A DNA stretch of 64,000 nt from Longimicrobium sp. (lineage in GTDB: Bacteria; Gemmatimonadota; Gemmatimonadetes; Longimicrobiales; Longimicrobiaceae): the NCBI GenBank assembly GCA_036389795.1, contig DASVWD010000126.1:1-64000 (forward strand), written 5' to 3'. Below, piece by piece: positions 1 through 64,000 of this stretch. The number at the start of each line of letters is the position of its first letter. Position 1 is the stretch's first letter. The notes under the pieces were generated by a model. That model had not been told where the DNA came from, did no database searches, and saw only the letters and a list, made by a program, of their open reading frames with translations. The position numbers and the translations under genes are program-made.

Positions 1-64
1 CGACCGGCCGCCCACCCCGCGCTCGTTTATGGGAACCCGCGTCCACCGGCGAGGCGCATCATCC

Positions 65-169
65 GTAGGGGCGAGGCCTGCCTCGACCGGCGGATGCCGG
101 GCCCGTGCGCGACAGGCAGCCTTCCGCGCCGATGCTGCCCATGCTCGGACTCGCAGGCTCGCCCCTACG
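65..169. repeat. Intergenic mirror repeat, family D copy 1
   Basis: The element begins GTAGGGGCGAGGC and ends with the inverted arm GCTCGCCCCTAC. The same arms and a similar core recur at 18980-19083, inverted at 51772-51874, and as partial copies near 13495 and 50283. No gene is visible in the first 205 bases. The element lies just beyond the 3' end of the HxlR-type regulator gene. Confidence 0.7.
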
Positions 170-205
170 AAACACATCGCGTCGAGAGGCCAGATCCGCG
201 GAGCA

Positions 206-877
206 TCACCCACCTTTTCCCACGCCCGCGCGCGCCACCAGGGGGTCCCCGCGCTCGAAGGCGTCGACCAGCGCGCGGAAGTCCCGCTCGTCGCCCTCCA
301 CCTCGACGCCGGCGGGGAGGCCGTCCTCCGGCCACCCCTGGAGGAAGAGCGTGACGAACGCCATCGCCGGGGCGCGGACGCGGACGTCCGGGTGCGCGAG
401 GGTGCCGCGCCCGATCTCCACGCCGTCCTCGGCCAGGACGAAGCGGTAGGGGGCGCCGTCCGCCAGCAGCTCGGCCGCGAGGCGCGCGCCCCCGCGGTAG
501 CGCCGCCTGAGCGCCACGAACAGCCACTCCACGTCGCGGTGCTCGCCCGCGGGGCGGCCCATCCGGTTCCACCCCCACCGCCCCAGCGCGTGGATCGCCG
601 GCTCCAGCGCGTGGCCCAGCGGCGTCAGCCGGTACGCGTGCCCGCCCTCGGCGCCGGGGAAGCGGACCCGCTCCAGCAGCCCGCCCTCCTCCATCTCCTT
701 CAGCCGCTTGGCGAGCAGGTTGGTGGTGATCCCCGGCAGCCCGCGCAGCAGCTCGGAGTAGCGCAGCGGCCCCAGCAGCAGGTTGCGCACGACCAGCAGC
801 GTCCACCGCTCGCCGACCACGTCGAGCGCCTTCGCCAGCCCGCAGTACTCGTTGTAGGAGCGCCGGTCCATCATCAC
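206..877 (-). CDS. HxlR-family transcriptional regulator with C-terminal SCP2-like domain
   Basis: This is a 223-residue protein. Residues about 12-100 form an HxlR-type winged helix (VGERWTLLVVRNLLLGPLRY, then a recognition region around TTNLLAKRLKEMEEGGLL). The C-terminal part (about 125-210) resembles a sterol-carrier/SCP2-like fold, a known companion of this HTH in proteins of similar length. A lone cysteine (C12) sits just before the HTH, where HxlR/YodB-type thiol sensors carry their redox cysteine; a redox role here is inference. Several ATGs stand in a row at the start. It diverges from a membrane protein gene, and a perfect dyad lies between them (912-928), suggesting autoregulation and control of that neighbour. 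Confidence 0.85.
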   Translation of the reverse strand: MMMDRRSYNEYCGLAKALDVVGERWTLLVVRNLLLGPLRYSELLRGLPGITTNLLAKRLKEMEEGGLLERVRFPGAEGGHAYRLTPLGHALEPAIHALGRWGWNRMGRPAGEHRDVEWLFVALRRRYRGGARLAAELLADGAPYRFVLAEDGVEIGRGTLAHPDVRVRAPAMAFVTLFLQGWPEDGLPAGVEVEGDERDFRALVDAFERGDPLVARAGVGKGG

Positions 878-911
878 TCTTGCTTTTGGATTGGTCGCTT
901 TACTTTGTGAT

Positions 912-928
912 AGTACGACACTCGTACT
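912..928. promoter_or_regulatory. Candidate HxlR operator (dyad AGTACGA-CAC-TCGTACT)
   Basis: Two perfect 7-bp inverted arms separated by 3 bp lie in the 70-bp spacer between the divergent regulator (start 877) and membrane protein gene (start 948). HxlR-family regulators commonly bind GTAC-containing inverted repeats, and GTAC occurs in both arms. Binding by the adjacent regulator is inferred from position. Confidence 0.55.
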
Positions 929-947
929 CTAGCACGGAGATGCTCCC

Positions 948-1706
948 ATGGTCAAGGGTTCCGCCTTCCTCACCGCCTCCGTCGTGGCGCTGCCGCTCCT
1001 GCTGGCCGCCGCGTTCGTGGCCGCAGTCCACGCATCCGCCGCCCGCCGCGGGCTGGACCGCGGGCACGCCGTCCGCTCGGCCGGCCGGGCGGCCGCGGGC
1101 GTGGCCGCCTGGCTCCTGCTCACGGGCGGGCTGGCCGCCGCGGGCCGGCTCACCTTCGGCATGCCGCCCACGGTGATGGTGATGATCGTGGTGATGCTGG
1201 TCCTCACGGTGCGGCTCGGCTTCTCGCCGCTGGGCGAGCGGCTGGCGCTGGGGGTGCCGCTCGCGGCGCTGGTGGGCGTGCAGGCGTTCCGGCTCCCGCT
1301 GGAGCTGCTGCTGCACCGCGCCTACACCGAGGGGCTGATGCCGGAGCAGATGAGCTACTCGGGGCTGAACTTCGACATCGTGACCGGCGTCCTGGCGCTC
1401 GTCGCGGCGGGGCTGCTGGCGGCGGGACGGCTGCCGCGGCGGGGCGTGGCGGCGTGGAACGCGATCGGGTTCGTGCTGCTGCTGAACATCCTCACCATCG
1501 CCATCCTCTCCACGCCCACCCCGCTGCGCGTGTTCGACAACGAGCCGGCGAACACCTGGATCGCCGCCTTCCCCTGGGTGTGGCTCCCGGCGGTGATGGT
1601 GCCGGCCGCGCTCCTGGGCCACATCCTCGTCTTCCGCCGCCTCCGCGCCGAGCGCGCGGCCGCGGCGGAGCGGGCGCCGGTCGCGCGGACGGCCGTGCTG
1701 GCGTGA
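948..1706 (+). CDS. Polytopic membrane protein, unknown function
   Basis: This 252-residue protein has about seven hydrophobic segments: roughly residues 3-28, 45-64, 68-90, 96-122, 142-165, 172-195 and 208-232. The C-terminal tail is arginine- and alanine-rich and probably cytoplasmic. I see no catalytic motif and do not recognise the family. The ATG at 948 follows a GGAGATGCTCCC stretch. The gene is divergent from an HxlR-type regulator and probably its target, and it ends at a strong hairpin. Expression may respond to whatever redox or electrophile signal the regulator senses, but this is inference. Confidence 0.7.
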   Translation: MVKGSAFLTASVVALPLLLAAAFVAAVHASAARRGLDRGHAVRSAGRAAAGVAAWLLLTGGLAAAGRLTFGMPPTVMVMIVVMLVLTVRLGFSPLGERLALGVPLAALVGVQAFRLPLELLLHRAYTEGLMPEQMSYSGLNFDIVTGVLALVAAGLLAAGRLPRRGVAAWNAIGFVLLLNILTIAILSTPTPLRVFDNEPANTWIAAFPWVWLPAVMVPAALLGHILVFRRLRAERAAAAERAPVARTAVLA

Positions 1707-1740
1707 GGCCGCGCCGGATCGCCTTCGGCTTGCATGCGGC

Positions 1741-1775
1741 GAGCCCCCGCCTCGAACGGATCGAGGCGGGGGCTC
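1741..1775. terminator. Bidirectional terminator between convergent genes
   Basis: A perfect 15-bp stem (GAGCCCCCGCCTCGA and its complement) with a 5-nt loop lies between the membrane protein gene ending at 1706 and the convergent gene ending at 1819. Confidence 0.75.
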
Positions 1776-1818
1776 GAGCTCTCGGGCGGCTCGGACCGGA
1801 CTTCGATGCCGCGCGGCG

Positions 1819-2652
1819 CTACTCCGCCCGGTCCACGGCTTCCCGCCAGCCGCGCTCGAACGCGTCGAGGTCCTGCCCGGTCGCGCCCGGGAGCGCGGCG
1901 ATGCCTCCGGCCCAGACGGCGCGGAGGGCCGCCATGCCGAAGCGCTCGCGCAGGTACTTCGCGACGCTCGCGGCCTGCAGGTACGACACCTCGTCCGGAT
2001 AGCGGGAGAAGTCGCGCGCGAGGTCGCGCAGCCGGAGCACGCGGCCGCCGGCGACCAGCCGCTCGCGCACGAGCCGGTGCACGTTCCTGCCGTAGAAGTG
2101 GTCTCCCACGTAGGTCGCGACGCCTTCGTTCAGCCACTGCTCCGGCTCGCCCGGCCAGCGGCCGCGGAGCACCACGTGCGTCAGCTCGTGCCGTGCCGTC
2201 GCGTTCCAGTCGCCGGCGGCCGCGAAGGCGAAGACGCGCGTGCCGAAGAAAGCGCGTCCGCCCACCTCGCGGCCCAGGAGCGCGCGCACGCGCTGGGGCG
2301 AGGCCACGGCATAGGCGTGGATCGGCTCGGTCTCCTCGCCCAGCTCCAGGCTTTCCAGCACGCGGCGCAGGGCGGCCTCGAGCCCGAGCCCGATGCTGTC
2401 GACCCGTGCGGCCGTGCCGCTTCCCGCCTCGACGCGAACGAGGAAGTGGGGAGTCGTGTCCCTGACCCACTGGAAGTCCCGATTCCGGTCCAGGCTCTCC
2501 GGCGAGGGCTGCACCAGCCCAGACGCGACCAGGGACCCCCGGCAGCCGTTCAGCACCGGGACGAGCAGCAAGGTCGAGAAGAGGCGCACGTACGCGGAAC
2601 AGCCCGGGAGGAAGCGCGTGGGCATCAGCTTCTGAACCGTGAAGGGGGGCAT
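1819..2652 (-). CDS. Peptidase MA-like zinc metalloprotease, probable lipoprotein
   Basis: The protein has 277 residues. It carries HELTH at 155-159 and the downstream glutamate of a gluzincin site in LNEGVATY (E176), the arrangement of the peptidase MA-like family. The N-terminus has a hydrophobic stretch followed by LNGC (C37), a plausible lipobox, so it is probably tethered in the periplasm or outer membrane. The true start may be an internal ATG near residue 10, which would give a more usual signal length. Its substrate is unknown. A second HExxH protein with a similar DEG motif is encoded at 46856-47647. Confidence 0.75.
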   Translation of the reverse strand: MPPFTVQKLMPTRFLPGCSAYVRLFSTLLLVPVLNGCRGSLVASGLVQPSPESLDRNRDFQWVRDTTPHFLVRVEAGSGTAARVDSIGLGLEAALRRVLESLELGEETEPIHAYAVASPQRVRALLGREVGGRAFFGTRVFAFAAAGDWNATARHELTHVVLRGRWPGEPEQWLNEGVATYVGDHFYGRNVHRLVRERLVAGGRVLRLRDLARDFSRYPDEVSYLQAASVAKYLRERFGMAALRAVWAGGIAALPGATGQDLDAFERGWREAVDRAE

Positions 2653-3024
2653 GGCGGGAGGGAGAGCTTCATCCCGGATCGGTGTTTTCGCGGCCCTCGG
2701 GTAGCCCGTTCAGATTGGACCCAGGAGACCGGAGATGTACTGCGAAGAAGAATCGCCTGCGGCGGCCGCGCTCACCCCCGGGGAGCGTCACGGTCCAGAT
2801 CGCGGCGCGCAGGCGCTCGTAGTCGGAGCGGTTGCGGGCCGTGACGCACCTGCCCCACCCGCTGCCACCCGCTGGAGTCCACCTCGGGCGCAGCGAGAAA
2901 GGGTGATGCTGGACCTCACGAAGCCTCCGAAGGCTGGGCGGTAATCCGGATCGGCGAACGGCGAAGACTCGAGAGAACGTCGCTGATCACCCCGCTGCGA
3001 CAGGTCTCGGCGACGCGGAGCCCA
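2653..3024. other. Gene-free spacer
   Basis: About 370 bp between two minus-strand genes. I see no convincing gene. A short minus-strand open stretch at about 2690-2870 has coding-like composition but no start signal or recognisable domain. It could be a gene remnant. Confidence 0.4.
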
Positions 3025-3093
3025 TGCAGTTGAAGCCCCACGCAGTTCGTGAGGCTTCCTGCCGTTGCCGCGGCTTCAGCCGCCTTCGCCCTC
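3025..3093. repeat. Intergenic repeat, family E copy 1
   Basis: This unit has the pattern GTTGAAGCC...GTGAGGCTTCCTG followed by GCCGCGGCTTCAGCCGCC. Related copies occur at 16050-16115, 45439-45512 and 50357-50412. It lies downstream of the hydroxylase gene that ends at 3107. Confidence 0.65.
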
Positions 3094-3106
3094 CACCCTC
3101 GCCGAA

Positions 3107-4417
<1,311 letters not shown>

Positions 4418-4560
4418 GGGCGTCCCCGGAAGCCGTCAGGGGAGTTCGGACGAGGGGAAGTGCTTGGAGGATACGAAGATCGGCGCACGCGGACAAGGCC
4501 CGCCGGCCGTTTCGGACCTCCGCGCGCGCATCACCCTTCTCGCACGGTGTGCAAAGGAAG

Positions 4561-4734
4561 TGTCATCCTGAGGGAGCGCTGCGCCGAACCTGTCGCGGCA
4601 CCGATGTCTGGCGGCGACCGGAGGATCTATGGCCCGTGATGGCAGAGATCTTTGCAATGCGGCCCATAGATCCTTCGGAAGCGTCCATGCGCCGGTGCAG
4701 ATGTGAGGATCGGCGGACGCTTCTCAGGATGACA
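4561..4734. repeat. Intergenic mirror repeat, family A copy 1
   Basis: The outer arms are TGTCATCCTGAGGG and TCTCAGGATGACA. Inner mirrored arms read AGGATCTATGG and CCATAGATCCTTC. It lies in the roughly 450-bp gene-free spacer upstream of the hydroxylase gene. Further copies are listed at 5495, 26342, 27284, 30265, 33848, 35982 and 38265. Confidence 0.8.
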
Positions 4735-4785
4735 TCTCCCTATCTCACGCAAGAATGCACAAACGATTGTGGGAGTTCGATATTC

Positions 4786-4840
4786 TCTCACGCAGAGTCA
4801 GCAGAGGAATTTCGCTGCTGACTCTGCTGCTCTGTGTGAG
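4786..4840. repeat. Family C hairpin repeat, copy 1 (possible terminator)
   Basis: CTCACGCAGAGTCAGCAGAG is mirrored by CTGCTGACTCTGCTG...TGTGTGAG. It sits just beyond the stop of the minus-strand lipoprotein gene (4866), where a terminator would act. The same arms recur next to other gene ends in the window. Confidence 0.65.
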
Positions 4841-4865
4841 ACCCGATGGTTTTTCTGGATCTGGA

Positions 4866-5357
4866 TCAGATGGTGCGCTGCCCGAGCGGCTCCAGCGCGC
4901 GCAGGATGTGCCGCACTCCCGCGTCGTTCGCCATGGTGCCGATGGTGACGTCGGTGGGGTAGCCCAGCTCCGGGTCGTAGCGCGCCTCGACGGGCGTGCC
5001 CTCGCGCCGCGCCTTCTCGATGGCGTCGAACAGCTCGTCGACGGTGGGGAACGCCACCCAGAAGGTCTCGGCCACCCAGTCGCCGTCCTTCGTGCGCCGC
5101 GCCGACGTCATCCGCCCGTTCTCGACCACGATCTCCAGCTCGTCGCGGATGTAGCAGAAGCAGCTGGCCCGGTAGAGGTAGCGGTAGCTCTTCGGCCCTT
5201 TCTCCGCCCACAGCCGGCGCGCCCGCGCCAGCTCGCTGTCGGCCGGCGCCGCGGCGGTCTGCGCGGCCTGGGTGGCCTGCGCCGGCGCGGACCGGTGCGC
5301 GCACGCGGTGCCCGCGAGCGGGAGGACGACGGCGATCAGGAGGAAGCTTCGGCGCAT
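4866..5357 (-). CDS. DUF6174-like lipoprotein, copy 1
   Basis: A 163-residue protein with a signal peptide ending LAGTAC (lipidation at C19). An alanine-rich linker follows, then a compact domain with YRYLYRASCFC, an IVVENGRM strand, a WVAFPTVDELFDAIE segment and a C-terminal ARYDPELGYPTDVTI motif. These are features of the DUF6174 family, whose function is unknown. The protein is probably anchored in the periplasm. A paralogue with the same motif order lies 420 bp upstream at 5782-6246, suggesting tandem duplication. Between them are a mirror repeat and a terminator, so the two are probably transcribed separately. Confidence 0.8.
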   Translation of the reverse strand: MRRSFLLIAVVLPLAGTACAHRSAPAQATQAAQTAAAPADSELARARRLWAEKGPKSYRYLYRASCFCYIRDELEIVVENGRMTSARRTKDGDWVAETFWVAFPTVDELFDAIEKARREGTPVEARYDPELGYPTDVTIGTMANDAGVRHILRALEPLGQRTI

Positions 5358-5494
5358 CGGGAAGGGTTCCTGCGACTCGGTGGCGGCGATGAACGGACTC
5401 CGGCAGACGCCCGTTTACCCTCCAGCCGCCGCCGGGTTCGCGTGAATCGATGCCGAATCCTGAGATCAGCGTCTGACCAAACCTCCTGGAGAGA

Positions 5495-5695
5495 TGTCAT
5501 TCCGAGCGGCGCCGCATCTCCGAAGCCGTTGCCATGCCGAAGCCGGGCGGCGCCCGAGGAATCTTCTCACCCTGCCAGGTGGCTGGTTCCGCGCACGGAT
5601 CCGGCCTCGTGGCAGCCGTGGGTAGATTCCTCGGGAGCCCGGCCGGTGACGGTGCAGACGCAAGTCCGGCGCACCGGGCTCCACTCGGAATGACA
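5495..5695. repeat. Intergenic mirror repeat, family A copy 2 (CATTCCGAG variant)
   Basis: The outer arms are TGTCATTCCGAG and CTCGGAATGACA, and the inner arms GAGGAATCTTC and TAGATTCCTCGGG. The core is 201 bp. The same variant recurs at 38265-38464. Confidence 0.8.
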
Positions 5696-5724
5696 TACCG
5701 TAGGGATGCACACTGTAGCCAGGA

Positions 5725-5760
5725 CGAAGCCCCCGGCCGGTCGCGCGGCCGGGGGCTTCG
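5725..5760 (-). terminator. Intrinsic-type terminator
   Basis: A perfect 15-bp stem (CGAAGCCCCCGGCCG with its complement) and a 6-nt loop lie 22 bp beyond the stop of the second DUF6174 gene on the minus strand. Confidence 0.7.
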
Positions 5761-5781
5761 CAGCCTGTCGGCCGCGGCCGC

Positions 5782-6246
5782 TCAGTCGGCCGGCTCCAGG
5801 TCGCGCAGCTGGTGCCGCACGCCGGCGTCGTTCTCCAGGGTGCCGATGGTGGCCGTCATCGGGTAGCCGAGCCGCGGATGGAAGACCGCGTCGTTGTAGG
5901 TGCCCGACCGCTGCGCCGAGGCCAGCCGGGCGAACAGCTCGTCGACGGTGGGGAACAGCCACCAGTCCTCGCGCGGGACCGCCTCGCCGTTCTTCACCAG
6001 CCGCACCGACGTGATCCGCCGGTCCTCCACGGTGATCATCACCTCTTCGTCGAAGAGGCAGAAGCAGGTGGCGAAGTAGCGGTAGCGGTAGTCGTCGATC
6101 CCCTGCGCCTCCCAGCGCTGCCGCATGGCGATGAGCTCGCCGGACACCGGCTCCGCGCCGTCGAAGCCCGGCAGAACGAAGCTGTCGCAGCCCGCGAAAG
6201 CCGCGAGCGGAAACACGACCGCGCACAGACGAAGGATTCGATGCAT
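5782..6246 (-). CDS. DUF6174-like lipoprotein, copy 2
   Basis: A 154-residue protein starting at the ATG that gives a proper signal peptide (MHRILRLCAVVFPLAAFAGC, lipidation at C20). An upstream in-frame start would add 35 unlikely residues. The domain repeats the motif order of copy 1: YRYRYFATCFC, a MITVEDRRI strand, WWLFPTVDELFARL and PRLGYPMTATIGTLENDAGVRH. Both copies keep the CFC motif, which could form a disulphide or bind metal, but neither is shown here. Function unknown. Confidence 0.8.
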   Translation of the reverse strand: MHRILRLCAVVFPLAAFAGCDSFVLPGFDGAEPVSGELIAMRQRWEAQGIDDYRYRYFATCFCLFDEEVMITVEDRRITSVRLVKNGEAVPREDWWLFPTVDELFARLASAQRSGTYNDAVFHPRLGYPMTATIGTLENDAGVRHQLRDLEPAD

Positions 6247-6454
6247 GCAGGCTCTCCGCGTGGGATGGATGTTTCTCTCGCCGCCGGAGAACGCATCAAT
6301 CCGCCAGCCAGTGACACCAGCGGCGCGGAGCCATCCCCATCCCTTCATCACGGCTTGCAGGGCACCCTCGTGCTGGTCAGATTGGCCCGAGATGGCTCGT
6401 CACGCTGCTGACGCAAGATGGTGCGGGTGTGATCCTCTTCCCCGGCGGCGAGCG

Positions 6455-7027
6455 GTGAACCTCCTCGCGCTTCCCAACTTCCGGCTGTCGCCGAGCAGCC
6501 CCACGGCGCGCGCGTTCCTGCGGCGCGGCCTGGACGACTTCCACCGGGCGGCCCGCCACGTGTGGCTGCTGCCGACGGTGCACTCCGCCGAGCGCCCCGA
6601 CTTCCGCCGGCTGCTGCTGGCAGGCCGCGGCACCCCCGCCGCGAAGCACGCCCTGCTGGCGGCGCTCGCGGCCGAGCACGGCGTGCCCGTGCGGCTCGTG
6701 CTCGCCGTCTACGAGATGGACGAGGAGAACACGCCGGGCGTGGGCGAGGTCCTGCGGCGGCATGGCCTCGACGCGGTTCTCGACGCCGGCTGCCACCTGC
6801 TCTACGAAGGACGGCGGATCTCGCTCACCCGCGACGAGGGGACGCTCGACCGCATCGTCTTCCTCCACGAAGAGCCGATCGCGCCGGAGCACATCGCCGC
6901 ATACAAGCTCGCGGTCTACCAGCGTTTGCTCTGGGACTGGATGCAGCCGCGGGGCCTGACCATCGGACAGGCGTGGGAAGTGCGCGAGGAGTGCCTCGCG
7001 GCGCTCGAGCGCGCCTCCGCGCCCTGA
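6455..7027 (+). CDS. Transglutaminase-like family protein
   Basis: About 190 residues from a GTG start. The frame is open further upstream, but the conserved part begins near NLLALPNFRL. The segment GRGTPAAKHALLAALAAEHG followed by VRLVLAVYEMDEENTPGVG and GCHLLYEGRRISLTRDEG resembles a transglutaminase-like family I recall with GRGTCSxKHALL, so a papain-like fold is likely. Here alanine replaces the expected cysteine of that motif (GRGTPAAKH), so thiol catalysis is doubtful unless another cysteine serves. Family assignment is from memory and moderate. It converges on the glycosyltransferase gene, with a hairpin repeat between. Confidence 0.55.
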   Translation: MNLLALPNFRLSPSSPTARAFLRRGLDDFHRAARHVWLLPTVHSAERPDFRRLLLAGRGTPAAKHALLAALAAEHGVPVRLVLAVYEMDEENTPGVGEVLRRHGLDAVLDAGCHLLYEGRRISLTRDEGTLDRIVFLHEEPIAPEHIAAYKLAVYQRLLWDWMQPRGLTIGQAWEVREECLAALERASAP

Positions 7028-7047
7028 CAGGAACCTCGAAAAAGAAA

Positions 7048-7095
7048 CGTCAGCAGAGTCGCGGAGGGGTTCCTCTGCTGACTCTGCGTGAGACC
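7048..7095. repeat. Family C hairpin repeat, copy 2 (likely bidirectional terminator)
   Basis: GTCAGCAGAGTCGCGGAGG faces CCTCTGCTGACTCTGCGTGAG in the 93-bp gap between two convergent genes. It is the only structure there, which supports a termination role for this repeat family. Confidence 0.65.
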
Positions 7096-7120
7096 TGCTG
7101 TTTTCCGGTTCCGACGGAGC

Positions 7121-8125
7121 TCAGCGCCTGCGTAGCTGGTCCACCTCGGCGCGCAGCGTGGCGATCAGCTCGGCCATGAAGCCGAAGCCGAAGATGATGA
7201 AGCCCACCGTCTCCAGCAGCACCACCAGCGTGAGCAGCGGCCGGTAGCCGAACGGCGGCATCCAGTGCACCACGCGCAGCACCACCGTCGCCAGCCCCAC
7301 CAGCAGCCCCAGCAGGATGAGCACGAGGCCCGTCCCGCCGAAGAACTGCATCGGCTTCTCGCTGAACTTCAGGTAGAACCAGACCACCACCAGGTCGCCC
7401 ACCCCCACCAGCACCCGGCGGCGCCCCGTGAACTTGGGCCTCCCGGCGCGCCGCGGGTGGAGCTCGATGTCGATCTCGCCCACCGACCACCCCTGCGCGT
7501 GGGCCAGCACCACGAAGAAGCGGTGCCAGTCGTGGCGCAGCGGGATCTCGCGCAGGATCTCGGCGCGGAACGCCTTCATCGAGTTGAGGTCCCGCACCGG
7601 CACCTCGAAGAGCGCCTGCGACAGGCGGTTGTACGCCCCGCTCACCGCCGCCTTCTCGTAGCGCCCCACCTTGCGCCCGCAGACTATGTCGTACCCCTCG
7701 GCCAGCTTCGCCAGGAAGCGCGGGATCTCCTCGGTGGAGTGCTGCAGGTCGGCGTCGAAGAGCACCAGGAACTCGGTCTCCGCCGAGCGCGCCCCCGTCA
7801 CCATCGCCTCGGTCTTCCCCAGGTTCCTGCGGTGGCGCAGCACCTTCGTCCGCGGGAAGCGCTCCGCCTCCTGGAGCGCCGCCTCGTAGGTGCCGTCGGC
7901 CGAGCCGTCGTCCACCAGGATCACCTCGCCCGCGAGGCCGTGGCGCTCGAACGTCGCCCGGAGCTCGCGGAAGAGCGCGGGGACGTTCTCCACCTCGTCG
8001 AAGGCGGGGACCAGCACGCCGAAGTTGCGGCGAAGCGCCTCCGGGACCACCGGAAGCGCCTGCGTCGGAGCCGCGTCGGGCGCCGGGGAGTGCGAGGCGG
8101 CCGCCTCGCGGGCCAGGGTGCTCAC
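7121..8125 (-). CDS. GT2 glycosyltransferase, polyprenyl-phosphate type (DPM1/GtrB-like)
   Basis: The GTG start overlaps the rpoN stop codon and gives 334 residues. The first 35 residues are a low-complexity lead, then the GT-A core: FGVLVPAFDEVENVPALFRE, ILVDDGSADGT and the DADLQHSTEE metal-binding motif. Two C-terminal membrane spans follow (about 258-285 and 295-322), as in GtrB/ArnC-like enzymes that load a sugar onto undecaprenyl phosphate at the inner membrane. Its place after the Kdo/Lpt genes suggests a role in LPS or cell-surface glycan synthesis. Donor and acceptor cannot be deduced. Confidence 0.88.
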   Translation of the reverse strand: MSTLAREAAASHSPAPDAAPTQALPVVPEALRRNFGVLVPAFDEVENVPALFRELRATFERHGLAGEVILVDDGSADGTYEAALQEAERFPRTKVLRHRRNLGKTEAMVTGARSAETEFLVLFDADLQHSTEEIPRFLAKLAEGYDIVCGRKVGRYEKAAVSGAYNRLSQALFEVPVRDLNSMKAFRAEILREIPLRHDWHRFFVVLAHAQGWSVGEIDIELHPRRAGRPKFTGRRRVLVGVGDLVVVWFYLKFSEKPMQFFGGTGLVLILLGLLVGLATVVLRVVHWMPPFGYRPLLTLVVLLETVGFIIFGFGFMAELIATLRAEVDQLRRR

Positions 8126-9609
8126 ACGCGCTTGCGCATCCGCGCGGAGAGGATGCCGAGCTGGTCGCGGTACTTGGCCACCGTGCGCCGGGCGATCTGG
8201 ATCCCCTCGTCCTTGAGGATGTTCACGATCGCCTGGTCGGTGAGCGGGTGCGCCGGGTCCTCCTCGCCGACGAGCTTCTCGATCTGCGCCTTGATCCCGC
8301 GGGCGGAGACGTCCTCGCCCGAGGTCGTCGACAGCCCCGACGAGAAGAAGAACTTGAGCGGGAACACCCCGCGCGGCGTCTGCACGAACTTCTCGTTGGT
8401 CACGCGGGAGACGGTCGACTCGTGCATGTCGATCACCTCGGCCACCTCGCGCAGCGTGAGCGGCTTGAGGTACTGCACCCCCTTCTCGAAGAAGTCGCGC
8501 TGCCGGTCGACGATGAAGTTCATCACCTTCAGCATCGTCTGCCTGCGCTGCTCGATCGCCTGGATCATCCAGTTGGCCGAGTTCAGCTTGTTGGAGATGA
8601 ACTCCTTGTTCTCGCCCACGAACTTCTTCTTGTCCTTGGCGATGTCGCGGTAGGTGCGACTGAGCTTCAGCCGCGGCAGGCTGGTGTCGTTCAGGAACAC
8701 CAGGTACTCGCCGTCGATCTTCTCGACGATCAGGTCGGGGATGATGTAGTTGTCGCCGTGGCTGGCGTACTTGAGCCCCGGCTTGGGGTCCAGCTTGGCC
8801 ACCTCGTCGGCCGCGTCCTGCACGTCGCGAGGGGTGATGCTGAGCTCCTTGCTGATCTCGCTCCAGCGGTGGTTGATCAGCTGGTCGAAGTACTGGTCGA
8901 CGATGCGGTACGCCAGGCTCTGCTGCAGCCGCTCCTCCACCTCGGCCAGCGGCGGCTCGCCCTCGCCCGTCTCCTTGATCAGGTCCTGCACCACGGCGTC
9001 GCGCAGCTGCAGCAGGATGCACTCGCGCAGGTCGCGCGCGCCGATCCCCGGCGGGTCGAAGTTCTGGATGACCCGGAGCATCCGCTCGGCCTCGTCGACC
9101 GTGTACGGGCGCACGCCGTCCCAGGCGTCGGTCTCGTGGCAGAAGTCGTTCAGCGCCACCACGATCTCCTCGAGCCCGCACTCGAGGTACCCCTCGTCGT
9201 TGACGTTGCCGATGATCTCCTCGCCCAGCAGCAGCTCGCGCTCGGAGAGGCGCAGCAGCGTGAGCTGGTCGTGCAGGTGGTCGCCCAGCTCCCTGGTGTC
9301 GACCGAGACGGGCTCGTAGTACTCGCGCTCCTCGTACTCCTCGCGGCGGCCGCCCGTCTCGAAACCGTTCAGGAGGATCTCCTCCCAGTCGATCTCGTCC
9401 TCGTCCTTCTCCTCTTCCTTCTCCTTCTCCACCATCTCCTCGACGTCGCCCTCCACCAGGTCGAGGAACGGGTTGTTCAGCAGCTCCTGCTTGAGGTGCT
9501 GCTGCAGGTCCAGGAGAGGCATGTACAGGAGATCCATCGCCTGGTACAGGCGAGGGTTGATCTTCATCTCCTGCTTGAGGGTGGTCCCCTGGTACAGGCC
9601 CGTCTTCAT
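8122..9609 (-). CDS. rpoN: RNA polymerase sigma-54 factor RpoN
   Basis: A 495-residue protein with full domain order. Region I (about 10-50) carries repeated leucines and NNPFLDL, then comes an acidic Region II (EEMVEKEKEEEKDEDE, about 54-75), the core-binding and HTH region (DMHESTVSRVTNEKF), and the RpoN box ARRTVAKYR (473-481) that contacts the -24 element. It directs transcription that depends on AAA+ activators. It overlaps lptB upstream by ATGA and the glycosyltransferase downstream, so it is translated within the LPS export operon. lptB-rpoN linkage is common in Proteobacteria. Part of its Region I is duplicated in the upstream reading frame. Confidence 0.97.
   Translation of the reverse strand: MKTGLYQGTTLKQEMKINPRLYQAMDLLYMPLLDLQQHLKQELLNNPFLDLVEGDVEEMVEKEKEEEKDEDEIDWEEILLNGFETGGRREEYEEREYYEPVSVDTRELGDHLHDQLTLLRLSERELLLGEEIIGNVNDEGYLECGLEEIVVALNDFCHETDAWDGVRPYTVDEAERMLRVIQNFDPPGIGARDLRECILLQLRDAVVQDLIKETGEGEPPLAEVEERLQQSLAYRIVDQYFDQLINHRWSEISKELSITPRDVQDAADEVAKLDPKPGLKYASHGDNYIIPDLIVEKIDGEYLVFLNDTSLPRLKLSRTYRDIAKDKKKFVGENKEFISNKLNSANWMIQAIEQRRQTMLKVMNFIVDRQRDFFEKGVQYLKPLTLREVAEVIDMHESTVSRVTNEKFVQTPRGVFPLKFFFSSGLSTTSGEDVSARGIKAQIEKLVGEEDPAHPLTDQAIVNILKDEGIQIARRTVAKYRDQLGILSARMRKRV
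9441..9544 (-). repeat. rpoN copy of a duplicated Region I segment
   Basis: This 104-bp stretch (RpoN residues about 23-57) matches 10541-10644 without gaps, with about 87 of 104 bases identical when counted by eye. Both copies are in the same reading frame. The longest exact run includes CAGGTCGAGGAACGGGTTGT on the plus strand. Confidence 0.85.
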
Positions 9610-11078
9610 ACCGCCTCGTCTTCTCTCGGATTGGGATACCGCTCACGCATTCGCGCCGTCAGCGTGGGGCCCAGGTAGATCTCGGCCACCTCGTCGTTCC
9701 ACACCAGCTCGCCCACCGTCCCCGACACCCGCACCCGCCCCTCGTACATGATGTAGGCGCGGTCGACGATGTCCAGGGTCTGTTCCACGTTGTGGTCGGA
9801 GATCAGCACCCCGATCCCGCGCCGGCGCAGGTCGGAGACGATCTGCTGGATGTCGTGCACGGCGATCGGGTCGACGCCGGCGAACGGCTCGTCCAGCAGC
9901 ATGAACTTGGGCTCCGACACCAGCGCCCGGGTGATCTCCAGCCGCCGCCGCTCGCCGCCGGAGAGGGCGTACGCCTTGGTCTTGCGCAGGTGCTTGATCG
10001 ACAGCTCGTCCAGCAGCACCTCGAGCCGCCGCTTCCGCTCGGCCTTGGGGATCCGCATCATCTGCAGGATCGCCATCACGTTCTCTTCCACGGTGAGCTT
10101 GCGGAAGATCGACGGCTCCTGCGCCAGGTAGCCGATCCCCCGGCGCGCGCGGCGGAACATGGCCACCCGCGTCACCTCGCGCTCGCCCACGAAGACGCGG
10201 CCCCGGTCGGGGCGGATGAGCCCCACGATCATGTAGAAGGTGGTGGTCTTCCCCGCCCCGTTCGGCCCCAGCAGCCCCACGATCTCGCCCTGCGCGACGT
10301 GCACGTCCACGTCGTTGACCACCCGGCGCCCCCGGTACGCCTTCACCATCCCCTTGGCGGAGAGCGTGAGCCCGCCGGGAACCAGCATGGAGCGGCGCCG
10401 CGCGGGGGCGTGCTCGCCCTCGGGGTGCAGGTCGGCGAGCGGGGCGTGGTCCAGCTCCGGCCCGAGGTGCGGCCGCGGCTCCGGGGGAGGCTCCGCGACG
10501 GCCGCCGCCTCCGGCTTCTCCTCCTCCCGCGCCATCGCCTCGACGTCCCTCTCCGACAGGTCGAGGAACGGGTTGTCCCGCAGCTCCTGCTCGAGGCGCC
10601 CGTGGAGGTCCATGAGCGGCCGGTACAGGAGGTCCATCGCCTGGGGCTGCCGGTCCGCCAGGATGGCCCGGATGCGCGCGTCCATCAGGTCCAGCAGCCG
10701 CTCCTTGCCGTGCTCGCGGGCCTCGTCCAGCGCCCAGGGGGCCAGCCGGACGGCGCTCCAGTTGCCGGCGCCGTTGGGCGCGGGGACGGCGTAGCCTTCC
10801 GCGTCGAGGAACTCCACCGCGCCGCCCGTGGCCAGGGCCTGCACCACGTGCTCGTTCAGGTAGCGCACCGTCTCGCCGGCGGGGAAGTTCCCCGGCGCCT
10901 GCCCCGCCGAGGGGCCGTACCAGCGCCGGTACTCCTCGGCCACCGTGGTGAGCCAGCGCGCGCGCTCCACCGCGTTCACCCCGTCGTCGGCGCTCACCAG
11001 GGCGCGCAGCGCGATCAGCGTGGAGACGTCGGCCGGGCCCAGGCCGGCGACGATCCGCTCGAAGGCGTGCTCGCTCAC
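9606..11078 (-). CDS. lptB: LPS export ABC ATPase LptB with N-terminal extension containing an RpoN Region I-like segment
   Basis: A 490-residue frame. Residues about 231-490 are a complete LptB: Walker A GPNGAGKTTTF, signature LSGGERRRLEI, Walker B MLLDEPFAGVDP and switch His in ISDHNV. LptB powers lipopolysaccharide extraction from the inner membrane with LptFG. Residues 146-180 match sigma-54 Region I of the adjacent gene at 25 of 35 positions (QAMDLLY, ELRDNPFLDL). Residues 1-145 are unrecognised. The frame opens at a GTG overlapping the lptA stop and has no internal stop. An in-frame ATG at 10388 would give a normal 260-residue LptB, so either a fusion protein or internal initiation is possible. 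It overlaps rpoN by ATGA. Confidence 0.85.
   Translation of the reverse strand: MSEHAFERIVAGLGPADVSTLIALRALVSADDGVNAVERARWLTTVAEEYRRWYGPSAGQAPGNFPAGETVRYLNEHVVQALATGGAVEFLDAEGYAVPAPNGAGNWSAVRLAPWALDEAREHGKERLLDLMDARIRAILADRQPQAMDLLYRPLMDLHGRLEQELRDNPFLDLSERDVEAMAREEEKPEAAAVAEPPPEPRPHLGPELDHAPLADLHPEGEHAPARRRSMLVPGGLTLSAKGMVKAYRGRRVVNDVDVHVAQGEIVGLLGPNGAGKTTTFYMIVGLIRPDRGRVFVGEREVTRVAMFRRARRGIGYLAQEPSIFRKLTVEENVMAILQMMRIPKAERKRRLEVLLDELSIKHLRKTKAYALSGGERRRLEITRALVSEPKFMLLDEPFAGVDPIAVHDIQQIVSDLRRRGIGVLISDHNVEQTLDIVDRAYIMYEGRVRVSGTVGELVWNDEVAEIYLGPTLTARMRERYPNPREDEAV
10541..10644 (-). repeat. lptB-frame copy of the RpoN Region I segment
   Basis: The partner of 9441-9544, displaced by exactly 1100 bp and encoding residues about 146-180 of the extended LptB frame. 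Identity is high at both base and protein level, which suggests a fairly recent duplication or gene conversion rather than ancient homology. Confidence 0.85.
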
Positions 11079-12763
11079 GGGCGCGTCCCTCCCGCGGGCG
11101 TCCGGCGCGGCTGCGCGGACGGCGCCGGCGGCGCGGGCGGGGGCGACGCGGCCGGCGCCGGGCGGGGCGGCTGCCCGGCGCCCGCCGGCCGCGCCGCGCC
11201 GGGAGCGGCCCGCGGCGGCGTCCGCCGTCCCCCCTGCGCGGCGGCGGAATCGGAAGCGACCTGGCTCCCCGCCTGCTCGGGGTCAAGGTAGACGCCCTTC
11301 TTCAGCCCCCGCACGTGGGCCACGTCCACCTCGCCGTCCTCGAAGGTGAGGTCGATGCGGTCGCCGATCAGGTAGTTGAGCGCGGGGCGCCCCCGCCTGG
11401 CCCCCGCCGAGTCGTTCTTCAGCCGGTAGAGCGAGCGCGCGTCGCCGATCGCCAGCAGCCGCTCGATCTCGGTGTCGGCCGTGTCGCCCTGGGCCGTGTC
11501 CGCGCTCGCCGGCGCGGGCCGGCCGGGGCCCGGGCGGACCAGGCCGCGCGGGGCGGTGTCGGGGCGCACTAGGCCGCGCCGCGCCGTGTCCGCGGCGGCC
11601 GCGCCGCGCTTCGGGCGGAAGAAGGCGATGATGGTGTCGGCGGTGAGCACGTCGCGCTGGTCGATCCCCGGCGGCGGCTCGGTCATCGGCCGGTTGGCGA
11701 CGGGGACGACCGCGGCGCCCGAGTCGGGGCGGACCAGCGACGGCTGGGGGATGGTGTCCCAGGAGACGCCCTGCGCCCTGCCCACCGCGTTCACCTGCTT
11801 GAGCCGCTGGTCGGGCGAGACCGCCTCGATCGAGTCGGCCTCCATGCGGAAGCCCTTCGCCAGGGCCACGGAGCGCGCCCCGGCCTCGGAGCGCGCCGCA
11901 GAATCGGGGGCCGGGCTCCCCGGCTGGCGGCTGGAGACCATCCGCTGCAGGAGCTCGCGCTCGAAGAAGAGCTGCAGCTGCGGCCCCGTGGCGGTCAGCC
12001 GCTCGCTCTCCATCTGCGCGTTGCCGCGCGCGAGCACCTGCTGCAGCTCGCCCTCCTTCAGCCGGCTCTCGATGAAGTCGCCGCGCAGGTCGTACTTCTC
12101 GCCGTCGACCACCGCGCGGCGGCGCAGCTCCACCCGCTCCTCGGTGGCGTCGTAGTGCGCCTCCTCGGCCGTCGAGCGGGTGTCGCGGCTGACGATCACC
12201 ACGTTCCCCTCGGCGGTCATGAAGCGGTCGCCGATGGAGGTCACGCGGTCGGCGTCCACCTCCATCGGCTCGCGGCGGCGGCCGCCGCTCTGCTGCTTCG
12301 GCGTGATGGTGAGGTGCGGCCGCCCGACGGCGATGGCCTGCGGGTCGGGGCGCCCCGGCATGGCCTTGAAGTACTCCAGCTCGGGCCCGCGGAGCGTGCT
12401 GCCGCGGTTCTTGTCGGTGAAGACGACGTTGCCGGTGGCGTAGAGGCGCCCCGTCTGCGAGTTGTAGGTGGCGCGGTCGGAGGTGAGCGCCCGGGTGGGG
12501 TCCTGGTAGTCCACCTGCCCGAAGAGGTGCACCTCGTTGATGTTCTGGTAGATCACCGCGCTGTCGGCGCGCAGCTCCTCGCCCCCCGAGCAGCGCACCA
12601 GCAGCGGCCCGTCGGCCGCGATCACGCGGTTGGCCGGATCGCCCACCGAGCTCCAGGGCCCGTTCTGGTAGACGAGCTCGCAGGTGTTCTGGGCCGCGGC
12701 GGGACGAGCGGCGGCGGCCGAGAGCGCCAGTGCGGCGAGCAGGAGGGCGAGGGCGCGGCGCAT
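11075..12763 (-). CDS. lptA: LptA/OstA-family periplasmic LPS transport protein, long form
   Basis: A 562-residue protein with a signal peptide (cleavage after AAARPAAAQ). It has several OstA-type beta-jellyroll stretches: ADGPLLVRCSGGEELRADSA, LYATGNVVFTDKNRG, EVDADRVTSIGDRFMTAEGN and LQQVLARGNAQMES. These shield lipid A crossing the periplasm. It is far longer than E. coli LptA (about 185 residues). Residues about 330-440 and the last 65 are proline-, alanine- and arginine-rich, with the motif GLVRPD/GLVRPG repeated. The start overlaps the lptC stop (TGATG) and the stop overlaps the lptB start. An LptD N-domain relative is an alternative reading. Confidence 0.82.
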   Translation of the reverse strand: MRRALALLLAALALSAAAARPAAAQNTCELVYQNGPWSSVGDPANRVIAADGPLLVRCSGGEELRADSAVIYQNINEVHLFGQVDYQDPTRALTSDRATYNSQTGRLYATGNVVFTDKNRGSTLRGPELEYFKAMPGRPDPQAIAVGRPHLTITPKQQSGGRRREPMEVDADRVTSIGDRFMTAEGNVVIVSRDTRSTAEEAHYDATEERVELRRRAVVDGEKYDLRGDFIESRLKEGELQQVLARGNAQMESERLTATGPQLQLFFERELLQRMVSSRQPGSPAPDSAARSEAGARSVALAKGFRMEADSIEAVSPDQRLKQVNAVGRAQGVSWDTIPQPSLVRPDSGAAVVPVANRPMTEPPPGIDQRDVLTADTIIAFFRPKRGAAAADTARRGLVRPDTAPRGLVRPGPGRPAPASADTAQGDTADTEIERLLAIGDARSLYRLKNDSAGARRGRPALNYLIGDRIDLTFEDGEVDVAHVRGLKKGVYLDPEQAGSQVASDSAAAQGGRRTPPRAAPGAARPAGAGQPPRPAPAASPPPAPPAPSAQPRRTPAGGTRP

Positions 12764-13329
12764 CAGAAGCGGATCCCCCCCTCGCCCACGCGCACGCCGG
12801 TGACGCGCGCGTTGGTCCCGGTCACGTTGGTGAACTTGCTGTTGGAGGTGAAGCCCTGCGTGATCAGCGTCTGCCCCGCCTCGGTGATGGTGGTGGGCTT
12901 CTCGCTCCAGACGCGGTCGCCCTTCTGGTCCCAGTGCAGCTCCTCGCTCTTGATGGTGCGCATCCCCTTGTCGCCCGGGGTGACGAGGACCACGCTGCCG
13001 CGCGCGATCATCAGCCCCGACTGCTGGTCGTACTCGCCCGTCTTCGAGGTGAGCTTGCTGGGCGGCTCGCCGGGGTTGAAGAAGGTGAGCCGCACCACCC
13101 TGAGCTGCGTGCGCGTGTCGCCGACGGGCGTGATGGCCGTGTCGGCGTCGAGGTCGGCCTTGAGCAGGCCGTCCTCGGTGATCTTCATGTTCATCTTGTA
13201 GGTGACCTGGCTGGCGTCGGCCTCGATCTGCCCCGTCCCCGGGTCCGCCGGAGTGGGGCCGCACGCCGCGGCGAGCGCGCTCGCCGCGGTGATGCAGACC
13301 AGTGCCAGGTTGCGCTTCTTCGTACCCAT
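12763..13329 (-). CDS. lptC: LptC-family LPS export protein (lipoprotein form)
   Basis: A 188-residue protein. The N-terminus ends in a lipobox (ALAAAC, C23) rather than a plain membrane anchor. The body shows the LptC/OstA strand pattern: GLLKADLDADTAI, RVVRLTFFNPGEPPSKLTSKTGEYDQQSG, MIARGSVVLVTPGDKGMRTIKSEELHWDQ. LptC hands lipopolysaccharide from LptBFG to LptA. The gene leads the lptC-lptA-lptB-rpoN-GT run, in which every junction overlaps. A GAGAGATGAAGCG stretch precedes the ATG. LptF, LptG, LptD and LptE are not in the window. Confidence 0.85.
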   Translation of the reverse strand: MGTKKRNLALVCITAASALAAACGPTPADPGTGQIEADASQVTYKMNMKITEDGLLKADLDADTAITPVGDTRTQLRVVRLTFFNPGEPPSKLTSKTGEYDQQSGLMIARGSVVLVTPGDKGMRTIKSEELHWDQKGDRVWSEKPTTITEAGQTLITQGFTSNSKFTNVTGTNARVTGVRVGEGGIRF

Positions 13330-13494
13330 CTCGCTTCATCTCTCCCCCGTCTCGGTGCGGGTCCCGGATCGGCCGCGTGGACGGGGGAATCATATGCTTC
13401 CTGCACCCCGCAAAGCGCTTAGGCTTTGGTTAGGGCTGACTTAGCACGACTTAATCTCGCGGTGCCTTCGACACCATCCGCGCGACGGCCGGCG

Positions 13495-13576
13495 CGGTCG
13501 AGGCATGCCTCGCCCCTACGAACCGACCTCGACCGTACCCCGTACCTCGTACTCCCGTACTTTCGTACTTCCGTAC
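13495..13576. repeat. Partial family D repeat plus CGTACT-type tandem repeat
   Basis: GGTCGAGGCATGCCTCGCCCCTAC is half of family D. It is followed by five or six spaced copies of CGTACtt/CGTACct up to the kdsD stop. The 247-bp gap between kdsD and lptC holds nothing else recognisable. Confidence 0.6.
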
Positions 13577-14578
13577 TCACACCGCGCCCGCGCGCATCAG
13601 GTCGTGCAGGTGCACCATCCCCACCACGCGGCGATGGTCGTCGAGCACCGGGAGCGCCATCACGCCGTGCCGCTCCATCAGCCCCACCGCCGCGGCGGCG
13701 AGCTGGTCGGGCTCGGCGGTGCGAGGGTCGCGCGTCATGACCTCCGATACGGCGATCCCGAAGAAGTGTTCCTCCCGCTCCATGAGACGGGTGAGATCGC
13801 CCGAAGTCACCACGCCCAAAAGCTTTAGCTCCTCGTCCACCACCGCCACCGTCCCGCGCCGCTCGGCCAGCTGCACCACGCACTCGCGCATGGTGGCCGT
13901 GGGCGGCAGGAGCGGCAGGTCGCCGGTCAGCATCACGTCGCGCACGGTGAGCAGGAGCCGCCGGCCCAGCGCGCCGCCCGGGTGCAGCCGGGCGAAGTCC
14001 TCGCGCCCGAAGCCGCGCCGGAGCAGGAGCGCCACGGCCAGCGCGTCTCCCATCGCCAGCGCCGCCGTGGTCGACGAGGTGGGCGCCAGGTCGTGCGGGC
14101 ACGCCTCTTCGGCCACCGAGCAGTCGAGCACGAACTCCGCCTGGCGCGCCAGGGACGAGTCGGTGCGTCCGACCATCGCCACCAGCCGCACGCCCATGCG
14201 GCCCAGCGGCTCCAGCAGCCCGCGCAGCTCCTCGCTCTCGCCGCTGCGGGAGAGGAGGACGGCCACGTCGCCCGCGCCCACGATCCCCAGGTCGCCGTGC
14301 AGCGCCTCCACCGGGTGGAGGAAGGTGGCCGGCGTCCCCGTGGAGGTGAGCGTCGCCGCCACCTTGCGGGCGACGATCCCCGACTTGCCGACGCCGGAGA
14401 CGATCACCCGCCCGCCGGACTCCAGGATCGCCTCCACCGCGCCGGCGAACGGCTCGCCGATGCGCTCCTCCAGCGCGGCCACGGCCTGGGCCTCCTGGCG
14501 GATCACCTTCCGCGCGCGCCGCAGCGCCTCCTCCACGGAGAGGCCACCGACGGGCGCGAAGGCGTCGACCGCCGTCAC
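13577..14578 (-). CDS. kdsD: Arabinose-5-phosphate isomerase KdsD/KpsF
   Basis: A 333-residue protein from a GTG that overlaps the kdsC stop. The N-terminal SIS domain (about 45-180) carries SGVGKSGIVARKVAATLTS and LHPVEALHGDLG. Two CBS domains follow (about 210-265 and 275-333). It converts ribulose-5-phosphate to arabinose-5-phosphate, the first step of Kdo synthesis, in the cytoplasm. Length matches the family (about 320-330). It is encoded directly after kdsA and kdsC, so three consecutive Kdo steps are co-transcribed. Confidence 0.95.
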   Translation of the reverse strand: MTAVDAFAPVGGLSVEEALRRARKVIRQEAQAVAALEERIGEPFAGAVEAILESGGRVIVSGVGKSGIVARKVAATLTSTGTPATFLHPVEALHGDLGIVGAGDVAVLLSRSGESEELRGLLEPLGRMGVRLVAMVGRTDSSLARQAEFVLDCSVAEEACPHDLAPTSSTTAALAMGDALAVALLLRRGFGREDFARLHPGGALGRRLLLTVRDVMLTGDLPLLPPTATMRECVVQLAERRGTVAVVDEELKLLGVVTSGDLTRLMEREEHFFGIAVSEVMTRDPRTAEPDQLAAAAVGLMERHGVMALPVLDDHRRVVGMVHLHDLMRAGAV

Positions 14579-15147
14579 CGCCCCGCCTCCCGGTCGCGCA
14601 CGTACGCCTCGACCCGCTCGGCCCACGCGCCCCGCGCGGAGAGGAGCGCCTCCGCGAACTCGCGCACCGCGCCGCGCCCGCCCTCGCGCCGGGCGGCCCA
14701 GACGGCGCACGCCCGCGCGTCGCTGGTGGCGTTGCCGACCACCGCCGGGAGCCCCACGCGCCGCAGGATCGCCAGGTCCGGCAGGTCGTCGCCCACGAAG
14801 GCGACCTCGTCCCAGCCGATCTCCAGGCGCCCGAGCATCTCCTCGAAGATGCGGAGCTTGGCGGCGCTCGGGTCCTGGTGCACCTCGGTGATCCCCAGCT
14901 CCTCGGCGCGCAGCCGCACCGCGTGGCTCTCGCGCCCGGTGACGATGGCGACGGTGATCCCGGCCTCCTGGATCATGCGGATCCCCAGCCCGTCCTGGAT
15001 GTCGAAGCGCTTCAGCTCCACGCGCTCGCCGGCGTCGGTGGCGCCCAGGTAGATGCCGCCGTCGGTCAGCACCCCGTCCACGTCCAGCGCCACCAGCCGG
15101 ACGCGCCGCGCCAGCCCGCGCGGGATGCGCTCCGCCGCCTCAGCCAC
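14575..15147 (-). CDS. kdsC: 3-deoxy-D-manno-octulosonate 8-phosphate phosphatase KdsC
   Basis: A 190-residue HAD-superfamily phosphatase without a cap. Motif I is LDVDGVLTDGGIYLG, motif II lies in VTGRESHAVRLRAEELGI and motif IV is VGDDLPDLAILRRVG. It removes phosphate from Kdo-8-phosphate to give Kdo. It overlaps kdsA by 8 bp and kdsD by 4 bp. The fold works as a tetramer in known members. Confidence 0.95.
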   Translation of the reverse strand: MAEAAERIPRGLARRVRLVALDVDGVLTDGGIYLGATDAGERVELKRFDIQDGLGIRMIQEAGITVAIVTGRESHAVRLRAEELGITEVHQDPSAAKLRIFEEMLGRLEIGWDEVAFVGDDLPDLAILRRVGLPAVVGNATSDARACAVWAARREGGRGAVREFAEALLSARGAWAERVEAYVRDREAGR

Positions 15148-16021
15148 GCGCCTCCTCGACGACGATGGGACCGAGCGCGGCGCGGATCTCCAGCACCTGC
15201 TCCAGCAGCGGGCGGAGGCTCGCCAGCGGGAGCATGTTGGTGGTGTCCGACAGCCCCCGCGCCGGCTCGGGGTGCACCTCCAGGAAGAGCGCGTCGGCCC
15301 CGGCGGCCGCGGCGGCGCGCACCAGCGCCGGGATGTGCTCGGGGTTGCCGCCGCTCACCCCGGCGCCCTCGCCCGGCCGCTGCACCGAGTGCGTCCCGTC
15401 GAACACCGCGGGGACGCCGCACGCGGCGCGGATCTCGGCGAAGGAGCGCATGTCGACCACCAGGTTCCCGTAGCCGAAGAAGGTCCCCCGCTCGGTGACG
15501 GAGACCGCGGCCGAGCCGGCCGCGCGCACCTTGTCCACCGCGCCGCGCATCTCCCGCGGCGCCATCCACTGCCCCTTCTTCACGTTCACCGGCCTCCCCG
15601 TGGCCCCCGCGGCGACGAGCAGGTCCGTCTGCCGGCAGAGGAAGGCGGGGATCTGGAGCACGTCCACCACCTGGGCGGCGGGCCCGCACTGCGCGGGCTC
15701 GTGCACGTCGGTGAGCAGCGGCAGGGCGGTCTCCTCGCGCACCCGCGCCAGCAGCTCCAGCCCGCGCTCCAGCCCCGGCCCCCGCGGCGAGGCGGCGGAG
15801 GAGCGGTTCGCCTTGTCGAACGACGCCTTGTAGAGGACCGGCAGCCCCAGGTCGTCCGCCAGCCGCGCGAGCGCCTCGCCGATCTCCAGGTTGAGCCGCT
15901 CGCCCTCGAGCACGCACGGCCCCGCGATCAGGAAGAACGGCGCGCCGACGCGGAACAGCTCCGCGACCGATGGCGATGCCTCTATCGACGTCCCCTGCGC
16001 CATCTCCACTCCACCCATCAT
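15140..16021 (-). CDS. kdsA: 3-deoxy-8-phosphooctulonate synthase KdsA
   Basis: A 293-residue protein with the signature FFLIAGPCVLEG and LYKASFDKANRSS. Further motifs are LTDVHEPAQCGPAAQVVDVLQIPAFLCRQTDLL (in parts) and NVKKGQWMAPREM. It condenses arabinose-5-phosphate with phosphoenolpyruvate. The conserved cysteine in GPC suggests the metal-dependent class could be considered, but I did not check the diagnostic residues. The start may be the second or third Met (MAQGTSI). A 205-bp gap with a repeat separates it from pyrG. Confidence 0.95.
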   Translation of the reverse strand: MMGGVEMAQGTSIEASPSVAELFRVGAPFFLIAGPCVLEGERLNLEIGEALARLADDLGLPVLYKASFDKANRSSAASPRGPGLERGLELLARVREETALPLLTDVHEPAQCGPAAQVVDVLQIPAFLCRQTDLLVAAGATGRPVNVKKGQWMAPREMRGAVDKVRAAGSAAVSVTERGTFFGYGNLVVDMRSFAEIRAACGVPAVFDGTHSVQRPGEGAGVSGGNPEHIPALVRAAAAAGADALFLEVHPEPARGLSDTTNMLPLASLRPLLEQVLEIRAALGPIVVEEARG

Positions 16022-16049
16022 CGTGTCTCGCCGCCCTCCGCGCTGAAGG

Positions 16050-16115
16050 CGGATGAATCCGCGGCTACAACCACAGGAAGCCTCCCTGCGTAGGCTGCAA
16101 GGCGAAGATCATCCT
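16050..16115. repeat. Intergenic repeat, family E copy 2 (inverted, degenerate)
   Basis: GCGGATGAATCCGCGGCTACAACCACAGGAAGCCTCC is an inverted, decayed version of the family E unit. It sits between pyrG and kdsA within the operon, so it does not obviously block read-through. Confidence 0.5.
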
Positions 16116-16226
16116 GTTCCAACAACCAATCAGCGAGCCGCGGCGAGCAGTCCGCGAAGGCGGACTTCCTGTCGTTGTCGCCGCGATTTCAATCGCCCGG
16201 CAAACCCCGGCAGCCCGGGCCTCTCC

Positions 16227-18979
<2,753 letters not shown>

Positions 18980-19083
18980 GTAGGGGCGAGGCATGCCTCG
19001 ACCGGTGGGGCCAGGCTCGTGCGCGGCAGGCGGGCTTCTGCGCGGATGCTGTCTATGCTCGGACTCGCATGCTCGCCCCTACG
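18980..19083. repeat. Intergenic mirror repeat, family D copy 2
   Basis: Starts GTAGGGGCGAGGCATGCCTCG and ends GCATGCTCGCCCCTAC. It is closely similar to 65-169 over its length. A CT-rich mirror element follows at 19107-19166, just downstream of the MFS gene. Confidence 0.7.
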
Positions 19084-19198
19084 AAACACCGGTCGTTTCG
19101 CGCGCTGTTCTCCCTCTCCCGCCCGCTCCTGCGGGCGGGGGAGGGCCGGGGAGGGGGCATCCCCGGCGGCCTCCACGCCACCGCCGTCGAAGCGAGGC

Positions 19199-20341
19199 TC
19201 AGATCCCCTCGTCCCGCAGGTGCCGCTCGTCGACGGTGAGCGCGAAGACGAGGGTCCCGGCGAGGCCGATGGCGGCGGCGACGTGGAAGGGGAGCGACGG
19301 GTCGTGCTTCCAGAGCAGCCCGCCCACCAGCGCGGCGGGGGTGATGGCGAGGCTGCGGACCAGGTAGTAGAGGCCCACCGTGCGGGCGCGGTACGCGGGC
19401 TCGGCCAGGTCCACGATCAGCGCCTTGCGCGACGGCTCGCCGATCTCGCGCAGGCCGCCGACCACGAAGGCGAGCAGGAGCGCCCCGAAGCCGCGCGACG
19501 AGGCGACGGCGAGCGGGAAGGCGGAGAAGGCCAGGAAGGTGAGGACCACGAACGGCTTCTGCCCCGTGCGCTCGGCGAAGCGCGCGGCGGGGAGGTAGGA
19601 GAGGATCGCCACGCCCATCTGCACGGCGATCAGCAGACCGTACTGGGGGGCGGAGACGCGGGCGACGTCCATCGCCCAGAGCACCAGGAAGACGTCGACC
19701 ATCCCCTCGCACGTGCGCACCAGGATGTCCGAGACGAGCAGCCGGCGGAGCGGCCCCGGGAGCGAGCGCCAGACATCGCGCAGGCGCGCCCGCGAGGACT
19801 CGGCCGGGAGCGGGATGCGCATGCGCGAGAGCGAGGCGAGCGTGAGCGCCGCCAGCGCGAGCGTCACCAGCAGCCCCACGCGCACGCCCCCGCGCACCCC
19901 GTACGCGGCGATGGCGAGTCCGCCGAGGGTCGGCGCGGCGGCGATCGGCACGCGGCGCAGCACCGACTGCACGGCGAAGCCCACCGCGCGCCTCCCCCGC
20001 GGCAGCGCGTCGCCCACCACCGCGAAGAGGGCGGGGCTCGCCATGCTCGACCACGCCATCGAGAAGACGAGCCCGGCGAACACCCACGGCCACGACGGCG
20101 CCAGCCAGAAGAGGAGGTACCCCGCCGCCGCCGCGCCGACGAAGAGGAGGAGCGCGCGGCGGCGGCCCCAGCGGTCGGCCGCCCACCCGCCCGGGTACTG
20201 GTAGACGCCGTCCAGGAAGTCGCGCGCGGTGCCGTAGAGCCCGATGGCCAGCACCGGAGCGCCGAGCGCGGCCAGGTACTTGGGGATGAAGCGCTTCCAG
20301 AGGTCTTCGCCCAGCCCCATCAGGAAGACGGCGCCGGCCAC
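19199..20341 (-). CDS. Major facilitator superfamily transporter
   Basis: About 380 residues from a GTG; the open frame extends further upstream, so the N-terminus may be about 25 residues longer (RARLARGLGLDRDTAA...). The loop 2-3 motif GGWAADRWGRRRALL is the MFS signature. About eleven hydrophobic spans are visible, with a central arginine-rich cytoplasmic loop. It closes the chromate-response gene run, directly after the ChrB C-terminal-domain gene. MFS genes are recurrent ChrB-domain neighbours as far as I recall. The substrate is unknown; efflux is likely. Confidence 0.85.
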   Translation of the reverse strand: MAGAVFLMGLGEDLWKRFIPKYLAALGAPVLAIGLYGTARDFLDGVYQYPGGWAADRWGRRRALLLFVGAAAAGYLLFWLAPSWPWVFAGLVFSMAWSSMASPALFAVVGDALPRGRRAVGFAVQSVLRRVPIAAAPTLGGLAIAAYGVRGGVRVGLLVTLALAALTLASLSRMRIPLPAESSRARLRDVWRSLPGPLRRLLVSDILVRTCEGMVDVFLVLWAMDVARVSAPQYGLLIAVQMGVAILSYLPAARFAERTGQKPFVVLTFLAFSAFPLAVASSRGFGALLLAFVVGGLREIGEPSRKALIVDLAEPAYRARTVGLYYLVRSLAITPAALVGGLLWKHDPSLPFHVAAAIGLAGTLVFALTVDERHLRDEGI

Positions 20342-20420
20342 CGCCGCGGTGTCGCGGTCCAGCCCCAGCCCGCGCGCCAGCCGGGCGCGCCGCCCGCCCG
20401 GGAGCGCGGCGGCCCCGGAC

Positions 20421-20867
20421 TCAGGCGGCGGCGCCGGAATGCTCCACCTGCCGCCGGCACCAGGCGTAGAGGGCGTCGTACATCGGGCTCTCCAGCCGGA
20501 TCTTCTCGTGGTCGTCCTCGCCGTGCAGCTCGGCGAAGCCGTAGGCGATGGCCCGCAGCCCGTGCGCCTGGGCGGGAGAGGCCGGCAGGTCGGCCGGGAT
20601 GTCGGCGCCGTGCACGATCTTCCCCAGCAGCGCGAGCGCCGGGTCGTCCAGCCGGTACTTCACCAGGATCGACTCGAAGCTGCAGCGGCCGTCCACGTGC
20701 CCCAGCTCCACGCCGGCCATGTCGTAGGGGATGCCGTCGGTGACGGCGGCCGGGTCGGTGTCGCGCGGCACGTACACGAACTCGGCGTCGGGGTCCACGA
20801 AGCGCCGGATCAGCCACGGGCAGGCGATCCGGTCCACGTTGGCGTTCCTGCGGGTCACCCAGCGCAC
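20421..20867 (-). CDS. ChrB C-terminal-domain protein (chromate resistance)
   Basis: A 148-residue protein consisting only of the ChrB C-terminal domain: RWVTRRNANVDRIACPWLIR, FVDPDAEFVYV, a CSFESIL segment and HGEDDHEKI. The full-length ChrB encoded at 24192-25121 carries the same domain (WVTRRDVHVDRIATAWLVR), so the cluster has one stand-alone and one two-domain version. The domain is associated with chromate-responsive operons. Whether this short form has enzymatic or regulatory function is unknown. It is 42 bp from chrA. Confidence 0.85.
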   Translation of the reverse strand: MRWVTRRNANVDRIACPWLIRRFVDPDAEFVYVPRDTDPAAVTDGIPYDMAGVELGHVDGRCSFESILVKYRLDDPALALLGKIVHGADIPADLPASPAQAHGLRAIAYGFAELHGEDDHEKIRLESPMYDALYAWCRRQVEHSGAAA

Positions 20868-20909
20868 GCCTCCCTCCTCGATTCCAGGGGACGGGGAGCA
20901 CCCGGGGCG

Positions 20910-22127
20910 CTAACCGCGCACCAGCGGGTGGACGACGAGCCCCACGAGCGCGGCCGCCAGCACGACCAGCGGCTCCGGGACCTTCTTCCGCCAGAGCAGC
21001 ACGAGCACGACGGCCGCGATCAGCACGGTCGGCAGGTCGACCACCGAGCGGCGCCCGAGCACCACCACCGCCCCGCTGATGGCGCCGATGGCGGCGGCCG
21101 TCACCCCGTCCACGAAGGCCGCAATGCCGGGGCGCTTGCCGTGCCGCTTGAAGTACGGGGCCGGGAGGATGGTGAGGACGTAGGCGGGGAGGAAGGTGGC
21201 GAGCGCCGCCACCGAGGCGCCGGCGAGCCCCGCCAGCAGGTAGCCGATGAAGCCGGTGGTGATCACCACCGGCCCGGGCGTGATGAGCGCCACCGCCACG
21301 GCGTCGAGGAACTGGTGGTCGGTGAGCCACCCGCGCTCCTTCACCAGCCCGCCGTAGAGGAAGGGGACGATGGCCAGCCCGCTGCCGAAGACGAACGACC
21401 CCGCGTACAGGAAGAAGCCGAAGATCCGCCCCAGCATCCCGGCGTCCGCGCCCGCGCCGGCCGCCGCGAGCGGGGCGGCCGGCGCTGCGAACGCGGCGAG
21501 CCGGCCACCCGTCATCCGCCAGGTGCGGGGTGGCGCTCTCACCAGCCACACCACCACGCCGGCCGCCAGGAAGAGCCAGACGATCTCGGACTCGGTGACG
21601 ACCGTCACCGCGGCGGAGACCAGGTAGACCGCCCAGCGCAGCCGGTCGCGGCCGATGGAGCTGCGGGTGAGCTTGTAGGCGCTGTGGGCGATGATCCCGA
21701 TCACCGCCGCGCCCACCGAGTAGAAGACGGCCTGCACCCAGGCGAGCCCGCCGTACGCCACGTACGCCCACCCGAGCGCGACCACCATCAGGAACGAGGG
21801 GAGGACGAAGGCGAGGCTCACCAGCGTGGCGCCCGGCACCCCGTAATGCACGTAGCCCAGGTACGTCGCCAGCTGCGCCGCGAGCGGCCCGGGCGCGAGC
21901 TGGGAGAGCGCGAGCCCGTCGCGGTACTCGTCGGCGGGGATCCACCGGCGCTCCTCCACCAGGTCGCGCCGCATGTACTCGATCAGCGCCACCGGCCCGC
22001 CGAACCCGATGGCGCCCAGCCGCAGGAAGTATCTCACCAGCTCCCAAAGCGAGTACGGTACCGGGGCGGCCGGCGGCGCGGTGGTCTCTGCCGGCGTTCT
22101 CTCAGCCCCGGCCACGCTCATCGACAT
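20910..22127 (-). CDS. chrA: Chromate transporter ChrA, two-domain form
   Basis: A 405-residue membrane protein with two CHR modules. The N-terminal half has RLGAIGFGGPVALIEYMRR, LALSQLAPGPLAAQLATYLG. The C-terminal half has YAGSFVFGSGLAIVPFLYGG and AVALITPGPVVITTGFIGY. The FGGP / APGP and FGSG / TPGP motif pairs mark the long-chain CHR family, which exports chromate driven by the membrane potential. Its start is 15 bp after the stop of the upstream cyclodeaminase-like gene. Confidence 0.93.
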   Translation of the reverse strand: MSMSVAGAERTPAETTAPPAAPVPYSLWELVRYFLRLGAIGFGGPVALIEYMRRDLVEERRWIPADEYRDGLALSQLAPGPLAAQLATYLGYVHYGVPGATLVSLAFVLPSFLMVVALGWAYVAYGGLAWVQAVFYSVGAAVIGIIAHSAYKLTRSSIGRDRLRWAVYLVSAAVTVVTESEIVWLFLAAGVVVWLVRAPPRTWRMTGGRLAAFAAPAAPLAAAGAGADAGMLGRIFGFFLYAGSFVFGSGLAIVPFLYGGLVKERGWLTDHQFLDAVAVALITPGPVVITTGFIGYLLAGLAGASVAALATFLPAYVLTILPAPYFKRHGKRPGIAAFVDGVTAAAIGAISGAVVVLGRRSVVDLPTVLIAAVVLVLLWRKKVPEPLVVLAAALVGLVVHPLVRG

Positions 22128-22142
22128 TCCTCGCGGCCGGCA

Positions 22143-23126
22143 TCAGCCGAACGCCAGGGACCGCGCCGAACCGCCGGCGGCAGCCCCCTCGTAGACCACC
22201 GCCGCCGCCGCGACGTCCTGCAGCGCGATGCCGGTGGAGTCGAAGACGGTGATCTCGTCGTCGTCGATCCGCCCCGGCCGCAGCCCCGCCACCACCTCCC
22301 CGAGGTCGGCGTGGACATCCGCGAGGGTGAGCGCTCCCGCCTGCAGCGCGTGGTGCAGGTCACCCATGCGAGCGCACTGGTCGCGCAGGTCCGTGACCAC
22401 GCGCGCCCGGGCCAGGAGCGCCGGGTGCAGCTCCCGCTTGGCCTCGCTGTCCACCCCCACGCCGGCCACGAACGTGCCCGGTCCCACGTCGCCCGGTCCC
22501 AGCACGAACTCGCGCGCCGTGGTACAGGTGACGACCACGTCGGCCCCCCGTGCGGCCGAGCCCGCGTCCGACCGGGCCACCACCTCGATCCCCAGCTCGG
22601 CCGCCATCTCCCGGCAGAACGCCCGGGCGCGTTCCGGGTGGAGGTCGAACGCCGCCACCCGGCGAAGCGGCAGCACGGCCGCCAGCGCACGCAGCTGGTG
22701 GCGGCCCTGCACCCCGCACCCGATCACCGCGGCCACCGTGGCGCCGGCCCGGGCCAGGACGCGCGCGGCGGCCGCGGTGGCGGCGGCCGTGCGGAGCGCC
22801 GTCAGCTCCATGGTGTCGATCACGGCGAGCACGCGGCCGTCGCTCCCGTCGCAGAGCATCACCAGCCCCTGGACGGTGGGCAGTCCCCGCCCGGCGTTCA
22901 CGGGGAAGTTGCCGTTGAGCTTCCCCGCGAAGTACACCCGGTCGCCCCAGGCCAGCAGCCCCGCCTTTCCGTGAAAGGCCCCGCCTTCGGCGTGAACCGC
23001 CAGCGTGGCCGGCGGCTGCGCCTTTCCTTCACCCAGCTGGCGGAAGGCGGCCTCCACGGCGTCGATGCAGCGGGACAGCGGCAGCAGCCGGACGACGTCG
23101 GAGCGGGTGAGCAGGAGGGTCTCCAT
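22143..23126 (-). CDS. Ornithine cyclodeaminase / mu-crystallin family protein
   Basis: A 327-residue protein. Family hallmarks are the N-terminal LLTRSDVVRLLPLSRCIDAVEAAF (in parts), the lysine-bearing GKAGLLAW and GKLNGNFP, and a Rossmann fold AAVIGCGVQGRHQLRAL. VFDSTGIALQDVAAA stands near the C-terminus. Members deaminate or reduce small amino or imino acids with NAD(P). The true substrate is unclear. Its tight position inside a chromate operon is unusual and may point to redox or metallophore-related chemistry, which is inference only. Confidence 0.87.
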   Translation of the reverse strand: METLLLTRSDVVRLLPLSRCIDAVEAAFRQLGEGKAQPPATLAVHAEGGAFHGKAGLLAWGDRVYFAGKLNGNFPVNAGRGLPTVQGLVMLCDGSDGRVLAVIDTMELTALRTAAATAAAARVLARAGATVAAVIGCGVQGRHQLRALAAVLPLRRVAAFDLHPERARAFCREMAAELGIEVVARSDAGSAARGADVVVTCTTAREFVLGPGDVGPGTFVAGVGVDSEAKRELHPALLARARVVTDLRDQCARMGDLHHALQAGALTLADVHADLGEVVAGLRPGRIDDDEITVFDSTGIALQDVAAAAVVYEGAAAGGSARSLAFG

Positions 23127-23188
23127 GACGAAAGCCTCTCGCGGTACCGATGAAGGACGGCGGTGAGCGATGGCGCAGCCCGCCAGCC

Positions 23189-24136
23189 TCATCGCGATTC
23201 CACCGGGGCGGAACGGGTACGGTCGAGCGCCGCGCGGAGGCCGCGGGCCAGCGCCGCCGCGTCGTCGACGGCCCAGAAGTGCATGAAGAAGAGGCGCGGG
23301 CTCTCGTCGGTCAGGTGGTTGTGGAGGGCGACCACCTGGATGCCGTGCTCGCGGAGCGCCCGGATCACGGGGTCCACCTCGTCCGCCGTCATGACGAAGT
23401 CCCCCGCGACGGCGGCCCGGCCTCCGCCGGTCGGCTGGAAGTTGATCGCGGTGGCGACTCCCATGGACGGGGGCACCTCCACGCCGTGCGAGCGGATCGT
23501 CTCCGCGCGCGGGACGCTCACCTGGTAGACGCCCCCGCTCACCCGGCCGCCGTGCCCCAGGACGCGGCGGATCGCGGCGGAGTCCAGGGGGAACGGCTCG
23601 GCGGGCGCGCTCGCGGCGGGGCGCTCGGGCGGGGTGCGGGTGAGCGCGAGTGCGGCGCGCACCGCCCCCGCGACGGCCACGGGGTCGCCCGCGGCGTGCA
23701 CGTGCGTCCACCAGACCGCGGGCGACTCGTCCAGCAGGTGCTTGTGGATCGCCGTCTGCCCGACGCCTCCCTGCTGCAGGCGCGAGATCACGGGGCCCAT
23801 CTCCGCTTCCGCCAGCACCAGGTCGCCCATGGCCACCACGCGGCCGCCGCCCGCCGGCCGCATGGCGATCCACGAGCCGAGCGCGAGCGCCGGGCGGACG
23901 CGCACGCCGCGGGAGGTGACGGCCAGGTCGCCGCGCGGCATCGCCCAGCGGCGGACGCCGCCCGGCATCGCGGTCCCCGTGCGCCCCAGCGCGGCGTCCA
24001 CCGCGCGCCAGTCGACGCTGTCCGGTGCGGCGGTGCCTCCCGTCGTCTGCCCGCGCGCGGGCGAAGGGGCCGAGGCGGACGCCGCCGCCGTTCCCAGGAG
24101 CGCCGCGAGGGCGATCCACCGCAGGTTCCCGCGCAT
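23189..24136 (-). CDS. DUF1259 protein, secreted, with internal duplication
   Basis: A 315-residue protein with a cleavable signal peptide (ending about residue 28, SPARGQ). It contains two homologous halves of about 125 residues. Each has a conserved HKHLLDESPAVWWTHVHA or HNHLTDESPRLFFMHFWA motif, followed by a helix ending in RAALALTRT or RAALDRTRS. This is the DUF1259 domain, which I recall next to ChrB genes; function unknown. The histidine/aspartate cluster could bind metal. Exported, so it would act in the periplasm. Confidence 0.85.
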   Translation of the reverse strand: MRGNLRWIALAALLGTAAASASAPSPARGQTTGGTAAPDSVDWRAVDAALGRTGTAMPGGVRRWAMPRGDLAVTSRGVRVRPALALGSWIAMRPAGGGRVVAMGDLVLAEAEMGPVISRLQQGGVGQTAIHKHLLDESPAVWWTHVHAAGDPVAVAGAVRAALALTRTPPERPAASAPAEPFPLDSAAIRRVLGHGGRVSGGVYQVSVPRAETIRSHGVEVPPSMGVATAINFQPTGGGRAAVAGDFVMTADEVDPVIRALREHGIQVVALHNHLTDESPRLFFMHFWAVDDAAALARGLRAALDRTRSAPVESR

Positions 24137-24191
24137 CCTCCATCCTCCCGCAGACCAGGTTTCCCACGTGCGGCTCCGGGGCGGAGCCGCG

Positions 24192-25121
24192 TCACGCCCC
24201 CCGGAAGCTCTCGTACAGGTCGTCGAGCAGGGCCGCGCCGCGCGCCAGCCGCGTGTCGTCGTCCCCGTGGGCGCGGGCGATGCCGTCAATCAGCCGCCCG
24301 ACGCCCGGCGCTTCCGGCCGTCCGAACTTCCCGTCCTTCAGGTCGACGTCGTGCACGATCTCGGCGATCGCCCGGAGCGCCGGGTCGTCCAGCCCCAGGC
24401 GGTCCAGGAGGACCTCGAAGGTGCAGCGGTCGCCCTCGTGCGTGAGCTCGCCCTCGAACATGTCGAAGCGCACCTCGCCCTCCGCGGGCCGGTGCCGGCG
24501 GCCGGAGACGAAGCGGAAGCGCGCGTCCGGGTCCACCCGGCGGCGGACGAGCCACGCGGTGGCGATGCGGTCCACGTGCACGTCCCTGCGGGTGACCCAC
24601 GTCTTCCCCCGCAGCTGGTCGGCGGCCACGGACGCGCCCGCCGCGCGGCCCGCCGGCTCCTCCAGCGCGGCCACGGCGGCCTCCGCCTCGCGCCGGCCGG
24701 GCGCGGCGAAGAAGTCGATCGCGACGGTTTCCCGCAGGCGCCGCTTGAGCATCTCCACCTCCGTCGTCGAACGTGCCCCGGGCTCCGTGCCCGCGCGGGC
24801 CCCGGCGAGGGCGCGGGCCTCCTCCGCCAGCCGCGCGTAGTCCGCGCCGCGTGCCTCGCGGAAGAGGGCCTCCACCTCTTCGTCCGAGAGCCCGCCGGCC
24901 AGGGCGGCCTCGCAGAGCACCGCGTCTCCGCCGCCGTCGGTGATCTCCCGCAGCACCCACGCGAAGTCCTCGCGCGCCTCGTCGGTGGCGGGGAGCACGT
25001 AGACGGAGTTCTTCACCGCCACCGCCCCCAGCCGCTGCAGCCGGCGCCACACCTTCACCCGGAACGAGCTGGGCTGGGGCGGGATCTGGTGGATGAGCAG
25101 CAGCCAGCGCGGAGATTCCAT
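24192..25121 (-). CDS. chrB: ChrB, chromate-responsive regulator/resistance protein
   Basis: A 309-residue protein. The N-terminal ChrB domain (about 1-150: WLLLIHQIPPQPSSFRVKVW, KNSVYVLPATDEAREDF) is followed by the C-terminal ChrB domain (about 170-309: TWVTRRDVHVDRIATAWLVR, a CTFEVLL segment). In characterised chr operons ChrB is a chromate-sensing repressor or is needed for full resistance. It is the promoter-proximal gene of six minus-strand genes with 15-80 bp gaps. An imperfect dyad lies 15 bp before its start. Confidence 0.9.
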   Translation of the reverse strand: MESPRWLLLIHQIPPQPSSFRVKVWRRLQRLGAVAVKNSVYVLPATDEAREDFAWVLREITDGGGDAVLCEAALAGGLSDEEVEALFREARGADYARLAEEARALAGARAGTEPGARSTTEVEMLKRRLRETVAIDFFAAPGRREAEAAVAALEEPAGRAAGASVAADQLRGKTWVTRRDVHVDRIATAWLVRRRVDPDARFRFVSGRRHRPAEGEVRFDMFEGELTHEGDRCTFEVLLDRLGLDDPALRAIAEIVHDVDLKDGKFGRPEAPGVGRLIDGIARAHGDDDTRLARGAALLDDLYESFRGA

Positions 25122-25135
25122 GTTTCTCCCGTAGG

Positions 25136-25154
25136 TGTTGCAATCTATGTAACA
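25136..25154. promoter_or_regulatory. Candidate ChrB operator (TGTTGCA-N5-TGTAACA)
   Basis: A dyad with 6 of 7 arm positions matching lies between chrB (start 25121) and the divergent acetyltransferase gene. ChrB-type autoregulation would place the operator here. No experimental consensus was compared. Confidence 0.4.
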
Positions 25155-25302
25155 GTCGTTTCAGGCAGGGTCAAGGCTCTCGTCTGGAGGGATGGATCGG
25201 GCCCGGTGGAACGATCCTGAAACCCGGGACGCGGTAGATGCGTCATGGGGGGCCGTCTTCACCATCCCATTCGATTGCGGTTGGACAATCCGGAGGGAGA
25301 GC

Positions 25303-26301
25303 ATGCTTTTCTCAATCCGTCCCCTGCGCGACGAGGAGTACGAGGCCGCGGCCGCGCTCTGCGGCTTCGCCGATCCGGGCCACGGGCGCACCGCCGACGG
25401 CTGGCGCCGCGAGGACCAGGGCGCTTACAACTCCGTGGGTGAGGTGCGCCGCTGGGCGGCCGTGGGCGGCGCCGGCGGGATCGTGGGGTACGCGGCACTC
25501 TGGCGGGTGCGGGACGGCAAGTTCCGCTTCGACGCGCTGGTCCACCCCGACGCCCGCGGGCGCGGCATCGGCGGCGCGCTCTTCGGCGCCGTGCTCGACG
25601 CGGCGGAGGAGGCCGGCGCCGCGACGCTCCAGGGGCGCGCGTGGGACGACGACCCCGGCTCGCTCGCCTTCCTGCGCCGCCGCGGCTTCCACGAGGTGCA
25701 CCGGATGGTGGAGCTGCGGCTGGACCTGGCCGCGGCCGACCTCTCGCCCTTCGCCGCGCTCCCGGAGCGGCTGGCGGCCGAGGGCTTTCGCTTCCGCACC
25801 TTCGAGCAGGCGCAGGCCGAGGACGCCGACTTCTGGGCGAAGCTGACCGCGCTGCAGAACGCCGCCGCGGCCGACTGGCCCGACCCCGATCCGGGCGGGC
25901 CGTTCGTCGCCATGAGCGAGGAGAAGGCGCGCGGCTTCTTCGCCGGGTTCCGCGCGCTCCCGGGCGGGTTCTTCGTCGCGGACGAGGGTGGGCGCTACGC
26001 CGGCTACAGCGGCGCCGGCCTCGACGAGCACGCTCCGGCCGGGCACGCCGGCTCCGGCCCCACGGCGGTGCACCCCGCCTATCGCGGGCGCGGCCTGGCG
26101 ACGGCGCTCAAGTACCTCGGCCTCGCGGAGGCGCGGCGGCAGGGCTACACCGTCGCCGTCAGCCAGTCCGCCAACCCGGCGATGGTGCGCGTCAACGAGA
26201 AGCTGGGCTTCCGCCGCGACCGCGCCGAGGTGCGCCTGGTCCTTCCCGTGGCGAGCGGGAGCCGGGCGGAGGAGCGCCGCGCCGCGCTGGCGTCGGCGTA
26301 G
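25303..26301 (+). CDS. Tandem GNAT acetyltransferase
   Basis: A 332-residue protein with two GNAT domains. The first (about 1-145) has the acetyl-CoA loop in VHPDARGRGIGGALFGAVL. The second (about 175-315) has VHPAYRGRGLATALKYLGL and ends with the typical NPAMVRVNEKLGF. The ATG was chosen because a GGAGGGAGAGC Shine-Dalgarno precedes it; the frame is open further upstream. The substrate is unknown. It is divergent from the chromate cluster and may share its intergenic control region. Confidence 0.87.
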   Translation: MLFSIRPLRDEEYEAAAALCGFADPGHGRTADGWRREDQGAYNSVGEVRRWAAVGGAGGIVGYAALWRVRDGKFRFDALVHPDARGRGIGGALFGAVLDAAEEAGAATLQGRAWDDDPGSLAFLRRRGFHEVHRMVELRLDLAAADLSPFAALPERLAAEGFRFRTFEQAQAEDADFWAKLTALQNAAAADWPDPDPGGPFVAMSEEKARGFFAGFRALPGGFFVADEGGRYAGYSGAGLDEHAPAGHAGSGPTAVHPAYRGRGLATALKYLGLAEARRQGYTVAVSQSANPAMVRVNEKLGFRRDRAEVRLVLPVASGSRAEERRAALASA

Positions 26302-26341
26302 AGGGTGTTCCACACCGGCTGATCGAGCCCACCCGGGGAGA

Positions 26342-26522
26342 TGTCATCCTGAGGGCGCCGCGCTGGTCCCCGTATCTGCGCGGATGTACGGGCGCCCGAA
26401 GGATCTATGGGCAGCCTCGCACCGGGGCCGGCATCCCTCGCGATGCGACCCATAGATCCTTCGGAAGCGTCCGACCGTCCGTGCACAGGTGACGGTCGCG
26501 CGGACGCTTCCTCAGGATGACA
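26342..26522. repeat. Intergenic mirror repeat, family A copy 3
   Basis: Arms TGTCATCCTGAGGG and CCTCAGGATGACA, with inner arms AAGGATCTATGGGC and GCCCATAGATCCTTC-like. It lies between convergent genes. Confidence 0.8.
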
Positions 26523-26548
26523 TCGTTTTGCTCGCGGACCTTGAAAAA

Positions 26549-26577
26549 GGGGACCGGCGCACCAGGCACCGGTCCCC
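26549..26577 (-). terminator. Intrinsic terminator of the YceI gene
   Basis: GGGGACCGG and CCGGTCCCC form a perfect 9-bp stem, followed on the minus strand by five T residues. It lies 28 bp past the stop of the YceI gene. Confidence 0.8.
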
Positions 26578-26604
26578 CTCTTCGTCCCTCCGACCTCCAG
26601 GAGG

Positions 26605-27174
26605 TCACGCCTTCACGGCCTGCACCTCGAGCGAGATCTTGATCTCGTTGCCCACCAGGATCCCTCCCGTCTCCAGCGCCTGGTTCCAGGTGAGCCCGAA
26701 GTCGCGCCGGTCCACCTTCGTGGTGGCGCCGAAGCTCACGCGCTCGCCGCCCCACGGATCCCGGCCGCGCCCCTCGTAGGTGGCCTCGAGCACCACCTCG
26801 CGGGTGACGCCGCGGATGGTCAGGTCGCCGGTCACGCGGAAGGTGTCGCCCGGCGCGCCGGCCGCGCCCTCGACCCGGCGGCTGCGGAAGGTGATGGCCG
26901 GGAAGCTCTCCACGTCCAGGAAGTCCGCCGAGCGCAGGTGCGCGTCGCGCTGGTCCACGCCCGTGGTCAGGCTCGCCGCGCCGATCTCCACCTCGGCCGA
27001 GGAGCCGTCCGGGTTCTGCTCGTCGATCACGAGGGTGCCCTTCACGTCGTTCAGGCGCCCCTTCACCGTCGTGATCATCATGTGCTTGGCCGAGAACTCC
27101 ACCAGCGTGTGCGCCGCGTCGATCGACCAGGTGGTCTTCGTCCCGGCGGCCGGAGCGATCGTCGTCATCTTCAT
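26605..27174 (-). CDS. YceI family protein
   Basis: A 189-residue protein spanning the whole YceI lipocalin-like barrel: TWSIDAAHTLVEFSAKHMMI, VKGRLNDVKG, a TTGVDQRDAHLRSADFLDVE segment, FPAITFRSRR and GDLTIRGVTREVVL. YceI proteins bind polyisoprenoids or similar lipids. This one has no obvious signal peptide, so it is probably cytoplasmic, unlike the E. coli secreted form. It has a plausible promoter and a T-tailed terminator and seems monocistronic. Confidence 0.92.
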   Translation of the reverse strand: MKMTTIAPAAGTKTTWSIDAAHTLVEFSAKHMMITTVKGRLNDVKGTLVIDEQNPDGSSAEVEIGAASLTTGVDQRDAHLRSADFLDVESFPAITFRSRRVEGAAGAPGDTFRVTGDLTIRGVTREVVLEATYEGRGRDPWGGERVSFGATTKVDRRDFGLTWNQALETGGILVGNEIKISLEVQAVKA

Positions 27175-27199
27175 CCTCCCTCGTGCGTTTACCGTTCAG

Positions 27200-27243
27200 A
27201 CAACTTTCAAGTACTAAGATAATGATTGGTGACGTGACGTCAA
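27200..27243 (-). promoter_or_regulatory. Candidate YceI promoter with ACTTTCAAGT palindrome
   Basis: On the minus strand TTGACG (27238-27243) and TATCTT (27216-27221) are spaced by 16 bp, a good sigma-70-like match. Just downstream, ACTTTCAAGT forms an ACTT-TC-AAGT half-palindrome, of the type bound by MarR/HxlR-like repressors. The regulator is not known. Confidence 0.5.
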
Positions 27244-27283
27244 GGGCTCCCGCAAGGAAAACCTCGCGACGAGCCAAAAACAT

Positions 27284-27465
27284 TGTCATCCTGAGGGCGC
27301 ATGCGCTGAACTCGATGCCGCATAAGAGGTTGCGCGCCCGAAGGATCTGCGGGTGGAGATCGAGCGAGAGCCAGGCTGACGTGCGAGCCCCGTCCGCAGA
27401 TCCTTCAGTCGCCGCCGGCATCCGTGTGCTTGAGGGTTCTGCGCGACGGCTCCTTCAGGATGACA
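27284..27465. repeat. Intergenic mirror repeat, family A copy 4
   Basis: TGTCATCCTGAGGGCGCATGC opens and CTTCAGGATGACA closes. The inner arms are AAGGATCTGCGG and CCGCAGATCCTT. The central part closely matches copy 6 (33848-34032). The 328-bp gap holds nothing else but the YceI promoter. Confidence 0.8.
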
Positions 27466-27502
27466 GCGCTGGTTCTGGAGCCACAAAACACCTTCCCAGA
27501 AG

Positions 27503-28027
27503 TCAGGGGAGCTCGCGGTAGGCGCGGCGGTGGTAGAGGAGCGGGGGAGCCTCGGGGCCGAAGACGACGCGCTCCACCCGGCCCACCACGATGCGGTGGT
27601 CGCCGCCCGGGTACGCCTCCCAGAGCGAGCAGACCAGCGTGGCGAGCGCGCCGGCGAGCACCGGGTCGCCCGCGTCGTCGGCGAAGAGCTCCGCGCCGGG
27701 CGGGAGCTTCTCGGCGAGGTCGGCCGCGATGCGCTTCTGATCCCCCGCCAGGAGGCCCACGGTGAAGCGTCCGGCGTCTTCCAGCGAGGGGAGGATCCCC
27801 GCGTGCTCGCCGACGCAGGCCAGCACCAGCGGCGGGCGCAGCGACACCGAGGCGAAGGCGCTCACGGTGAGCGCCACCACCTCGTCCTCGTCGCGCACCG
27901 CCACCACGGCCACGCCGCTGGGCCACAGCGAGAGCGCCTCGCGGAAGTCCGCCGCCAGGGCGGGGTCGCCGGGCCCCGGCTCGTCGGCGCGGGTGCGGAT
28001 GGTGGGGACGATCGGGCGGGGGCTCAT
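27503..28027 (-). CDS. Flavin reductase-like domain protein
   Basis: A 174-residue protein of the FMN-binding split-barrel flavin reductase family: LWPSGVAVVAVRDEDEVVAL, TVSAFASVSLRPPLVLACVG, FTVGLLAGDQKRIAADLA and a C-terminal VGRVERVVFG...PPLLYHRRAYREL. Such proteins supply reduced FMN to partner monooxygenases or act alone. No partner monooxygenase is visible nearby. The start overlaps the upstream histidine kinase stop (ATGA), so the two are co-translated, an unusual pairing. Confidence 0.87.
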   Translation of the reverse strand: MSPRPIVPTIRTRADEPGPGDPALAADFREALSLWPSGVAVVAVRDEDEVVALTVSAFASVSLRPPLVLACVGEHAGILPSLEDAGRFTVGLLAGDQKRIAADLAEKLPPGAELFADDAGDPVLAGALATLVCSLWEAYPGGDHRIVVGRVERVVFGPEAPPLLYHRRAYRELP

Positions 28028-29208
28028 GCGCTCTCCCGGCTCCAGGGCCCGGCGTCGTCCGGGACGCCGTTTCCCCCCTCGCCGTCGACGCTCGGACCGG
28101 GGTGCCCGGCGGGGACCAGGGGAAGGCGCAGGCGGACGCGGACGCCGCCGCCGGGGAAGCCGTCCACCTGGAGCGAGTGGGCGCCCCGGTAGACCTGCTC
28201 CAGGCGCGAGCGCACGTTCGAGAGGCCCACGCCCACCGCGTCGGGCGTCCACCCCGGCGGCAGCCCGCGCCCGGTGTCGCGCACCTCCAGCGCGAGCGTG
28301 GCCCCGTCTTCCACCCGGGCGGCGATCTCCACCCGCCCGCCGGCCACCGTCTGCGCGATGCCGTGGCGAACGGCGTTCTCCACCAGCGGCTGCAGCAGGA
28401 GGTGCGGCACCACCGCCTCGCGCGCCCCGGGCTCCACGTCCACCGACACCTGCAGCCGCTCGCCGAAGCGCGCCTGCTCGATCTCCAGGTACAGCTGCAC
28501 GAACTCCAACTCCTCGTGGAGGGTGACGAACGGCGCGCCGGAGCGGCGCAGCACGCGGCGCAGCAGCTCGCCCAGGCGCGCCAGCATGCGGTCGGCCGCC
28601 TCGACGTCGCGGTGCATGAGCGCCGAGATGGAGTTGAAGGCGTTGAAGAGGAAGTGCGGATGGAGCTGCGCCTGCAGCGCCTGCAGGCGGGCCTGCGCCA
28701 GCTCGCTCTCCAGGCGGCTCACCGCCAGCTCGCGCGCCTGCGACCCGCCCGAGTAGGCGATGGTGAAGCCCAGCCCCAGGAACCCCGCCGTCACCAGGAA
28801 CTCGCCGGGCACCCCCATCATCAGCATGTGCGCGGAGAAGGGCGCGCCGAAGAGCCGGTGCAGCGCCCCCAGGTACAGCAGCCGCGCCAGGGCCAGCACC
28901 GTGGCCGCCGCCACGATGGCCACCGTCACGCGCGGCCAGGTGAGCCGCCGCTCCAGCACCGCGGCGGCCAGGGTGTAGCAGACCACGGCCAGCAGCGCCG
29001 CCTGCACCAGGTCCGACGAGGCCAGGAGGAGGGTGGCCGCGGGGTGCCGCTCCGAGAGCGCGTTGGGCGTGAGCGAGTGGAGGAGCCCCTGGACGGTCCA
29101 GGAGAGGAAGAAGACCATCCACAGCACGGGCGACGCGAGCGGCAGCCGGGGCCTGGCGGGCCGCTCCGCCCGCCGCGGCCCGGGGGAAACTCGCGCTGGC
29201 GACGCCAC
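28024..29208 (-). CDS. LytS/YehU-family sensor histidine kinase
   Basis: A 394-residue membrane kinase. About four to five transmembrane spans occupy residues 25-165. The His_kinase domain has HPHFLFNAFNSISALM with the phospho-accepting histidine. The ATPase domain shows VENAVRHGIAQ and GRGLPPG...GVGLSNVRSRLEQVY. Such kinases normally signal to a LytTR response regulator, but none is encoded in the window. The downstream coupled gene is a flavin reductase-like protein instead. A ligand-binding periplasmic domain is absent. Confidence 0.9.
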   Translation of the reverse strand: MASPARVSPGPRRAERPARPRLPLASPVLWMVFFLSWTVQGLLHSLTPNALSERHPAATLLLASSDLVQAALLAVVCYTLAAAVLERRLTWPRVTVAIVAAATVLALARLLYLGALHRLFGAPFSAHMLMMGVPGEFLVTAGFLGLGFTIAYSGGSQARELAVSRLESELAQARLQALQAQLHPHFLFNAFNSISALMHRDVEAADRMLARLGELLRRVLRRSGAPFVTLHEELEFVQLYLEIEQARFGERLQVSVDVEPGAREAVVPHLLLQPLVENAVRHGIAQTVAGGRVEIAARVEDGATLALEVRDTGRGLPPGWTPDAVGVGLSNVRSRLEQVYRGAHSLQVDGFPGGGVRVRLRLPLVPAGHPGPSVDGEGGNGVPDDAGPWSRESA

Positions 29209-29377
29209 GGCAGGCTCCCGGGTGGATGGACGCGCGCCCCGCGTGCCGGGGGCGGGAGGAACTCCGGCGAACCCTCGGGCGTACGTCCGGCGTCAACCCG
29301 CCCGAGGGGTGCTGCCCTCCAAACTCGCAGTCCCGCCTCCGTTCGGCCAGACACCCGCCTTCCGAGGACGGTCCCCC

Positions 29378-30133
29378 ATGTTCCCGCCGACCTACTACGT
29401 GCAGACCGCGGGCACCTTCGCCATGCTGGGGCTGGGGATCGCCGGGCTGGCGGCGGCGGCCCGCGCGGAAGGAGCGCCGCCCAAGCACCGGCTGGGGTGG
29501 CGCGCCACCGGGCAGGTGTTCCTGGCGGCGGGGATCGGGCGGATCGTCCAGAGCGCGGGCGGGGGGGCCGCGCTGCTGGGCGGCCAGGGCTCGGCGGCGT
29601 GGGACAGCTACCTGGTGTGGGCGCCGGGGGTGAACTACGGGCGGCAGCTCTCGCTCTGCATCCTGGGCGCGTTCCTCCTGCTGCTGGCCGTGCGCCCCGC
29701 CGACGCCGCGCCGCTCCGGAGCGGGCGCGTGTGGCTCCTCCTGCTGCTGGGGTACGCGGTGGGGATGGCCGCGGGGCTCGTGGAGGGGCCGATGGGGGCG
29801 CGGCACTTCCGCAACTTCGCGATGCTGAACGCCGCGCCGCTGCTGGTGCTGATGGCGGGCTTCGCCGTGGCGGCGGTGGCCGACGCGATCGACCGGCTGC
29901 TGGCGCTGGCGCTGGTGGTGAACACGGCGGTGCTCCCGCTCTACTCGCTCTGGCTGTCGTGGAACATGCAGTCCGGCGGCCGCTCGGCGCCCACGCCCTT
30001 CCAGTACCAGAGCTACTACCTGCTCTTCTCGCTGATGGCGCTCGCCATCGGGGCGCGCCGCTGGCACCTGGCCCGCCGGGGCGTGCCCGTCCCCGGGCTC
30101 TTCTCCCCTCTCCTGCGGGATGCGCGGACCTAG
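29378..30133 (+). CDS. Polytopic membrane protein, unknown function
   Basis: A 251-residue protein with about seven hydrophobic segments: residues near 8-30, 42-65, 85-105, 115-135, 142-165, 170-195 and 205-225. ATG at 29378 begins MFPPTYYVQTAG. I do not recognise the family. It is divergent from the LytS-type kinase, with a 169-bp gap that could hold shared control. It might be the kinase's regulon member, which is inference from position. Confidence 0.65.
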   Translation: MFPPTYYVQTAGTFAMLGLGIAGLAAAARAEGAPPKHRLGWRATGQVFLAAGIGRIVQSAGGGAALLGGQGSAAWDSYLVWAPGVNYGRQLSLCILGAFLLLLAVRPADAAPLRSGRVWLLLLLGYAVGMAAGLVEGPMGARHFRNFAMLNAAPLLVLMAGFAVAAVADAIDRLLALALVVNTAVLPLYSLWLSWNMQSGGRSAPTPFQYQSYYLLFSLMALAIGARRWHLARRGVPVPGLFSPLLRDART

Positions 30134-30170
30134 CACAGGCGCCCTCGTACCGAATCGGCGAAAGACTTTT

Positions 30171-30235
30171 CTCACGCAGAGTCAGCAGAGCCGGCAGAGG
30201 TGTTTCTCCGCTGACTCTGCTGACTCTGCGTGACA
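30171..30235. repeat. Family C hairpin repeat, copy 3 (possible terminator)
   Basis: CTCACGCAGAGTCAGCAGAG faces CTGACTCTGCTGACTCTGCG, 38 bp after the stop of the membrane protein gene. Confidence 0.65.
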
Positions 30236-30264
30236 CCAAATCCGAAAGACCCGTTGGTGTTTGC

Positions 30265-30352
30265 TGTCATTCTGAGGCCCGGCCACACCGAACCAGCATC
30301 TGCACGGATCGTCGCAGGGCCGAAGAATCTTCTCACCCTGGCAGGTGGGCTG
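30265..30352. repeat. Family A repeat, copy 5 (left half only)
   Basis: TGTCATTCTGAGG followed by GAAGAATCTTCTCACCCTGG(C)AGGTGG matches the left half of copy 2. The right half is missing, so it is a truncated copy. Confidence 0.6.
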
Positions 30353-30502
30353 GGCGCGGTAGCGACACGGATGCCGTTTGCCCTCATCCACCCGTTGTTC
30401 ACCCGGATTTGGTATGAGGCCCCGCTGTTTTCCGGTTCAATGTCATCCGATTTCCAGGATGGTTCTGAGTGGATTCTGATCCTCCAGCGAACGGCGAAAA
30501 GC

Positions 30503-30573
30503 CTCACACGGAGTTAACGGAGTCAACAGAGAACCCCGCAGTTCTCCGTTAACTCCGTTTCCTCCGTGTGAGA
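30503..30573. repeat. Family C variant hairpin, copy 4
   Basis: CTCACACGGAGTTAACGGAG is mirrored by CTCCGTTAACTCCG...CCTCCGTGTGAG. It has the same plan as other family C repeats with a different core word, and lies downstream of the ABC permease gene ending at 30621. Confidence 0.65.
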
Positions 30574-30620
30574 CATTCAGTCATGGATGTCGACCCCGAA
30601 CGATCCTCTGCAAAATGGTA

Positions 30621-31769
30621 TCACGCGCTCGTCTTCGAGTACTGCCGCACGGCGAGCAGGAAGACGACGGACGCGTAGGCGACCAGGGTGAAGAAGGGGC
30701 GCTGGATGGCGGCGAAGCCGGCGCCCTTGACCAGGACGGCGCGCATGATGGCGACGAAGTGCTTCACCGGGTTGAGCTCGGACAGCGCCTGCACCCAGCC
30801 GGGCATGCTGTCCACGGGGGTGAAGATCCCGCCCAGCAGCAGGTAGACCACCAGGATGAAGAAGGTGACGAACATCGCCTGCTGCTGCGTCTCGGCCAGG
30901 GTGGAGATCCACAGCCCGATCCCCAGCGCCGCCACCAGGTACACGGCCGTCACCGCGAAGACGAGCAGCAGGCTGCCGCGCATGGGGACGTGGAAGACGA
31001 GCCGCGCCAGCGCGAGCCCCAGCGCCAGCTCCACCAGCGCCAGGAGCCAGAAGGGGAGCAGCTTGCCGGCGATGAACTGCGCGCGGGTGACGGGGGTGAC
31101 GTTGAGCTGCTCCAGCGTCCCCATCTCCTTCTCGCGGGCGATGTTCTGCGCCGTGAGCAGCGTGCCGACGATGGTCACCAGCGCCACCAGGATCCCCGGC
31201 ACCATGTAGTCGCGGTAGTCCAGCTCCGGGTTGTACCAGCCCCGGCTCCTCACCTCGATCCGCGCCCGCCCGGGCACGGGCGGCGGCTCGCCCGCGCGGA
31301 CGCTCCGGAAGCCCGGCCTCAGCTCCACCCCCAGCTCCCCCGCGTACGCGGTGAGGATGCGCGCGCCGTACGCCCGCGTGATCCCCGCCGCGGCGCCCTC
31401 TTCCGCGTTCAGCACCAGCTGCACGGGGGCCGTGCCGGTGCGCACCAGGTCGCGCTCGAAGTTCGGCGGCACCTGGAGCACCATCGTGGCCCGGCGCGCC
31501 AGCAGGTCGCGGTCGCCGGCTTTCGGCGAGGCGGAGTAGCCGGCGATGACGAAGTGCCCCGAGGCGGCGAAGTGCGACACCAGCTCGCGCGAGGTGCGGG
31601 TGCGGTCCAGGTCCACCACGTGCACGCGGGTGTCCTTCACCTCGAAGGTGGCCGCGTTGGCGAGCACCAGCAGCTGGATGATGGGGATCGCGAACACCTG
31701 GAACACCGTCGCCCGGTCGCGGAAGACGTGCAGGTACTCCTTGCGGACCAGGAAGAGGATCGTGCGCAT
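30621..31769 (-). CDS. ABC-2 type permease, YbhR-like
   Basis: A 382-residue ABC-2 permease: N-terminal membrane span, a periplasmic domain (about 45-175), then five spans from about residue 180. The coupling motif REKEMGTLEQLNVTPVTRAQF is typical of YhhJ/YbhR/YbhS proteins. It probably pairs with the next-upstream permease (31931-33034) as a heterodimer, driven by the two ATPases encoded further upstream. It is the last gene of the efflux operon. Confidence 0.9.
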   Translation of the reverse strand: MRTILFLVRKEYLHVFRDRATVFQVFAIPIIQLLVLANAATFEVKDTRVHVVDLDRTRTSRELVSHFAASGHFVIAGYSASPKAGDRDLLARRATMVLQVPPNFERDLVRTGTAPVQLVLNAEEGAAAGITRAYGARILTAYAGELGVELRPGFRSVRAGEPPPVPGRARIEVRSRGWYNPELDYRDYMVPGILVALVTIVGTLLTAQNIAREKEMGTLEQLNVTPVTRAQFIAGKLLPFWLLALVELALGLALARLVFHVPMRGSLLLVFAVTAVYLVAALGIGLWISTLAETQQQAMFVTFFILVVYLLLGGIFTPVDSMPGWVQALSELNPVKHFVAIMRAVLVKGAGFAAIQRPFFTLVAYASVVFLLAVRQYSKTSA

Positions 31770-31809
31770 CGGGGCGTCGGGTTCTGGGGCTGAATCCGGT
31801 TCTTACCGC

Positions 31810-31922
31810 AAGTCCTTAGTTTTTTAGTGCTTAGTCCTTAGTTGTCTCGCCGCTGGGCACTAAGGACTAAGCACTAAGGACTAAGCACTAACACACTAAG
31901 CACTTAGCACTCAGCACTTCGC
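31810..31922. repeat. Tandem ACTAAGGACTAAGC-type repeat
   Basis: About a dozen variants of CTTAGTxxTTAG and CTAAG(C/G)AC, first in one orientation (AGTCCTTAG, AGTGCTTAG), then the other (ACTAAGGACTAAGC). They fill the 161-bp gap between two permease genes. A similar AGTCCTTAGTCCTAAGTG run occurs at 50211-50262. Confidence 0.7.
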
Positions 31923-31930
31923 ACTTCCCT

Positions 31931-33034
31931 TCATTCCAGCCTCACCCTGAAGTTCCGCACCGCCGCGGCGAGGAGCAGCAGCGTCATCCCCGCCAGGATC
32001 AGCGTCTCCTGCCACAGGTACTCGAGCCCCACGCCCTTCAGCATGATCCCCCGCGCCACCAGCACGAACCACTTGGCGGGGATCACGTTGGAGAGCCACT
32101 GCAGCACCTTCGGCAGGCTCTCCACCGGGAAGACGAAGCCGGAGAGCATCAGCGTCGGCATCATCAGCCCCGCCAGCGCGCCCATCATCGCCACGCGCTG
32201 CGAGCTGGTGCGGGTGGAGATCAGCACCCCGATCGAGAGCGCGGTGAGGCTGTAGAGGAGGCACTCGGCCAGCAGCAGCGCCACGCTCCCGCGCACGGGG
32301 ACGCCGAACACCAGCCGCGCCACCAGGAGCGCCGTCAGCGCGTTGACGAAGGCGAGCGCCAGGTACGGCAGCACCTTGCCGACGATGATCTGCGGGGGCC
32401 TGAGCGGCGAGACGAGCAGCACCTCCATCGTCCCCATCTCCTTCTCGCGGGTGAGCGAGATGGAGGTCATCAGCGCGGAGACCAGGGTGAGCACGAAGGC
32501 GATGAGGCCGGGGACGAAGAGGTACGCGCTCTCCAGCGTGGGGTTGAAGCGCATCCGCACCTGCGGGACGATGCGCACGCCCGCGCCCGACGCCTGCAGC
32601 TCGCGCTGGTACTCGTCGATCACCCCCGCGGCGTACGCCTGCATGGTGCTCCCCGTGTTGGGGTCCGCCGCGTCGGTGAGCAGCTGCACGCGCGCCGGCT
32701 CGCCGCGGGCCAGCCGCTCGCCGAAGCCGGGCGGGAAGACCACCGCCTGCCGCGCGGCGCCGCGCTGGAACATCCCGTCCAGCGGCCCCGGCGTGGGGAG
32801 CACCGCCACGATGCGGAAGAGGCCAGTCGCGGCCAGCCGGTTCCTCAGCTCCAGCGTGGCGTAGTCCGGCTCCGGGTCGACGACGGCGAGGCGCACGTCG
32901 TCCACGTCGGTGCGCACCGCGTAGCCGAAGAGGAGCACCTGCACCAGCGGCATCATCAGCAGGATCACGAGCGTCCTGCGGTCGCGGAGGATGTGGTACG
33001 CCTCCTTGCGCACGAACCCCCGGAACGCGCTCAC
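31931..33034 (-). CDS. ABC-2 type permease, YbhS-like
   Basis: A 367-residue permease from a GTG that overlaps the upstream ATPase stop. The plan is the same as its neighbour: N-terminal span (about 20-40), periplasmic domain, then five spans. The coupling motif is REKEMGTMEVLLVSPLRPPQ. In E. coli YbhS and YbhR form a heterodimeric exporter with YbhF and YbhG. Gene order here matches that system. Confidence 0.9.
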   Translation of the reverse strand: MSAFRGFVRKEAYHILRDRRTLVILLMMPLVQVLLFGYAVRTDVDDVRLAVVDPEPDYATLELRNRLAATGLFRIVAVLPTPGPLDGMFQRGAARQAVVFPPGFGERLARGEPARVQLLTDAADPNTGSTMQAYAAGVIDEYQRELQASGAGVRIVPQVRMRFNPTLESAYLFVPGLIAFVLTLVSALMTSISLTREKEMGTMEVLLVSPLRPPQIIVGKVLPYLALAFVNALTALLVARLVFGVPVRGSVALLLAECLLYSLTALSIGVLISTRTSSQRVAMMGALAGLMMPTLMLSGFVFPVESLPKVLQWLSNVIPAKWFVLVARGIMLKGVGLEYLWQETLILAGMTLLLLAAAVRNFRVRLE

Positions 33035-33810
33035 GCCGTCCTCCCCGCCGCACCGTTCGGCGACGGCGCGCCGTCCCCGTTCGCGGGCCGGGCGAGGCGG
33101 ACGAAGACCTCGTCGACGGAGCCGGCGCGGAACTGCTCCTTCAGCTCGTCCGGCGTCCCCAGCGCGGCGATGCGGCCGGCCACCATGATGGAGACGCGGT
33201 CGCAGTACTCGGCCTCGTCCATGTAGTGCGTGGTGACGAACACCGTCGTCCCCCGCGACGCCGTCTCGTAGATCATCTCCCAGAACTGCCGGCGGGTGAT
33301 GGGGTCCACGCCGCCGGTGGGCTCGTCGAGGAAGACGATGCGCGGCTCGTGCAGCAGGGCCACCGAGAAGGCGAGCTTCTGCTTCCACCCCAGCGGGATG
33401 CGCCCCACCCGCTCGCCGCCCGCGTGCCGGAAGCCGAGCCGCTCCAGCATCGCCTCCGTGCGGTCGCGGATCTGCCGGTCGGTGAGGCCGTAGATGCCGC
33501 CGAAGAGGGCGATGTTCTCGCGCACGGTGAGGTCTTCGTACAGCGAGAAGCGCTGGCTCATGTAGCCGATGCTGCGCTTGATGCGGTCGGCCCCGGTGTA
33601 GACGTCGTGCCCGGCGACGCTCGCCGTGCCGCCCGTGGGCGCCAGGAGGCCGGTGAGCATGCGGATGGCCGTGGTCTTCCCCGCCCCGTTGGCGCCCAGG
33701 AAGCCGAACACCTCGCCCGCGCGCACGTCGAAGGTGACGGCGTCCACGGCCGTGAACGCGCCGAACCGCCGGGTCAGCTCCCGCGCCTCGATCACCGTTT
33801 CGTCAGTCAT
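33031..33810 (-). CDS. ABC transporter ATPase, equivalent to the YbhF C-terminal half
   Basis: A 259-residue nucleotide-binding protein: Walker A GANGAGKTTAIRM, Walker B VFLDEPTGGVDP. The signature loop reads GRIPLGWKQKLAF instead of LSGGQ, as in the second ATPase half of YbhF/YhiH-type proteins. It probably heterodimerises with the ATPase encoded at 34061-35026, which keeps LSGGMKQ. A 250-bp spacer with a family A repeat separates the two ATPase genes. Confidence 0.9.
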   Translation of the reverse strand: MTDETVIEARELTRRFGAFTAVDAVTFDVRAGEVFGFLGANGAGKTTAIRMLTGLLAPTGGTASVAGHDVYTGADRIKRSIGYMSQRFSLYEDLTVRENIALFGGIYGLTDRQIRDRTEAMLERLGFRHAGGERVGRIPLGWKQKLAFSVALLHEPRIVFLDEPTGGVDPITRRQFWEMIYETASRGTTVFVTTHYMDEAEYCDRVSIMVAGRIAALGTPDELKEQFRAGSVDEVFVRLARPANGDGAPSPNGAAGRTA

Positions 33811-33847
33811 GTCGACAGCCTGGTGTTCATCGTCCTTCCCCCAATGC

Positions 33848-34032
33848 TGTCATCCTGAGGGAGCCGCTGCGCCAAGGCCTCGGAATGCGCGGATGCCTGG
33901 CGGCGACTGAAGGATCTGCGGGCTGCATTCGAGCGTGAGCCGGGCTGACGTGCGAGTCCCCGTCCGCAGATCCTTCGGGCGCACAAGCGATTGTGCGGAC
34001 GCAGGTTACGCGCATGCGCCCTCAGGATGACA
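33848..34032. repeat. Intergenic mirror repeat, family A copy 6
   Basis: TGTCATCCTGAGGGAGCCGC opens and GCCCTCAGGATGACA closes, with inner arms AAGGATCTGCGGG and CCGCAGATCCTTCGGG. It sits inside an apparent operon, between the two ATPase genes. Confidence 0.8.
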
Positions 34033-34060
34033 GCGTTGGCGGGAGACCGGACCCAGTCGC

Positions 34061-35026
34061 TCACGCCGCCTCCTCGCCGTCGGCGGCGCCCATCAGCGCC
34101 ATGAAGCTGTCCTCGATGTCGGCCCCGATGGGGGCGACCTCGATCTCCCGGAAGCCCTCGCGCGCGAGGTAGTCCCGCAACCCGGCCCGGATATCCTCGC
34201 GCTCCGCGTCCGTCCGCGCGTCGGTGTAGTGGACGTCGGCGCCGAAGGGGTAGACCGAGTGGGCGTGCGGGTAGGCGCGGAGCGTCAGGATCAGCCGGTA
34301 GCGCTCGCCCGCGCGCACGGCGAAGAGCGGCCGCTCGTAGCGCGCGGTGATGGCCGCGGGGGTGTCGATGCCCAGGATGCGGCCCTTCTGCACCAGCGCC
34401 ACGCGGTCGCAGCGGTCGGCCTCGTCCATGTAGGGGGTGGAGACGACGATGGTGAGGCCGCCGGCCTTCAGCTCTCCCAGCAGGTCCCAGAACTCGCGCC
34501 GCGAGACGGCGTCGACGCCCGTGGTCGGCTCGTCCAGGAAGAGGATGTCGGGGCGGTGGACCAGCGCGCAGGAGAGGGCCAGCTTCTGCTTCATCCCCCC
34601 CGAGAGCGCCCCCGCCCGGCGACCGCGGAAGGGCTCGATCTGCCGGTAGATCGGGGCGATCAGCTCGTACTGCGCCTCCAGGGTGGTGCCGAAGACGGAG
34701 GCGAAGAAGCGCAGGTTCTCCTCCACCGTCAGGTCGGGGTAGAGCGAGAAGCGCCCCGGCATGTAGCCCACGCGCGCCCTGAGCGCCCACATGTCGCGCA
34801 CGCAGTCGAGCCCCAGCACGCGCGCCTCGCCGGCATCGGGCACCAGCAGGGTGGTGAGGATGCGGAAGAGCGTGGTCTTCCCCGCCCCGTCCGGCCCGAT
34901 GAAGCCGAACAGCTCCCCCGGCCGCACCTCGAACGAGATCCCGTCCAGCGCGGCGACGTCGCCGAAGCGCTTCGCCAGCCCGCGCACGGCGACGGCGGAC
35001 CCGGCCGGACCGGGCTCGCCCGTCAT
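34061..35026 (-). CDS. ABC transporter ATPase, equivalent to the YbhF N-terminal half
   Basis: A 321-residue protein. Walker A reads GPDGAGKTTLFRIL with aspartate after proline, as in the first half of YbhF. The signature is LSGGMKQKLAL and Walker B ILFLDEPTTGVDA. After the ATPase domain comes a roughly 90-residue C-terminal extension (FAVRAGERYRLIL, YTDARTDAEREDIRAGL). It starts at an ATG overlapping the stop of the membrane-fusion gene. Confidence 0.9.
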   Translation of the reverse strand: MTGEPGPAGSAVAVRGLAKRFGDVAALDGISFEVRPGELFGFIGPDGAGKTTLFRILTTLLVPDAGEARVLGLDCVRDMWALRARVGYMPGRFSLYPDLTVEENLRFFASVFGTTLEAQYELIAPIYRQIEPFRGRRAGALSGGMKQKLALSCALVHRPDILFLDEPTTGVDAVSRREFWDLLGELKAGGLTIVVSTPYMDEADRCDRVALVQKGRILGIDTPAAITARYERPLFAVRAGERYRLILTLRAYPHAHSVYPFGADVHYTDARTDAEREDIRAGLRDYLAREGFREIEVAPIGADIEDSFMALMGAADGEEAA

Positions 35027-35961
35027 GGCCGGCGCCCCGGCGCGGGAGTCTCCAGCGCCGTCCGCTTCCGCTCGCCGCCGTCGGGGAAGTCGACCTCGCC
35101 GGGCATGCCGATCTTCAGCAGGCCGTCGCGGTTGGCGACGCGCACCTGGATGGCGTAGACCAGGCCGGTGCGCTCCTCGCGCGTCTGGATCGGCGTGGGG
35201 GTGAACTCGGCCTCGGGGGCGATCCAGCTCACCACGCCGGGGAGCGCGCGCAGCTCGCCCTCGCCCGCGTCCACGTTCACCTGCACGCGCTGGCCGATGC
35301 GCACCCGCGGGAGCTGATCGCCGCTCACGTAGGCGCGCAGCACCATCACGTCCAGGTCGGCTACCTTGTACAGCGGCTGCCCCGGCTGCACGAACTCGCC
35401 GCCCTCGGCGTAGGTGGCGAGCACCGTCCCCGCCGTGGGGTTGGTGATGGCGGTCTTGCGGATCTGCTCGTCGACCTGGCGGATGCGCGCCTCGGCGCCG
35501 CCCACCTCCTCGCGCGCGGTGCCGGTGGTGGCGCGCGCGGCGGCGATGCGCTCCTCCAGCACGCGCACCTCGCCCCGCGCGCGGTCCAGCTGCTGCGCGG
35601 TGGCCGCCTCGTCGCGGAAGAGGCGGAGCGTGCGCGCGTACTCGCTGCGCGCGGTGGCGAGCTGCGCCTGGAGCACGCCGATCTGCGCGCCGGCCTCGCT
35701 GGTGCGCGTCTCGGCCGCGCCGCGGCGGGAGAGCAACTCCTCGCGCTGGAGGGCCAGGACCACGGTGTCGATCTGGCCCACCACGCTCCCGGCGGCCAGG
35801 CGGTCGCCCTGGTCGGGGTCGAAGCGGACGAGCCGCCCGCCGGCCTCGGCCGAGACGACCACCTCCGTCGCCTCGAAGTTGCCGTACGCGTCCGGCTCGT
35901 CCTCGCCGCACGCCGCCAGCGCGAGCAGGGCGATGCAGGCCAGGTGGGATATCGCCTTCAT
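35023..35961 (-). CDS. HlyD-family membrane fusion protein (YbhG-like), lipoprotein
   Basis: A 312-residue protein with a lipobox LLALAAC (C18). Order: lipoyl/biotinyl half (SAEAGGRLVRFDPDQGDRL), a long coiled-coil hairpin (about 70-165), second lipoyl half (ITNPTAGTVLATYAEGG) and beta-barrel (VSGDQLPRVRIGQRVQV). It bridges the ABC-2 transporter and TolC. Known YbhG/HlyD relatives act in drug or cation tolerance. Co-translated with the first ATPase. Confidence 0.9.
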   Translation of the reverse strand: MKAISHLACIALLALAACGEDEPDAYGNFEATEVVVSAEAGGRLVRFDPDQGDRLAAGSVVGQIDTVVLALQREELLSRRGAAETRTSEAGAQIGVLQAQLATARSEYARTLRLFRDEAATAQQLDRARGEVRVLEERIAAARATTGTAREEVGGAEARIRQVDEQIRKTAITNPTAGTVLATYAEGGEFVQPGQPLYKVADLDVMVLRAYVSGDQLPRVRIGQRVQVNVDAGEGELRALPGVVSWIAPEAEFTPTPIQTREERTGLVYAIQVRVANRDGLLKIGMPGEVDFPDGGERKRTALETPAPGRRP

Positions 35962-35981
35962 GATTTCTCGATCTCGAGAGA

Positions 35982-36204
35982 TGTCATCCTGAGGAAGCGC
36001 CCGCGCGCAACTCGCCTCCGCACCGATGGTCAGGGCGCTTCCGAAGGATCTACTTGTTAAGACCCGGCACGCAGCATCTACTCACCCCAGAACGAGGCCA
36101 GTCCGGTGCGCTCAGCCACCCACGCGCGGTGGTGAGTAGATTCTTCGGTCGCCCGCAAGCTCTTGTGAACGCAGAAGATCCGCGCACGGGCTCCCTCAGA
36201 ATGA
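35982..36204. repeat. Intergenic mirror repeat, family A copy 7 (composite)
   Basis: The outer arms are TGTCATCCTGAGG and CCCTCAGAATGACA. The centre mixes AAGGATCTAC with TAGATTCTTCGG of the other variant, so it looks like a hybrid of the two subtypes. It lies between the membrane-fusion and TolC genes. Confidence 0.75.
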
Positions 36205-36232
36205 CAATCATCAGAGATGATTGGATCGCTCT

Positions 36233-37519
36233 TCATCGCAGCTCCACTCCCAGCGTGGTGAGGTAGCGGGCCCGGGCGCGGGCGAGCTCCACACGGTGGC
36301 GCTGGCGGGCGAGGCGCGCCTCGAAGACGTCGGTGCGGACGTCGACGTACTGGTCGGCGGTGATCACGCGCTCCTCGAACTGGCGGCGCGCCTGCCGCTC
36401 CACCTGCTCGCGGAGCGTGATGATCCGCTCGTCGCTCTCCAGCGCCGCCTCCAGCCGCTCCATCGCCGCCAGCTCGTCCTGGACCTGGCGCTCCAGCCGC
36501 GCGGTGAACGCCGCCTCCTCGGTGGCCGCCACCTGCTGCTGCACGCGCAGCAGCTCCCGCTCGCGCCGGTCGGTGCCCCACGTCCACGGCTGCCACTGGG
36601 CGCGGATCCCCACCATCCAGAAGTCGTTCACCCCGTCGTCGAAGAGGAGGAACGGCCCCGGGCGGCCCAGCCCCAGCTGCCCGAACGCCTGCACCTGCGG
36701 GCGCGTGCGCGCGGCCACCACGCCGGCCTCGCGCCGCAGCCGCTCGCGCGTGCGCTCGAAGCGCGCATACTCGGGCCGGTCGCGCACGCCGGCCGCGCCC
36801 CCCGCCGCCCGCACGCGCGCCACCGCGCCGCCCAGCGCGGGGAGAGCCAGCACGTCGCCCTCGCCGGCGGGGCGGCCGGTGAGCTCGGCGAGGACGGCCA
36901 GGGCGGCCCGGCGGTCGGCGGCGGCCTCGGCGCGCAGCTGGCGGGCGCGCAGCAGCTCGGCCTGCACGGCGGCCGTGTCGCCGGGGAGCGCGGCGCCCGC
37001 GCGGACGCCGGAGCGCACCGTGGCGAGGCGCGCCTCCAGGTCCTCGATCAGCGCGCCGACTTCGGCCTGGCGCTCCTGGAGGAGGAAGGCGGCGAAGAAC
37101 GCCTCGGTCACCTCCTCGCGCAGGGCGAAGAGGGCCGCGCGCACCCCGGCCTGCTCCTCGGCCAGCCGCGCCCGCTCCACCTCGCGCCGCCGGCCGATGG
37201 CGCCGCCGTCGTAGACGAGCTGGTCGACATTGAGGGCGGCCTGGTAGCGGCTCCTGGGCGGCTCGGGGGCCTGCACGCCGGGGAGCCGGATCGGGATCGT
37301 GGTCACGTCGGACTGGCGGGTCCCCTCGCCGCGCAGGGCGAGCTGGGGGAGCCGCTGGGCGCCCAGGTTGCCCAGGCGCAGCCCGGCGGCGGCCTCCTGC
37401 AGCGCGAGCTGGGCGGCGCGCGGGTCGCGGGCCAGGGCGGCGTCCTGCAGCTCGGGCAGGCGGAGCGTGTCGGGCGCCGGAAGGGTGGCGAGCAGCAGCG
37501 CGAGCGTCGCGGCGGTCAT
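36233..37519 (-). CDS. TolC-family outer membrane efflux protein
   Basis: A 428-residue protein with a short signal peptide (LALLLATLPAPD). The two homologous TolC halves of long helices are visible (about 30-215 and 235-428), with the turn motifs YQAALNVDQLVYDGG and VGIRAQWQPWTWG. It provides the outer membrane channel for the ABC exporter. The start overlaps the tetR stop (ATGA). No terminator separates it from downstream genes, but a composite repeat lies between. Confidence 0.9.
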   Translation of the reverse strand: MTAATLALLLATLPAPDTLRLPELQDAALARDPRAAQLALQEAAAGLRLGNLGAQRLPQLALRGEGTRQSDVTTIPIRLPGVQAPEPPRSRYQAALNVDQLVYDGGAIGRRREVERARLAEEQAGVRAALFALREEVTEAFFAAFLLQERQAEVGALIEDLEARLATVRSGVRAGAALPGDTAAVQAELLRARQLRAEAAADRRAALAVLAELTGRPAGEGDVLALPALGGAVARVRAAGGAAGVRDRPEYARFERTRERLRREAGVVAARTRPQVQAFGQLGLGRPGPFLLFDDGVNDFWMVGIRAQWQPWTWGTDRRERELLRVQQQVAATEEAAFTARLERQVQDELAAMERLEAALESDERIITLREQVERQARRQFEERVITADQYVDVRTDVFEARLARQRHRVELARARARYLTTLGVELR

Positions 37520-38148
37520 GGGCGCAGCGCGTCGAGGAGGAAGTCGGCCAGCCACCCCCGCCGCTCCAGGACGAAGGCGCGCCAGCGCTCGTCGTCCATC
37601 CCCAGCAGCATCCCCATCATCGGCCGGGCGACGAAGGGGAAGAGGATCAGCGAGAGGAGGTTGACCAGGAACTGCTCGGCGTCGGTGGGCCGGAGCCGGC
37701 CTCCCTGCGCCGCCGCGTCGAGCTGCGCCTGCAGCGCGCCGATCGGCGGGCGGCCGCGGCCCTCGAGGACGCGGCGGATGAGGTCGGGGTTGAAGTTGGC
37801 CTCGCCCAGCACGTAGCCGGGGAGGTAGGGGCGCTCCAGCATGAAGTCGGTCTCCACCTCCACCACCTCCCGCACCTTCTCCTCGAGCGGGGCGGCGGAG
37901 CCCAGGACCTGGAAGATGCGCGGGAGGAGCTGCCCGGCCGCGCGCCCGAAGACCGCCTCGGCCAGGCGCTCCTTGCTGCGGAAGTAGTAGTGCAGCAGCG
38001 CCTTGTTCACCCCCGCCTCGTCGGCGATCTCCTGCATGCGGGCGCCGTGCGTCCCCCGCCGCGTGAACACCGCGTGCGCGGCGGCCAGGATGCGGTTCTC
38101 GGTGTCGGCGTCCAGCGCCGGGGCGGGGGGAGAAGCGTCTTCGACCAT
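37516..38148 (-). CDS. TetR-family transcriptional regulator
   Basis: A 210-residue protein. The N-terminal HTH (about 14-60) reads ENRILAAAHAVFTRRGTHGARMQEIADEAGVNKALLHYYFRSKERL (in parts), a strong TetR match. The C-terminal ligand domain is about 140 residues. It leads the efflux operon and probably represses it, as CecR does for ybhGFSR in E. coli. A near-perfect dyad stands 14 bp upstream of its start. Confidence 0.93.
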   Translation of the reverse strand: MVEDASPPAPALDADTENRILAAAHAVFTRRGTHGARMQEIADEAGVNKALLHYYFRSKERLAEAVFGRAAGQLLPRIFQVLGSAAPLEEKVREVVEVETDFMLERPYLPGYVLGEANFNPDLIRRVLEGRGRPPIGALQAQLDAAAQGGRLRPTDAEQFLVNLLSLILFPFVARPMMGMLLGMDDERWRAFVLERRGWLADFLLDALRP

Positions 38149-38161
38149 CGCTCAACCAGGG

Positions 38162-38183
38162 GGTTTATCCGTATGGTTAAACC
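38162..38183. promoter_or_regulatory. Candidate TetR operator upstream of the efflux operon
   Basis: GGTTTATCC and GGTTAAACC face each other across 4 bp, with 8 of 9 arm positions complementary. Located immediately before the tetR start, where an autoregulatory operator is expected. Confidence 0.55.
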
Positions 38184-38264
38184 AGAATACCAATGCGCTG
38201 CCGGTCGCGCAAGCCCAACATTTGTAGGGAAGGAAGCAGCTCGCTCCGAATCTCCCCCCGGATA

Positions 38265-38464
38265 TGTCATTCCGAGTGGAGCCCGTGCGCTGGACCTGCG
38301 TCCGCACCGCCGCCGGCCGGGCTCCCGAGGAATCTACCCGCGGCGGCCACCAGGCCGGACTCGTGCGGAGAGCCGGCCACCGGGCGAGGTGAGTAGATTC
38401 CTCGGGCGCCGCATGGCTTCGGCGCGATCGCGGCTTCGATGATGTGGCGCCGCTCGGAATGACA
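38265..38464. repeat. Intergenic mirror repeat, family A copy 8 (CATTCCGAG variant)
   Basis: TGTCATTCCGAGTGGAGCCC opens and GCCGCTCGGAATGACA closes, with inner arms GAGGAATCTAC and GTAGATTCCTCGGG. It is the best match to copy 2 at 5495. Confidence 0.8.
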
Positions 38465-38510
38465 TCCCTTCCCCTGGTCGGCCGGACACAGCGTTCGAAC
38501 ACCCGTTCGC

Positions 38511-38555
38511 TTGCGCGGGAGGTTATCTTTGCATAGGATGAGACCGATCGGTCTC
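38511..38555 (+). promoter_or_regulatory. Thiolase promoter with overlapping GAGACCGATCGGTCTC operator
   Basis: TTGCGC (38511-38516) and TAGGAT (38534-38539) are spaced by 17 bp. A perfect 16-bp palindrome (38540-38555) begins right after the -10 box, over the expected transcription start. Palindromes with GACCGATCGGTC-like arms are typical TetR-family sites. Regulation by a fatty-acid-responsive TetR protein is inference. Confidence 0.6.
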
Positions 38556-38590
38556 GTGCTGTCCGCTACGCTTCTGAAGGGAGGCTCAAG

Positions 38591-39826
38591 ATGCCCGGGG
38601 GATACATCATCGACGCGGTGCGGACGCCGCGGGGGAAGGGGAAGAAGGGGAAGGGCGCGCTCACGGAGATCCACCCGCAGGAGCTGCTGGCGCAGACGCT
38701 CGAGCGCCTGGTCGGGCGGACGGGGATCGAGCGCGCCGAGGTGGACGACGTGGTGGTGGGCGTGGTGAGCCAGGTGGGCGAGCAGGGCGGCAACCTGGCC
38801 CGCAACGCGGTGCTGGCGGCGGGGTGGCCGCTGCACGTGTCGGGCGTCTCGCTCAACCGCTTCTGCGGCTCGGGGCTGCAGGCGGTCAACTTCGCCGCCA
38901 TGGGCGTGATGAGCGGCGCGCAGGACCTGGTGGTGGGCGGCGGCGTGGAGAGCATGTCGCGCGTGCCGATGGGCTCCGACGGCGCCGGGCCCGACGGGCA
39001 GAACCCCCTGCTGCGCGCCAGGCACTTCCAGGTGCCGCAGGGGATCAGCGCCGACCTGATCGCCACGCTGGAGGGCTTCACCCGCGAGGAGCTGGACCGC
39101 TTCGCCCTGCAGTCGCAGCAGAAGGCGGCCGAGGCGCAGCGCGAGTGCCGCTTCTCGCGCTCGCTCTTCCCCGTCGTGGACCCGGCCACCGGGGCGGTGG
39201 CGCTGGAGAAGGACGAGTACCTCCGCCCCGACACCACGCAGGAGGGGCTGGCGCAGCTGCAGCCCGCGTTCGCCGAGCTGGGCGCCAAGCCGGTGGGGCC
39301 GAACGGGGAGACGATGGACGAGATGGCGCTCGGGATCTACCCGCAGGCGGGCGAGATCCGGCACCTGCACACGGCCGGCAACTCCAGCGGCATCGTGGAC
39401 GGCGCGGCGGCGGTGCTGCTGGCGTCGGAGGCCTACGTGCGGAGCCGCGGCCTGAAGCCCCGCGCGCGCATCCGCGCCGTGGCCACGCACGGCGAGGAGC
39501 CGCTCATCATGCTCACCGCCCCCGCCGAGACCGCGCGCAAGGCGCTGCGCAGGGCGGGGATGGACGTGGCCGACATCGACCTGTGGGAGATCAACGAGGC
39601 GTTCGCCACCGTGCCGCTGCAGACGATCCGGCGCCTCGGCATCGACCCGGCGAAGGTGAACGTGAACGGCGGCGCCATCGCGCTCGGGCACCCGCTGGGC
39701 GCCACGGGGGCCATGCTGCTGGGCACGGCGCTGGACGAGCTGGAGCGGCGCGGGCTCGGCACCGCGCTGGTCACGCTCTGCATCGCGGGCGGGCAGGGCG
39801 TGGCGACGATCATCGAGCGCGTCTGA
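38591..39826 (+). CDS. Acetyl-CoA C-acyltransferase (thiolase)
   Basis: A 411-residue thiolase. The nucleophilic cysteine lies in [11 protein letters not shown], the catalytic histidine in [11 protein letters not shown], and the second cysteine in [30 protein letters not shown] at the N-terminus matches degradative (FadA-like) thiolases. It cleaves 3-ketoacyl-CoA in beta-oxidation, or condenses acetyl-CoA. A GGGAGG ribosome-binding site precedes the ATG. It is apparently monocistronic, with no fadB neighbour in the window. Confidence 0.93.
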
Positions 39827-39848
39827 GGCGATCCGCCGCGTCTTCGGG

Positions 39849-40241
39849 CTACGGCACGGGGACGTGGAGAAGGATGAAGCGCAGGTAGCCCTGGCGCCCG
39901 CCCTCGCGGTTCCAGCGCTGCACCGACTTGCGGACCTTCTTCAAGCAGGCGGTCACCACTTCGAGGCTCACCGGCTCACGGGGTGAGGGCGATTCGCGCC
40001 CCAGCCACCGCTCGCACCCGGGGCGCACGGCGTCGAGCACCGCCTGCCTCAGCCCGGGGAGCGGCCGGTCCTCGGCGGGCCGGCCCCGCTGCTCCGCCGC
40101 GTAGCGGGCGATGAGCGCGTCCAGCGCGGCCTCGACGTCGTAGTCGAGCAGTTCGGGGTGCCTGCGGTGGAGGGTGACGATCGGGGCCTCGATGGCGTAC
40201 AGGAGCCCTTCGTAGCGGGTCTCGAACTCGAGGGGCAGCAC
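39849..40241 (-). CDS. Conserved hypothetical protein
   Basis: A 130-residue soluble protein from a GTG start: VLPLEFETRYEGLLYAIEAP, then a helical stretch around DVEAALDALIARYAAEQRG and a C-terminal SLEVVTACLKKVRKSVQRWN and LRFILLHVP. It looks all-helical, with no motif I can assign. The upstream in-frame extension reads as shadow sequence and is not included. It is convergent with thiolase, with only 22 bp between stops. Confidence 0.6.
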   Translation of the reverse strand: MLPLEFETRYEGLLYAIEAPIVTLHRRHPELLDYDVEAALDALIARYAAEQRGRPAEDRPLPGLRQAVLDAVRPGCERWLGRESPSPREPVSLEVVTACLKKVRKSVQRWNREGGRQGYLRFILLHVPVP

Positions 40242-40408
40242 GGGCCGGGATGGCGAGGGTGGAGGAGGCAAATGGACAACTCCGCACAATCTCGCCTCCG
40301 CCGCCCTCCCGCGCAAGGGGTACGGAGTGAACAGTGGGCAACGGCCACACCCGGCCGGACTTGCACGCGCTGATCCGGCGGATGGATCATACGAGAGGAG
40401 ACTTCCCG

Positions 40409-40930
40409 ATGACCGACGTGATGGCGGGACCCGGGGCGCGCACCCGCACCATCGAGTGGGACGACCCGATGATCGGCGCCACCGCCGGGCGGGGGATGGC
40501 GGGGCTGGAGTACATGCGGGCGATGATCCGCGGCGAGCTGCCCCGCCCACCGATCGCCTGGGCGCTGGACTTCCTGCTGGAGGAGGTGGAGGAGGGGCGC
40601 GCCGTCTTCACCATGACGCCGGCGGAGTTCCACTACAACCCGATCGGGGTGGTGCACGGCGGCGTGGCGGCCACCCTCTGCGACTCGGCGATGGGGTGCG
40701 CGGTGCACACGCTGCTCCCGGCGGGCGCCGGCTACACCACGCTGGAGATCAAGATCAACCTGCTGCGCCCGATCACCGTCGCCACCGGCCCCGTGCGCGC
40801 CGAGGGCACCGCGCTCCACGCCGGCCGCACCACGGCGCTGGCCGAGGCGCGGCTCACCGACGCCGCCGGGAAGCTCCTGGCCTACGCCACCAGCACCTGC
40901 CTGATCCTGCGGCCGGAGGGAAAGGGTTAA
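40409..40930 (+). CDS. PaaI-like hotdog-fold thioesterase
   Basis: A 173-residue protein. The ATG is chosen because GAGAGGAG lies 9 bp before it. The hotdog signature is EFHYNPIGVVHGGVAATLCDSAMGCAVH (in parts: IGVVHGGV, LCDSAMG), followed by LEIKINLLRPI. These enzymes hydrolyse acyl- or aryl-CoA thioesters in the cytoplasm. It might serve CoA release near the thiolase gene, but the exact substrate is unknown. Confidence 0.88.
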   Translation: MTDVMAGPGARTRTIEWDDPMIGATAGRGMAGLEYMRAMIRGELPRPPIAWALDFLLEEVEEGRAVFTMTPAEFHYNPIGVVHGGVAATLCDSAMGCAVHTLLPAGAGYTTLEIKINLLRPITVATGPVRAEGTALHAGRTTALAEARLTDAAGKLLAYATSTCLILRPEGKG

Positions 40931-40953
40931 TCGTCAAGCGGCATGTTCGGCTC

Positions 40954-41652
40954 CTAACGAACGGACCCGGTATCGACCAGCGAATATCCCGTGAGTTCGT
41001 ATCGGCCGGCAGAATCGAGGGCGCTGACGACGAAGAAGCGCTTGAAGCGCTGCTTGAGCATGTGCTCGGGTCCGATTGTCAGACGCAGTCTGGAGCGTTT
41101 CACAGGACGGTCCTTGGCTACAAGTTCGGTGTCGAGAAGGTAGGAAAGAACCATCTCGAACTCTGCGTTCACCCGCGTACTGTCTCCCAGATAACCTTCC
41201 ACGGGAATCTTGAGCGTATTCTCCGCGCGAGCATTGATCTCAAAGTCTAGATGCCACACCTGCTTCGGATGAAGATCACGACCCTGTAAGGTCATCATCA
41301 TCCGTTGGCCCGTGGGTACGACAACGCTCTGCAATCGCGCAGTCGAATCGACTGGCGAGAGAATCAGGTTGACCGGATAGGTAACACTGAGGCTGACGTC
41401 CTCCGCAGTCATTTCTCCGGAATTCCGAACCACCAGCCCGAGCGGAAAGGGAGCCAACCAACCGCTGTCGGCTTCCGCGGGTGCAATCGGAAACTCATCG
41501 GAGCGGGTGAGAGCAAACTCGACGTGTAAATCGGCGGGCTTTGGCTTAAGGAGCCTGTCCCAGAGGGCAAAGCCGCTGACGGCGAGACCGACGAGGGCGG
41601 TGATGACGGCAACAACACGAAGCACGGGATTCTTCGATTCGCTCTTAGACAT
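40954..41652 (-). CDS. Membrane-anchored protein, unknown function, in a lower-GC patch
   Basis: A 232-residue protein with a single N-terminal membrane span (about 12-32) and a long extracytoplasmic part rich in beta strands (LGLVVRNSGEMTAEDVSLSV suggests an Ig-like or adhesion-type fold). No catalytic motif is seen. Its base composition is visibly less GC-rich than its neighbours (many codons end in A or T), a sign of recent acquisition. It is convergent with the thioesterase gene, 24 bp apart. Confidence 0.65.
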   Translation of the reverse strand: MSKSESKNPVLRVVAVITALVGLAVSGFALWDRLLKPKPADLHVEFALTRSDEFPIAPAEADSGWLAPFPLGLVVRNSGEMTAEDVSLSVTYPVNLILSPVDSTARLQSVVVPTGQRMMMTLQGRDLHPKQVWHLDFEINARAENTLKIPVEGYLGDSTRVNAEFEMVLSYLLDTELVAKDRPVKRSRLRLTIGPEHMLKQRFKRFFVVSALDSAGRYELTGYSLVDTGSVR

Positions 41653-41780
41653 GATGATTCACTCGCTGGAAGGAAGTCGCGGTAACTCGGCCATGACCTC
41701 GCCCGACTCACGGTCCCGGCATGTCGAGCGCGGGGTTGCGCGAGGAGATGCCGGTGGGGACCATGGCCCGCCAACAGCAA

Positions 41781-42290
41781 TCACCGGCTGTGGCCTTCGG
41801 CGAGCGCCGCGACCGCCTTGTCGGGGAAGTTGTACTGCATCGCTCCGAACGGCGTGCCCGCCAGTTCCAGCTCCATCGCGTCCAAGTCCAGCCGCTCGAA
41901 CGAGGGCGCCTCCGCGGCATGGAACCAGAGGAGGTCATGGATGTTGTTCATGGAGCCGAGCACGCTGCGGCTCCGCGTCGCCGCGTAGCTGACCTCGGAG
42001 AAGTGCCGCATCTCCGCTTCGATCCAGTCGGCCGGCAGGCGCAGGCGGACGAGCAGCGCGGGAAGCCGCTCGCGGAACACCGGGAGCGTGGGGCCCAGCG
42101 TCCGGCCGGGAGCCACCACGGTCAGGAGCGTCCGGCTACTGACATAGAGCACCAGCGAGCGCCCCGGGAACGGAAGGCTGACCGCGTTCACGTACCACTC
42201 GCCCAGCACGCCCGTGGGCTCGGGCGGCTCGGGGAGCGGCGCGATGCGGCTCTGCTTCAGCACGCGCTGCGTGCACCGGAGGACGATCAT
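41781..42290 (-). CDS. DUF6933-like protein
   Basis: A 169-residue soluble protein: MIVLRCTQRVLK at the start, LGEWYVNAVSL, LVLYVSSRTLLTVVAPGRT, MRHFSEV and RSVLGSMNNIHDLLWF. This order matches the DUF6933 family as I recall it; biochemical role unknown. The start lies 4 bp from the stop of the DUF4345-like gene upstream, so they are probably one operon. Confidence 0.75.
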   Translation of the reverse strand: MIVLRCTQRVLKQSRIAPLPEPPEPTGVLGEWYVNAVSLPFPGRSLVLYVSSRTLLTVVAPGRTLGPTLPVFRERLPALLVRLRLPADWIEAEMRHFSEVSYAATRSRSVLGSMNNIHDLLWFHAAEAPSFERLDLDAMELELAGTPFGAMQYNFPDKAVAALAEGHSR

Positions 42291-42294
42291 CCCG

Positions 42295-42681
42295 TCAGCG
42301 GAGGTTCGGCGGCAGGCGGCGGAGGGCGGCCAGGGCGAGCAGCGCGCCGGCGGCCTCCGCGGCGCCGAGCAGCAGCACCAGCGGCCCGGCGCTCCCGTCC
42401 ACCACGACACCAGCGGCGCGCGACAGCGCCACGCCGCCGAGCGAGGCGACCAGCGCGAAGAGGGCGGGGCGGAACCACGCCGGGTCCGCGGCGGCGCGGG
42501 CGAAGAAGAGCGCCAGGCCCAGCTCCAGCCCGCCGTAGAAGGCGCGGATCTCCGTCGACGCGGCGGGGCGGGTCAGCTCGATGCCGAGAACCCCCAGTAC
42601 CGACGGCCGCACCAGTGTCGCCAGCCCGAAGCCGGCGAACGCCGCCACGGCCAGGACGAGGGTGACGCGGGCCAGGCGCAT
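42295..42681 (-). CDS. DUF4345-like small membrane protein
   Basis: A 128-residue protein with four membrane segments (about 5-25, 48-65, 70-92, 98-120). Signature-like IRAFYGGLELGLALFF follows a VLGIEL segment, in line with DUF4345. Function unknown. It is upstream of and nearly touching the DUF6933-like gene. Confidence 0.75.
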   Translation of the reverse strand: MRLARVTLVLAVAAFAGFGLATLVRPSVLGVLGIELTRPAASTEIRAFYGGLELGLALFFARAAADPAWFRPALFALVASLGGVALSRAAGVVVDGSAGPLVLLLGAAEAAGALLALAALRRLPPNLR

Positions 42682-42824
42682 CGCGGCGCTCTCCGGTCAG
42701 AGTCTCCAGGGCGTCCCACCGCCGGCAGCGCCTGCACGACGCCGATCGTACGGCGAACGAGCGCACCCGGGCGGTGTCGGGCTCGGATTCACCGGTGAGG
42801 GCACTCCGGGTCCGCGGCCCGGGA

Positions 42825-43322
42825 TCATTTCCGGCAGACCAGCATGGCCTCGGCCAGCTCCTCCTGCGCCCGGTCCAGGAGCTCCTGCTCGCGCGCCAGG
42901 ATCCAGCCTCCGTAGATCGGCCTGTGCTGCCCGGTGGGCCCGGTGCAGATCCCGTAGAGCTTCTTCCCGAACGCGTCGGCGTAGAGGTGGAACGTGCCGC
43001 CGGCGGTGGCGCCGGGGCGCGTCTCGCGCCAGGTGCCCACGATCTCGCGCTCGTTGCGGAAGCGCCCCTCGGCGCGGTACTCCGCTCCGCCGGGAGACGG
43101 GTGGTTCCTGAACTCCAGCTTCCGCGGCCAGCGCACCGTGACCTCGGTCAGGTCCGTGGCCCACTCCCCCAGGTGAGGATCGTCCTCGCGCTGGTAGCGC
43201 GAGTACCAGCGGCCGCCGAGCTCGCGGAGCCTCGGCGGCGGCTTGATCCACCCCGCGACCGTCGTGACGATTCTCAGGCCGCCCGCGATCTCGCCGATGA
43301 TGCTCATAGCCTCCTCCGTCAC
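42825..43322 (-). CDS. Conserved hypothetical protein
   Basis: A 165-residue protein with no signal peptide. A hydrophobic helix (about 8-25: IGEIAGGLRIVTTVAGWI) precedes a beta-rich body: LGGRWYSRYQ, VTVRWPRKLEF, AEYRAEGRFRNEREIVGTWRE (in parts), GTFHLYADAFGKKLYGI. The GTW...GTFHL pattern suggests a calycin-like or WxxH ligand-binding barrel. This is a guess from the strand pattern. Not recognised as a named family. Confidence 0.6.
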   Translation of the reverse strand: MTEEAMSIIGEIAGGLRIVTTVAGWIKPPPRLRELGGRWYSRYQREDDPHLGEWATDLTEVTVRWPRKLEFRNHPSPGGAEYRAEGRFRNEREIVGTWRETRPGATAGGTFHLYADAFGKKLYGICTGPTGQHRPIYGGWILAREQELLDRAQEELAEAMLVCRK

Positions 43323-43368
43323 GTCCCTGCCGCCGCGCTCCGTGAGCCCGGGCGGCGCTCCCCGGGGC

Positions 43369-43953
43369 TCAGAGCCTCCACGTGGGCACCACCAGCAGCG
43401 CGGCGACCACCCGCGAGCCGCTGCTGTCCTCGCCGCCGCTCCAGGCGCCCACGCCCTCCACGTTCACCGAGAACCGGTCGCTCACCCGTACGGCGTACCC
43501 GGCGGTGAGCCCCACCGCGGGACCGCCCTCGCGGCTGACGCCGAAGTCGAACCCGTCGTTCGGCAGGGGGCGGCCGACCGCGAACGCGTTGCCCCCCAGG
43601 CCGAGCGCGGGCCGCAGGTACACGTCTTCGGAGAGGTCCACCTGCGCGGCGAGGAAGAGCGTCCACACGCCCAGCACCCCCGTCTCGCGGCTGGTGGAGT
43701 CGGCCAGGAAGTCCCGCGCGTCCTCGCCCACGCCGTGGGCGGTGCCCTCCAGCAGGAGCGACACGCCGCGCGCGATCCGCCAGCCGGCGAGCGCGCGCAC
43801 GCTGGGCCGCGCCCCGCTCTCCTCCGTGTCGCTCTTCCGGATGTAGCTGAGCCCGGCGCCGACCCCCACGAACGCGCGCTGCGCCCCCGCGGGGGCCGCC
43901 AGCGTGAGCACCGCGGCGCAGCCCAGCGCCAGCAGGGAAAGCCTCCGCGTCAT
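43369..43953 (-). CDS. Outer membrane beta-barrel protein
   Basis: A 194-residue protein with a signal peptide cleaved after APAGAQ. Eight amphipathic strands follow, for example AFVGVGAGLSYI, VRALAGWRIARGVSLLLEGTA (in parts), LYLRPALGLGGNAFAV-like and DRFSVNVEGVGAWS. This is the pattern of small OmpA-like or OmpW-like barrels. Function unknown. The gap to the next gene downstream is short, so it may be co-transcribed with the hypothetical gene at 42825. Confidence 0.75.
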   Translation of the reverse strand: MTRRLSLLALGCAAVLTLAAPAGAQRAFVGVGAGLSYIRKSDTEESGARPSVRALAGWRIARGVSLLLEGTAHGVGEDARDFLADSTSRETGVLGVWTLFLAAQVDLSEDVYLRPALGLGGNAFAVGRPLPNDGFDFGVSREGGPAVGLTAGYAVRVSDRFSVNVEGVGAWSGGEDSSGSRVVAALLVVPTWRL

Positions 43954-44083
43954 TCTCCTCGCTCCGTTCTCGTTGGATCGAACCGTCGGCCGCGCCTCCC
44001 TGCCCCGCCGCGGACCGACGCGTACGGCGGGACAAGCTACCGGGCGGACGACGCGCGCGCAGGATGCCGCCGAGAGACCAGGG

Positions 44084-44911
44084 CTACCGCGGCCGGCGCG
44101 CGAGGAGGGAGAAGGTGTGCGGGAGGCGGCGCAGCTCGTCGTCGGGGATGCGGGCGAGCTGCGGCCAGAAGTGCTCCGGGTGCTCCTCCAGGCGCTCGAC
44201 CGCGAGCCCCGCGTCCGCCACCGCGGTGACGATCTCGCCCAGCGTCCACTGCCACTCGAACGCCCGCGGCACCGGCTCGCCGGGCGGGGTCGCGTCCTCC
44301 AGCGCCAGGCCGGGGAAGTCGCGGTTCGCCCGCGGCCCGCGCTGGAAGTAGTCGCCCCCGTCGCCGCGCAGGCGGTGGCGGGCGGCCTCCGGCTCCCAGA
44401 CCCAGTTCAGGGGATGCCCCTCGAAGACGTAGAGGCGCCCGCCCGGCGCCAGCAGCCGCGCGGCCACCTCCGCCCAGCGCGCCAGGTCGCTCACCCACGG
44501 CAGGGCGCCCTTGCCGGTGTAGACCAGGTCCGCCGCCCTGTCCAGCTCCCGCGGGACGGCCAGCACCTCGCTCCGCACCCAGGCGGCCGGGGCGCCCAGC
44601 CGCTCCGCCTTCTGCCGCGCGAGCTCCAGCATGGCGCCGCTCACGTCGACGCCCACCACCTCGCGCGCGCCCAGCTTCCACAGCGACAGCGCGTCCAGCC
44701 CGTGCGAGCACTGCAGGTGGACGGCGCGCCCGCACCCCGACAGGCCGCCCAGCAGCCGCAGCTCGGGCTCCAGCAGACTGGTGCCGCCGGAGCGCAGCAG
44801 CTCCACGTCGGCCTCCACCTCGGCCGCGTACTTCGCGGCGGCCACCAGGTCCCAGGCCGCCTCGTTGGCGCGGACGTGGCCGCCCGCCGGGACCTCGCGC
44901 GCCCCGCTCAG
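44084..44911 (-). CDS. SAM-dependent methyltransferase
   Basis: A class I methyltransferase of about 275 residues. The AdoMet motif I equivalent is AVHLQCSHGLDALSLWKLG, and ARLLAPGGRLYVFEGHP is motif III-like. The conserved N-terminal part begins near NEAAWDLVAAAKYAAEVEADV. No ATG or GTG precedes that segment in frame. A CTG overlapping the upstream stop as CTGA fits the overlap pattern elsewhere in the window, so I place the start there with low certainty. Substrate unknown. Coupled to the DUF2214-like gene. Confidence 0.82.
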   Translation of the reverse strand: MSGAREVPAGGHVRANEAAWDLVAAAKYAAEVEADVELLRSGGTSLLEPELRLLGGLSGCGRAVHLQCSHGLDALSLWKLGAREVVGVDVSGAMLELARQKAERLGAPAAWVRSEVLAVPRELDRAADLVYTGKGALPWVSDLARWAEVAARLLAPGGRLYVFEGHPLNWVWEPEAARHRLRGDGGDYFQRGPRANRDFPGLALEDATPPGEPVPRAFEWQWTLGEIVTAVADAGLAVERLEEHPEHFWPQLARIPDDELRRLPHTFSLLARRPR

Positions 44912-45357
44912 TGGCCGATCCCCCGCGCCATCGCCGTGGCCGCGAACACCATCCCCACCACCAGCAGGGCCTGCACGGTGCTGATGGTGGCGAAGGTGCC
45001 CGCGCGGGCGGTGTCGGGCACCAGGCCGCGCTTGAGGGAGATGCGCCAGCGGACGAGCGCCGCCATCGGCCACGCCTCCAGCGCCAGGATCAGCCCCAGC
45101 AGCACCATCTTGGCCAGGAAGGCGTCGTTGGTCACGTAGTAGCGGGTCCCCTTCTCCAGGCCGCCGAACGCGCGCAGCAGCCCGGTGAGGATCCACACCC
45201 CCGCGGCGATCCCCCAGAAGGCGTCGGCGTAGAACACCCGCTTGAGCCCCGCGTCGTCCAGCGGCCCGCGCAGGGCCCGGCCGCGCGCCCACACCGCCCC
45301 CAGCCCCATCCCGAGCGCCAGCAGGTGCAGCGCCGCCACGATCCAGCGAATCAGCAT
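44908..45357 (-). CDS. DUF2214-like membrane protein
   Basis: A 149-residue protein with four membrane spans (about 4-25, 48-68, 80-100, 120-145). MLIRWIVAALHLLALGMGLG at the start and a FYADAFWGIAAGVWILTGL segment suggest the DUF2214 or a related predicted-membrane family. A GCAAGGAGAACCGAG ribosome-binding site supports this start over an upstream one. Function unknown. The stop overlaps the methyltransferase start. Confidence 0.75.
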   Translation of the reverse strand: MLIRWIVAALHLLALGMGLGAVWARGRALRGPLDDAGLKRVFYADAFWGIAAGVWILTGLLRAFGGLEKGTRYYVTNDAFLAKMVLLGLILALEAWPMAALVRWRISLKRGLVPDTARAGTFATISTVQALLVVGMVFAATAMARGIGH

Positions 45358-45438
45358 CTCGGTTCTCCTTGCGGGGATTGGGGACGGAAAGCGTGGATCG
45401 AGAGGGAAGAGCGGTCTCGCGATCGGGAGGTGCAGGGC

Positions 45439-45512
45439 TGTTGAAGCCTCGCGCGGTTTGCGAGGCTTTCTGTAGTTGTAGCCGCGGCTCCGCGGCTTCA
45501 GCCGCCTTCCCC
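45439..45512. repeat. Intergenic repeat, family E copy 3
   Basis: GAAGCCTCGCGCGGTTTGCG AGGCTTTCTG followed by TTGTAGCCGCGGCT and GGCTTCAGCCGCC. It is nearly identical to 50357-50412 apart from small insertions. Confidence 0.7.
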
Positions 45513-45538
45513 CCGCCCTCACCCGAGGGAATTCGGCC

Positions 45539-45913
45539 TCAGTACGCCGTCCCCCCGGACGATCCCAGGGCCAGGATGACGACGCCCGCCGCCAGGGCCG
45601 CCGCCGCCACGAGCCCGGCGGTCCCCGTGGCGTTGGTCTTCCGCGACTCCAGCATCCGCACGTCGCCCATGGCCACGGCGACGCGCTGGCCCGACGCGGA
45701 GCCGCCCCCGGTGAAGCCCACCACGCTGTCGGCGGCCAGGGCCGCGTCGAAGAGGAGCACCGTGCTCGCGTCGGAGCGCGTGACCCGCACCGGGTTGGGC
45801 AGCCGCTCCCGCGACGACGGCCCCGGCATCTGGTGCGCCGTATACGTCACGCACCCCGGCGCGGCGAGGACGACCAGGAGCGGAAGGGCCAGGCGACGGG
45901 CGAGAGCGCGCAT
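45539..45913 (-). CDS. Small lipoprotein, unknown function
   Basis: A 124-residue protein with a lipobox VLAAPGC (C21). The middle (about 40-80) is a beta-rich segment RVTRSDASTVLLFDAALAADSVVGF. A C-terminal hydrophobic helix (GTAGLVAAAALAAGVVILALG, in parts) follows. It may be a membrane-anchored sensor or stress lipoprotein. Family not recognised. Confidence 0.6.
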   Translation of the reverse strand: MRALARRLALPLLVVLAAPGCVTYTAHQMPGPSSRERLPNPVRVTRSDASTVLLFDAALAADSVVGFTGGGSASGQRVAVAMGDVRMLESRKTNATGTAGLVAAAALAAGVVILALGSSGGTAY

Positions 45914-46048
45914 GGAACCTCCTCGGGCAACGGGAGACGCGATGTGGAAGGCGGAACCCGGCGTGGAAACGCAAGCGCGAATTCATGCGGCCGCGCGCGG
46001 ATTGTCAAGAATTTCTCCTCCCTGAGCACCTCCAGCTCGCCCCAGACG

Positions 46049-46085
46049 CGACGACCCTCCTCCCCGCCGGGGAGAAGGGTCGTCG
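46049..46085 (-). terminator. Terminator of the lipoprotein gene
   Basis: CGACGACCCTCCTCCCC pairs with GGGGAGAAGGGTCGTCG (17-bp stem, one mismatch) around GCC. The element is 29 bp after the stop at 46115. Similar ACGACCC...GGGTCGT hairpins follow fabF (48896) and the cysteine-rich peptide gene (59647). Confidence 0.75.
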
Positions 46086-46114
46086 GGTACGAAAGAGAAG
46101 AACGAGCCGGACGG

Positions 46115-46663
46115 CTACTGGATGAGGCGTAGCTTGACGGTGTTGGCGATGCGGCGCTCCAGCTCGGTGGTGCTGGTGCACACCACGGACTGCTGGCTGT
46201 TCCCCGGCTGCCGCGCGGTGGCCTGCACCAGCGAGAGCACGCCCGTTTTCTCGGCCGTGGTGCGCTGGAGCTGGGTGACCACCGAGAGCGTCACCGTGTA
46301 CGAGTTCGCGTTGGAAATCCCCATGTTGTTCCCGCACTCCACGAACTGCGAGAGCGGGGCGCTGCCCAGGCGCCTCCGGACCGACATCTCCCGCTGCCCG
46401 TACACGAACCCCGCCGGGTCGATCACGCCGGCCTCGCCGATCCCGAGCTCCTGGAAGACCTGCGGCAGGACCGCCCAGACCCGCTCGAGCGGGGCGGTGA
46501 CCTCCGTGGCCGCGGTGATCGTGGGCGAGATGGCCTCCATCCGGTAGTTGTCCAGGTCTTCCTGGCGCAGCTCGCGGCTCTGGGGCGCGGGCGAGGCCGA
46601 GCCGGTGCCCGACGTGCCGCACGCCGCCAGGCCGAAAAGGAGAAGGAAGCTGCACTTCCGCAT
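46115..46663 (-). CDS. Small lipoprotein, unknown function
   Basis: A 182-residue protein with lipobox LFGLAAC (C15) and a serine/alanine linker. The folded part (about 45-182) has TAATEVTAPLERVWAVLPQVF, FVYGQREMSVRRRLG and a C-terminal TTELERRIANTVKLRLI. Two cysteines in the mature domain (near VECGN and VVCTS) could pair. Family not recognised. Confidence 0.6.
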   Translation of the reverse strand: MRKCSFLLLFGLAACGTSGTGSASPAPQSRELRQEDLDNYRMEAISPTITAATEVTAPLERVWAVLPQVFQELGIGEAGVIDPAGFVYGQREMSVRRRLGSAPLSQFVECGNNMGISNANSYTVTLSVVTQLQRTTAEKTGVLSLVQATARQPGNSQQSVVCTSTTELERRIANTVKLRLIQ

Positions 46664-46760
46664 GGGGGTGGCTCCGGGTCGGGTGGGGAAGGAACGGCGG
46701 GAGGGTGAGCGCGCGCGGCGCCGTGCCCAATGTGCGCTCAGGTCACCCGCCGCGCAACGA

Positions 46761-46813
46761 CTTTCACGCGACGGGCGGGTATTCTCTGCTCGCTCTGCTG
46801 CTCCGCGCGAGAC
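46761..46813. repeat. Family C repeat, degenerate copy 5
   Basis: CTTTCACGCGACGGGCGGG-TATTCTCTGCTCGCTCTGCTGCTCCGCGCGAG retains only the right arm of family C. It lies just past the stop of the metalloprotease-like gene (46856). Confidence 0.45.
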
Positions 46814-46855
46814 GTTTTGGTGCCCGCGCCCGGATCGGAGCGCAGGCGGCGCTCC

Positions 46856-47647
46856 TCACGCCGGAGCCGCGCCGGTCGTGACGTACAGCCGCCACTCGTC
46901 CCACACGGCGTCGAGCTCCGCGCCGAAGATGGCCCGGAACTTCGTGCGCACCGCGGCCCCGCCGTCCGCGCGCCGCATCTCGCGAAAGATGCGCTTCACC
47001 GTCTCCAGGCCGCGCGTGTCGACCAGGAAGCGCACGAACGAGCCCGCGAGCGGGTAGCTCAGCCCATCCTCGAAGCCCCGGAACGACGATTCGCTCGCGA
47101 TCAGCTGCTCGAGCGGCGGCACGCGCCCCTGCTGCCACATCTCGCGGGCAATGTCGTGGACGCTGCGGTTGCCCCACCGGGGGACCAGGTTGCCGGCCAC
47201 AGGGTCCACATGGAAGGCGACGGCGACCCCCTCGTCGAAGAACGCCGGCCCGCTCCCGATCGCGGCGATCACCACCACGTGCACGGTCTCGTGGTTGTCG
47301 TTCGGCCAGATGGTGTGCACCTCGTAGCGGTCGGGGTAGGCGATGCCGTTGCCGTCCACCCCCATCACGCTGCGCTTGTGGGCGCGGTCGCGGTACTTGA
47401 AGTACTCGATCTTGCGCGTGAGGGCCACGTTCCAGGTAGACAGGAGCCAGGCGTGGTAGGCCTCCTGCCAGTCCGAGTAGACCTGGTCGCCCGCCGCGTA
47501 GTGGAAGACGAAGTGCTCCGTCTCGCGCCGCTCCGACAGCTGCTCCGCGGGAGAGGCGGGACCGTCGCCGCCGCAGGCGGACGCCGCGAGCAGCGCCGCG
47601 AACAGCAGCGCGAGGGCGGGCCGGGCCGGCGGGGAGTGGATGCGCAT
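46856..47647 (-). CDS. HExxH metalloprotease-like lipoprotein
   Basis: A 263-residue protein with lipobox LAASAC (C25). HETVH and the downstream FFDEGVAVAF give a gluzincin-like arrangement similar to peptidase MA. SYPLAGSFVRFLVDTRG near the C-terminus also matches that family. Extracytoplasmic. The related protein at 1819-2652 has HELTH and NEGVATY. Substrate unknown. Confidence 0.7.
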   Translation of the reverse strand: MRIHSPPARPALALLFAALLAASACGGDGPASPAEQLSERRETEHFVFHYAAGDQVYSDWQEAYHAWLLSTWNVALTRKIEYFKYRDRAHKRSVMGVDGNGIAYPDRYEVHTIWPNDNHETVHVVVIAAIGSGPAFFDEGVAVAFHVDPVAGNLVPRWGNRSVHDIAREMWQQGRVPPLEQLIASESSFRGFEDGLSYPLAGSFVRFLVDTRGLETVKRIFREMRRADGGAAVRTKFRAIFGAELDAVWDEWRLYVTTGAAPA

Positions 47648-47766
47648 CTCGGACGATCCTGCGGGAGGGTGGATCGGGAGGGATCTGCGGAGGAGAGAAG
47701 AACGCGGGTTCGGGATACGCGGGAGGAGAGGGAATGTTCCTGATCCCGCGTCCGGTAAAACGACTT

Positions 47767-47835
47767 TTCTCACGCAGAGCAGCAGAGTCAGCAGAGAACA
47801 CCATCTCCTCTGCTGACTCTGCTGCTCTGCGTGAG
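47767..47835. repeat. Family C hairpin repeat, copy 6
   Basis: CTCACGCAGAGCAGCAGAGTC and GACTCTGCTGCTCTGCGTGAG are perfect complementary arms. It abuts the displaced copy of the fabF 3' end at 47853. If that copy was once the gene's own end, this hairpin was its terminator. Confidence 0.7.
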
Positions 47836-47852
47836 CCCTGAAGTTTTCCGTC

Positions 47853-47923
47853 CTACCCGTCGAAGCGGCGGACCGCCAGGCAGACGTTGTGGCCGCCGAA
47901 GCCGAACGAGTTGCTGAGCGCCA
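47853..47923 (-). pseudogene. fabF 3'-end fragment (distal direct repeat)
   Basis: 71 bp matching 48953-49023 at 69 positions. It encodes the last 22 residues of FabF plus the TAG stop. Both differences are synonymous (two valine codons). It has no upstream fabF body, so it is a dead fragment. It marks the far edge of the FRG-gene segment. Confidence 0.85.
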
Positions 47924-47966
47924 TGCCACCAACAACACTCCAGCCGCGGCAGCCCATGGTATGGTT

Positions 47967-48821
47967 TTATGAAGGGCGAGAGGTTGGGGTCTGCACGAAG
48001 GCGTCGAACGCGAGAACGGTTCGGAAGAGCGCCATTTGCGCGGCCCCTTCGACTTCCGGATAGACCGTCCCGTGGTGGATGCCCATGGAGTCCAGGTCGG
48101 CGAGAGCCGTCTTGTAGTTGGAAGCGGGAAGCAGGAACTTGAACAGAGGCCGCCCTTCTTCCCCATGTTCCTCGACGTACTCCTCCAGAGTCAGATAGGG
48201 AGTCCTCGAGAGGGTGAATTTCCCGGACTGGTTTCGGATGCGCTTGTTTCCGAAGGAGGGGACGTCTACGACCTCGACGCCATAATGACTCGACCAGATG
48301 GGATGCCGGGAATCGAGCACCCAGACCACGATCTCCTGATCGTGCTGTCCCCACAAGGCCGTCGAGTTATATGCGAAGAACGCTGCGATGTAGGGGCTTT
48401 CCGTCCAATCGAGCAACCGGGTGGGAAGCCCGTAGTGCTGCCCGAGGGCGAGAAAAAGCGAGTCGTTTTCACGCACCTCGGCGGGAACCTGCTCTCCCTC
48501 GAGGTTGCGCTTGAAGAGCGTGAGCAAGTCTTCCGCGATCAGCAGCCGTTTCGACTTGGACTGATGCGAGAACATCCTGTCGAAGGTGGAGGTCAGTCTC
48601 CAGTTGGGATTGCTGTGCCCCCGGAAGAGAAAATCCCCACGATGGAAAGGAGCACCCGGGAACAGATGCTCGCAGAAAGAGGCCTTGAACTCTTCCCAGG
48701 AGTTGAACCGAACGAAGGGAATCTTCCCATGGATACCCGTTTCCATTTTGGACATCCTCATGCTGGTACTGAAAGCAGCGAGAAAGGATACTATCTTGAA
48801 TTCGGGAGCGGCGAAAAGCAA
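47967..48821 (-). CDS. FRG-domain protein, probable accessory/defence gene
   Basis: A protein of up to 284 residues. The FRG signature is clear: FLFRGHSNPNWRLTSTFDR (about 65-83) and FLALGQHYGLPTRLLDWTES with IAAFFAY. FRG proteins are found in phage-defence and toxin-like contexts; their activity is not settled. The first 22 residues may be upstream of the true start (MSKMETGIHGKIPF fits better). Base composition is visibly lower in GC than the surrounding fab genes. It sits between two 71-bp copies of the fabF 3' end, so it was acquired by recombination at that site. Confidence 0.85.
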   Translation of the reverse strand: MLFAAPEFKIVSFLAAFSTSMRMSKMETGIHGKIPFVRFNSWEEFKASFCEHLFPGAPFHRGDFLFRGHSNPNWRLTSTFDRMFSHQSKSKRLLIAEDLLTLFKRNLEGEQVPAEVRENDSLFLALGQHYGLPTRLLDWTESPYIAAFFAYNSTALWGQHDQEIVVWVLDSRHPIWSSHYGVEVVDVPSFGNKRIRNQSGKFTLSRTPYLTLEEYVEEHGEEGRPLFKFLLPASNYKTALADLDSMGIHHGTVYPEVEGAAQMALFRTVLAFDAFVQTPTSRPS

Positions 48822-48895
48822 TCATGTTCTTCGAAAGCTGAAGGCTGGTCGCGCCATGCGCAACTCCGTGCGCTCCCTTGCTCGGATACCATAAA

Positions 48896-48928
48896 ACGAC
48901 CCTTCTCCCGCCGGGGGAGAAGGGTCGT
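48896..48928 (-). terminator. fabF terminator
   Basis: A perfect 14-bp stem ACGACCCTTCTCCC / GGGAGAAGGGTCGT with a 5-nt loop, followed on the minus strand by TTTTAT. It is 25 bp after the fabF stop. Confidence 0.8.
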
Positions 48929-48952
48929 CTGGTTCGGACGAGGCGTCCGCCG

Positions 48953-49023
48953 CTACCCGTCGAAGCGGCGCACCGCCAGGCACACGTTGTGGCCGCCGAA
49001 GCCGAACGAGTTGCTGAGCGCCA
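48953..49023 (-). repeat. fabF 3'-end direct repeat (proximal copy)
   Basis: The partner of 47853-47923. The repeat begins exactly at the stop codon and runs 71 bp into the gene. Homology stops sharply at both ends. Confidence 0.85.
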
Positions 49024-50200
49024 GCCGCACCGGGCGCTCGCGCATCCCGTCGGTGGCGTAGTCCAGGTCGCAGTCCGGGTCGCGCTCGTGGAAGTTGATG
49101 GTGGGCGGGATCTTCCCCTCGCGGCACACCAGCGCGCTGATCACCGCCTCCACCCCGCCCGCCGCGCCCAGCGTGTGCCCCGTCATCGACTTGGTGGAGC
49201 CGACCACCACCTCGTAGGCGCGCTCGCCCAGGACGGTCCTGATCGCCGCCGTCTCGTTCTTGTCGTTGGCGGGCGTGGAGGTGCCGTGGGCGTTGATGTA
49301 GTCCACGTCCCCGGGCTCCGCCCCCGCCTCCTTCATGGCCAGGCGCATCGCCCGCACCGCGCCCTCGCCCCCCTCCGCCGGCGCGGTGATGTGGTAGGCG
49401 TCGGCCGTCTGCCCGTAGCCCACCACCTCGGCGATCACCGTCGCCCCACGTCGCCGGGCGTGCTCCAGCTCCTCCAGCACCAGCATCCCCGCCCCCTCGC
49501 CCAGCACGAAGCCGTCGCGCGTGGCGTCGAACGGGCGGCTGGCGGTCTCGGGCGAGTCGTTGCGCTCCGAGAGCGCCTTCATCGAGGCGAAGCCGGCGAT
49601 GGTGAGCCCCGTGCAGCTCGCCTCGGTGCCGCCCGCCAGCATCACGTCCGCCTCGCCGTGCTTGATGGAGCGGAAGGCGTTGCCCACCGCGTGCGCGCTG
49701 CTGGCGCACGCCGAGACGGTGCAGTAGTTCGGCCCCCGGGCCCCGTAGCGGATGGAGACCAGCCCCGCCGCGATGTCGGAGATGAACATCGGCACGAAGA
49801 AGGGGGACACGCGCGAGGGCCCGCGCTCGATCAGGCGCGAGTGCTGGTCCTCGAAGGTGTTGATCCCCCCGATCCCGCTGCCGATGATCACCCCGAAGCG
49901 GTCCATGTCGACCCCCTCGCGGCTCTCCTCGAGCCCCGCCTCGCGCATGGCCTGCACGCTGGCCGCGATGGCCAGCTGGCTGAAGCGGTCGGTGCGCTTG
50001 GCCTCCTTGCGGTCGATGTAGGGGTCCGGCTCGAAGCCCTTCACCTCGCAGGCGAAGGTGACGTCGTAGCCCGTGGGGTCGAACTGGGCGATCCGGGCCG
50101 CGCCGCTCTTCCCGGCGAGCAGGGCCGCCCACGAGCTCGCCACGTCCAGCCCCACGGCCGAGATCAGCCCCGTCCCCGTGATCACGACTCGGCGGTTCAT
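48953..50200 (-). CDS. fabF: 3-oxoacyl-ACP synthase II
   Basis: A 415-residue KAS II. Active-site cysteine lies in YCTVSACASSAHA, the histidines in NAHGTSTPANDKNE and KSMTGHTLGAAGG, and a C-terminal glycine-rich segment NSFGFGGHN. It elongates acyl-ACP, including the unsaturated branch. Upstream in-frame codons are not used; the ATG at 50200 starts MNRRVVITGTGLI. It is the last gene of the fab cluster in the direction of transcription. Its final 71 bp are duplicated 1.1 kb downstream. Confidence 0.97.
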   Translation of the reverse strand: MNRRVVITGTGLISAVGLDVASSWAALLAGKSGAARIAQFDPTGYDVTFACEVKGFEPDPYIDRKEAKRTDRFSQLAIAASVQAMREAGLEESREGVDMDRFGVIIGSGIGGINTFEDQHSRLIERGPSRVSPFFVPMFISDIAAGLVSIRYGARGPNYCTVSACASSAHAVGNAFRSIKHGEADVMLAGGTEASCTGLTIAGFASMKALSERNDSPETASRPFDATRDGFVLGEGAGMLVLEELEHARRRGATVIAEVVGYGQTADAYHITAPAEGGEGAVRAMRLAMKEAGAEPGDVDYINAHGTSTPANDKNETAAIRTVLGERAYEVVVGSTKSMTGHTLGAAGGVEAVISALVCREGKIPPTINFHERDPDCDLDYATDGMRERPVRLALSNSFGFGGHNVCLAVRRFDG

Positions 50201-50210
50201 CTCACCCAAA

Positions 50211-50262
50211 GTCCTTAGTCCTAAGTGCTCAGTCCTGAGTCCCCAGTGCCCAGTGCCCAGGA
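50211..50262. repeat. Tandem AGTCCTTAG/CAGTGCCCAGTGCCC repeat
   Basis: Consecutive 7-10 bp words (AGTCCTTAG, TCCTAAGTG, CTCAGTCCTGAG, CCAGTGCCCAGTGCC) directly upstream of fabF. It is the same word family as 31810-31922 and 52015-52050. Confidence 0.6.
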
Positions 50263-50282
50263 TTCGCTTCGTCGATCTCCCG

Positions 50283-50412
50283 CAGGGGCGAGGCCTGCCT
50301 CGCCCGTCCCGCCCCCGCGCGGATCCACGCCGCACGCGCGGAAGGCCGCCCCGCAGCCTCGCGCGGTTTGCGAGGCTTCCTGCAGTTGTAGCCGCGGCTT
50401 CAGCCGCCCGGC
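50283..50412. repeat. Partial family D plus family E copy 4
   Basis: GCAGGGGCGAGGCCTGCCTCG is a family D fragment at 50283-50303. At 50357-50412 CAGCCTCGCGCGGTTTGCG AGGCTTCCTGCAGTTGTAGCCG is a full family E unit. It occupies the 290-bp gap between acpP and fabF. Confidence 0.65.
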
Positions 50413-50441
50413 GCACCCGCCCGGCCACCCCCAAACACAAA

Positions 50442-50482
50442 GGTGCCGCACGCGGGCGCCTTCCGCCCGGGCGTGCGGCACC
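50442..50482 (-). terminator. acpP terminator
   Basis: GGTGCCGCACGC / GCGTGCGGCACC outer stem with an inner GGGCG/CGCCC stem. T-rich TTTGTGTTT follows on the minus strand. It is 11 bp after the acpP stop and may separate acpP from fabF expression. Confidence 0.75.
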
Positions 50483-50492
50483 CCCGAAGGGC

Positions 50493-50732
50493 TCAGGAGC
50501 CCTGGTGGTTCTGGATGTAGTCGATGGCGTCGCCGACGGTCTGGAGCTTCTCGGCCTCCTCGTCCGGGATCTCCATCCCGAACTCCTCCTCGAACGCCAT
50601 CACCAGCTCCACGGTGTCCAGGCTGTCGGCGCCCAGGTCCTCCACGAAGGAAGCCTCCCGCGTCACCTTCTCCGCCTCGACGCCCAGCTCGTTGATGATG
50701 ATGTCCTTGACCTTCTGCTCGATGTCCGCCAT
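50493..50732 (-). CDS. acpP: Acyl carrier protein
   Basis: A 79-residue acidic protein with the phosphopantetheine attachment serine in [19 protein letters not shown] (S37). All features of AcpP are present, including the C-terminal [15 protein letters not shown]. It carries growing acyl chains. It lies between fabG and fabF as in many bacteria. High expression is likely. Confidence 0.98.
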
Positions 50733-50810
50733 TGCGCGTGCTCCTGAATGGGTTGGCTTCCGGACCGGGTTCTCGTCGGTTCTGGGGGCCGCCTGGCGCC
50801 GCCCCGCCCC

Positions 50811-51545
50811 TCACATCACCATCCCGCCGTCCACCACCAGCACCTGCCCGGTGATGTACGACGCGCCCGGGCCCGCCAGGAAGCGGACCACCGGAGCGAT
50901 GTCCTGCGGACGGCCCAGCCGCCCCAGCGCGATCTGCTGCATCAGCGCGCCGCGGGCCGCCTCGGGGAGCTCGGCCGTCATGTCGGTCTCAATGTATCCG
51001 GGGGCGACGGCGTTGACCAGAACCCCACGCGAGGCCAGCTCCTTCGCCACCGCCTTGGTCATCCCGATGAGCCCCGCCTTGCTGGCCGCGTAGTTCGCCT
51101 GCCCCGCGTTGCCGGTGATCCCGACCACCGAGCTGACGTTCACGATGCGCCCCGCGCGCTTCTTCATCATCCCGCGGGAGACGGCGCGCATCAGGTTGAA
51201 GGCCCCGCGCAGGTTGGTGTCCACCACCGCGTCCCAGTCCTCGTCCTTGATGCGCATCAGCAGGTTGTCGCGCGTGACGCCGGCGTTGTTCACCAGGACG
51301 TCGACGCCGCCCAGGTCGGCCTCCACCCGCTTGACCAGCTGGTTGCACGCCTCGGGGTCGGCCACGTCGCAGCCGTAGCCGCGGTGCCCCTCGCCCGGGA
51401 GGCTCGCCGCCGCGGCCTGCGCCCGCGCCTCGTCGCGCGCCACCACGGCGACCCTCGCCCCCGCGCCGGCCAGCTCCTCCGCGATCGCCAGCCCGATCCC
51501 GCGCGACCCGCCGGTCACCAGCGCCACCTGCCCCTGTAGCTCCAC
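50811..51545 (-). CDS. fabG: 3-oxoacyl-ACP reductase
   Basis: A 244-residue short-chain dehydrogenase from a GTG start ([18 protein letters not shown]); an upstream ATG at 51578 would add 11 residues. Cofactor loop TGGSRGIG, catalytic serine in NVSSVVG, YAASKAG with the Tyr/Lys pair and [11 protein letters not shown]. It reduces 3-oxoacyl-ACP with NADPH. Length matches the family. 505 bp of repeat-rich spacer separate it from fabD. Confidence 0.96.
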
Positions 51546-51771
51546 CCTGTGCCTCCGCTCGCGGGTTCGAAACTGCATCGACTGCAACTGCTTGAACTTC
51601 GCTGTTCGGGCGTGTCCCCCTGGCGGGGGCCGGGCTGCGCGCGCCGTAGGGCACGATACGACCGTGCCCAACGGCGCCGGGCCACGGTCGCGCCAAACCC
51701 CACGGCGCGCCCGCGTCCCGGCCCTCCGGGCGCGCATCCCTCACGCGGGTCTCGCCACGGCGACGAATTCC
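51546..51771. other. Gene-free spacer between fabG and fabD, proximal part
   Basis: No gene is seen. A GGGTTCGAA word near 51563 is not part of a tRNA. The fabG promoter may be here if it is not transcribed from fabD. Confidence 0.4.
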
Positions 51772-51874
51772 GTAGGGGCGAGCCTGCGAGTCCGTGCGGA
51801 GGCCGCCCCGTCGCGATCGCCCGCCTCCCGCACACGCACCGGCATCCGGCGGTCGAGGCAGGCCTCGCCCCTAC
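51772..51874. repeat. Intergenic mirror repeat, family D copy 3 (opposite orientation)
   Basis: GTAGGGGCGAGCCTGCGAGTCCG begins and GTCGAGGCAGGCCTCGCCCCTAC ends, the reverse order of copies 1 and 2. Followed at 51901-51959 by a CCCTCTCCC...GGGAGAGGG mirror element. Confidence 0.7.
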
Positions 51875-52014
51875 GTCCCGCACCGAAGCCCGTAAAGTCC
51901 ACCCTCTCCCGAAGTTGGGAGAGGGTTGCCGCTCTCAGGCGGCGGGTGAGGGCCCCCCACGGCGGCACCGGCCCCTGCCTCCCGCACCCGATCCCAACCC
52001 ATCGGTTCCCGGGC

Positions 52015-52050
52015 ACTGGGCACTGGGCACTGGGCACTGGGCCCTGGGCA
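52015..52050. repeat. Tandem GGGCACT repeat
   Basis: About five head-to-tail copies of CTGGGCA (7 bp) directly downstream of the fabD stop. A shorter set follows fabH at 53190-53216. Confidence 0.75.
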
Positions 52051-52992
52051 CTATCCCCCCAGGAACCCCTCGATCTGCTCCACCGTCCCCAGCGCCGTGC
52101 CCATCCCCGCCGCCGCCGGGTCGATGCGCTTGAGCATCCCGGTGAGCACCTTCCCCGTGCCCACCTCCAGGAAGCGCGTCACCCCCAGCTGCAGCATCGT
52201 GCGCACCGACGCCGTCCAGCGCACCGTGCTGGTCAGCTGCTCCACCAGCAGCAGCCGCGCCTCCGCCGCGTCGCCGACGGGCGACGCCGTCACGTTCGAG
52301 ACCACCGGGAACAGCGGGTCGCGGAACTCCACGGCGTCCAGCTGCTCGCGCAGCCCCGCCTCCGCCACCGCCATCAGCGGCGAGTGGAAGGCGCCCGACA
52401 CGTTCAGCCGCTGCACCTTCTTCGCCCCGGCCGAGACCAGCATCGCGCTCGCCCGCTCCACCGCCTCCAGGTCGCCCGAGACCACCACCTGCCCCGGCGA
52501 GTTGAAGTTGGCGGCGACCACCACCGAGTCCTCCGTGCTCGCCTCGCGGCAGACGCCCTCCACCACGTCGTCGTCGAGGCCCAGCACCGCCGCCATCGTC
52601 CCGGGCCGCTGCCGGCCGGACTCGAACATCAGCTCCCCGCGCCGGCGCACCGTGCGGAGCGCGTCGCCCAGCCCCAGCGACCCCGCCGCGTGGTAGGCGC
52701 TGAACTCGCCCAGCGAGTGGCCGGCCGCGCAGACCACGTCCAGGTCCGCCGCACGCACGACGGCCCACGCCGCGGCGCTGTGCGCCAGCAGCGCGGGCTG
52801 CGCGTTGCGGGTGAGCGTGAGCTCGTCCTCCGGGCCTTCCCAGCAGAGCTTCGACAGGCCGAAGCCGAGCGCCTCGTCCGCCTCCTCCCACACCCGGCGC
52901 GCCTCGGGCCAGCGCTCCGCCAGGTCCTTTCCCATCCCCACCGCCTGCGACCCCTGTCCGGGGAAGAGCAGGCCCACGCGCTCTCCGGCCAT
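52051..52992 (-). CDS. fabD: Malonyl-CoA:ACP transacylase
   Basis: A 313-residue enzyme beginning MAGERVGLLFPGQGSQ. The active-site serine lies in GHSLGEFSAYHA, with QPALLAHSAAAW and a C-terminal GVTRFLEVGTGKVLTGM. It transfers malonyl from CoA to ACP. The start is set at the family-typical position; the frame runs open upstream. Spacing to fabH is 225 bp with repeats. Confidence 0.96.
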   Translation of the reverse strand: MAGERVGLLFPGQGSQAVGMGKDLAERWPEARRVWEEADEALGFGLSKLCWEGPEDELTLTRNAQPALLAHSAAAWAVVRAADLDVVCAAGHSLGEFSAYHAAGSLGLGDALRTVRRRGELMFESGRQRPGTMAAVLGLDDDVVEGVCREASTEDSVVVAANFNSPGQVVVSGDLEAVERASAMLVSAGAKKVQRLNVSGAFHSPLMAVAEAGLREQLDAVEFRDPLFPVVSNVTASPVGDAAEARLLLVEQLTSTVRWTASVRTMLQLGVTRFLEVGTGKVLTGMLKRIDPAAAGMGTALGTVEQIEGFLGG

Positions 52993-53081
52993 CACGGTCT
53001 CACCGGTTGCAGTCTCCGTCCCGCTCCGACGATCAGTGAACCCCTGCCATTCGCGCCGAAGCCCGCCCTCGCGCTGAGTTC

Positions 53082-53216
53082 TCCCCCTTTCTCCCATTCA
53101 TTGGGAGAGAGGGGGCCGGGGGGAGAGAGGGCCTCCCAGGTCGGCGACGATGCTCGCGCCTCACCCGAATCCCGCCCGTGCAGTTCCTGGGCACTGGGCA
53201 CTGGGCACTCGGCACC
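53082..53216. repeat. CT-rich mirror element and GGGCACT tandem between fabD and fabH
   Basis: CCCCCTTTCTCCCATTCATTGGGAGAGAGGGGG is a hairpin at 53085-53120. Then GGGCACTGGGCACTGGGCACT at 53190-53210 precedes the fabH stop. This is non-coding spacer. Confidence 0.65.
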
Positions 53217-53217
53217 G

Positions 53218-54219
53218 CTACAGCCGCACCACGTTGGCGGCCCAGGTGAACCCGGCGCCGAACGCCACCATCAGCACCAGGGAGCCCGGCCCGGCACGCC
53301 CCTGCTCCACCGCCTCGTCCAGCGCCACCGGGATCGAGGCGCTCGACATGTTGCCGTAGCGGTCCACGTTGATGAACACCTTCTCCGGTGGGATCTTCGC
53401 GTACTTGGCGGTGGCGTCGATGATCCGCATGTTCGCCTGGTGCGGCACCAGCAGGTCGATCTCGGCGGAGCTGACCCCCGCGCGGGTGAGCGCGCTCTCG
53501 GCCGCCTCGCACATGGCGCGCACCGCCGACTTGAACACCTCGGGGCCCGCCATCTTCACGTAGTGGCTCCGCTCGTCGAGCACCGCGATGTCCAGCGGCA
53601 TCCTGGCCCCGCCGCCCGGGCGCCAGAGCAGCTCGGCCAGCGTGCCGTCGCTCTTCATGTAGCCCGAGAGGATGCCGCGGCCGTCGCCGTTGGCCGCCTG
53701 CACCACCGCCGCCCCCGCCCCGTCGCCGAAGAGCACGCAGGTGGCGCGGTCGGTCCAGTCGATGATCGACGACATCTTCTCGGTGCACACCACCAGCACG
53801 CGCTCGGCCTGGCCCGCCACGATGTGCGCCTCGGCCAGGGAAAGGCCGTACAGGAAACCCGAGCAGGCGGTGGCGTAGTCGTAGGCCGCGGCGTTGCGCG
53901 TTCCCAGCAGCGCCTGGATGTCGCACGCCGTCGACGGCAGCAGCCGGTCGGGGGTGGCGGTCGACACCAGGAGCATGTCCACGTCCTCGGGCCCGAGCCC
54001 CGCGCGCTCCAGCGCGATGCGGGCGGCGGCCGCGCCCATGTCGGCCGCGCCCACCTCCTTCTCCGAGATGCGGCGCTCGCGGATCCCGGTGCGGGTGCGG
54101 ATCCACTCGTCGCTCGTCTCCACCATCCGCTCCAGGTCGGCGTTGGTCACCACCTTCGGCGGGTTGAAGCGGCCGGTGGAGACCAGCCGCGCGCGCGGAG
54201 TCCTGGCTGCCTGGATCAT
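53218..54219 (-). CDS. fabH: 3-oxoacyl-ACP synthase III
   Basis: A 333-residue KAS III. Catalytic cysteine in YATACSGFLYGL, histidine in VPHQANMRI and asparagine in RYGNMSSASI. It starts the fatty-acid chain from acetyl- or branched-chain acyl-CoA and malonyl-ACP. The ATG overlaps the plsX stop. Primer specificity, which would set branched or straight chains, cannot be read here. Confidence 0.97.
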   Translation of the reverse strand: MIQAARTPRARLVSTGRFNPPKVVTNADLERMVETSDEWIRTRTGIRERRISEKEVGAADMGAAAARIALERAGLGPEDVDMLLVSTATPDRLLPSTACDIQALLGTRNAAAYDYATACSGFLYGLSLAEAHIVAGQAERVLVVCTEKMSSIIDWTDRATCVLFGDGAGAAVVQAANGDGRGILSGYMKSDGTLAELLWRPGGGARMPLDIAVLDERSHYVKMAGPEVFKSAVRAMCEAAESALTRAGVSSAEIDLLVPHQANMRIIDATAKYAKIPPEKVFINVDRYGNMSSASIPVALDEAVEQGRAGPGSLVLMVAFGAGFTWAANVVRL

Positions 54220-55211
54220 GCTTCCTCGGTGCTTTCCGCCAGGTGGGCCAGCCGCCCGGCGATGTGCTCCACCATCCCGGCCTCCACGCTGCGCGCGGCA
54301 ACCCCGATGCCGTTGCGGATGGCGGCGGGCGGCGAGCCCCCGTGGCTGATGATGACCACGCCGTTCACCCCCAGGAGCGGGGCGCCGCCGTAGGTCGAGT
54401 AGTCGAGGCGGCGGAAGAGCCGCTCCAGGTCCAGCTGCACCCCCTGCTCCTCCATCTCGCGGCGCAGCACGCCGCCCAGGAAGCCGGCCATCGACTCGTA
54501 GAACTTGAGCAGCACGTTCCCCACGAACCCGTCGCACACCAGCACGTCGCAGCGGTGGAAGAGCACGTCGCGCCCCTCGATGTTCCCCACGAAGTTGAGC
54601 GTGGGCGATGCCGACAGGAGCTCGTAGGTCTCCAGCGTCTGCTCGTTCCCCTTCTCGGGCTCGTGGCCGATGTTGAGGAGGCCCACCCGCGGGCTGGCGA
54701 TCCCCATCAGGTCCTGGGCGTAGATGGTGCCCAGGTGCGCGAACTGGAAGAGGTGCTGGGGGCGGGTGTCGACGTTGGCCCCCATGTCGATCAGGAAGAA
54801 GGCGCCGCTGGCGGTGGGGACGGCGGCGCCCACGGCGGGGCGGTCCACGCCCGGGATCGGGCGCAGGAAGAGGTGCGCGGCGGCCATCACCGCGCCGGTG
54901 GAGCCGGCGGAGAGGAAGGCGTCGGCCTCGCCGTTCTTCACCAGGCGCGTGCCGACCACGATCGACGAGTCCGACTTGCGCCTGACCGCCGGCACCGGCG
55001 GCTCGCCCGGGTCGATCACCTCGGGGGCGTGCACCACCTCGATGCGCTCGCGCGGCGCGGCGGCGTGCCGGGCCAGCTCGGCCTCGATCCGGCCCTGGTC
55101 GCCCACCAGCAGCACGGTGGCGTCGGGCCGCTCAAGCAAAGCTCCGACCGTTCCCTCGACCTCGACGGCCGGGGCACGGTCGGAGCCCATCGCGTCAACC
55201 GCGATCCGCAT
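54216..55211 (-). CDS. plsX: Phosphate acyltransferase PlsX
   Basis: A 331-residue protein: AVDAMGSDRAPAVEVEG at the start, SDSSIVVGTRLVKNGEADAFLSAGSTGAVM (in parts), DMGANVDTRPQHLFQFAHLG and LLNIGHEPEKGN. It makes acyl-phosphate from acyl-ACP for phospholipid synthesis at the membrane. Position between rpmF and fabH is the classic order. Confidence 0.97.
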   Translation of the reverse strand: MRIAVDAMGSDRAPAVEVEGTVGALLERPDATVLLVGDQGRIEAELARHAAAPRERIEVVHAPEVIDPGEPPVPAVRRKSDSSIVVGTRLVKNGEADAFLSAGSTGAVMAAAHLFLRPIPGVDRPAVGAAVPTASGAFFLIDMGANVDTRPQHLFQFAHLGTIYAQDLMGIASPRVGLLNIGHEPEKGNEQTLETYELLSASPTLNFVGNIEGRDVLFHRCDVLVCDGFVGNVLLKFYESMAGFLGGVLRREMEEQGVQLDLERLFRRLDYSTYGGAPLLGVNGVVIISHGGSPPAAIRNGIGVAARSVEAGMVEHIAGRLAHLAESTEEA

Positions 55212-55243
55212 CTCTGGGGGGGAAGTTCGTCGTCAGCCGGGGA

Positions 55244-55426
55244 CTAGAACTCGTCCACTTCGATCCGCTGCTCGTTGCGGTAGTAGCCGCAGTTCTGGCA
55301 GACGCGGTGCGGCAGCGTGGGGTCGCCGCAGCGCGGACAGTTGATGAACGCGGGCATGGCCGCCTTCACGTGCGTGCGGCGCTTGCGCTGGCGCTGCTTG
55401 GACTGGCGCCTCTTCGGTACGGCCAT
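55244..55426 (-). CDS. rpmF: 50S ribosomal protein L32
   Basis: A 60-residue protein: MAVPKRRQSKQRQRKRRTH, then a four-cysteine zinc ribbon CPRCGDPTLPHRVCQNCGYY. It keeps all four cysteines, so it is the zinc-binding (C+) form. Encoded between yceD and plsX as in many genomes. Confidence 0.98.
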   Translation of the reverse strand: MAVPKRRQSKQRQRKRRTHVKAAMPAFINCPRCGDPTLPHRVCQNCGYYRNEQRIEVDEF

Positions 55427-55460
55427 CGGAGCCTCTTCTTATCCCACAGGGTGAACCGTT

Positions 55461-55967
55461 TCAGTCGAACTTGACCTTCTTCAGCGCCTCCCACGGCGAC
55501 GGCGCCGCCTCGGGAACGCACTCGCACGCCCCCTCGTTGAGGTTGGCGCCGCAGCTGGGGCAGAGCCCCCGGCACTCCTCGCCGCAGAGGGCGAACTCGG
55601 GCATCTCGAGCAGGACCTGCTCGCGGACCGCGTCGGTCAGGTCCACCTCGTCGCCGCGGGCCGGCAGGGGGTAGACCTCGCCCCCGGTGTCGTCGTCCTC
55701 GCCCATGTCTTCCACGAAGAGGAGGTTGACCTCTTCGTCCACGTCCCTCTCCACGGGCGAAAGACAACGGCGGCAGGCCAGCCGCACCGTGGTGCGGAGC
55801 GTGCCGCGCAGCAGGACCCCCTCGCCGACGGACCGGGCCTCCAGGTCCACCTCGAGCGGGCGGACGAGCTCCACCCCGGTTCCCTCGAAGATGGGGTGCT
55901 CGGGCGGTACCTGCTCTCGGACCCGTACTTCTCCGCGGTCCACCGCCGCGAGGCTCAGTTTCAACAT
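55461..55967 (-). CDS. DUF177 family protein (YceD)
   Basis: A 168-residue protein. Conserved LACRRCLSPVERDVDEEVNLLF and the C-terminal CGEECRGLCPSCGANLNEG mark the YceD/DUF177 family, linked to 23S rRNA/ribosome assembly and always near rpmF. The first gene of the rpmF-plsX-fab run. The long acidic insert (VEDMGEDDDTGGEVYPL) is typical. Confidence 0.92.
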   Translation of the reverse strand: MLKLSLAAVDRGEVRVREQVPPEHPIFEGTGVELVRPLEVDLEARSVGEGVLLRGTLRTTVRLACRRCLSPVERDVDEEVNLLFVEDMGEDDDTGGEVYPLPARGDEVDLTDAVREQVLLEMPEFALCGEECRGLCPSCGANLNEGACECVPEAAPSPWEALKKVKFD

Positions 55968-56189
55968 AAACCGGAAAGCTATCCCGAAAGCCGCGCCCTG
56001 TCAAGCGAAAGGCCGCCTTTCCGGGCCGGTTCCCCCGCGCCCCGGCCGCCCTGAGCGGGGCTCACAAGGTCGTGGGGCGCGGGCGGGCGCGCAAGAGCCC
56101 GTTCGGCGGGGGCCGCCCGCGACGGCCCCCGACGAACGAGTACTCCACGGACGGTCCGGCGCGGCCTCGCCCCGAATCCGGCGAAAGAC
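55968..56189. other. Spacer upstream of DUF177/rpmF operon
   Basis: No gene is seen. A GCGGGGGCCGCCCGCGACGGCCCCCG hairpin-like stretch lies near 56106-56130. The promoter for the rpmF-fab run should be at its 5' end, close to 55970-56000. Confidence 0.4.
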
Positions 56190-56250
56190 TTTTCTCGCGC
56201 AGAGTCGGCACAGTCGACAGAGGGGTTTCTCCGCTGACTCTGCGCGAGAC
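56190..56250. repeat. Family C hairpin repeat, copy 7 (possible terminator)
   Basis: TCTCGCGCAGAGTCGGCAC and CTGACTCTGCGCGAGA are the arms. It lies 18 bp past the astacin-like gene stop (56268). Confidence 0.65.
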
Positions 56251-56267
56251 CTGACGTTCTTCCGGGA

Positions 56268-57944
56268 TCAGGGCTGCTCCCAGACGTACCCCGCGACCCC
56301 TTCGTCGACCCAGCCTCCCGCCAGCGCGCCCTGGCGCTCCCCGGCGTGCGTCGTGAAGAGGTGGTCGCTGTTGCGGGGGTTGAACAGCCGGTACAGCGGC
56401 ACGGTGCCGGGCATCTGCCAGACCGCCACCAGCCCCATCTCCCCTTCCGCGGGGGTGCCGGTCTCGCAGGAGCGGTCGCGGCTGAGGAAGTGGTGGTTGT
56501 AGACGAAGCAGCGGTACAGCGGCGCGTAGTCGGGGCCCGTGAGCGAGGTCAGGAAGAAGAAGGCCTGGGTTTCCAGGACGAAGCCGCCGCGCCCCTCGGC
56601 CGGGTCGTGGCTGTACATGTGGTCGCCTCCGCCCCAGCCGGGGTTGTAGAGGCGGTGGATGGGGATGCGGGTCCAGACGTAGCCCGTGACCCCCTCGTCC
56701 ACCCATCCCCCGTCGATCAGGCCCTGGCGCTCCCCGGCGTGCGTGGTGGAGAGCCGGTGTCCCGTGGGGGCGTGCCGCACGCGGTAGAGCGGCACCGTGC
56801 CGGAGAGCGGCGAGGCGGCCAGCTGGCCGAGCGCGGCCTCCGCCTGAACCCCGGACTCGCAGAACGGGTCCCGCGACAGGAAGTGGTGCCCGCCGACCGC
56901 GCAGCGGTAGAGCGCGGCGTACGAGGCGCCGGCCGCGGAGGTCAGGTAGAAGTAGTGCCGCTGCTCCAGCACGAAGCCCAGGGAGCCGCCCTCCCGCGGA
57001 TCGGTGCCGTACAGGTGGTCGCCGCCGGCCCAGTTCGGGTTGTAGAGCCGGTGGATGGCCGTGGACGGCGGGTACATGGCCCGGAGCGTGAAGACGTCCG
57101 TCGAGCCCAGCCCCGACCGCTGGCCCATCTGCGCGTCCAGCCCCCGCCGCGAGCGGATCGTCGGCTGCCCGTTGATCGAGAAGGAGTAGGGGCCGTAGTG
57201 CATGATGGAGCCCTCGGCGTAGGTGCTGACGTCGGAGGCCCCGTCGCAGTAGTTGTAGAAGTTGTGCTGCCTCTCCGGGTCGATGTTGCCCCAGAGGATC
57301 TCCACGAACTGGTCCCGGTCGCACCGGCTCTGCTCGTGCCACATCCCCAGCGCGTGGCTCAGCTCGTGGACGGTGCTCCCGGTCCCGCAGCCGTCGGCGA
57401 GCCACACCGTCTGCGCGCCGCCGATCCGCCCGACGTACGAGGCGCAGCCGTCCGAGGGGATGACGCGGACGTAGTCGGCCTCGCCGCCGCGCGGCACGAA
57501 GCGGATCCCGACCGTGCTGGCCTCGATCTGCGCGATCGCCTGGAGAACGCGCGCGGGGTTCGGGAGCGAGGGGTCGATCACGTACGGCACGACGCCGCCG
57601 GGCCACCGGTAGAGCTGCCCGCCCGAGTTGAACCCCTCGATGCTCACCCCCCGGCGGGGACCCGGGACCGCGCCGGGGCTGGACGCGACCGATCCGGCCG
57701 GCCCGAGGACGATGTCGCCCTGCCAGACGGCCAGGCCGTCCCGCACCTCGTAGGTGATCCGCAGGGGCTTCCCGTCGCGTCCCCGGATGTAGCCGGACCG
57801 CAGCTCGCCGGGGGTGGGAAACCCTTCCGTCCGGACCTGCTTCGCGGGCGCGGGCGTCGGGCCGGCGGGGCCGACCGGCTCGTCCTGGCACGCGGCGAGG
57901 GCGGCCAGCAGCGCCGGCGCCGCGATGCGGAGTACGTTTCGCAA
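56268..57944 (-). CDS. Astacin-family (M12A-like) metalloprotease lipoprotein with DUF5648-like C-terminal modules
   Basis: A 558-residue protein from a TTG preceded by AGGAG. Lipobox LAALAAC (C19). Protease domain (about 100-265): zinc motif HELSHALGMWHEQSR (H193, H197, H203, E194) and the Met-turn SIMHY (246-250). Residues about 280-558 hold four repeat-like lobes: IHRLYNPNWAGGDHLYGTDP, a GTVPLYRVRHAPTGHRLSTT lobe, a second IHRLYNPGWGGGDHMY lobe and PLYRLFNPRNSDHLFTTHAG, the DUF5648-like pattern. This suggests secretion and substrate or wall binding. The protease is probably lipid-anchored outside the cytoplasm. Confidence 0.88.
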   Translation of the reverse strand: MRNVLRIAAPALLAALAACQDEPVGPAGPTPAPAKQVRTEGFPTPGELRSGYIRGRDGKPLRITYEVRDGLAVWQGDIVLGPAGSVASSPGAVPGPRRGVSIEGFNSGGQLYRWPGGVVPYVIDPSLPNPARVLQAIAQIEASTVGIRFVPRGGEADYVRVIPSDGCASYVGRIGGAQTVWLADGCGTGSTVHELSHALGMWHEQSRCDRDQFVEILWGNIDPERQHNFYNYCDGASDVSTYAEGSIMHYGPYSFSINGQPTIRSRRGLDAQMGQRSGLGSTDVFTLRAMYPPSTAIHRLYNPNWAGGDHLYGTDPREGGSLGFVLEQRHYFYLTSAAGASYAALYRCAVGGHHFLSRDPFCESGVQAEAALGQLAASPLSGTVPLYRVRHAPTGHRLSTTHAGERQGLIDGGWVDEGVTGYVWTRIPIHRLYNPGWGGGDHMYSHDPAEGRGGFVLETQAFFFLTSLTGPDYAPLYRCFVYNHHFLSRDRSCETGTPAEGEMGLVAVWQMPGTVPLYRLFNPRNSDHLFTTHAGERQGALAGGWVDEGVAGYVWEQP

Positions 57945-58193
57945 GGGATTTTCTCCTGAAGGAATGGTGGGTGGGACTGAAGACGGTCGGTCTCGACATG
58001 AAGGGATGCTCATCCATGGGGATGCGCGTGTTTCCTGGTTTCTTCCTCCTTTCGACCTGGATCCCGGCGAGCACATTCAGCCGGGGCGGCACGGGACGTT
58101 CGAGGAGAACAGCCTAAAAATGCGACACCGAGTTGTCAATATATATTTCCCGCAATGTCGAGCACTGAGGCAAGAGGAGCCAGGAAGCCGGCA
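57945..58193. other. Spacer between astacin-like and holin-like genes
   Basis: About 330 bp including the terminator at 58194. An AT-rich patch near 58110-58150 (AACAGCCTAAAAATGCG, TCAATATATATTTCC) may hold the astacin-like promoter. No gene seen. Confidence 0.4.
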
Positions 58194-58228
58194 CCGGACA
58201 GGGGACGCGGTGCGCGTCCCCTGTCCGG
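58194..58228 (-). terminator. Terminator of the holin-like gene
   Basis: A perfect 15-bp stem CCGGACAGGGGACGC with a 5-nt loop, 53 bp beyond the stop at 58281. Confidence 0.8.
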
Positions 58229-58280
58229 CTGCTCACGGTCGGGCTCGATCCGGCAGACGGGGCGCTTCGCCGCCTCCGGG

Positions 58281-58649
58281 CTATCTCCGGTCGTCGTCGT
58301 CGATCAGGAAGATCGAGAGGAGCCAGGAGACCAGGCTGATGACGATGGAGCCGACGAGCGCCGGGACGAAGCCGTCGACGTAGAACCCGTAGCCGAACTG
58401 CTGTGAGAGCCAGCTCGCCAGCAGCAGCATGAGCGCGTTGATGATGAAGATGGCCAGCCCCAGCGTGAGTACGATCACGCCGCAGGCCAGCGCCTTCACG
58501 AGCGGGCGCACCAGCGCGTTGACGAGCCCCAGCACCAGCGCCACCACGAGCAGCGTCACGATGCCGCCCTCGTAGCGGATGCCGGGGACGAAGTGCGCCG
58601 CGGCCCACACGGCGGCGGCGGTGATCAGCCAGCGGAGGATCAGGTTCAC
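58281..58649 (-). CDS. Phage holin family 4-like membrane protein
   Basis: A 122-residue protein from a GTG start with four membrane spans (about 3-22, 27-50, 55-78, 90-115). VRPLVKALACGVIVLTLGLAIF and INALMLLLASWL match the small PF04020-type holin-family 4 superfamily. Despite the name, these are usually housekeeping membrane proteins of unknown function. The last residues are acidic (DDDDRR). Confidence 0.82.
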   Translation of the reverse strand: MNLILRWLITAAAVWAAAHFVPGIRYEGGIVTLLVVALVLGLVNALVRPLVKALACGVIVLTLGLAIFIINALMLLLASWLSQQFGYGFYVDGFVPALVGSIVISLVSWLLSIFLIDDDDRR

Positions 58650-59230
58650 GGTCGGCCCCCGGTGCGGGTGGATGCGGCGACGGTAGTCTGCCGCTGTACG
58701 AAACGTCGCCCGGCGGGGTTGCACAAGAGCCGGAGGCCGCGCGACGGGCCGCGGCCTGTCCGGGCCGTGGGAAGCAAACCCCACGTGATCACATACTTAT
58801 TGTGCCACATCAAGTTAGCTCCACCCCTTACTCGGCGCGTACGGAACTTGCGTTCATAATTTCCGACCCTATATGTGGCGACGTATGGCGGGGTGATTGG
58901 CGCGGGCCTCCGATCCGGTTGCACGCCTGCCCGCAGCCGTCGACGCACGTGTGGCCTTCGATTCCATTGCGGATCTTTGCCGGGGCAGACGGCCCCACGG
59001 GAATCGCCGTATCCGGAAACCGTGTTTTCGTGCGATGATCCGTTCCGAAGCGCAGCTTGCGACAGGCCTCTTTCCGCCATCCCGAGAGCAGGAGGGCGGT
59101 GAGGAAGTATGTCCCTGTGGTGTCGCCGTGTCCGCGAGCATCTGACGGCCGCGTCCAATCCGGGCGCGGCCGTTCACGTCGGTCCCGCGGGGGCGGGGCC
59201 GGCCATCACCCCCACTCTGGAGGGCAGCCC
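58650..59230. other. Spacer upstream of the cysteine-rich peptide gene, with candidate promoter
   Basis: 580 bp without a convincing gene. TTGCGT (58848-58853) and TATATG (58870-58875), 16 bp apart on the plus strand, form a candidate promoter in an AT-richer patch. It would give a leader of about 350 nt for the peptide gene. Short open frames in this leader have no RBS or family match. Confidence 0.4.
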
Positions 59231-59557
59231 ATGCGCAAGCTCAAGCTCGACCTGGACCAGCTGGTCGTGGACTCGTTCCACACGGCATCGCCGGCGCCGA
59301 AGAGCGGCACCGTGTTCGGCGAGCAGTGCACCTGCTACACCAACTGCACGTGTCCAGGGTGCCCCACCTGCTACGCGTCGTGTAACGGCACCTGCGACGC
59401 CACCTGCCCCGCCACCTGCGCGTACACGTGCGACGACGCCAGCTGCGGCTGCCCCGTCGGGACTGCCGACTACACGTGCGAGTACTGCACCCAGTACGAC
59501 GCCACCTGCAACGGCTACGGCACGTGCGGCAGATATCCGTGCCGCGACATCCCCTGA
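59231..59557 (+). CDS. Cysteine-rich peptide with RiPP-like leader
   Basis: A 108-residue protein preceded by GGAGGGCAGCCC. The leader MRKLKLDLDQLVVDSFHTAS resembles the LxLDxLxVxSF leader of Bacteroidota/Gemmatimonadota RiPP-like precursors (pinensin-type). The C-terminal 80 residues hold 18 cysteines, many spaced as CxxxC with Thr/Ser before the Cys (YASC, NGTC, DATC, PATC, AYTC). Such peptides could be modified natural products or metal-binding proteins. No modifying enzyme is adjacent. Export or cleavage signals are not obvious. A terminator follows. Confidence 0.8.
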   Translation: MRKLKLDLDQLVVDSFHTASPAPKSGTVFGEQCTCYTNCTCPGCPTCYASCNGTCDATCPATCAYTCDDASCGCPVGTADYTCEYCTQYDATCNGYGTCGRYPCRDIP

Positions 59558-59646
59558 GGTAGCACCGGCCTGGCTGGAGACCCGCGCTCCCACGGCGGCG
59601 CGGGTCTCCGCATCCGGCGTCGCTGAACTCGAGCATCCGCCAGGCA

Positions 59647-59686
59647 GACGACCCCTTCTCCGAGGCTCTGGAGAGGGGCCGTCGTC
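59647..59686 (+). terminator. Terminator of the cysteine-rich peptide gene
   Basis: GACGACCCCTTCTCC pairs with GGAGAGGGGCCGTCGTC (one bulge). It is of the same type as the hairpins near 46049 and 48896. Confidence 0.65.
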
Positions 59687-59859
59687 GTTGTCAGCGCCGG
59701 ACGCTGGCTCAGCCAACAGATCACGGTTCCTCGTGTGGGCACGGCCAGTTCCTGGAAACCAGAACAGCGACCCTGGCCCTGCTGTCGTCCCCGCCTATAT
59801 TCCGAGCGTTTATCGGTTGCGCAGGCCGCCGCACCCCATATCGTCCGGGACCACTGCCG

Positions 59860-61770
59860 ATGCCTTTCAAGCAGTACCTCCACCAGATCGAAACTGCCTT
59901 GCGCGCCGGTGATGCTACAGAGCACACACACCGTCCGGCGCTGAAGTCGCTGCTGGAGGCGCTGGGCGACGGAATTATCGCCACGAATGAACCCAAGCGC
60001 GACGAAGAGATCGGCGCGCCGGACTACATCGTTGCTCGGGGACGGGTGCCATTAGGCTACCTAGAGGCAAAAGATATTGGAAAACCGCTCGGGACGGCGG
60101 AGAAGACCTCCCAGCTCAAACGCTACCGTGAGGGGCTGGGGAACCTGATCCTGACCGATTACCTGGAGTTCCGCTGGTACGTCGGCGGGGAACATCGGCT
60201 TACAGCGCGGCTCGGAACAGCAGGAGATGACGGGAAGGTACGGCGGGAGCGCGGCGGCGAAGAAGCGGTGCGCGAACTGTTACACGCGTTTCTGACGACA
60301 GGAGCGCCAGTAATCGGGCGGCCGAAGGAGTTGGCAGAGCGCATGGCAGGACTAGCACGGCTGATCCGTGACGCCATCCGCGAAGCGTTCGGAGTTGAGG
60401 CCGAGCAGGGACGTCTGCACAACCAATTTGAAGGGTTCCGGCGGGTGTTGCTGCACGATCTAACGCCGGAGCAGTTCGCGGACATGTACGCCCAGACCAT
60501 CGCGTATGGCCTTTTCGCGGCGCGGGTAAACGCGCCGGAGGACCCCGCCTTCACCCGCCAGCACGCCGCATATGAGCTGCCGCGCACTAACCCTTTTCTG
60601 CGCAAGACATTCAACGTGATTGCCGGACCGGACCTGGATCGGCGTATCGAGTGGGCGGTGGACGATCTGGCTGAGTTGCTGAATCGAGCCAGAATGGATG
60701 AGATCCTGCGAGATTTCGGGAAGCGAACGCGCCAAGAAGACCCGATCGTTCATTTCTACGAGACGTTTCTCGCAGCCTACGACCCCAAGATGCGCGAGGC
60801 ACGAGGCGTCTACTACACGCCGGAGCCGGTAGTCAGCTACATAGTTCGAAGTGTGGACCACCTGCTTAAGACGGAGTTCGGGTTACCGGATGGGCTGGCG
60901 GATACTTCCAAGGTGAAGATCCCCAACCCAGACCCCGGCACGAAGTCTCGGAAAACGAAGGACTTGGAGGTACACCGCGTTCAGATTCTGGACCCAGCTA
61001 CAGGAACGGGCACCTTCCTGCACGGCGCCATTGATCAGATTCACGCGCACCTTTCGGAGCAGGGCCAATCGGGGCTCTGGTCGGCGTACGTCCGCGACCA
61101 CCTGCTGCCCCGCATCTGGGGATTCGAGCTGCTGATGGCACCGTACGCGGTGGCACACATGAAGATCGGCTTGCAGCTCAAGCAGTTGGGGTATGACTTC
61201 GGTAGCGACGAACGGCTCGGGATCTATCTCACCAATGCGCTAGAAGAGGCGCACGAGATGTCGGGACTGCCCCTCTTTGCGCAATGGATCGCGGACGAGG
61301 CCAACCAAGCCAGCCGAGTGAAGGCGGAGCTTCCGATCCTGGTGGTGATTGGGAATCCGCCATACTCAGGAATCTCTGCGAACATGGCACCGGAGATGGC
61401 AGCGATCGTAGAACCATACAAGTGGGTGGATGGAGAGCCGCTCGGCGAGCGCAAGCACTGGCTTCAGAATGATTACGTTAAATTTATCCGTTTCGCACAA
61501 ATGCGGATAGAGCGGACAGGGCATGGGATTCTCGGATTCATCACCGACAACAGCTATCTAGATGGACCGACGTTCCGCGGGATGCGGCTGAGCCTGATGC
61601 AGACGTTCGACGATATCTACATTCTGGATCTTCATGGCAATTCGAAGAAAAAGGAGACTGCACCGGATGGTAGTCCGGACGAGAACGTATTCGACATCAC
61701 ACAAGGAGTATCAATCCTGCTCGCGGTTAAGAAGCCGCAGAGACGATGGACTTCGAGGAGTTCGAGGTGA
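59860..61770 (+). CDS. Type ISP-like restriction-modification enzyme, N-terminal and methylase part (interrupted gene)
   Basis: A 636-residue product. Residues about 25-120 form a PD-(D/E)xK-like nuclease: PDY (54-56) and LEAK (E69, K71). A helical linker follows, then an N6-adenine methylase: motif I DPATGTGTFL (about 378-387) and NPPYSG (N499-Y502). The order matches single-chain type ISP/IIG-like enzymes without a helicase. It ends abruptly after VSILLAVKKPQ in a frame overlapping a small inserted gene. The missing C-terminal target-recognition half is encoded at 62217-63535. It may act in two pieces or be inactive. The GC content is lower than the flanks. Confidence 0.85.
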   Translation: MPFKQYLHQIETALRAGDATEHTHRPALKSLLEALGDGIIATNEPKRDEEIGAPDYIVARGRVPLGYLEAKDIGKPLGTAEKTSQLKRYREGLGNLILTDYLEFRWYVGGEHRLTARLGTAGDDGKVRRERGGEEAVRELLHAFLTTGAPVIGRPKELAERMAGLARLIRDAIREAFGVEAEQGRLHNQFEGFRRVLLHDLTPEQFADMYAQTIAYGLFAARVNAPEDPAFTRQHAAYELPRTNPFLRKTFNVIAGPDLDRRIEWAVDDLAELLNRARMDEILRDFGKRTRQEDPIVHFYETFLAAYDPKMREARGVYYTPEPVVSYIVRSVDHLLKTEFGLPDGLADTSKVKIPNPDPGTKSRKTKDLEVHRVQILDPATGTGTFLHGAIDQIHAHLSEQGQSGLWSAYVRDHLLPRIWGFELLMAPYAVAHMKIGLQLKQLGYDFGSDERLGIYLTNALEEAHEMSGLPLFAQWIADEANQASRVKAELPILVVIGNPPYSGISANMAPEMAAIVEPYKWVDGEPLGERKHWLQNDYVKFIRFAQMRIERTGHGILGFITDNSYLDGPTFRGMRLSLMQTFDDIYILDLHGNSKKKETAPDGSPDENVFDITQGVSILLAVKKPQRRWTSRSSR

Positions 61771-61991
61771 TAGGCCCGATTCGACGCGTGAAGACCATCG
61801 CCTCTGGCCGCCGTGTCAAGGCTCGAGATCGCCTCAACCAGTTGTTCGGGCTCGGGAGGTGGAAAAAGCGGAAAGCCGAAGCTACCGTTCGGATGAGAAG
61901 CGACGGTTCGATTCGGAAAGCTGAGATTCACTGGTTTGAGGCTCACGGTGTCGGCCGTGTACTCGGCAAGATCAAGTACTTCTTAGACTAA
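61746..61991 (+). CDS. Small inserted protein (HWFEAHGVGR family)
   Basis: An 81-residue basic protein: FEVIGPIRRVKTIASGRRV, LNQLFGLGRWKKRKAEATV, IRKAEIHWFEAHGVGR and KIKYFLD. From memory, small stand-alone proteins ending ...ELHWYEAHGIG...KIKRxL are common in cyanobacteria and other bacteria. Their function is not known. Its ATG overlaps the end of the first restriction-modification part and its TAA overlaps the next ATG (TAATG), so it is translationally coupled on both sides. Confidence 0.75.
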   Translation: MDFEEFEVIGPIRRVKTIASGRRVKARDRLNQLFGLGRWKKRKAEATVRMRSDGSIRKAEIHWFEAHGVGRVLGKIKYFLD

Positions 61992-63535
61992 TGACTGAGA
62001 AACTCGATCATCGGGAGCAGAAAGTTCGGTGCCTTGCGACGGGGCGGAGGAGCGCGTTCCTCACAGTGGGTAAAACCTACGTGGCAATAGCAGACGAGGA
62101 TGCCGCGTCACACGGTCTAATCAGGGTAATTGACGAATCAGGAGAGGACTACCTTTATCCTGCTGAGTACTTCGTACCGGTAGCTTTGGAAGAAACTGCC
62201 GGAGCATCTCCATACTCCGACTTGGCACGAGTATATCACTCGAGTCTCTGGGGGATGCGCGACAAGAAGTACTCGCAACTCTCCGCGACTAACGTTGAGA
62301 ATACAAATTGGCATGCACTCTCTCCGCTTCCAGCGCTCTACCTATTTGCCCCACGGGATCTTACATACCACACAGAGTACGTATTCGGGTGGAATATCTC
62401 GCTCGTGTTTTCGGTCTTTGGACTCGGTGTGCAGACTTCAAGGGATGCGCTTGTCATCGGTTTCTCGGAGGAGGAACTCGTCAGGCGAATCGAGCGTTTC
62501 ACTGATCCTCATATCGGTGATGAGGTACTTCGGTCAGAGTTTTTCCCAGGCAAGCGTGTACGAGACTATCTTCCCGGCGATACCCGGCAGTGGTCGCTCT
62601 CGGCGGCGAGAAAGCGACTTTGTGCGACTGCGGACTGGAAGGGGAGCATTCGTCCAATCCTGTACCGCCCATTCGACGTTCGGTACATCCTCTATACTGC
62701 AACAATGGTAGATTGGCCACGACCCGAAGTAATGGGACAGATGCTGAGGCCGAATGTCGCGCTCATTGGCAATCGACAGTCGAAAGAATCATTCGCCGTA
62801 TTGTGTGCATCGGGATTGACGGAGCGAAAGATTGCGGCAGTGTACGACGCCAGCACTACGTTTCCCCTGTATCTTTACTCGGATGATCTTTTTTCTTCCG
62901 CAGAGGGAAGACGCCGCCCGAACCTCACGCCCGAATTCATAGCTGACTTCTCTTCCCGAATCGGGATGGAGTTCATTCCTGACGGTATCGGCGACCGAGT
63001 GACGACATTCGGTCCAGAGGACGTCTTCTACTACATGTACGCGGTCTTTCACTCGCCCGTTTACCGGGAGCGTTATGCCGAGTTCCTAAAGATCGACTTC
63101 CCCCGCCTGCCTCTTACGACGAACGTGGAGCTATTCCGTGAGTTATGCGCGCTGGGGGTTGAGTTGGCCGGTCTGCACCGAATGGAGAAGCACGCGCCAC
63201 TAATTACCCGTTATCCTGTACCTGGCGACAACACCCTGGACGCATCTCGCTACACCGCTCCAGACCAGGGTGCCGTCGAAGGCCGGGTGTGGATTAACGC
63301 AACGCAATATTTCGAGGGTGTACCGCCTGAGGTGTGGGAGTTTCGCATCGGCGGTTATCAAGTGGCGGACAAGTGGCTCAAGGACCGCAAGGGTCGCCGG
63401 CTTACCTACGACGACCTCACCCACTATCAGCGCACCCTCGCCGCGCTCCGCCGTACAATGGAGTTGATGGACATGGTGGAGGAGGCGATCGAGCGGCATG
63501 GCGGATGGCCGCTTGCGGGAAGCGCACGTGGGTAG
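61991..63535 (+). CDS. Small YxVxxDE/SGEDYLYP-type protein fused to the type ISP C-terminal specificity half
   Basis: A 514-residue product. Residues 1 to about 74 are a separate small-protein type: VGKTYVAIADEDAASHGLIR and VIDESGEDYLYPAEYFVPV, known to me as stand-alone proteins that often accompany the HWYEAHG type. From SDLARVYHSSLWGMRDKKYS (about residue 76) onward it is the interrupted methylase. It includes the C-terminal specificity domain (YFEGVPPEVWEFRIGGYQV, WLKDRKGRRLTYDDLTHYQR). The fusion is in frame, so this half could still be made and bind DNA. Start ATG overlaps the previous stop. Confidence 0.82.
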   Translation: MTEKLDHREQKVRCLATGRRSAFLTVGKTYVAIADEDAASHGLIRVIDESGEDYLYPAEYFVPVALEETAGASPYSDLARVYHSSLWGMRDKKYSQLSATNVENTNWHALSPLPALYLFAPRDLTYHTEYVFGWNISLVFSVFGLGVQTSRDALVIGFSEEELVRRIERFTDPHIGDEVLRSEFFPGKRVRDYLPGDTRQWSLSAARKRLCATADWKGSIRPILYRPFDVRYILYTATMVDWPRPEVMGQMLRPNVALIGNRQSKESFAVLCASGLTERKIAAVYDASTTFPLYLYSDDLFSSAEGRRRPNLTPEFIADFSSRIGMEFIPDGIGDRVTTFGPEDVFYYMYAVFHSPVYRERYAEFLKIDFPRLPLTTNVELFRELCALGVELAGLHRMEKHAPLITRYPVPGDNTLDASRYTAPDQGAVEGRVWINATQYFEGVPPEVWEFRIGGYQVADKWLKDRKGRRLTYDDLTHYQRTLAALRRTMELMDMVEEAIERHGGWPLAGSARG

Positions 63536-63570
63536 CAGGTCCCCAAGCCACAGCGCAACCGCTAATTAGC

Positions 63571-63605
63571 ACGGCCCCTCCTCCGAAGCTCGGCAGAGGG
63601 GTCGT
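63571..63605 (+). terminator. Terminator after the restriction-modification genes
   Basis: ACGGCCCCTCCTCCG and CGGCAGAGGGGTCGT form an imperfect stem 36 bp after the stop. Confidence 0.55.
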
Positions 63606-63754
63606 ATCGTTCGCAGCGGAAGCGGGCTCAGCCCACCAGTTCCAGGCCACTGAAGAAGAAGGCGGTCCTGGATGGCCGCGCTCTCGCCGCCGCCGGACCC
63701 GTGGACGGCGCTGCGAGCTGCTTCTCCGTCCTCCCGATCTCCGCACAAACCGTC

Positions 63755-63783
63755 TTGCTCCGTGAGCCTGTCCTGAGTATCGT
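63755..63783 (+). promoter_or_regulatory. Candidate promoter of the FAD-linked oxidase gene
   Basis: TTGCTC (63755-63760) and TATCGT (63778-63783) are spaced by 17 bp, 108 bp before the ATG. The 355-bp gap upstream holds otherwise only the terminator. Confidence 0.35.
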
Positions 63784-63890
63784 GTGAGCCCCGGCCCGCA
63801 CGCGTGCGTCCCCCGCTGCCCGCCCGCATCGTCCCCGCGGCGCCCCCTCCGGCCGCGTCCTTTCCTTCCTCCCTCCCCGCGGAGCAGACA

Positions 63891-64000
63891 ATGGCGCTGG
63901 AGATCATCCCCAAAGGAGCCGACGGATTCTACCACCCGTCGAGCGAGGAGGAGCTGGCCGCGCTGGTGGCGTACGGGTACCAGAACGGGCTGGAGGTGCG
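63891..64000 (+). CDS. FAD-linked oxidase, N-terminal fragment (truncated by the window end)
   Basis: The first 36 residues are visible (EIIPKGADGFYHPSSEEELA...). They match the start of FAD-dependent sugar-lactone/alditol oxidases (D-arabinono-lactone oxidase-like), whose FAD domain begins FYHPxxEEELxALV. A GGAGCAGACA ribosome-binding site precedes the ATG. The rest lies outside the window, so the assignment is tentative. Confidence 0.55.
   Translation, partial: MALEIIPKGADGFYHPSSEEELAALVAYGYQNGLEV

What the first reader, a model, noticed from the sequence alone, without database searches (positions are those of the whole stretch)
61740..62216. A two-gene small-protein cassette interrupts a restriction-modification gene and fuses in frame to its C-terminal half
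The type ISP-like enzyme runs to VSILLAVKKPQ, and its normal continuation (LARVYHSSLWG...) resumes about 475 bp later in a different reading frame. The stretch between does not look like random frameshifted methylase. It encodes a complete 81-residue protein ending HWFEAHGVGR...KIKYFLD, then a 74-residue segment with VIDESGEDYLYP. From memory, both are independent small-protein families seen in other bacteria, often side by side. The second is fused to the methylase specificity half, and the junctions overlap (61746-61770 and TAATG at 61991). This looks like insertion of a mobile or selfish two-gene unit into an inter-domain linker, leaving a possibly functional split enzyme.
Basis: partly seen in the sequence, partly recalled or inferred. 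Interest (0 to 1): 0.88.

Follow-up and report, generated by a model that had tools for sequence, protein, structure and literature searches.

The report
Toxin-antidote-like gene pair splits restriction enzyme
A two-gene unit that looks like a toxin and its antidote, widespread in bacteria and also carried by phages, has landed inside a DNA restriction-modification gene, cutting the enzyme in two and fusing the antidote-like protein to the half that reads the target DNA; neither the toxicity nor the enzyme's survival has been tested.

Summary
A horizontally acquired, low-GC Type ISP/IIG restriction-modification gene (59860-63535) is interrupted by a ~470-bp insert. The insert encodes FamA (81 aa, 61746-61991) and then FamB (~72 aa), which runs in frame into the enzyme's C-terminal half. 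Intact homologues are single ORFs with only ~5-12 linker residues at this point, so no recognisable enzyme sequence was lost. FamA and FamB form a real, un-named bicistron: 80 of 80 best FamA loci in GTDB (many phyla) carry FamB immediately downstream (median 3 nt). In phages FamA is the C-terminal domain of MuF/minor-capsid/portal proteins with FamB as the next gene, the layout of MuF toxin-immunity pairs. FamB persists alone or beside FamA remnants in several genomes; FamA without FamB was not seen. Likeliest reading: a toxin-antidote cassette inserted in a loop near the end of the methyltransferase domain, with three overlapping, probably translationally coupled ORFs. Both enzyme halves keep homologue-level conservation, so a working two-chain enzyme addicted to its own specificity domain is possible but unproven. 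No other in-gene insertion was found. Toxicity, antidote activity and methylation are untested.

The parts
59860..61770 (+). N-terminal half of the Type ISP/IIG restriction-modification enzyme (PD-(D/E)XK-like nuclease segment + N6-adenine methyltransferase, motifs DPATGTGTF and NPPY); last ~7 codons are read in the alternative frame of the insert
61746..61991 (+). FamA: complete 81-aa small protein, probable toxin; overlaps the N half by 25 nt
   Evidence: pair conservation; phage MuF C-terminal domain
61991..62212 (+). FamB: ~72-aa SH3-like small protein, probable antidote/immunity domain; start codon overlaps FamA stop (TAATG), fused in frame to the enzyme's C half
62213..63535 (+). C-terminal half of the enzyme: last ~60 residues before the TRD plus the Type ISP C-terminal specificity domain (PF18135)
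61740..62216 (+). insert (approximate ends): sequence absent from uninterrupted homologues

Best explanation
FamA-FamB is a mobile toxin-antidote cassette that inserted into a loop near the end of the methyltransferase domain of a Type ISP/IIG enzyme. SHOWN by sequence: an insert of ~470 bp without loss of recognisable enzyme sequence; FamA intact; FamB intact and fused in frame to the C-terminal (specificity) half; three overlapping ORFs (N half, FamA, FamB-TRD); FamA and FamB conserved as a bicistron across many phyla; the same pair in phages, with FamA as the C-terminal domain of MuF/portal-adjacent proteins and FamB next to it. INFERRED: FamA is the toxin and FamB its antidote; FamB-TRD is translated by coupling to FamA, and FamA by coupling to the N half; because the antidote is one polypeptide with the specificity domain, loss of the C half would unleash FamA, so the cassette selects for keeping the locus. 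The two enzyme halves may reassociate into a working split enzyme (a nuclease-methylase chain plus a FamB-tagged specificity chain), but this step has only permissive support.
For: Enzyme homologues are uninterrupted single ORFs, colinear on both sides of the insert. FamA-FamB pairing: 80/80 loci, same strand and order, median gap 3 nt, 24 overlapping. Toxin-immunity layout: 23/23 IMG/VR FamA loci (several redundant) have FamB adjacent; in 15 of them, about ten distinct, FamA ends a ~360-630-aa protein, matching Phage_Mu_F, Phage_min_cap2 or a portal protein in nine of the ten scanned. MuF proteins are described polymorphic toxins with a small, presumed immunity ORF immediately downstream (PMC5576092). 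Asymmetric loss: FamB alone (L019, L032, L184) or beside FamA remnants (L012, L181); FamA with three FamB copies in L005; no FamA without FamB. Window FamB keeps all 13 residues conserved in >=90% of the family; FamA misses 3. The window enzyme keeps 95% (N) and 92% (C) of columns invariant in the other six homologues, as intact homologues do (88-98% and 88-100%).
Against: No toxicity or binding has been measured for any member. FamA has no PDB fold match (best E 0.94), so no catalytic activity can be named, and it matches no Pfam, NCBIfam, PHROGs or PADLOC toxin model. FamA G44, invariant in the other 79 members, is A here, and its end branch is the longest of the 80 GTDB/window rows, which could mean decay. 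A recent insertion would also leave both enzyme halves well conserved. The site lies inside the methyltransferase domain, so reassociation is not guaranteed.
Confidence: 0.66

Rival explanations
1. The cassette is a toxin-antidote pair but the restriction-modification enzyme is dead; the two halves are a recent wreck, kept open only because not enough time has passed.
For: The split falls inside the methyltransferase domain about 50 residues before the TRD. Conservation of both halves is also expected after a recent insertion. No second interrupted example was found.
Against: Both halves are free of stops and frameshifts over 1,069 codons, and the FamB-TRD fusion is in frame at a tolerant loop; a random insertion would rarely give this. 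GC3 of the insert (0.69 and 0.51) resembles the enzyme (0.70 and 0.63), not the one host gene measured (0.93), suggesting that the interrupted gene was transferred as a unit.
Confidence: 0.4
2. FamA-FamB is a conserved bicistron with a housekeeping or regulatory role (for example nucleic-acid binding), not a toxin-antidote pair; its place in phage structural proteins reflects that function.
For: No toxicity data; FamA has an unassigned fold with conserved basic and aromatic residues (W39, K41, K43, H62, W63, E65); FamB is SH3-like without a known antitoxin fold.
Against: Patchy presence (12 of 200 genomes of the phylum have any FamA match), wide spread across phyla, FamB-only leftovers, extra FamB copies, and the MuF C-terminal position with an adjacent small ORF.
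Confidence: 0.25
3. The layout is an assembly or sequencing artefact.
For: Draft genome of 285 contigs; no reads available.
Against: The insert is in frame, both junctions lie inside coding sequence of matching composition, and no second copy of this FamA exists in the genome.
Confidence: 0.04

Closest known systems
MuF polymorphic toxins of temperate phages (PMC5576092)
   Same: FamA-type domains are C-terminal to MuF/minor capsid proteins, with a small gene (FamB) immediately downstream, as described for MuF toxin-immunity pairs
   Different: In the window FamA is a free-standing 81-aa protein inside a restriction-modification gene; no capsid domain, and its activity is unknown
Type II toxin-antitoxin modules (for example the RelE/ParE superfamily, PMC11980606)
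   Same: two small, overlapping or adjacent genes, widespread and patchy
   Different: FamA does not match the RelE/ParE (BECR) fold in the PDB search; FamB is SH3-like with no recognisable DNA-binding domain; no function tested
Type ISP / Type IIG restriction-modification enzymes (LlaBIII, LlaGI; PMC4872093)
   Same: homologous methyltransferase and TRD, colinear; closest to single-chain ~1,050-aa enzymes without helicase
   Different: interrupted at LlaBIII ~1148-1156 and divided over two polypeptides, one carrying FamB
CreTA, toxin-antitoxin modules that make cells depend on CRISPR-Cas (PMC9458426)
   Same: the same idea of an addiction module tied to a defence system
   Different: CreTA is RNA-based and depends on the Cas effector; here the tie would be a covalent antidote-specificity-domain fusion, and it is only inferred
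Ntox50 RNase domain (PMC3482391), also acquired by phages
   Same: a toxin domain found in phage proteins
   Different: no Pfam-level match between FamA and any toxin family; profile-profile comparison not done

Membership tests
Type ISP/IIG restriction-modification enzyme | N6-adenine methyltransferase with motifs I and IV plus C-terminal Type_ISP_C specificity domain | tested here: met
   N6_Mtase 1.7e-7, Type_ISP_C 2.8e-92, motifs DPATGTGTF and NPPY present
Type ISP/IIG restriction-modification enzyme | single polypeptide | tested here: not met
   split over two ORFs by the insert; homologues are single ORFs
Type ISP enzyme sensu stricto | Mrr nuclease + SF2 helicase-like ATPase before the methyltransferase | tested here: not met
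   636-aa N half has a nuclease-like segment and methyltransferase but no helicase domain
Type ISP/IIG restriction-modification enzyme | DNA methylation and cleavage activity | not testable with these tools
   needs long-read methylation data or biochemistry
Toxin-antitoxin / toxin-immunity pair | two adjacent small genes, conserved as a pair | tested here: met
   80/80 loci paired, median gap 3 nt
Toxin-antitoxin / toxin-immunity pair | toxin gene does not persist without the antidote gene, while the antidote can | tested here: met
   FamB orphans and FamA remnants found, no FamA orphan; sample limited to the best matches
Toxin-antitoxin / toxin-immunity pair | toxicity of one protein neutralised by the other | not testable with these tools
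   needs an expression experiment
MuF polymorphic toxin system | toxin domain C-terminal to a MuF domain with small downstream ORF | tested here: not met
   met by the phage relatives but not by the window copy itself, which is stand-alone
RelE/ParE (BECR) toxins | BECR fold | tested here: not met
   pLDDT 91 model gives no RelE/ParE or other significant PDB match
Autonomous mobile element | transposase/recombinase, terminal repeats or target-site duplication | tested here: not met
   only short chance-like repeats at the insert; the two small ORFs are the whole insert

The most novel reading that the evidence does not exclude
The insertion created a working two-chain restriction-modification enzyme in which the specificity chain carries the antidote to a toxin encoded between the two halves, so that loss of the specificity half is punished by the toxin: a defence enzyme physically addicted to its own specificity domain, and a route from a single-chain enzyme to a separate specificity subunit.
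Probability: 0.22. Interest if true: 0.85.

Novelty: new variant of a known kind. Interest (0 to 1): 0.64.

Why it matters
It gives a concrete, testable case of a toxin-antidote-like cassette landing inside a defence enzyme and fusing its antidote half to the enzyme's DNA-reading half. It also exposes a very widespread gene pair (hundreds of genomes, phage capsid fusions) that has no name in Pfam, NCBIfam, PHROGs or PADLOC. If the enzyme still works, it shows how a single-chain enzyme can become a two-subunit one and be protected by addiction.

Tried and rejected
Ancestral three-ORF layout: rejected, all homologues found are uninterrupted at this site. Second copy of the same fusion: none in 395 genomes of the phylum, 72,556 plasmid records, 50,697 phage records or IMG/VR at the sensitivity used. 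FamA as RelE/ParE-like RNase: no PDB fold match. Named family for FamA or FamB: only stray weak hits such as NodA, cobalt-precorrin-6A reductase or CarD, judged chance. Target-site duplication or inverted repeats at the insert: only 8-12-nt matches of the kind expected by chance. Origin from the host's own FamB locus: not supported; that locus (L032) has no FamA, and the FamA of the same-genus G180 locus (L005) does not group with the window copy, though the tree is weakly resolved. The 80 GTDB bicistrons inside other genes: the five whose flanks were annotated all lie between separate genes (aconitase/homocitrate synthase, succinyl-CoA ligase/NAD synthase, TIR/UvrD, integrase/FGE-sulfatase, unknown/MoxR); the others were listed by ORF geometry only.

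Full report
WHAT IS THERE. Three overlapping ORFs on the + strand: 59860-61770 (636 aa), 61746-61991 (81 aa) and 61991-63535 (514 aa). The first is the N-terminal part of a Type ISP/IIG restriction-modification enzyme (PADLOC REase_MTase_IIG PDLC03610 E 2e-196; Pfam N6_Mtase). Residues from ~75 of the third are its C-terminal specificity half (Pfam Type_ISP_C E 2.8e-92). Between them lie FamA (81 aa, complete) and FamB (~72 aa), the latter continuing in frame into the enzyme. The N ORF runs 25 nt into FamA; FamA's TAA and FamB's ATG share a base (TAATG); neither internal start has a strong Shine-Dalgarno sequence by eye, and the promoter scan found none. Translational coupling is therefore the likely way both downstream ORFs are read (inference).

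THE INSERT IS DERIVED. Homologues in the phylum and on plasmids of Alphaproteobacteria, Gammaproteobacteria and cyanobacteria are single ORFs, colinear with the window on both sides: 46-48% identity over the N part and 33-42% over the C part for the five plasmid enzymes. At the insertion point they have only a short linker (VKRKSNNRDNRELAKVWHSELWG, VKRQNAKQQLANVYHTDLYG) where the window has VKKPQRR, then the insert, then (Y)SDLARVYHSSLWG. Searches with the 514-aa ORF split cleanly: FamB hits end at residue ~63-77, and nearly all enzyme hits start at residue 62 or later, mostly 76-86. In LlaBIII the site corresponds to about residues 1148-1156, while the TRD starts at 1205 (PMC4872093). The insert is thus in a loop between two strand-like segments at the end of the methyltransferase domain, not exactly the inter-domain linker.

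THE PAIR IS REAL AND WIDESPREAD. The loci span Acidobacteriota, Chloroflexota, Planctomycetota, Nitrospirota, Pseudomonadota, Cyanobacteriota, Myxococcota and others. No Pfam, NCBIfam, PHROGs or PADLOC family was found to cover FamA, and no Pfam, NCBIfam or PADLOC family FamB; no solved structure matches by sequence. FamA is predicted with confidence (pLDDT 91; beta-beta-alpha-beta-beta-beta) but has no PDB fold match. FamB is a modest model (pLDDT 77) resembling SH3 barrels (best E 2.7e-3, probability 1.0). FamA's invariant residues include W39, K41, K43, E60, H62, W63 and E65.

WHY A TOXIN AND ANTIDOTE. In IMG/VR the FamA domain is found mostly at the C-terminal end of long phage proteins; of ten scanned, nine match Phage_Mu_F, Phage_min_cap2 or a portal protein. 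Every one of the 23 viral loci (several are redundant contigs) has FamB right behind it, and the fold search independently hit a phage minor capsid protein (TM 0.72, 32% identity, E 1.2e-3). MuF proteins are described as polymorphic toxins whose C-terminal toxin domain is followed by a small, presumed immunity ORF (PMC5576092; PMC3482391). Loss is asymmetric: FamB persists alone (own genome contig C116 = L032, G032 = L019, G251 = L184) or next to FamA remnants (L012, L181), and one same-genus relative carries FamA with three FamB copies (L005), but no FamA without FamB was met. These are marks of a toxin and its antidote; toxicity itself is not shown anywhere.

STATE OF THE WINDOW COPY. FamB keeps all 13 residues conserved in at least 90% of the family, although its usual C-terminal tail is replaced by the enzyme (phage FamB also lacks that tail). 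FamA departs at three such positions, including G44 to A. The enzyme keeps 95% (N half, from residue 151) and 92% (C half) of columns that are invariant in six other homologues, like those homologues themselves. Both are compatible with function, but also with recent insertion. The region is 53-62% GC in a ~70% GC host, and the insert's third-position GC (0.69, 0.51) resembles the enzyme's (0.70, 0.63) and not that of the one host gene measured (0.93). This suggests that the interrupted gene arrived as a unit (inference).

MECHANISM PROPOSED. Translation of the N half delivers ribosomes to FamA and then to FamB-TRD. FamB, as antidote, keeps FamA in check; because FamB is covalently part of the specificity half, loss or destabilisation of that polypeptide frees the toxin, and loss of the whole locus would be punished if the toxin outlives FamB-TRD. 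The enzyme halves may pair again across the loop. Shown: anatomy, conservation, pairing. Inferred: toxicity, antidote function, coupling, addiction, enzyme activity.

LIMITS. In-gene insertion of this pair was found only here; five annotated bicistrons elsewhere sit between separate genes. The genome-wide sample is the best 80 of at least 567 and is biased to close relatives. Other phyla could not be searched by genome handle. No read data were available.

Noticed in passing
window 59057-59557 (+): A small, strongly cysteine- and threonine-rich ORF (CTCYTNCTCPGCPTCYASCNGTCDATCPATCAYTCDD) directly upstream of the restriction-modification gene, resembling a ribosomally made peptide precursor.
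   Followed up: no
window 56268-58076 (-): Predicted astacin-like metalloprotease (HELSHALGMWHE motif) with repeated C-terminal HRLYNPxWxGGDH units.
   Followed up: no
L005 677-1731 (-), genome G180 of the same genus: FamA followed by three divergent tandem FamB copies beside a ferritin-like gene; the apparently syntenic place in the window's own genome (L032 1465-1701 -) keeps one FamB and no FamA.
   Followed up: partly
L167 1513-3180 (+): FamA domain fused to the C-terminus of a phage portal protein, with FamB next to it; L165 and L036 carry it on minor capsid protein 2.
   Followed up: partly
L089 6980-12428 (+): FamA-FamB lies between a TIR-domain gene and a UvrD/PD-(D/E)XK helicase-nuclease gene, a defence-like neighbourhood.
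   Followed up: partly
L086 7992-8458 and 14256-14703: Two separate FamA-FamB pairs within 7 kb on opposite strands in one Phycisphaerae contig.
   Followed up: no
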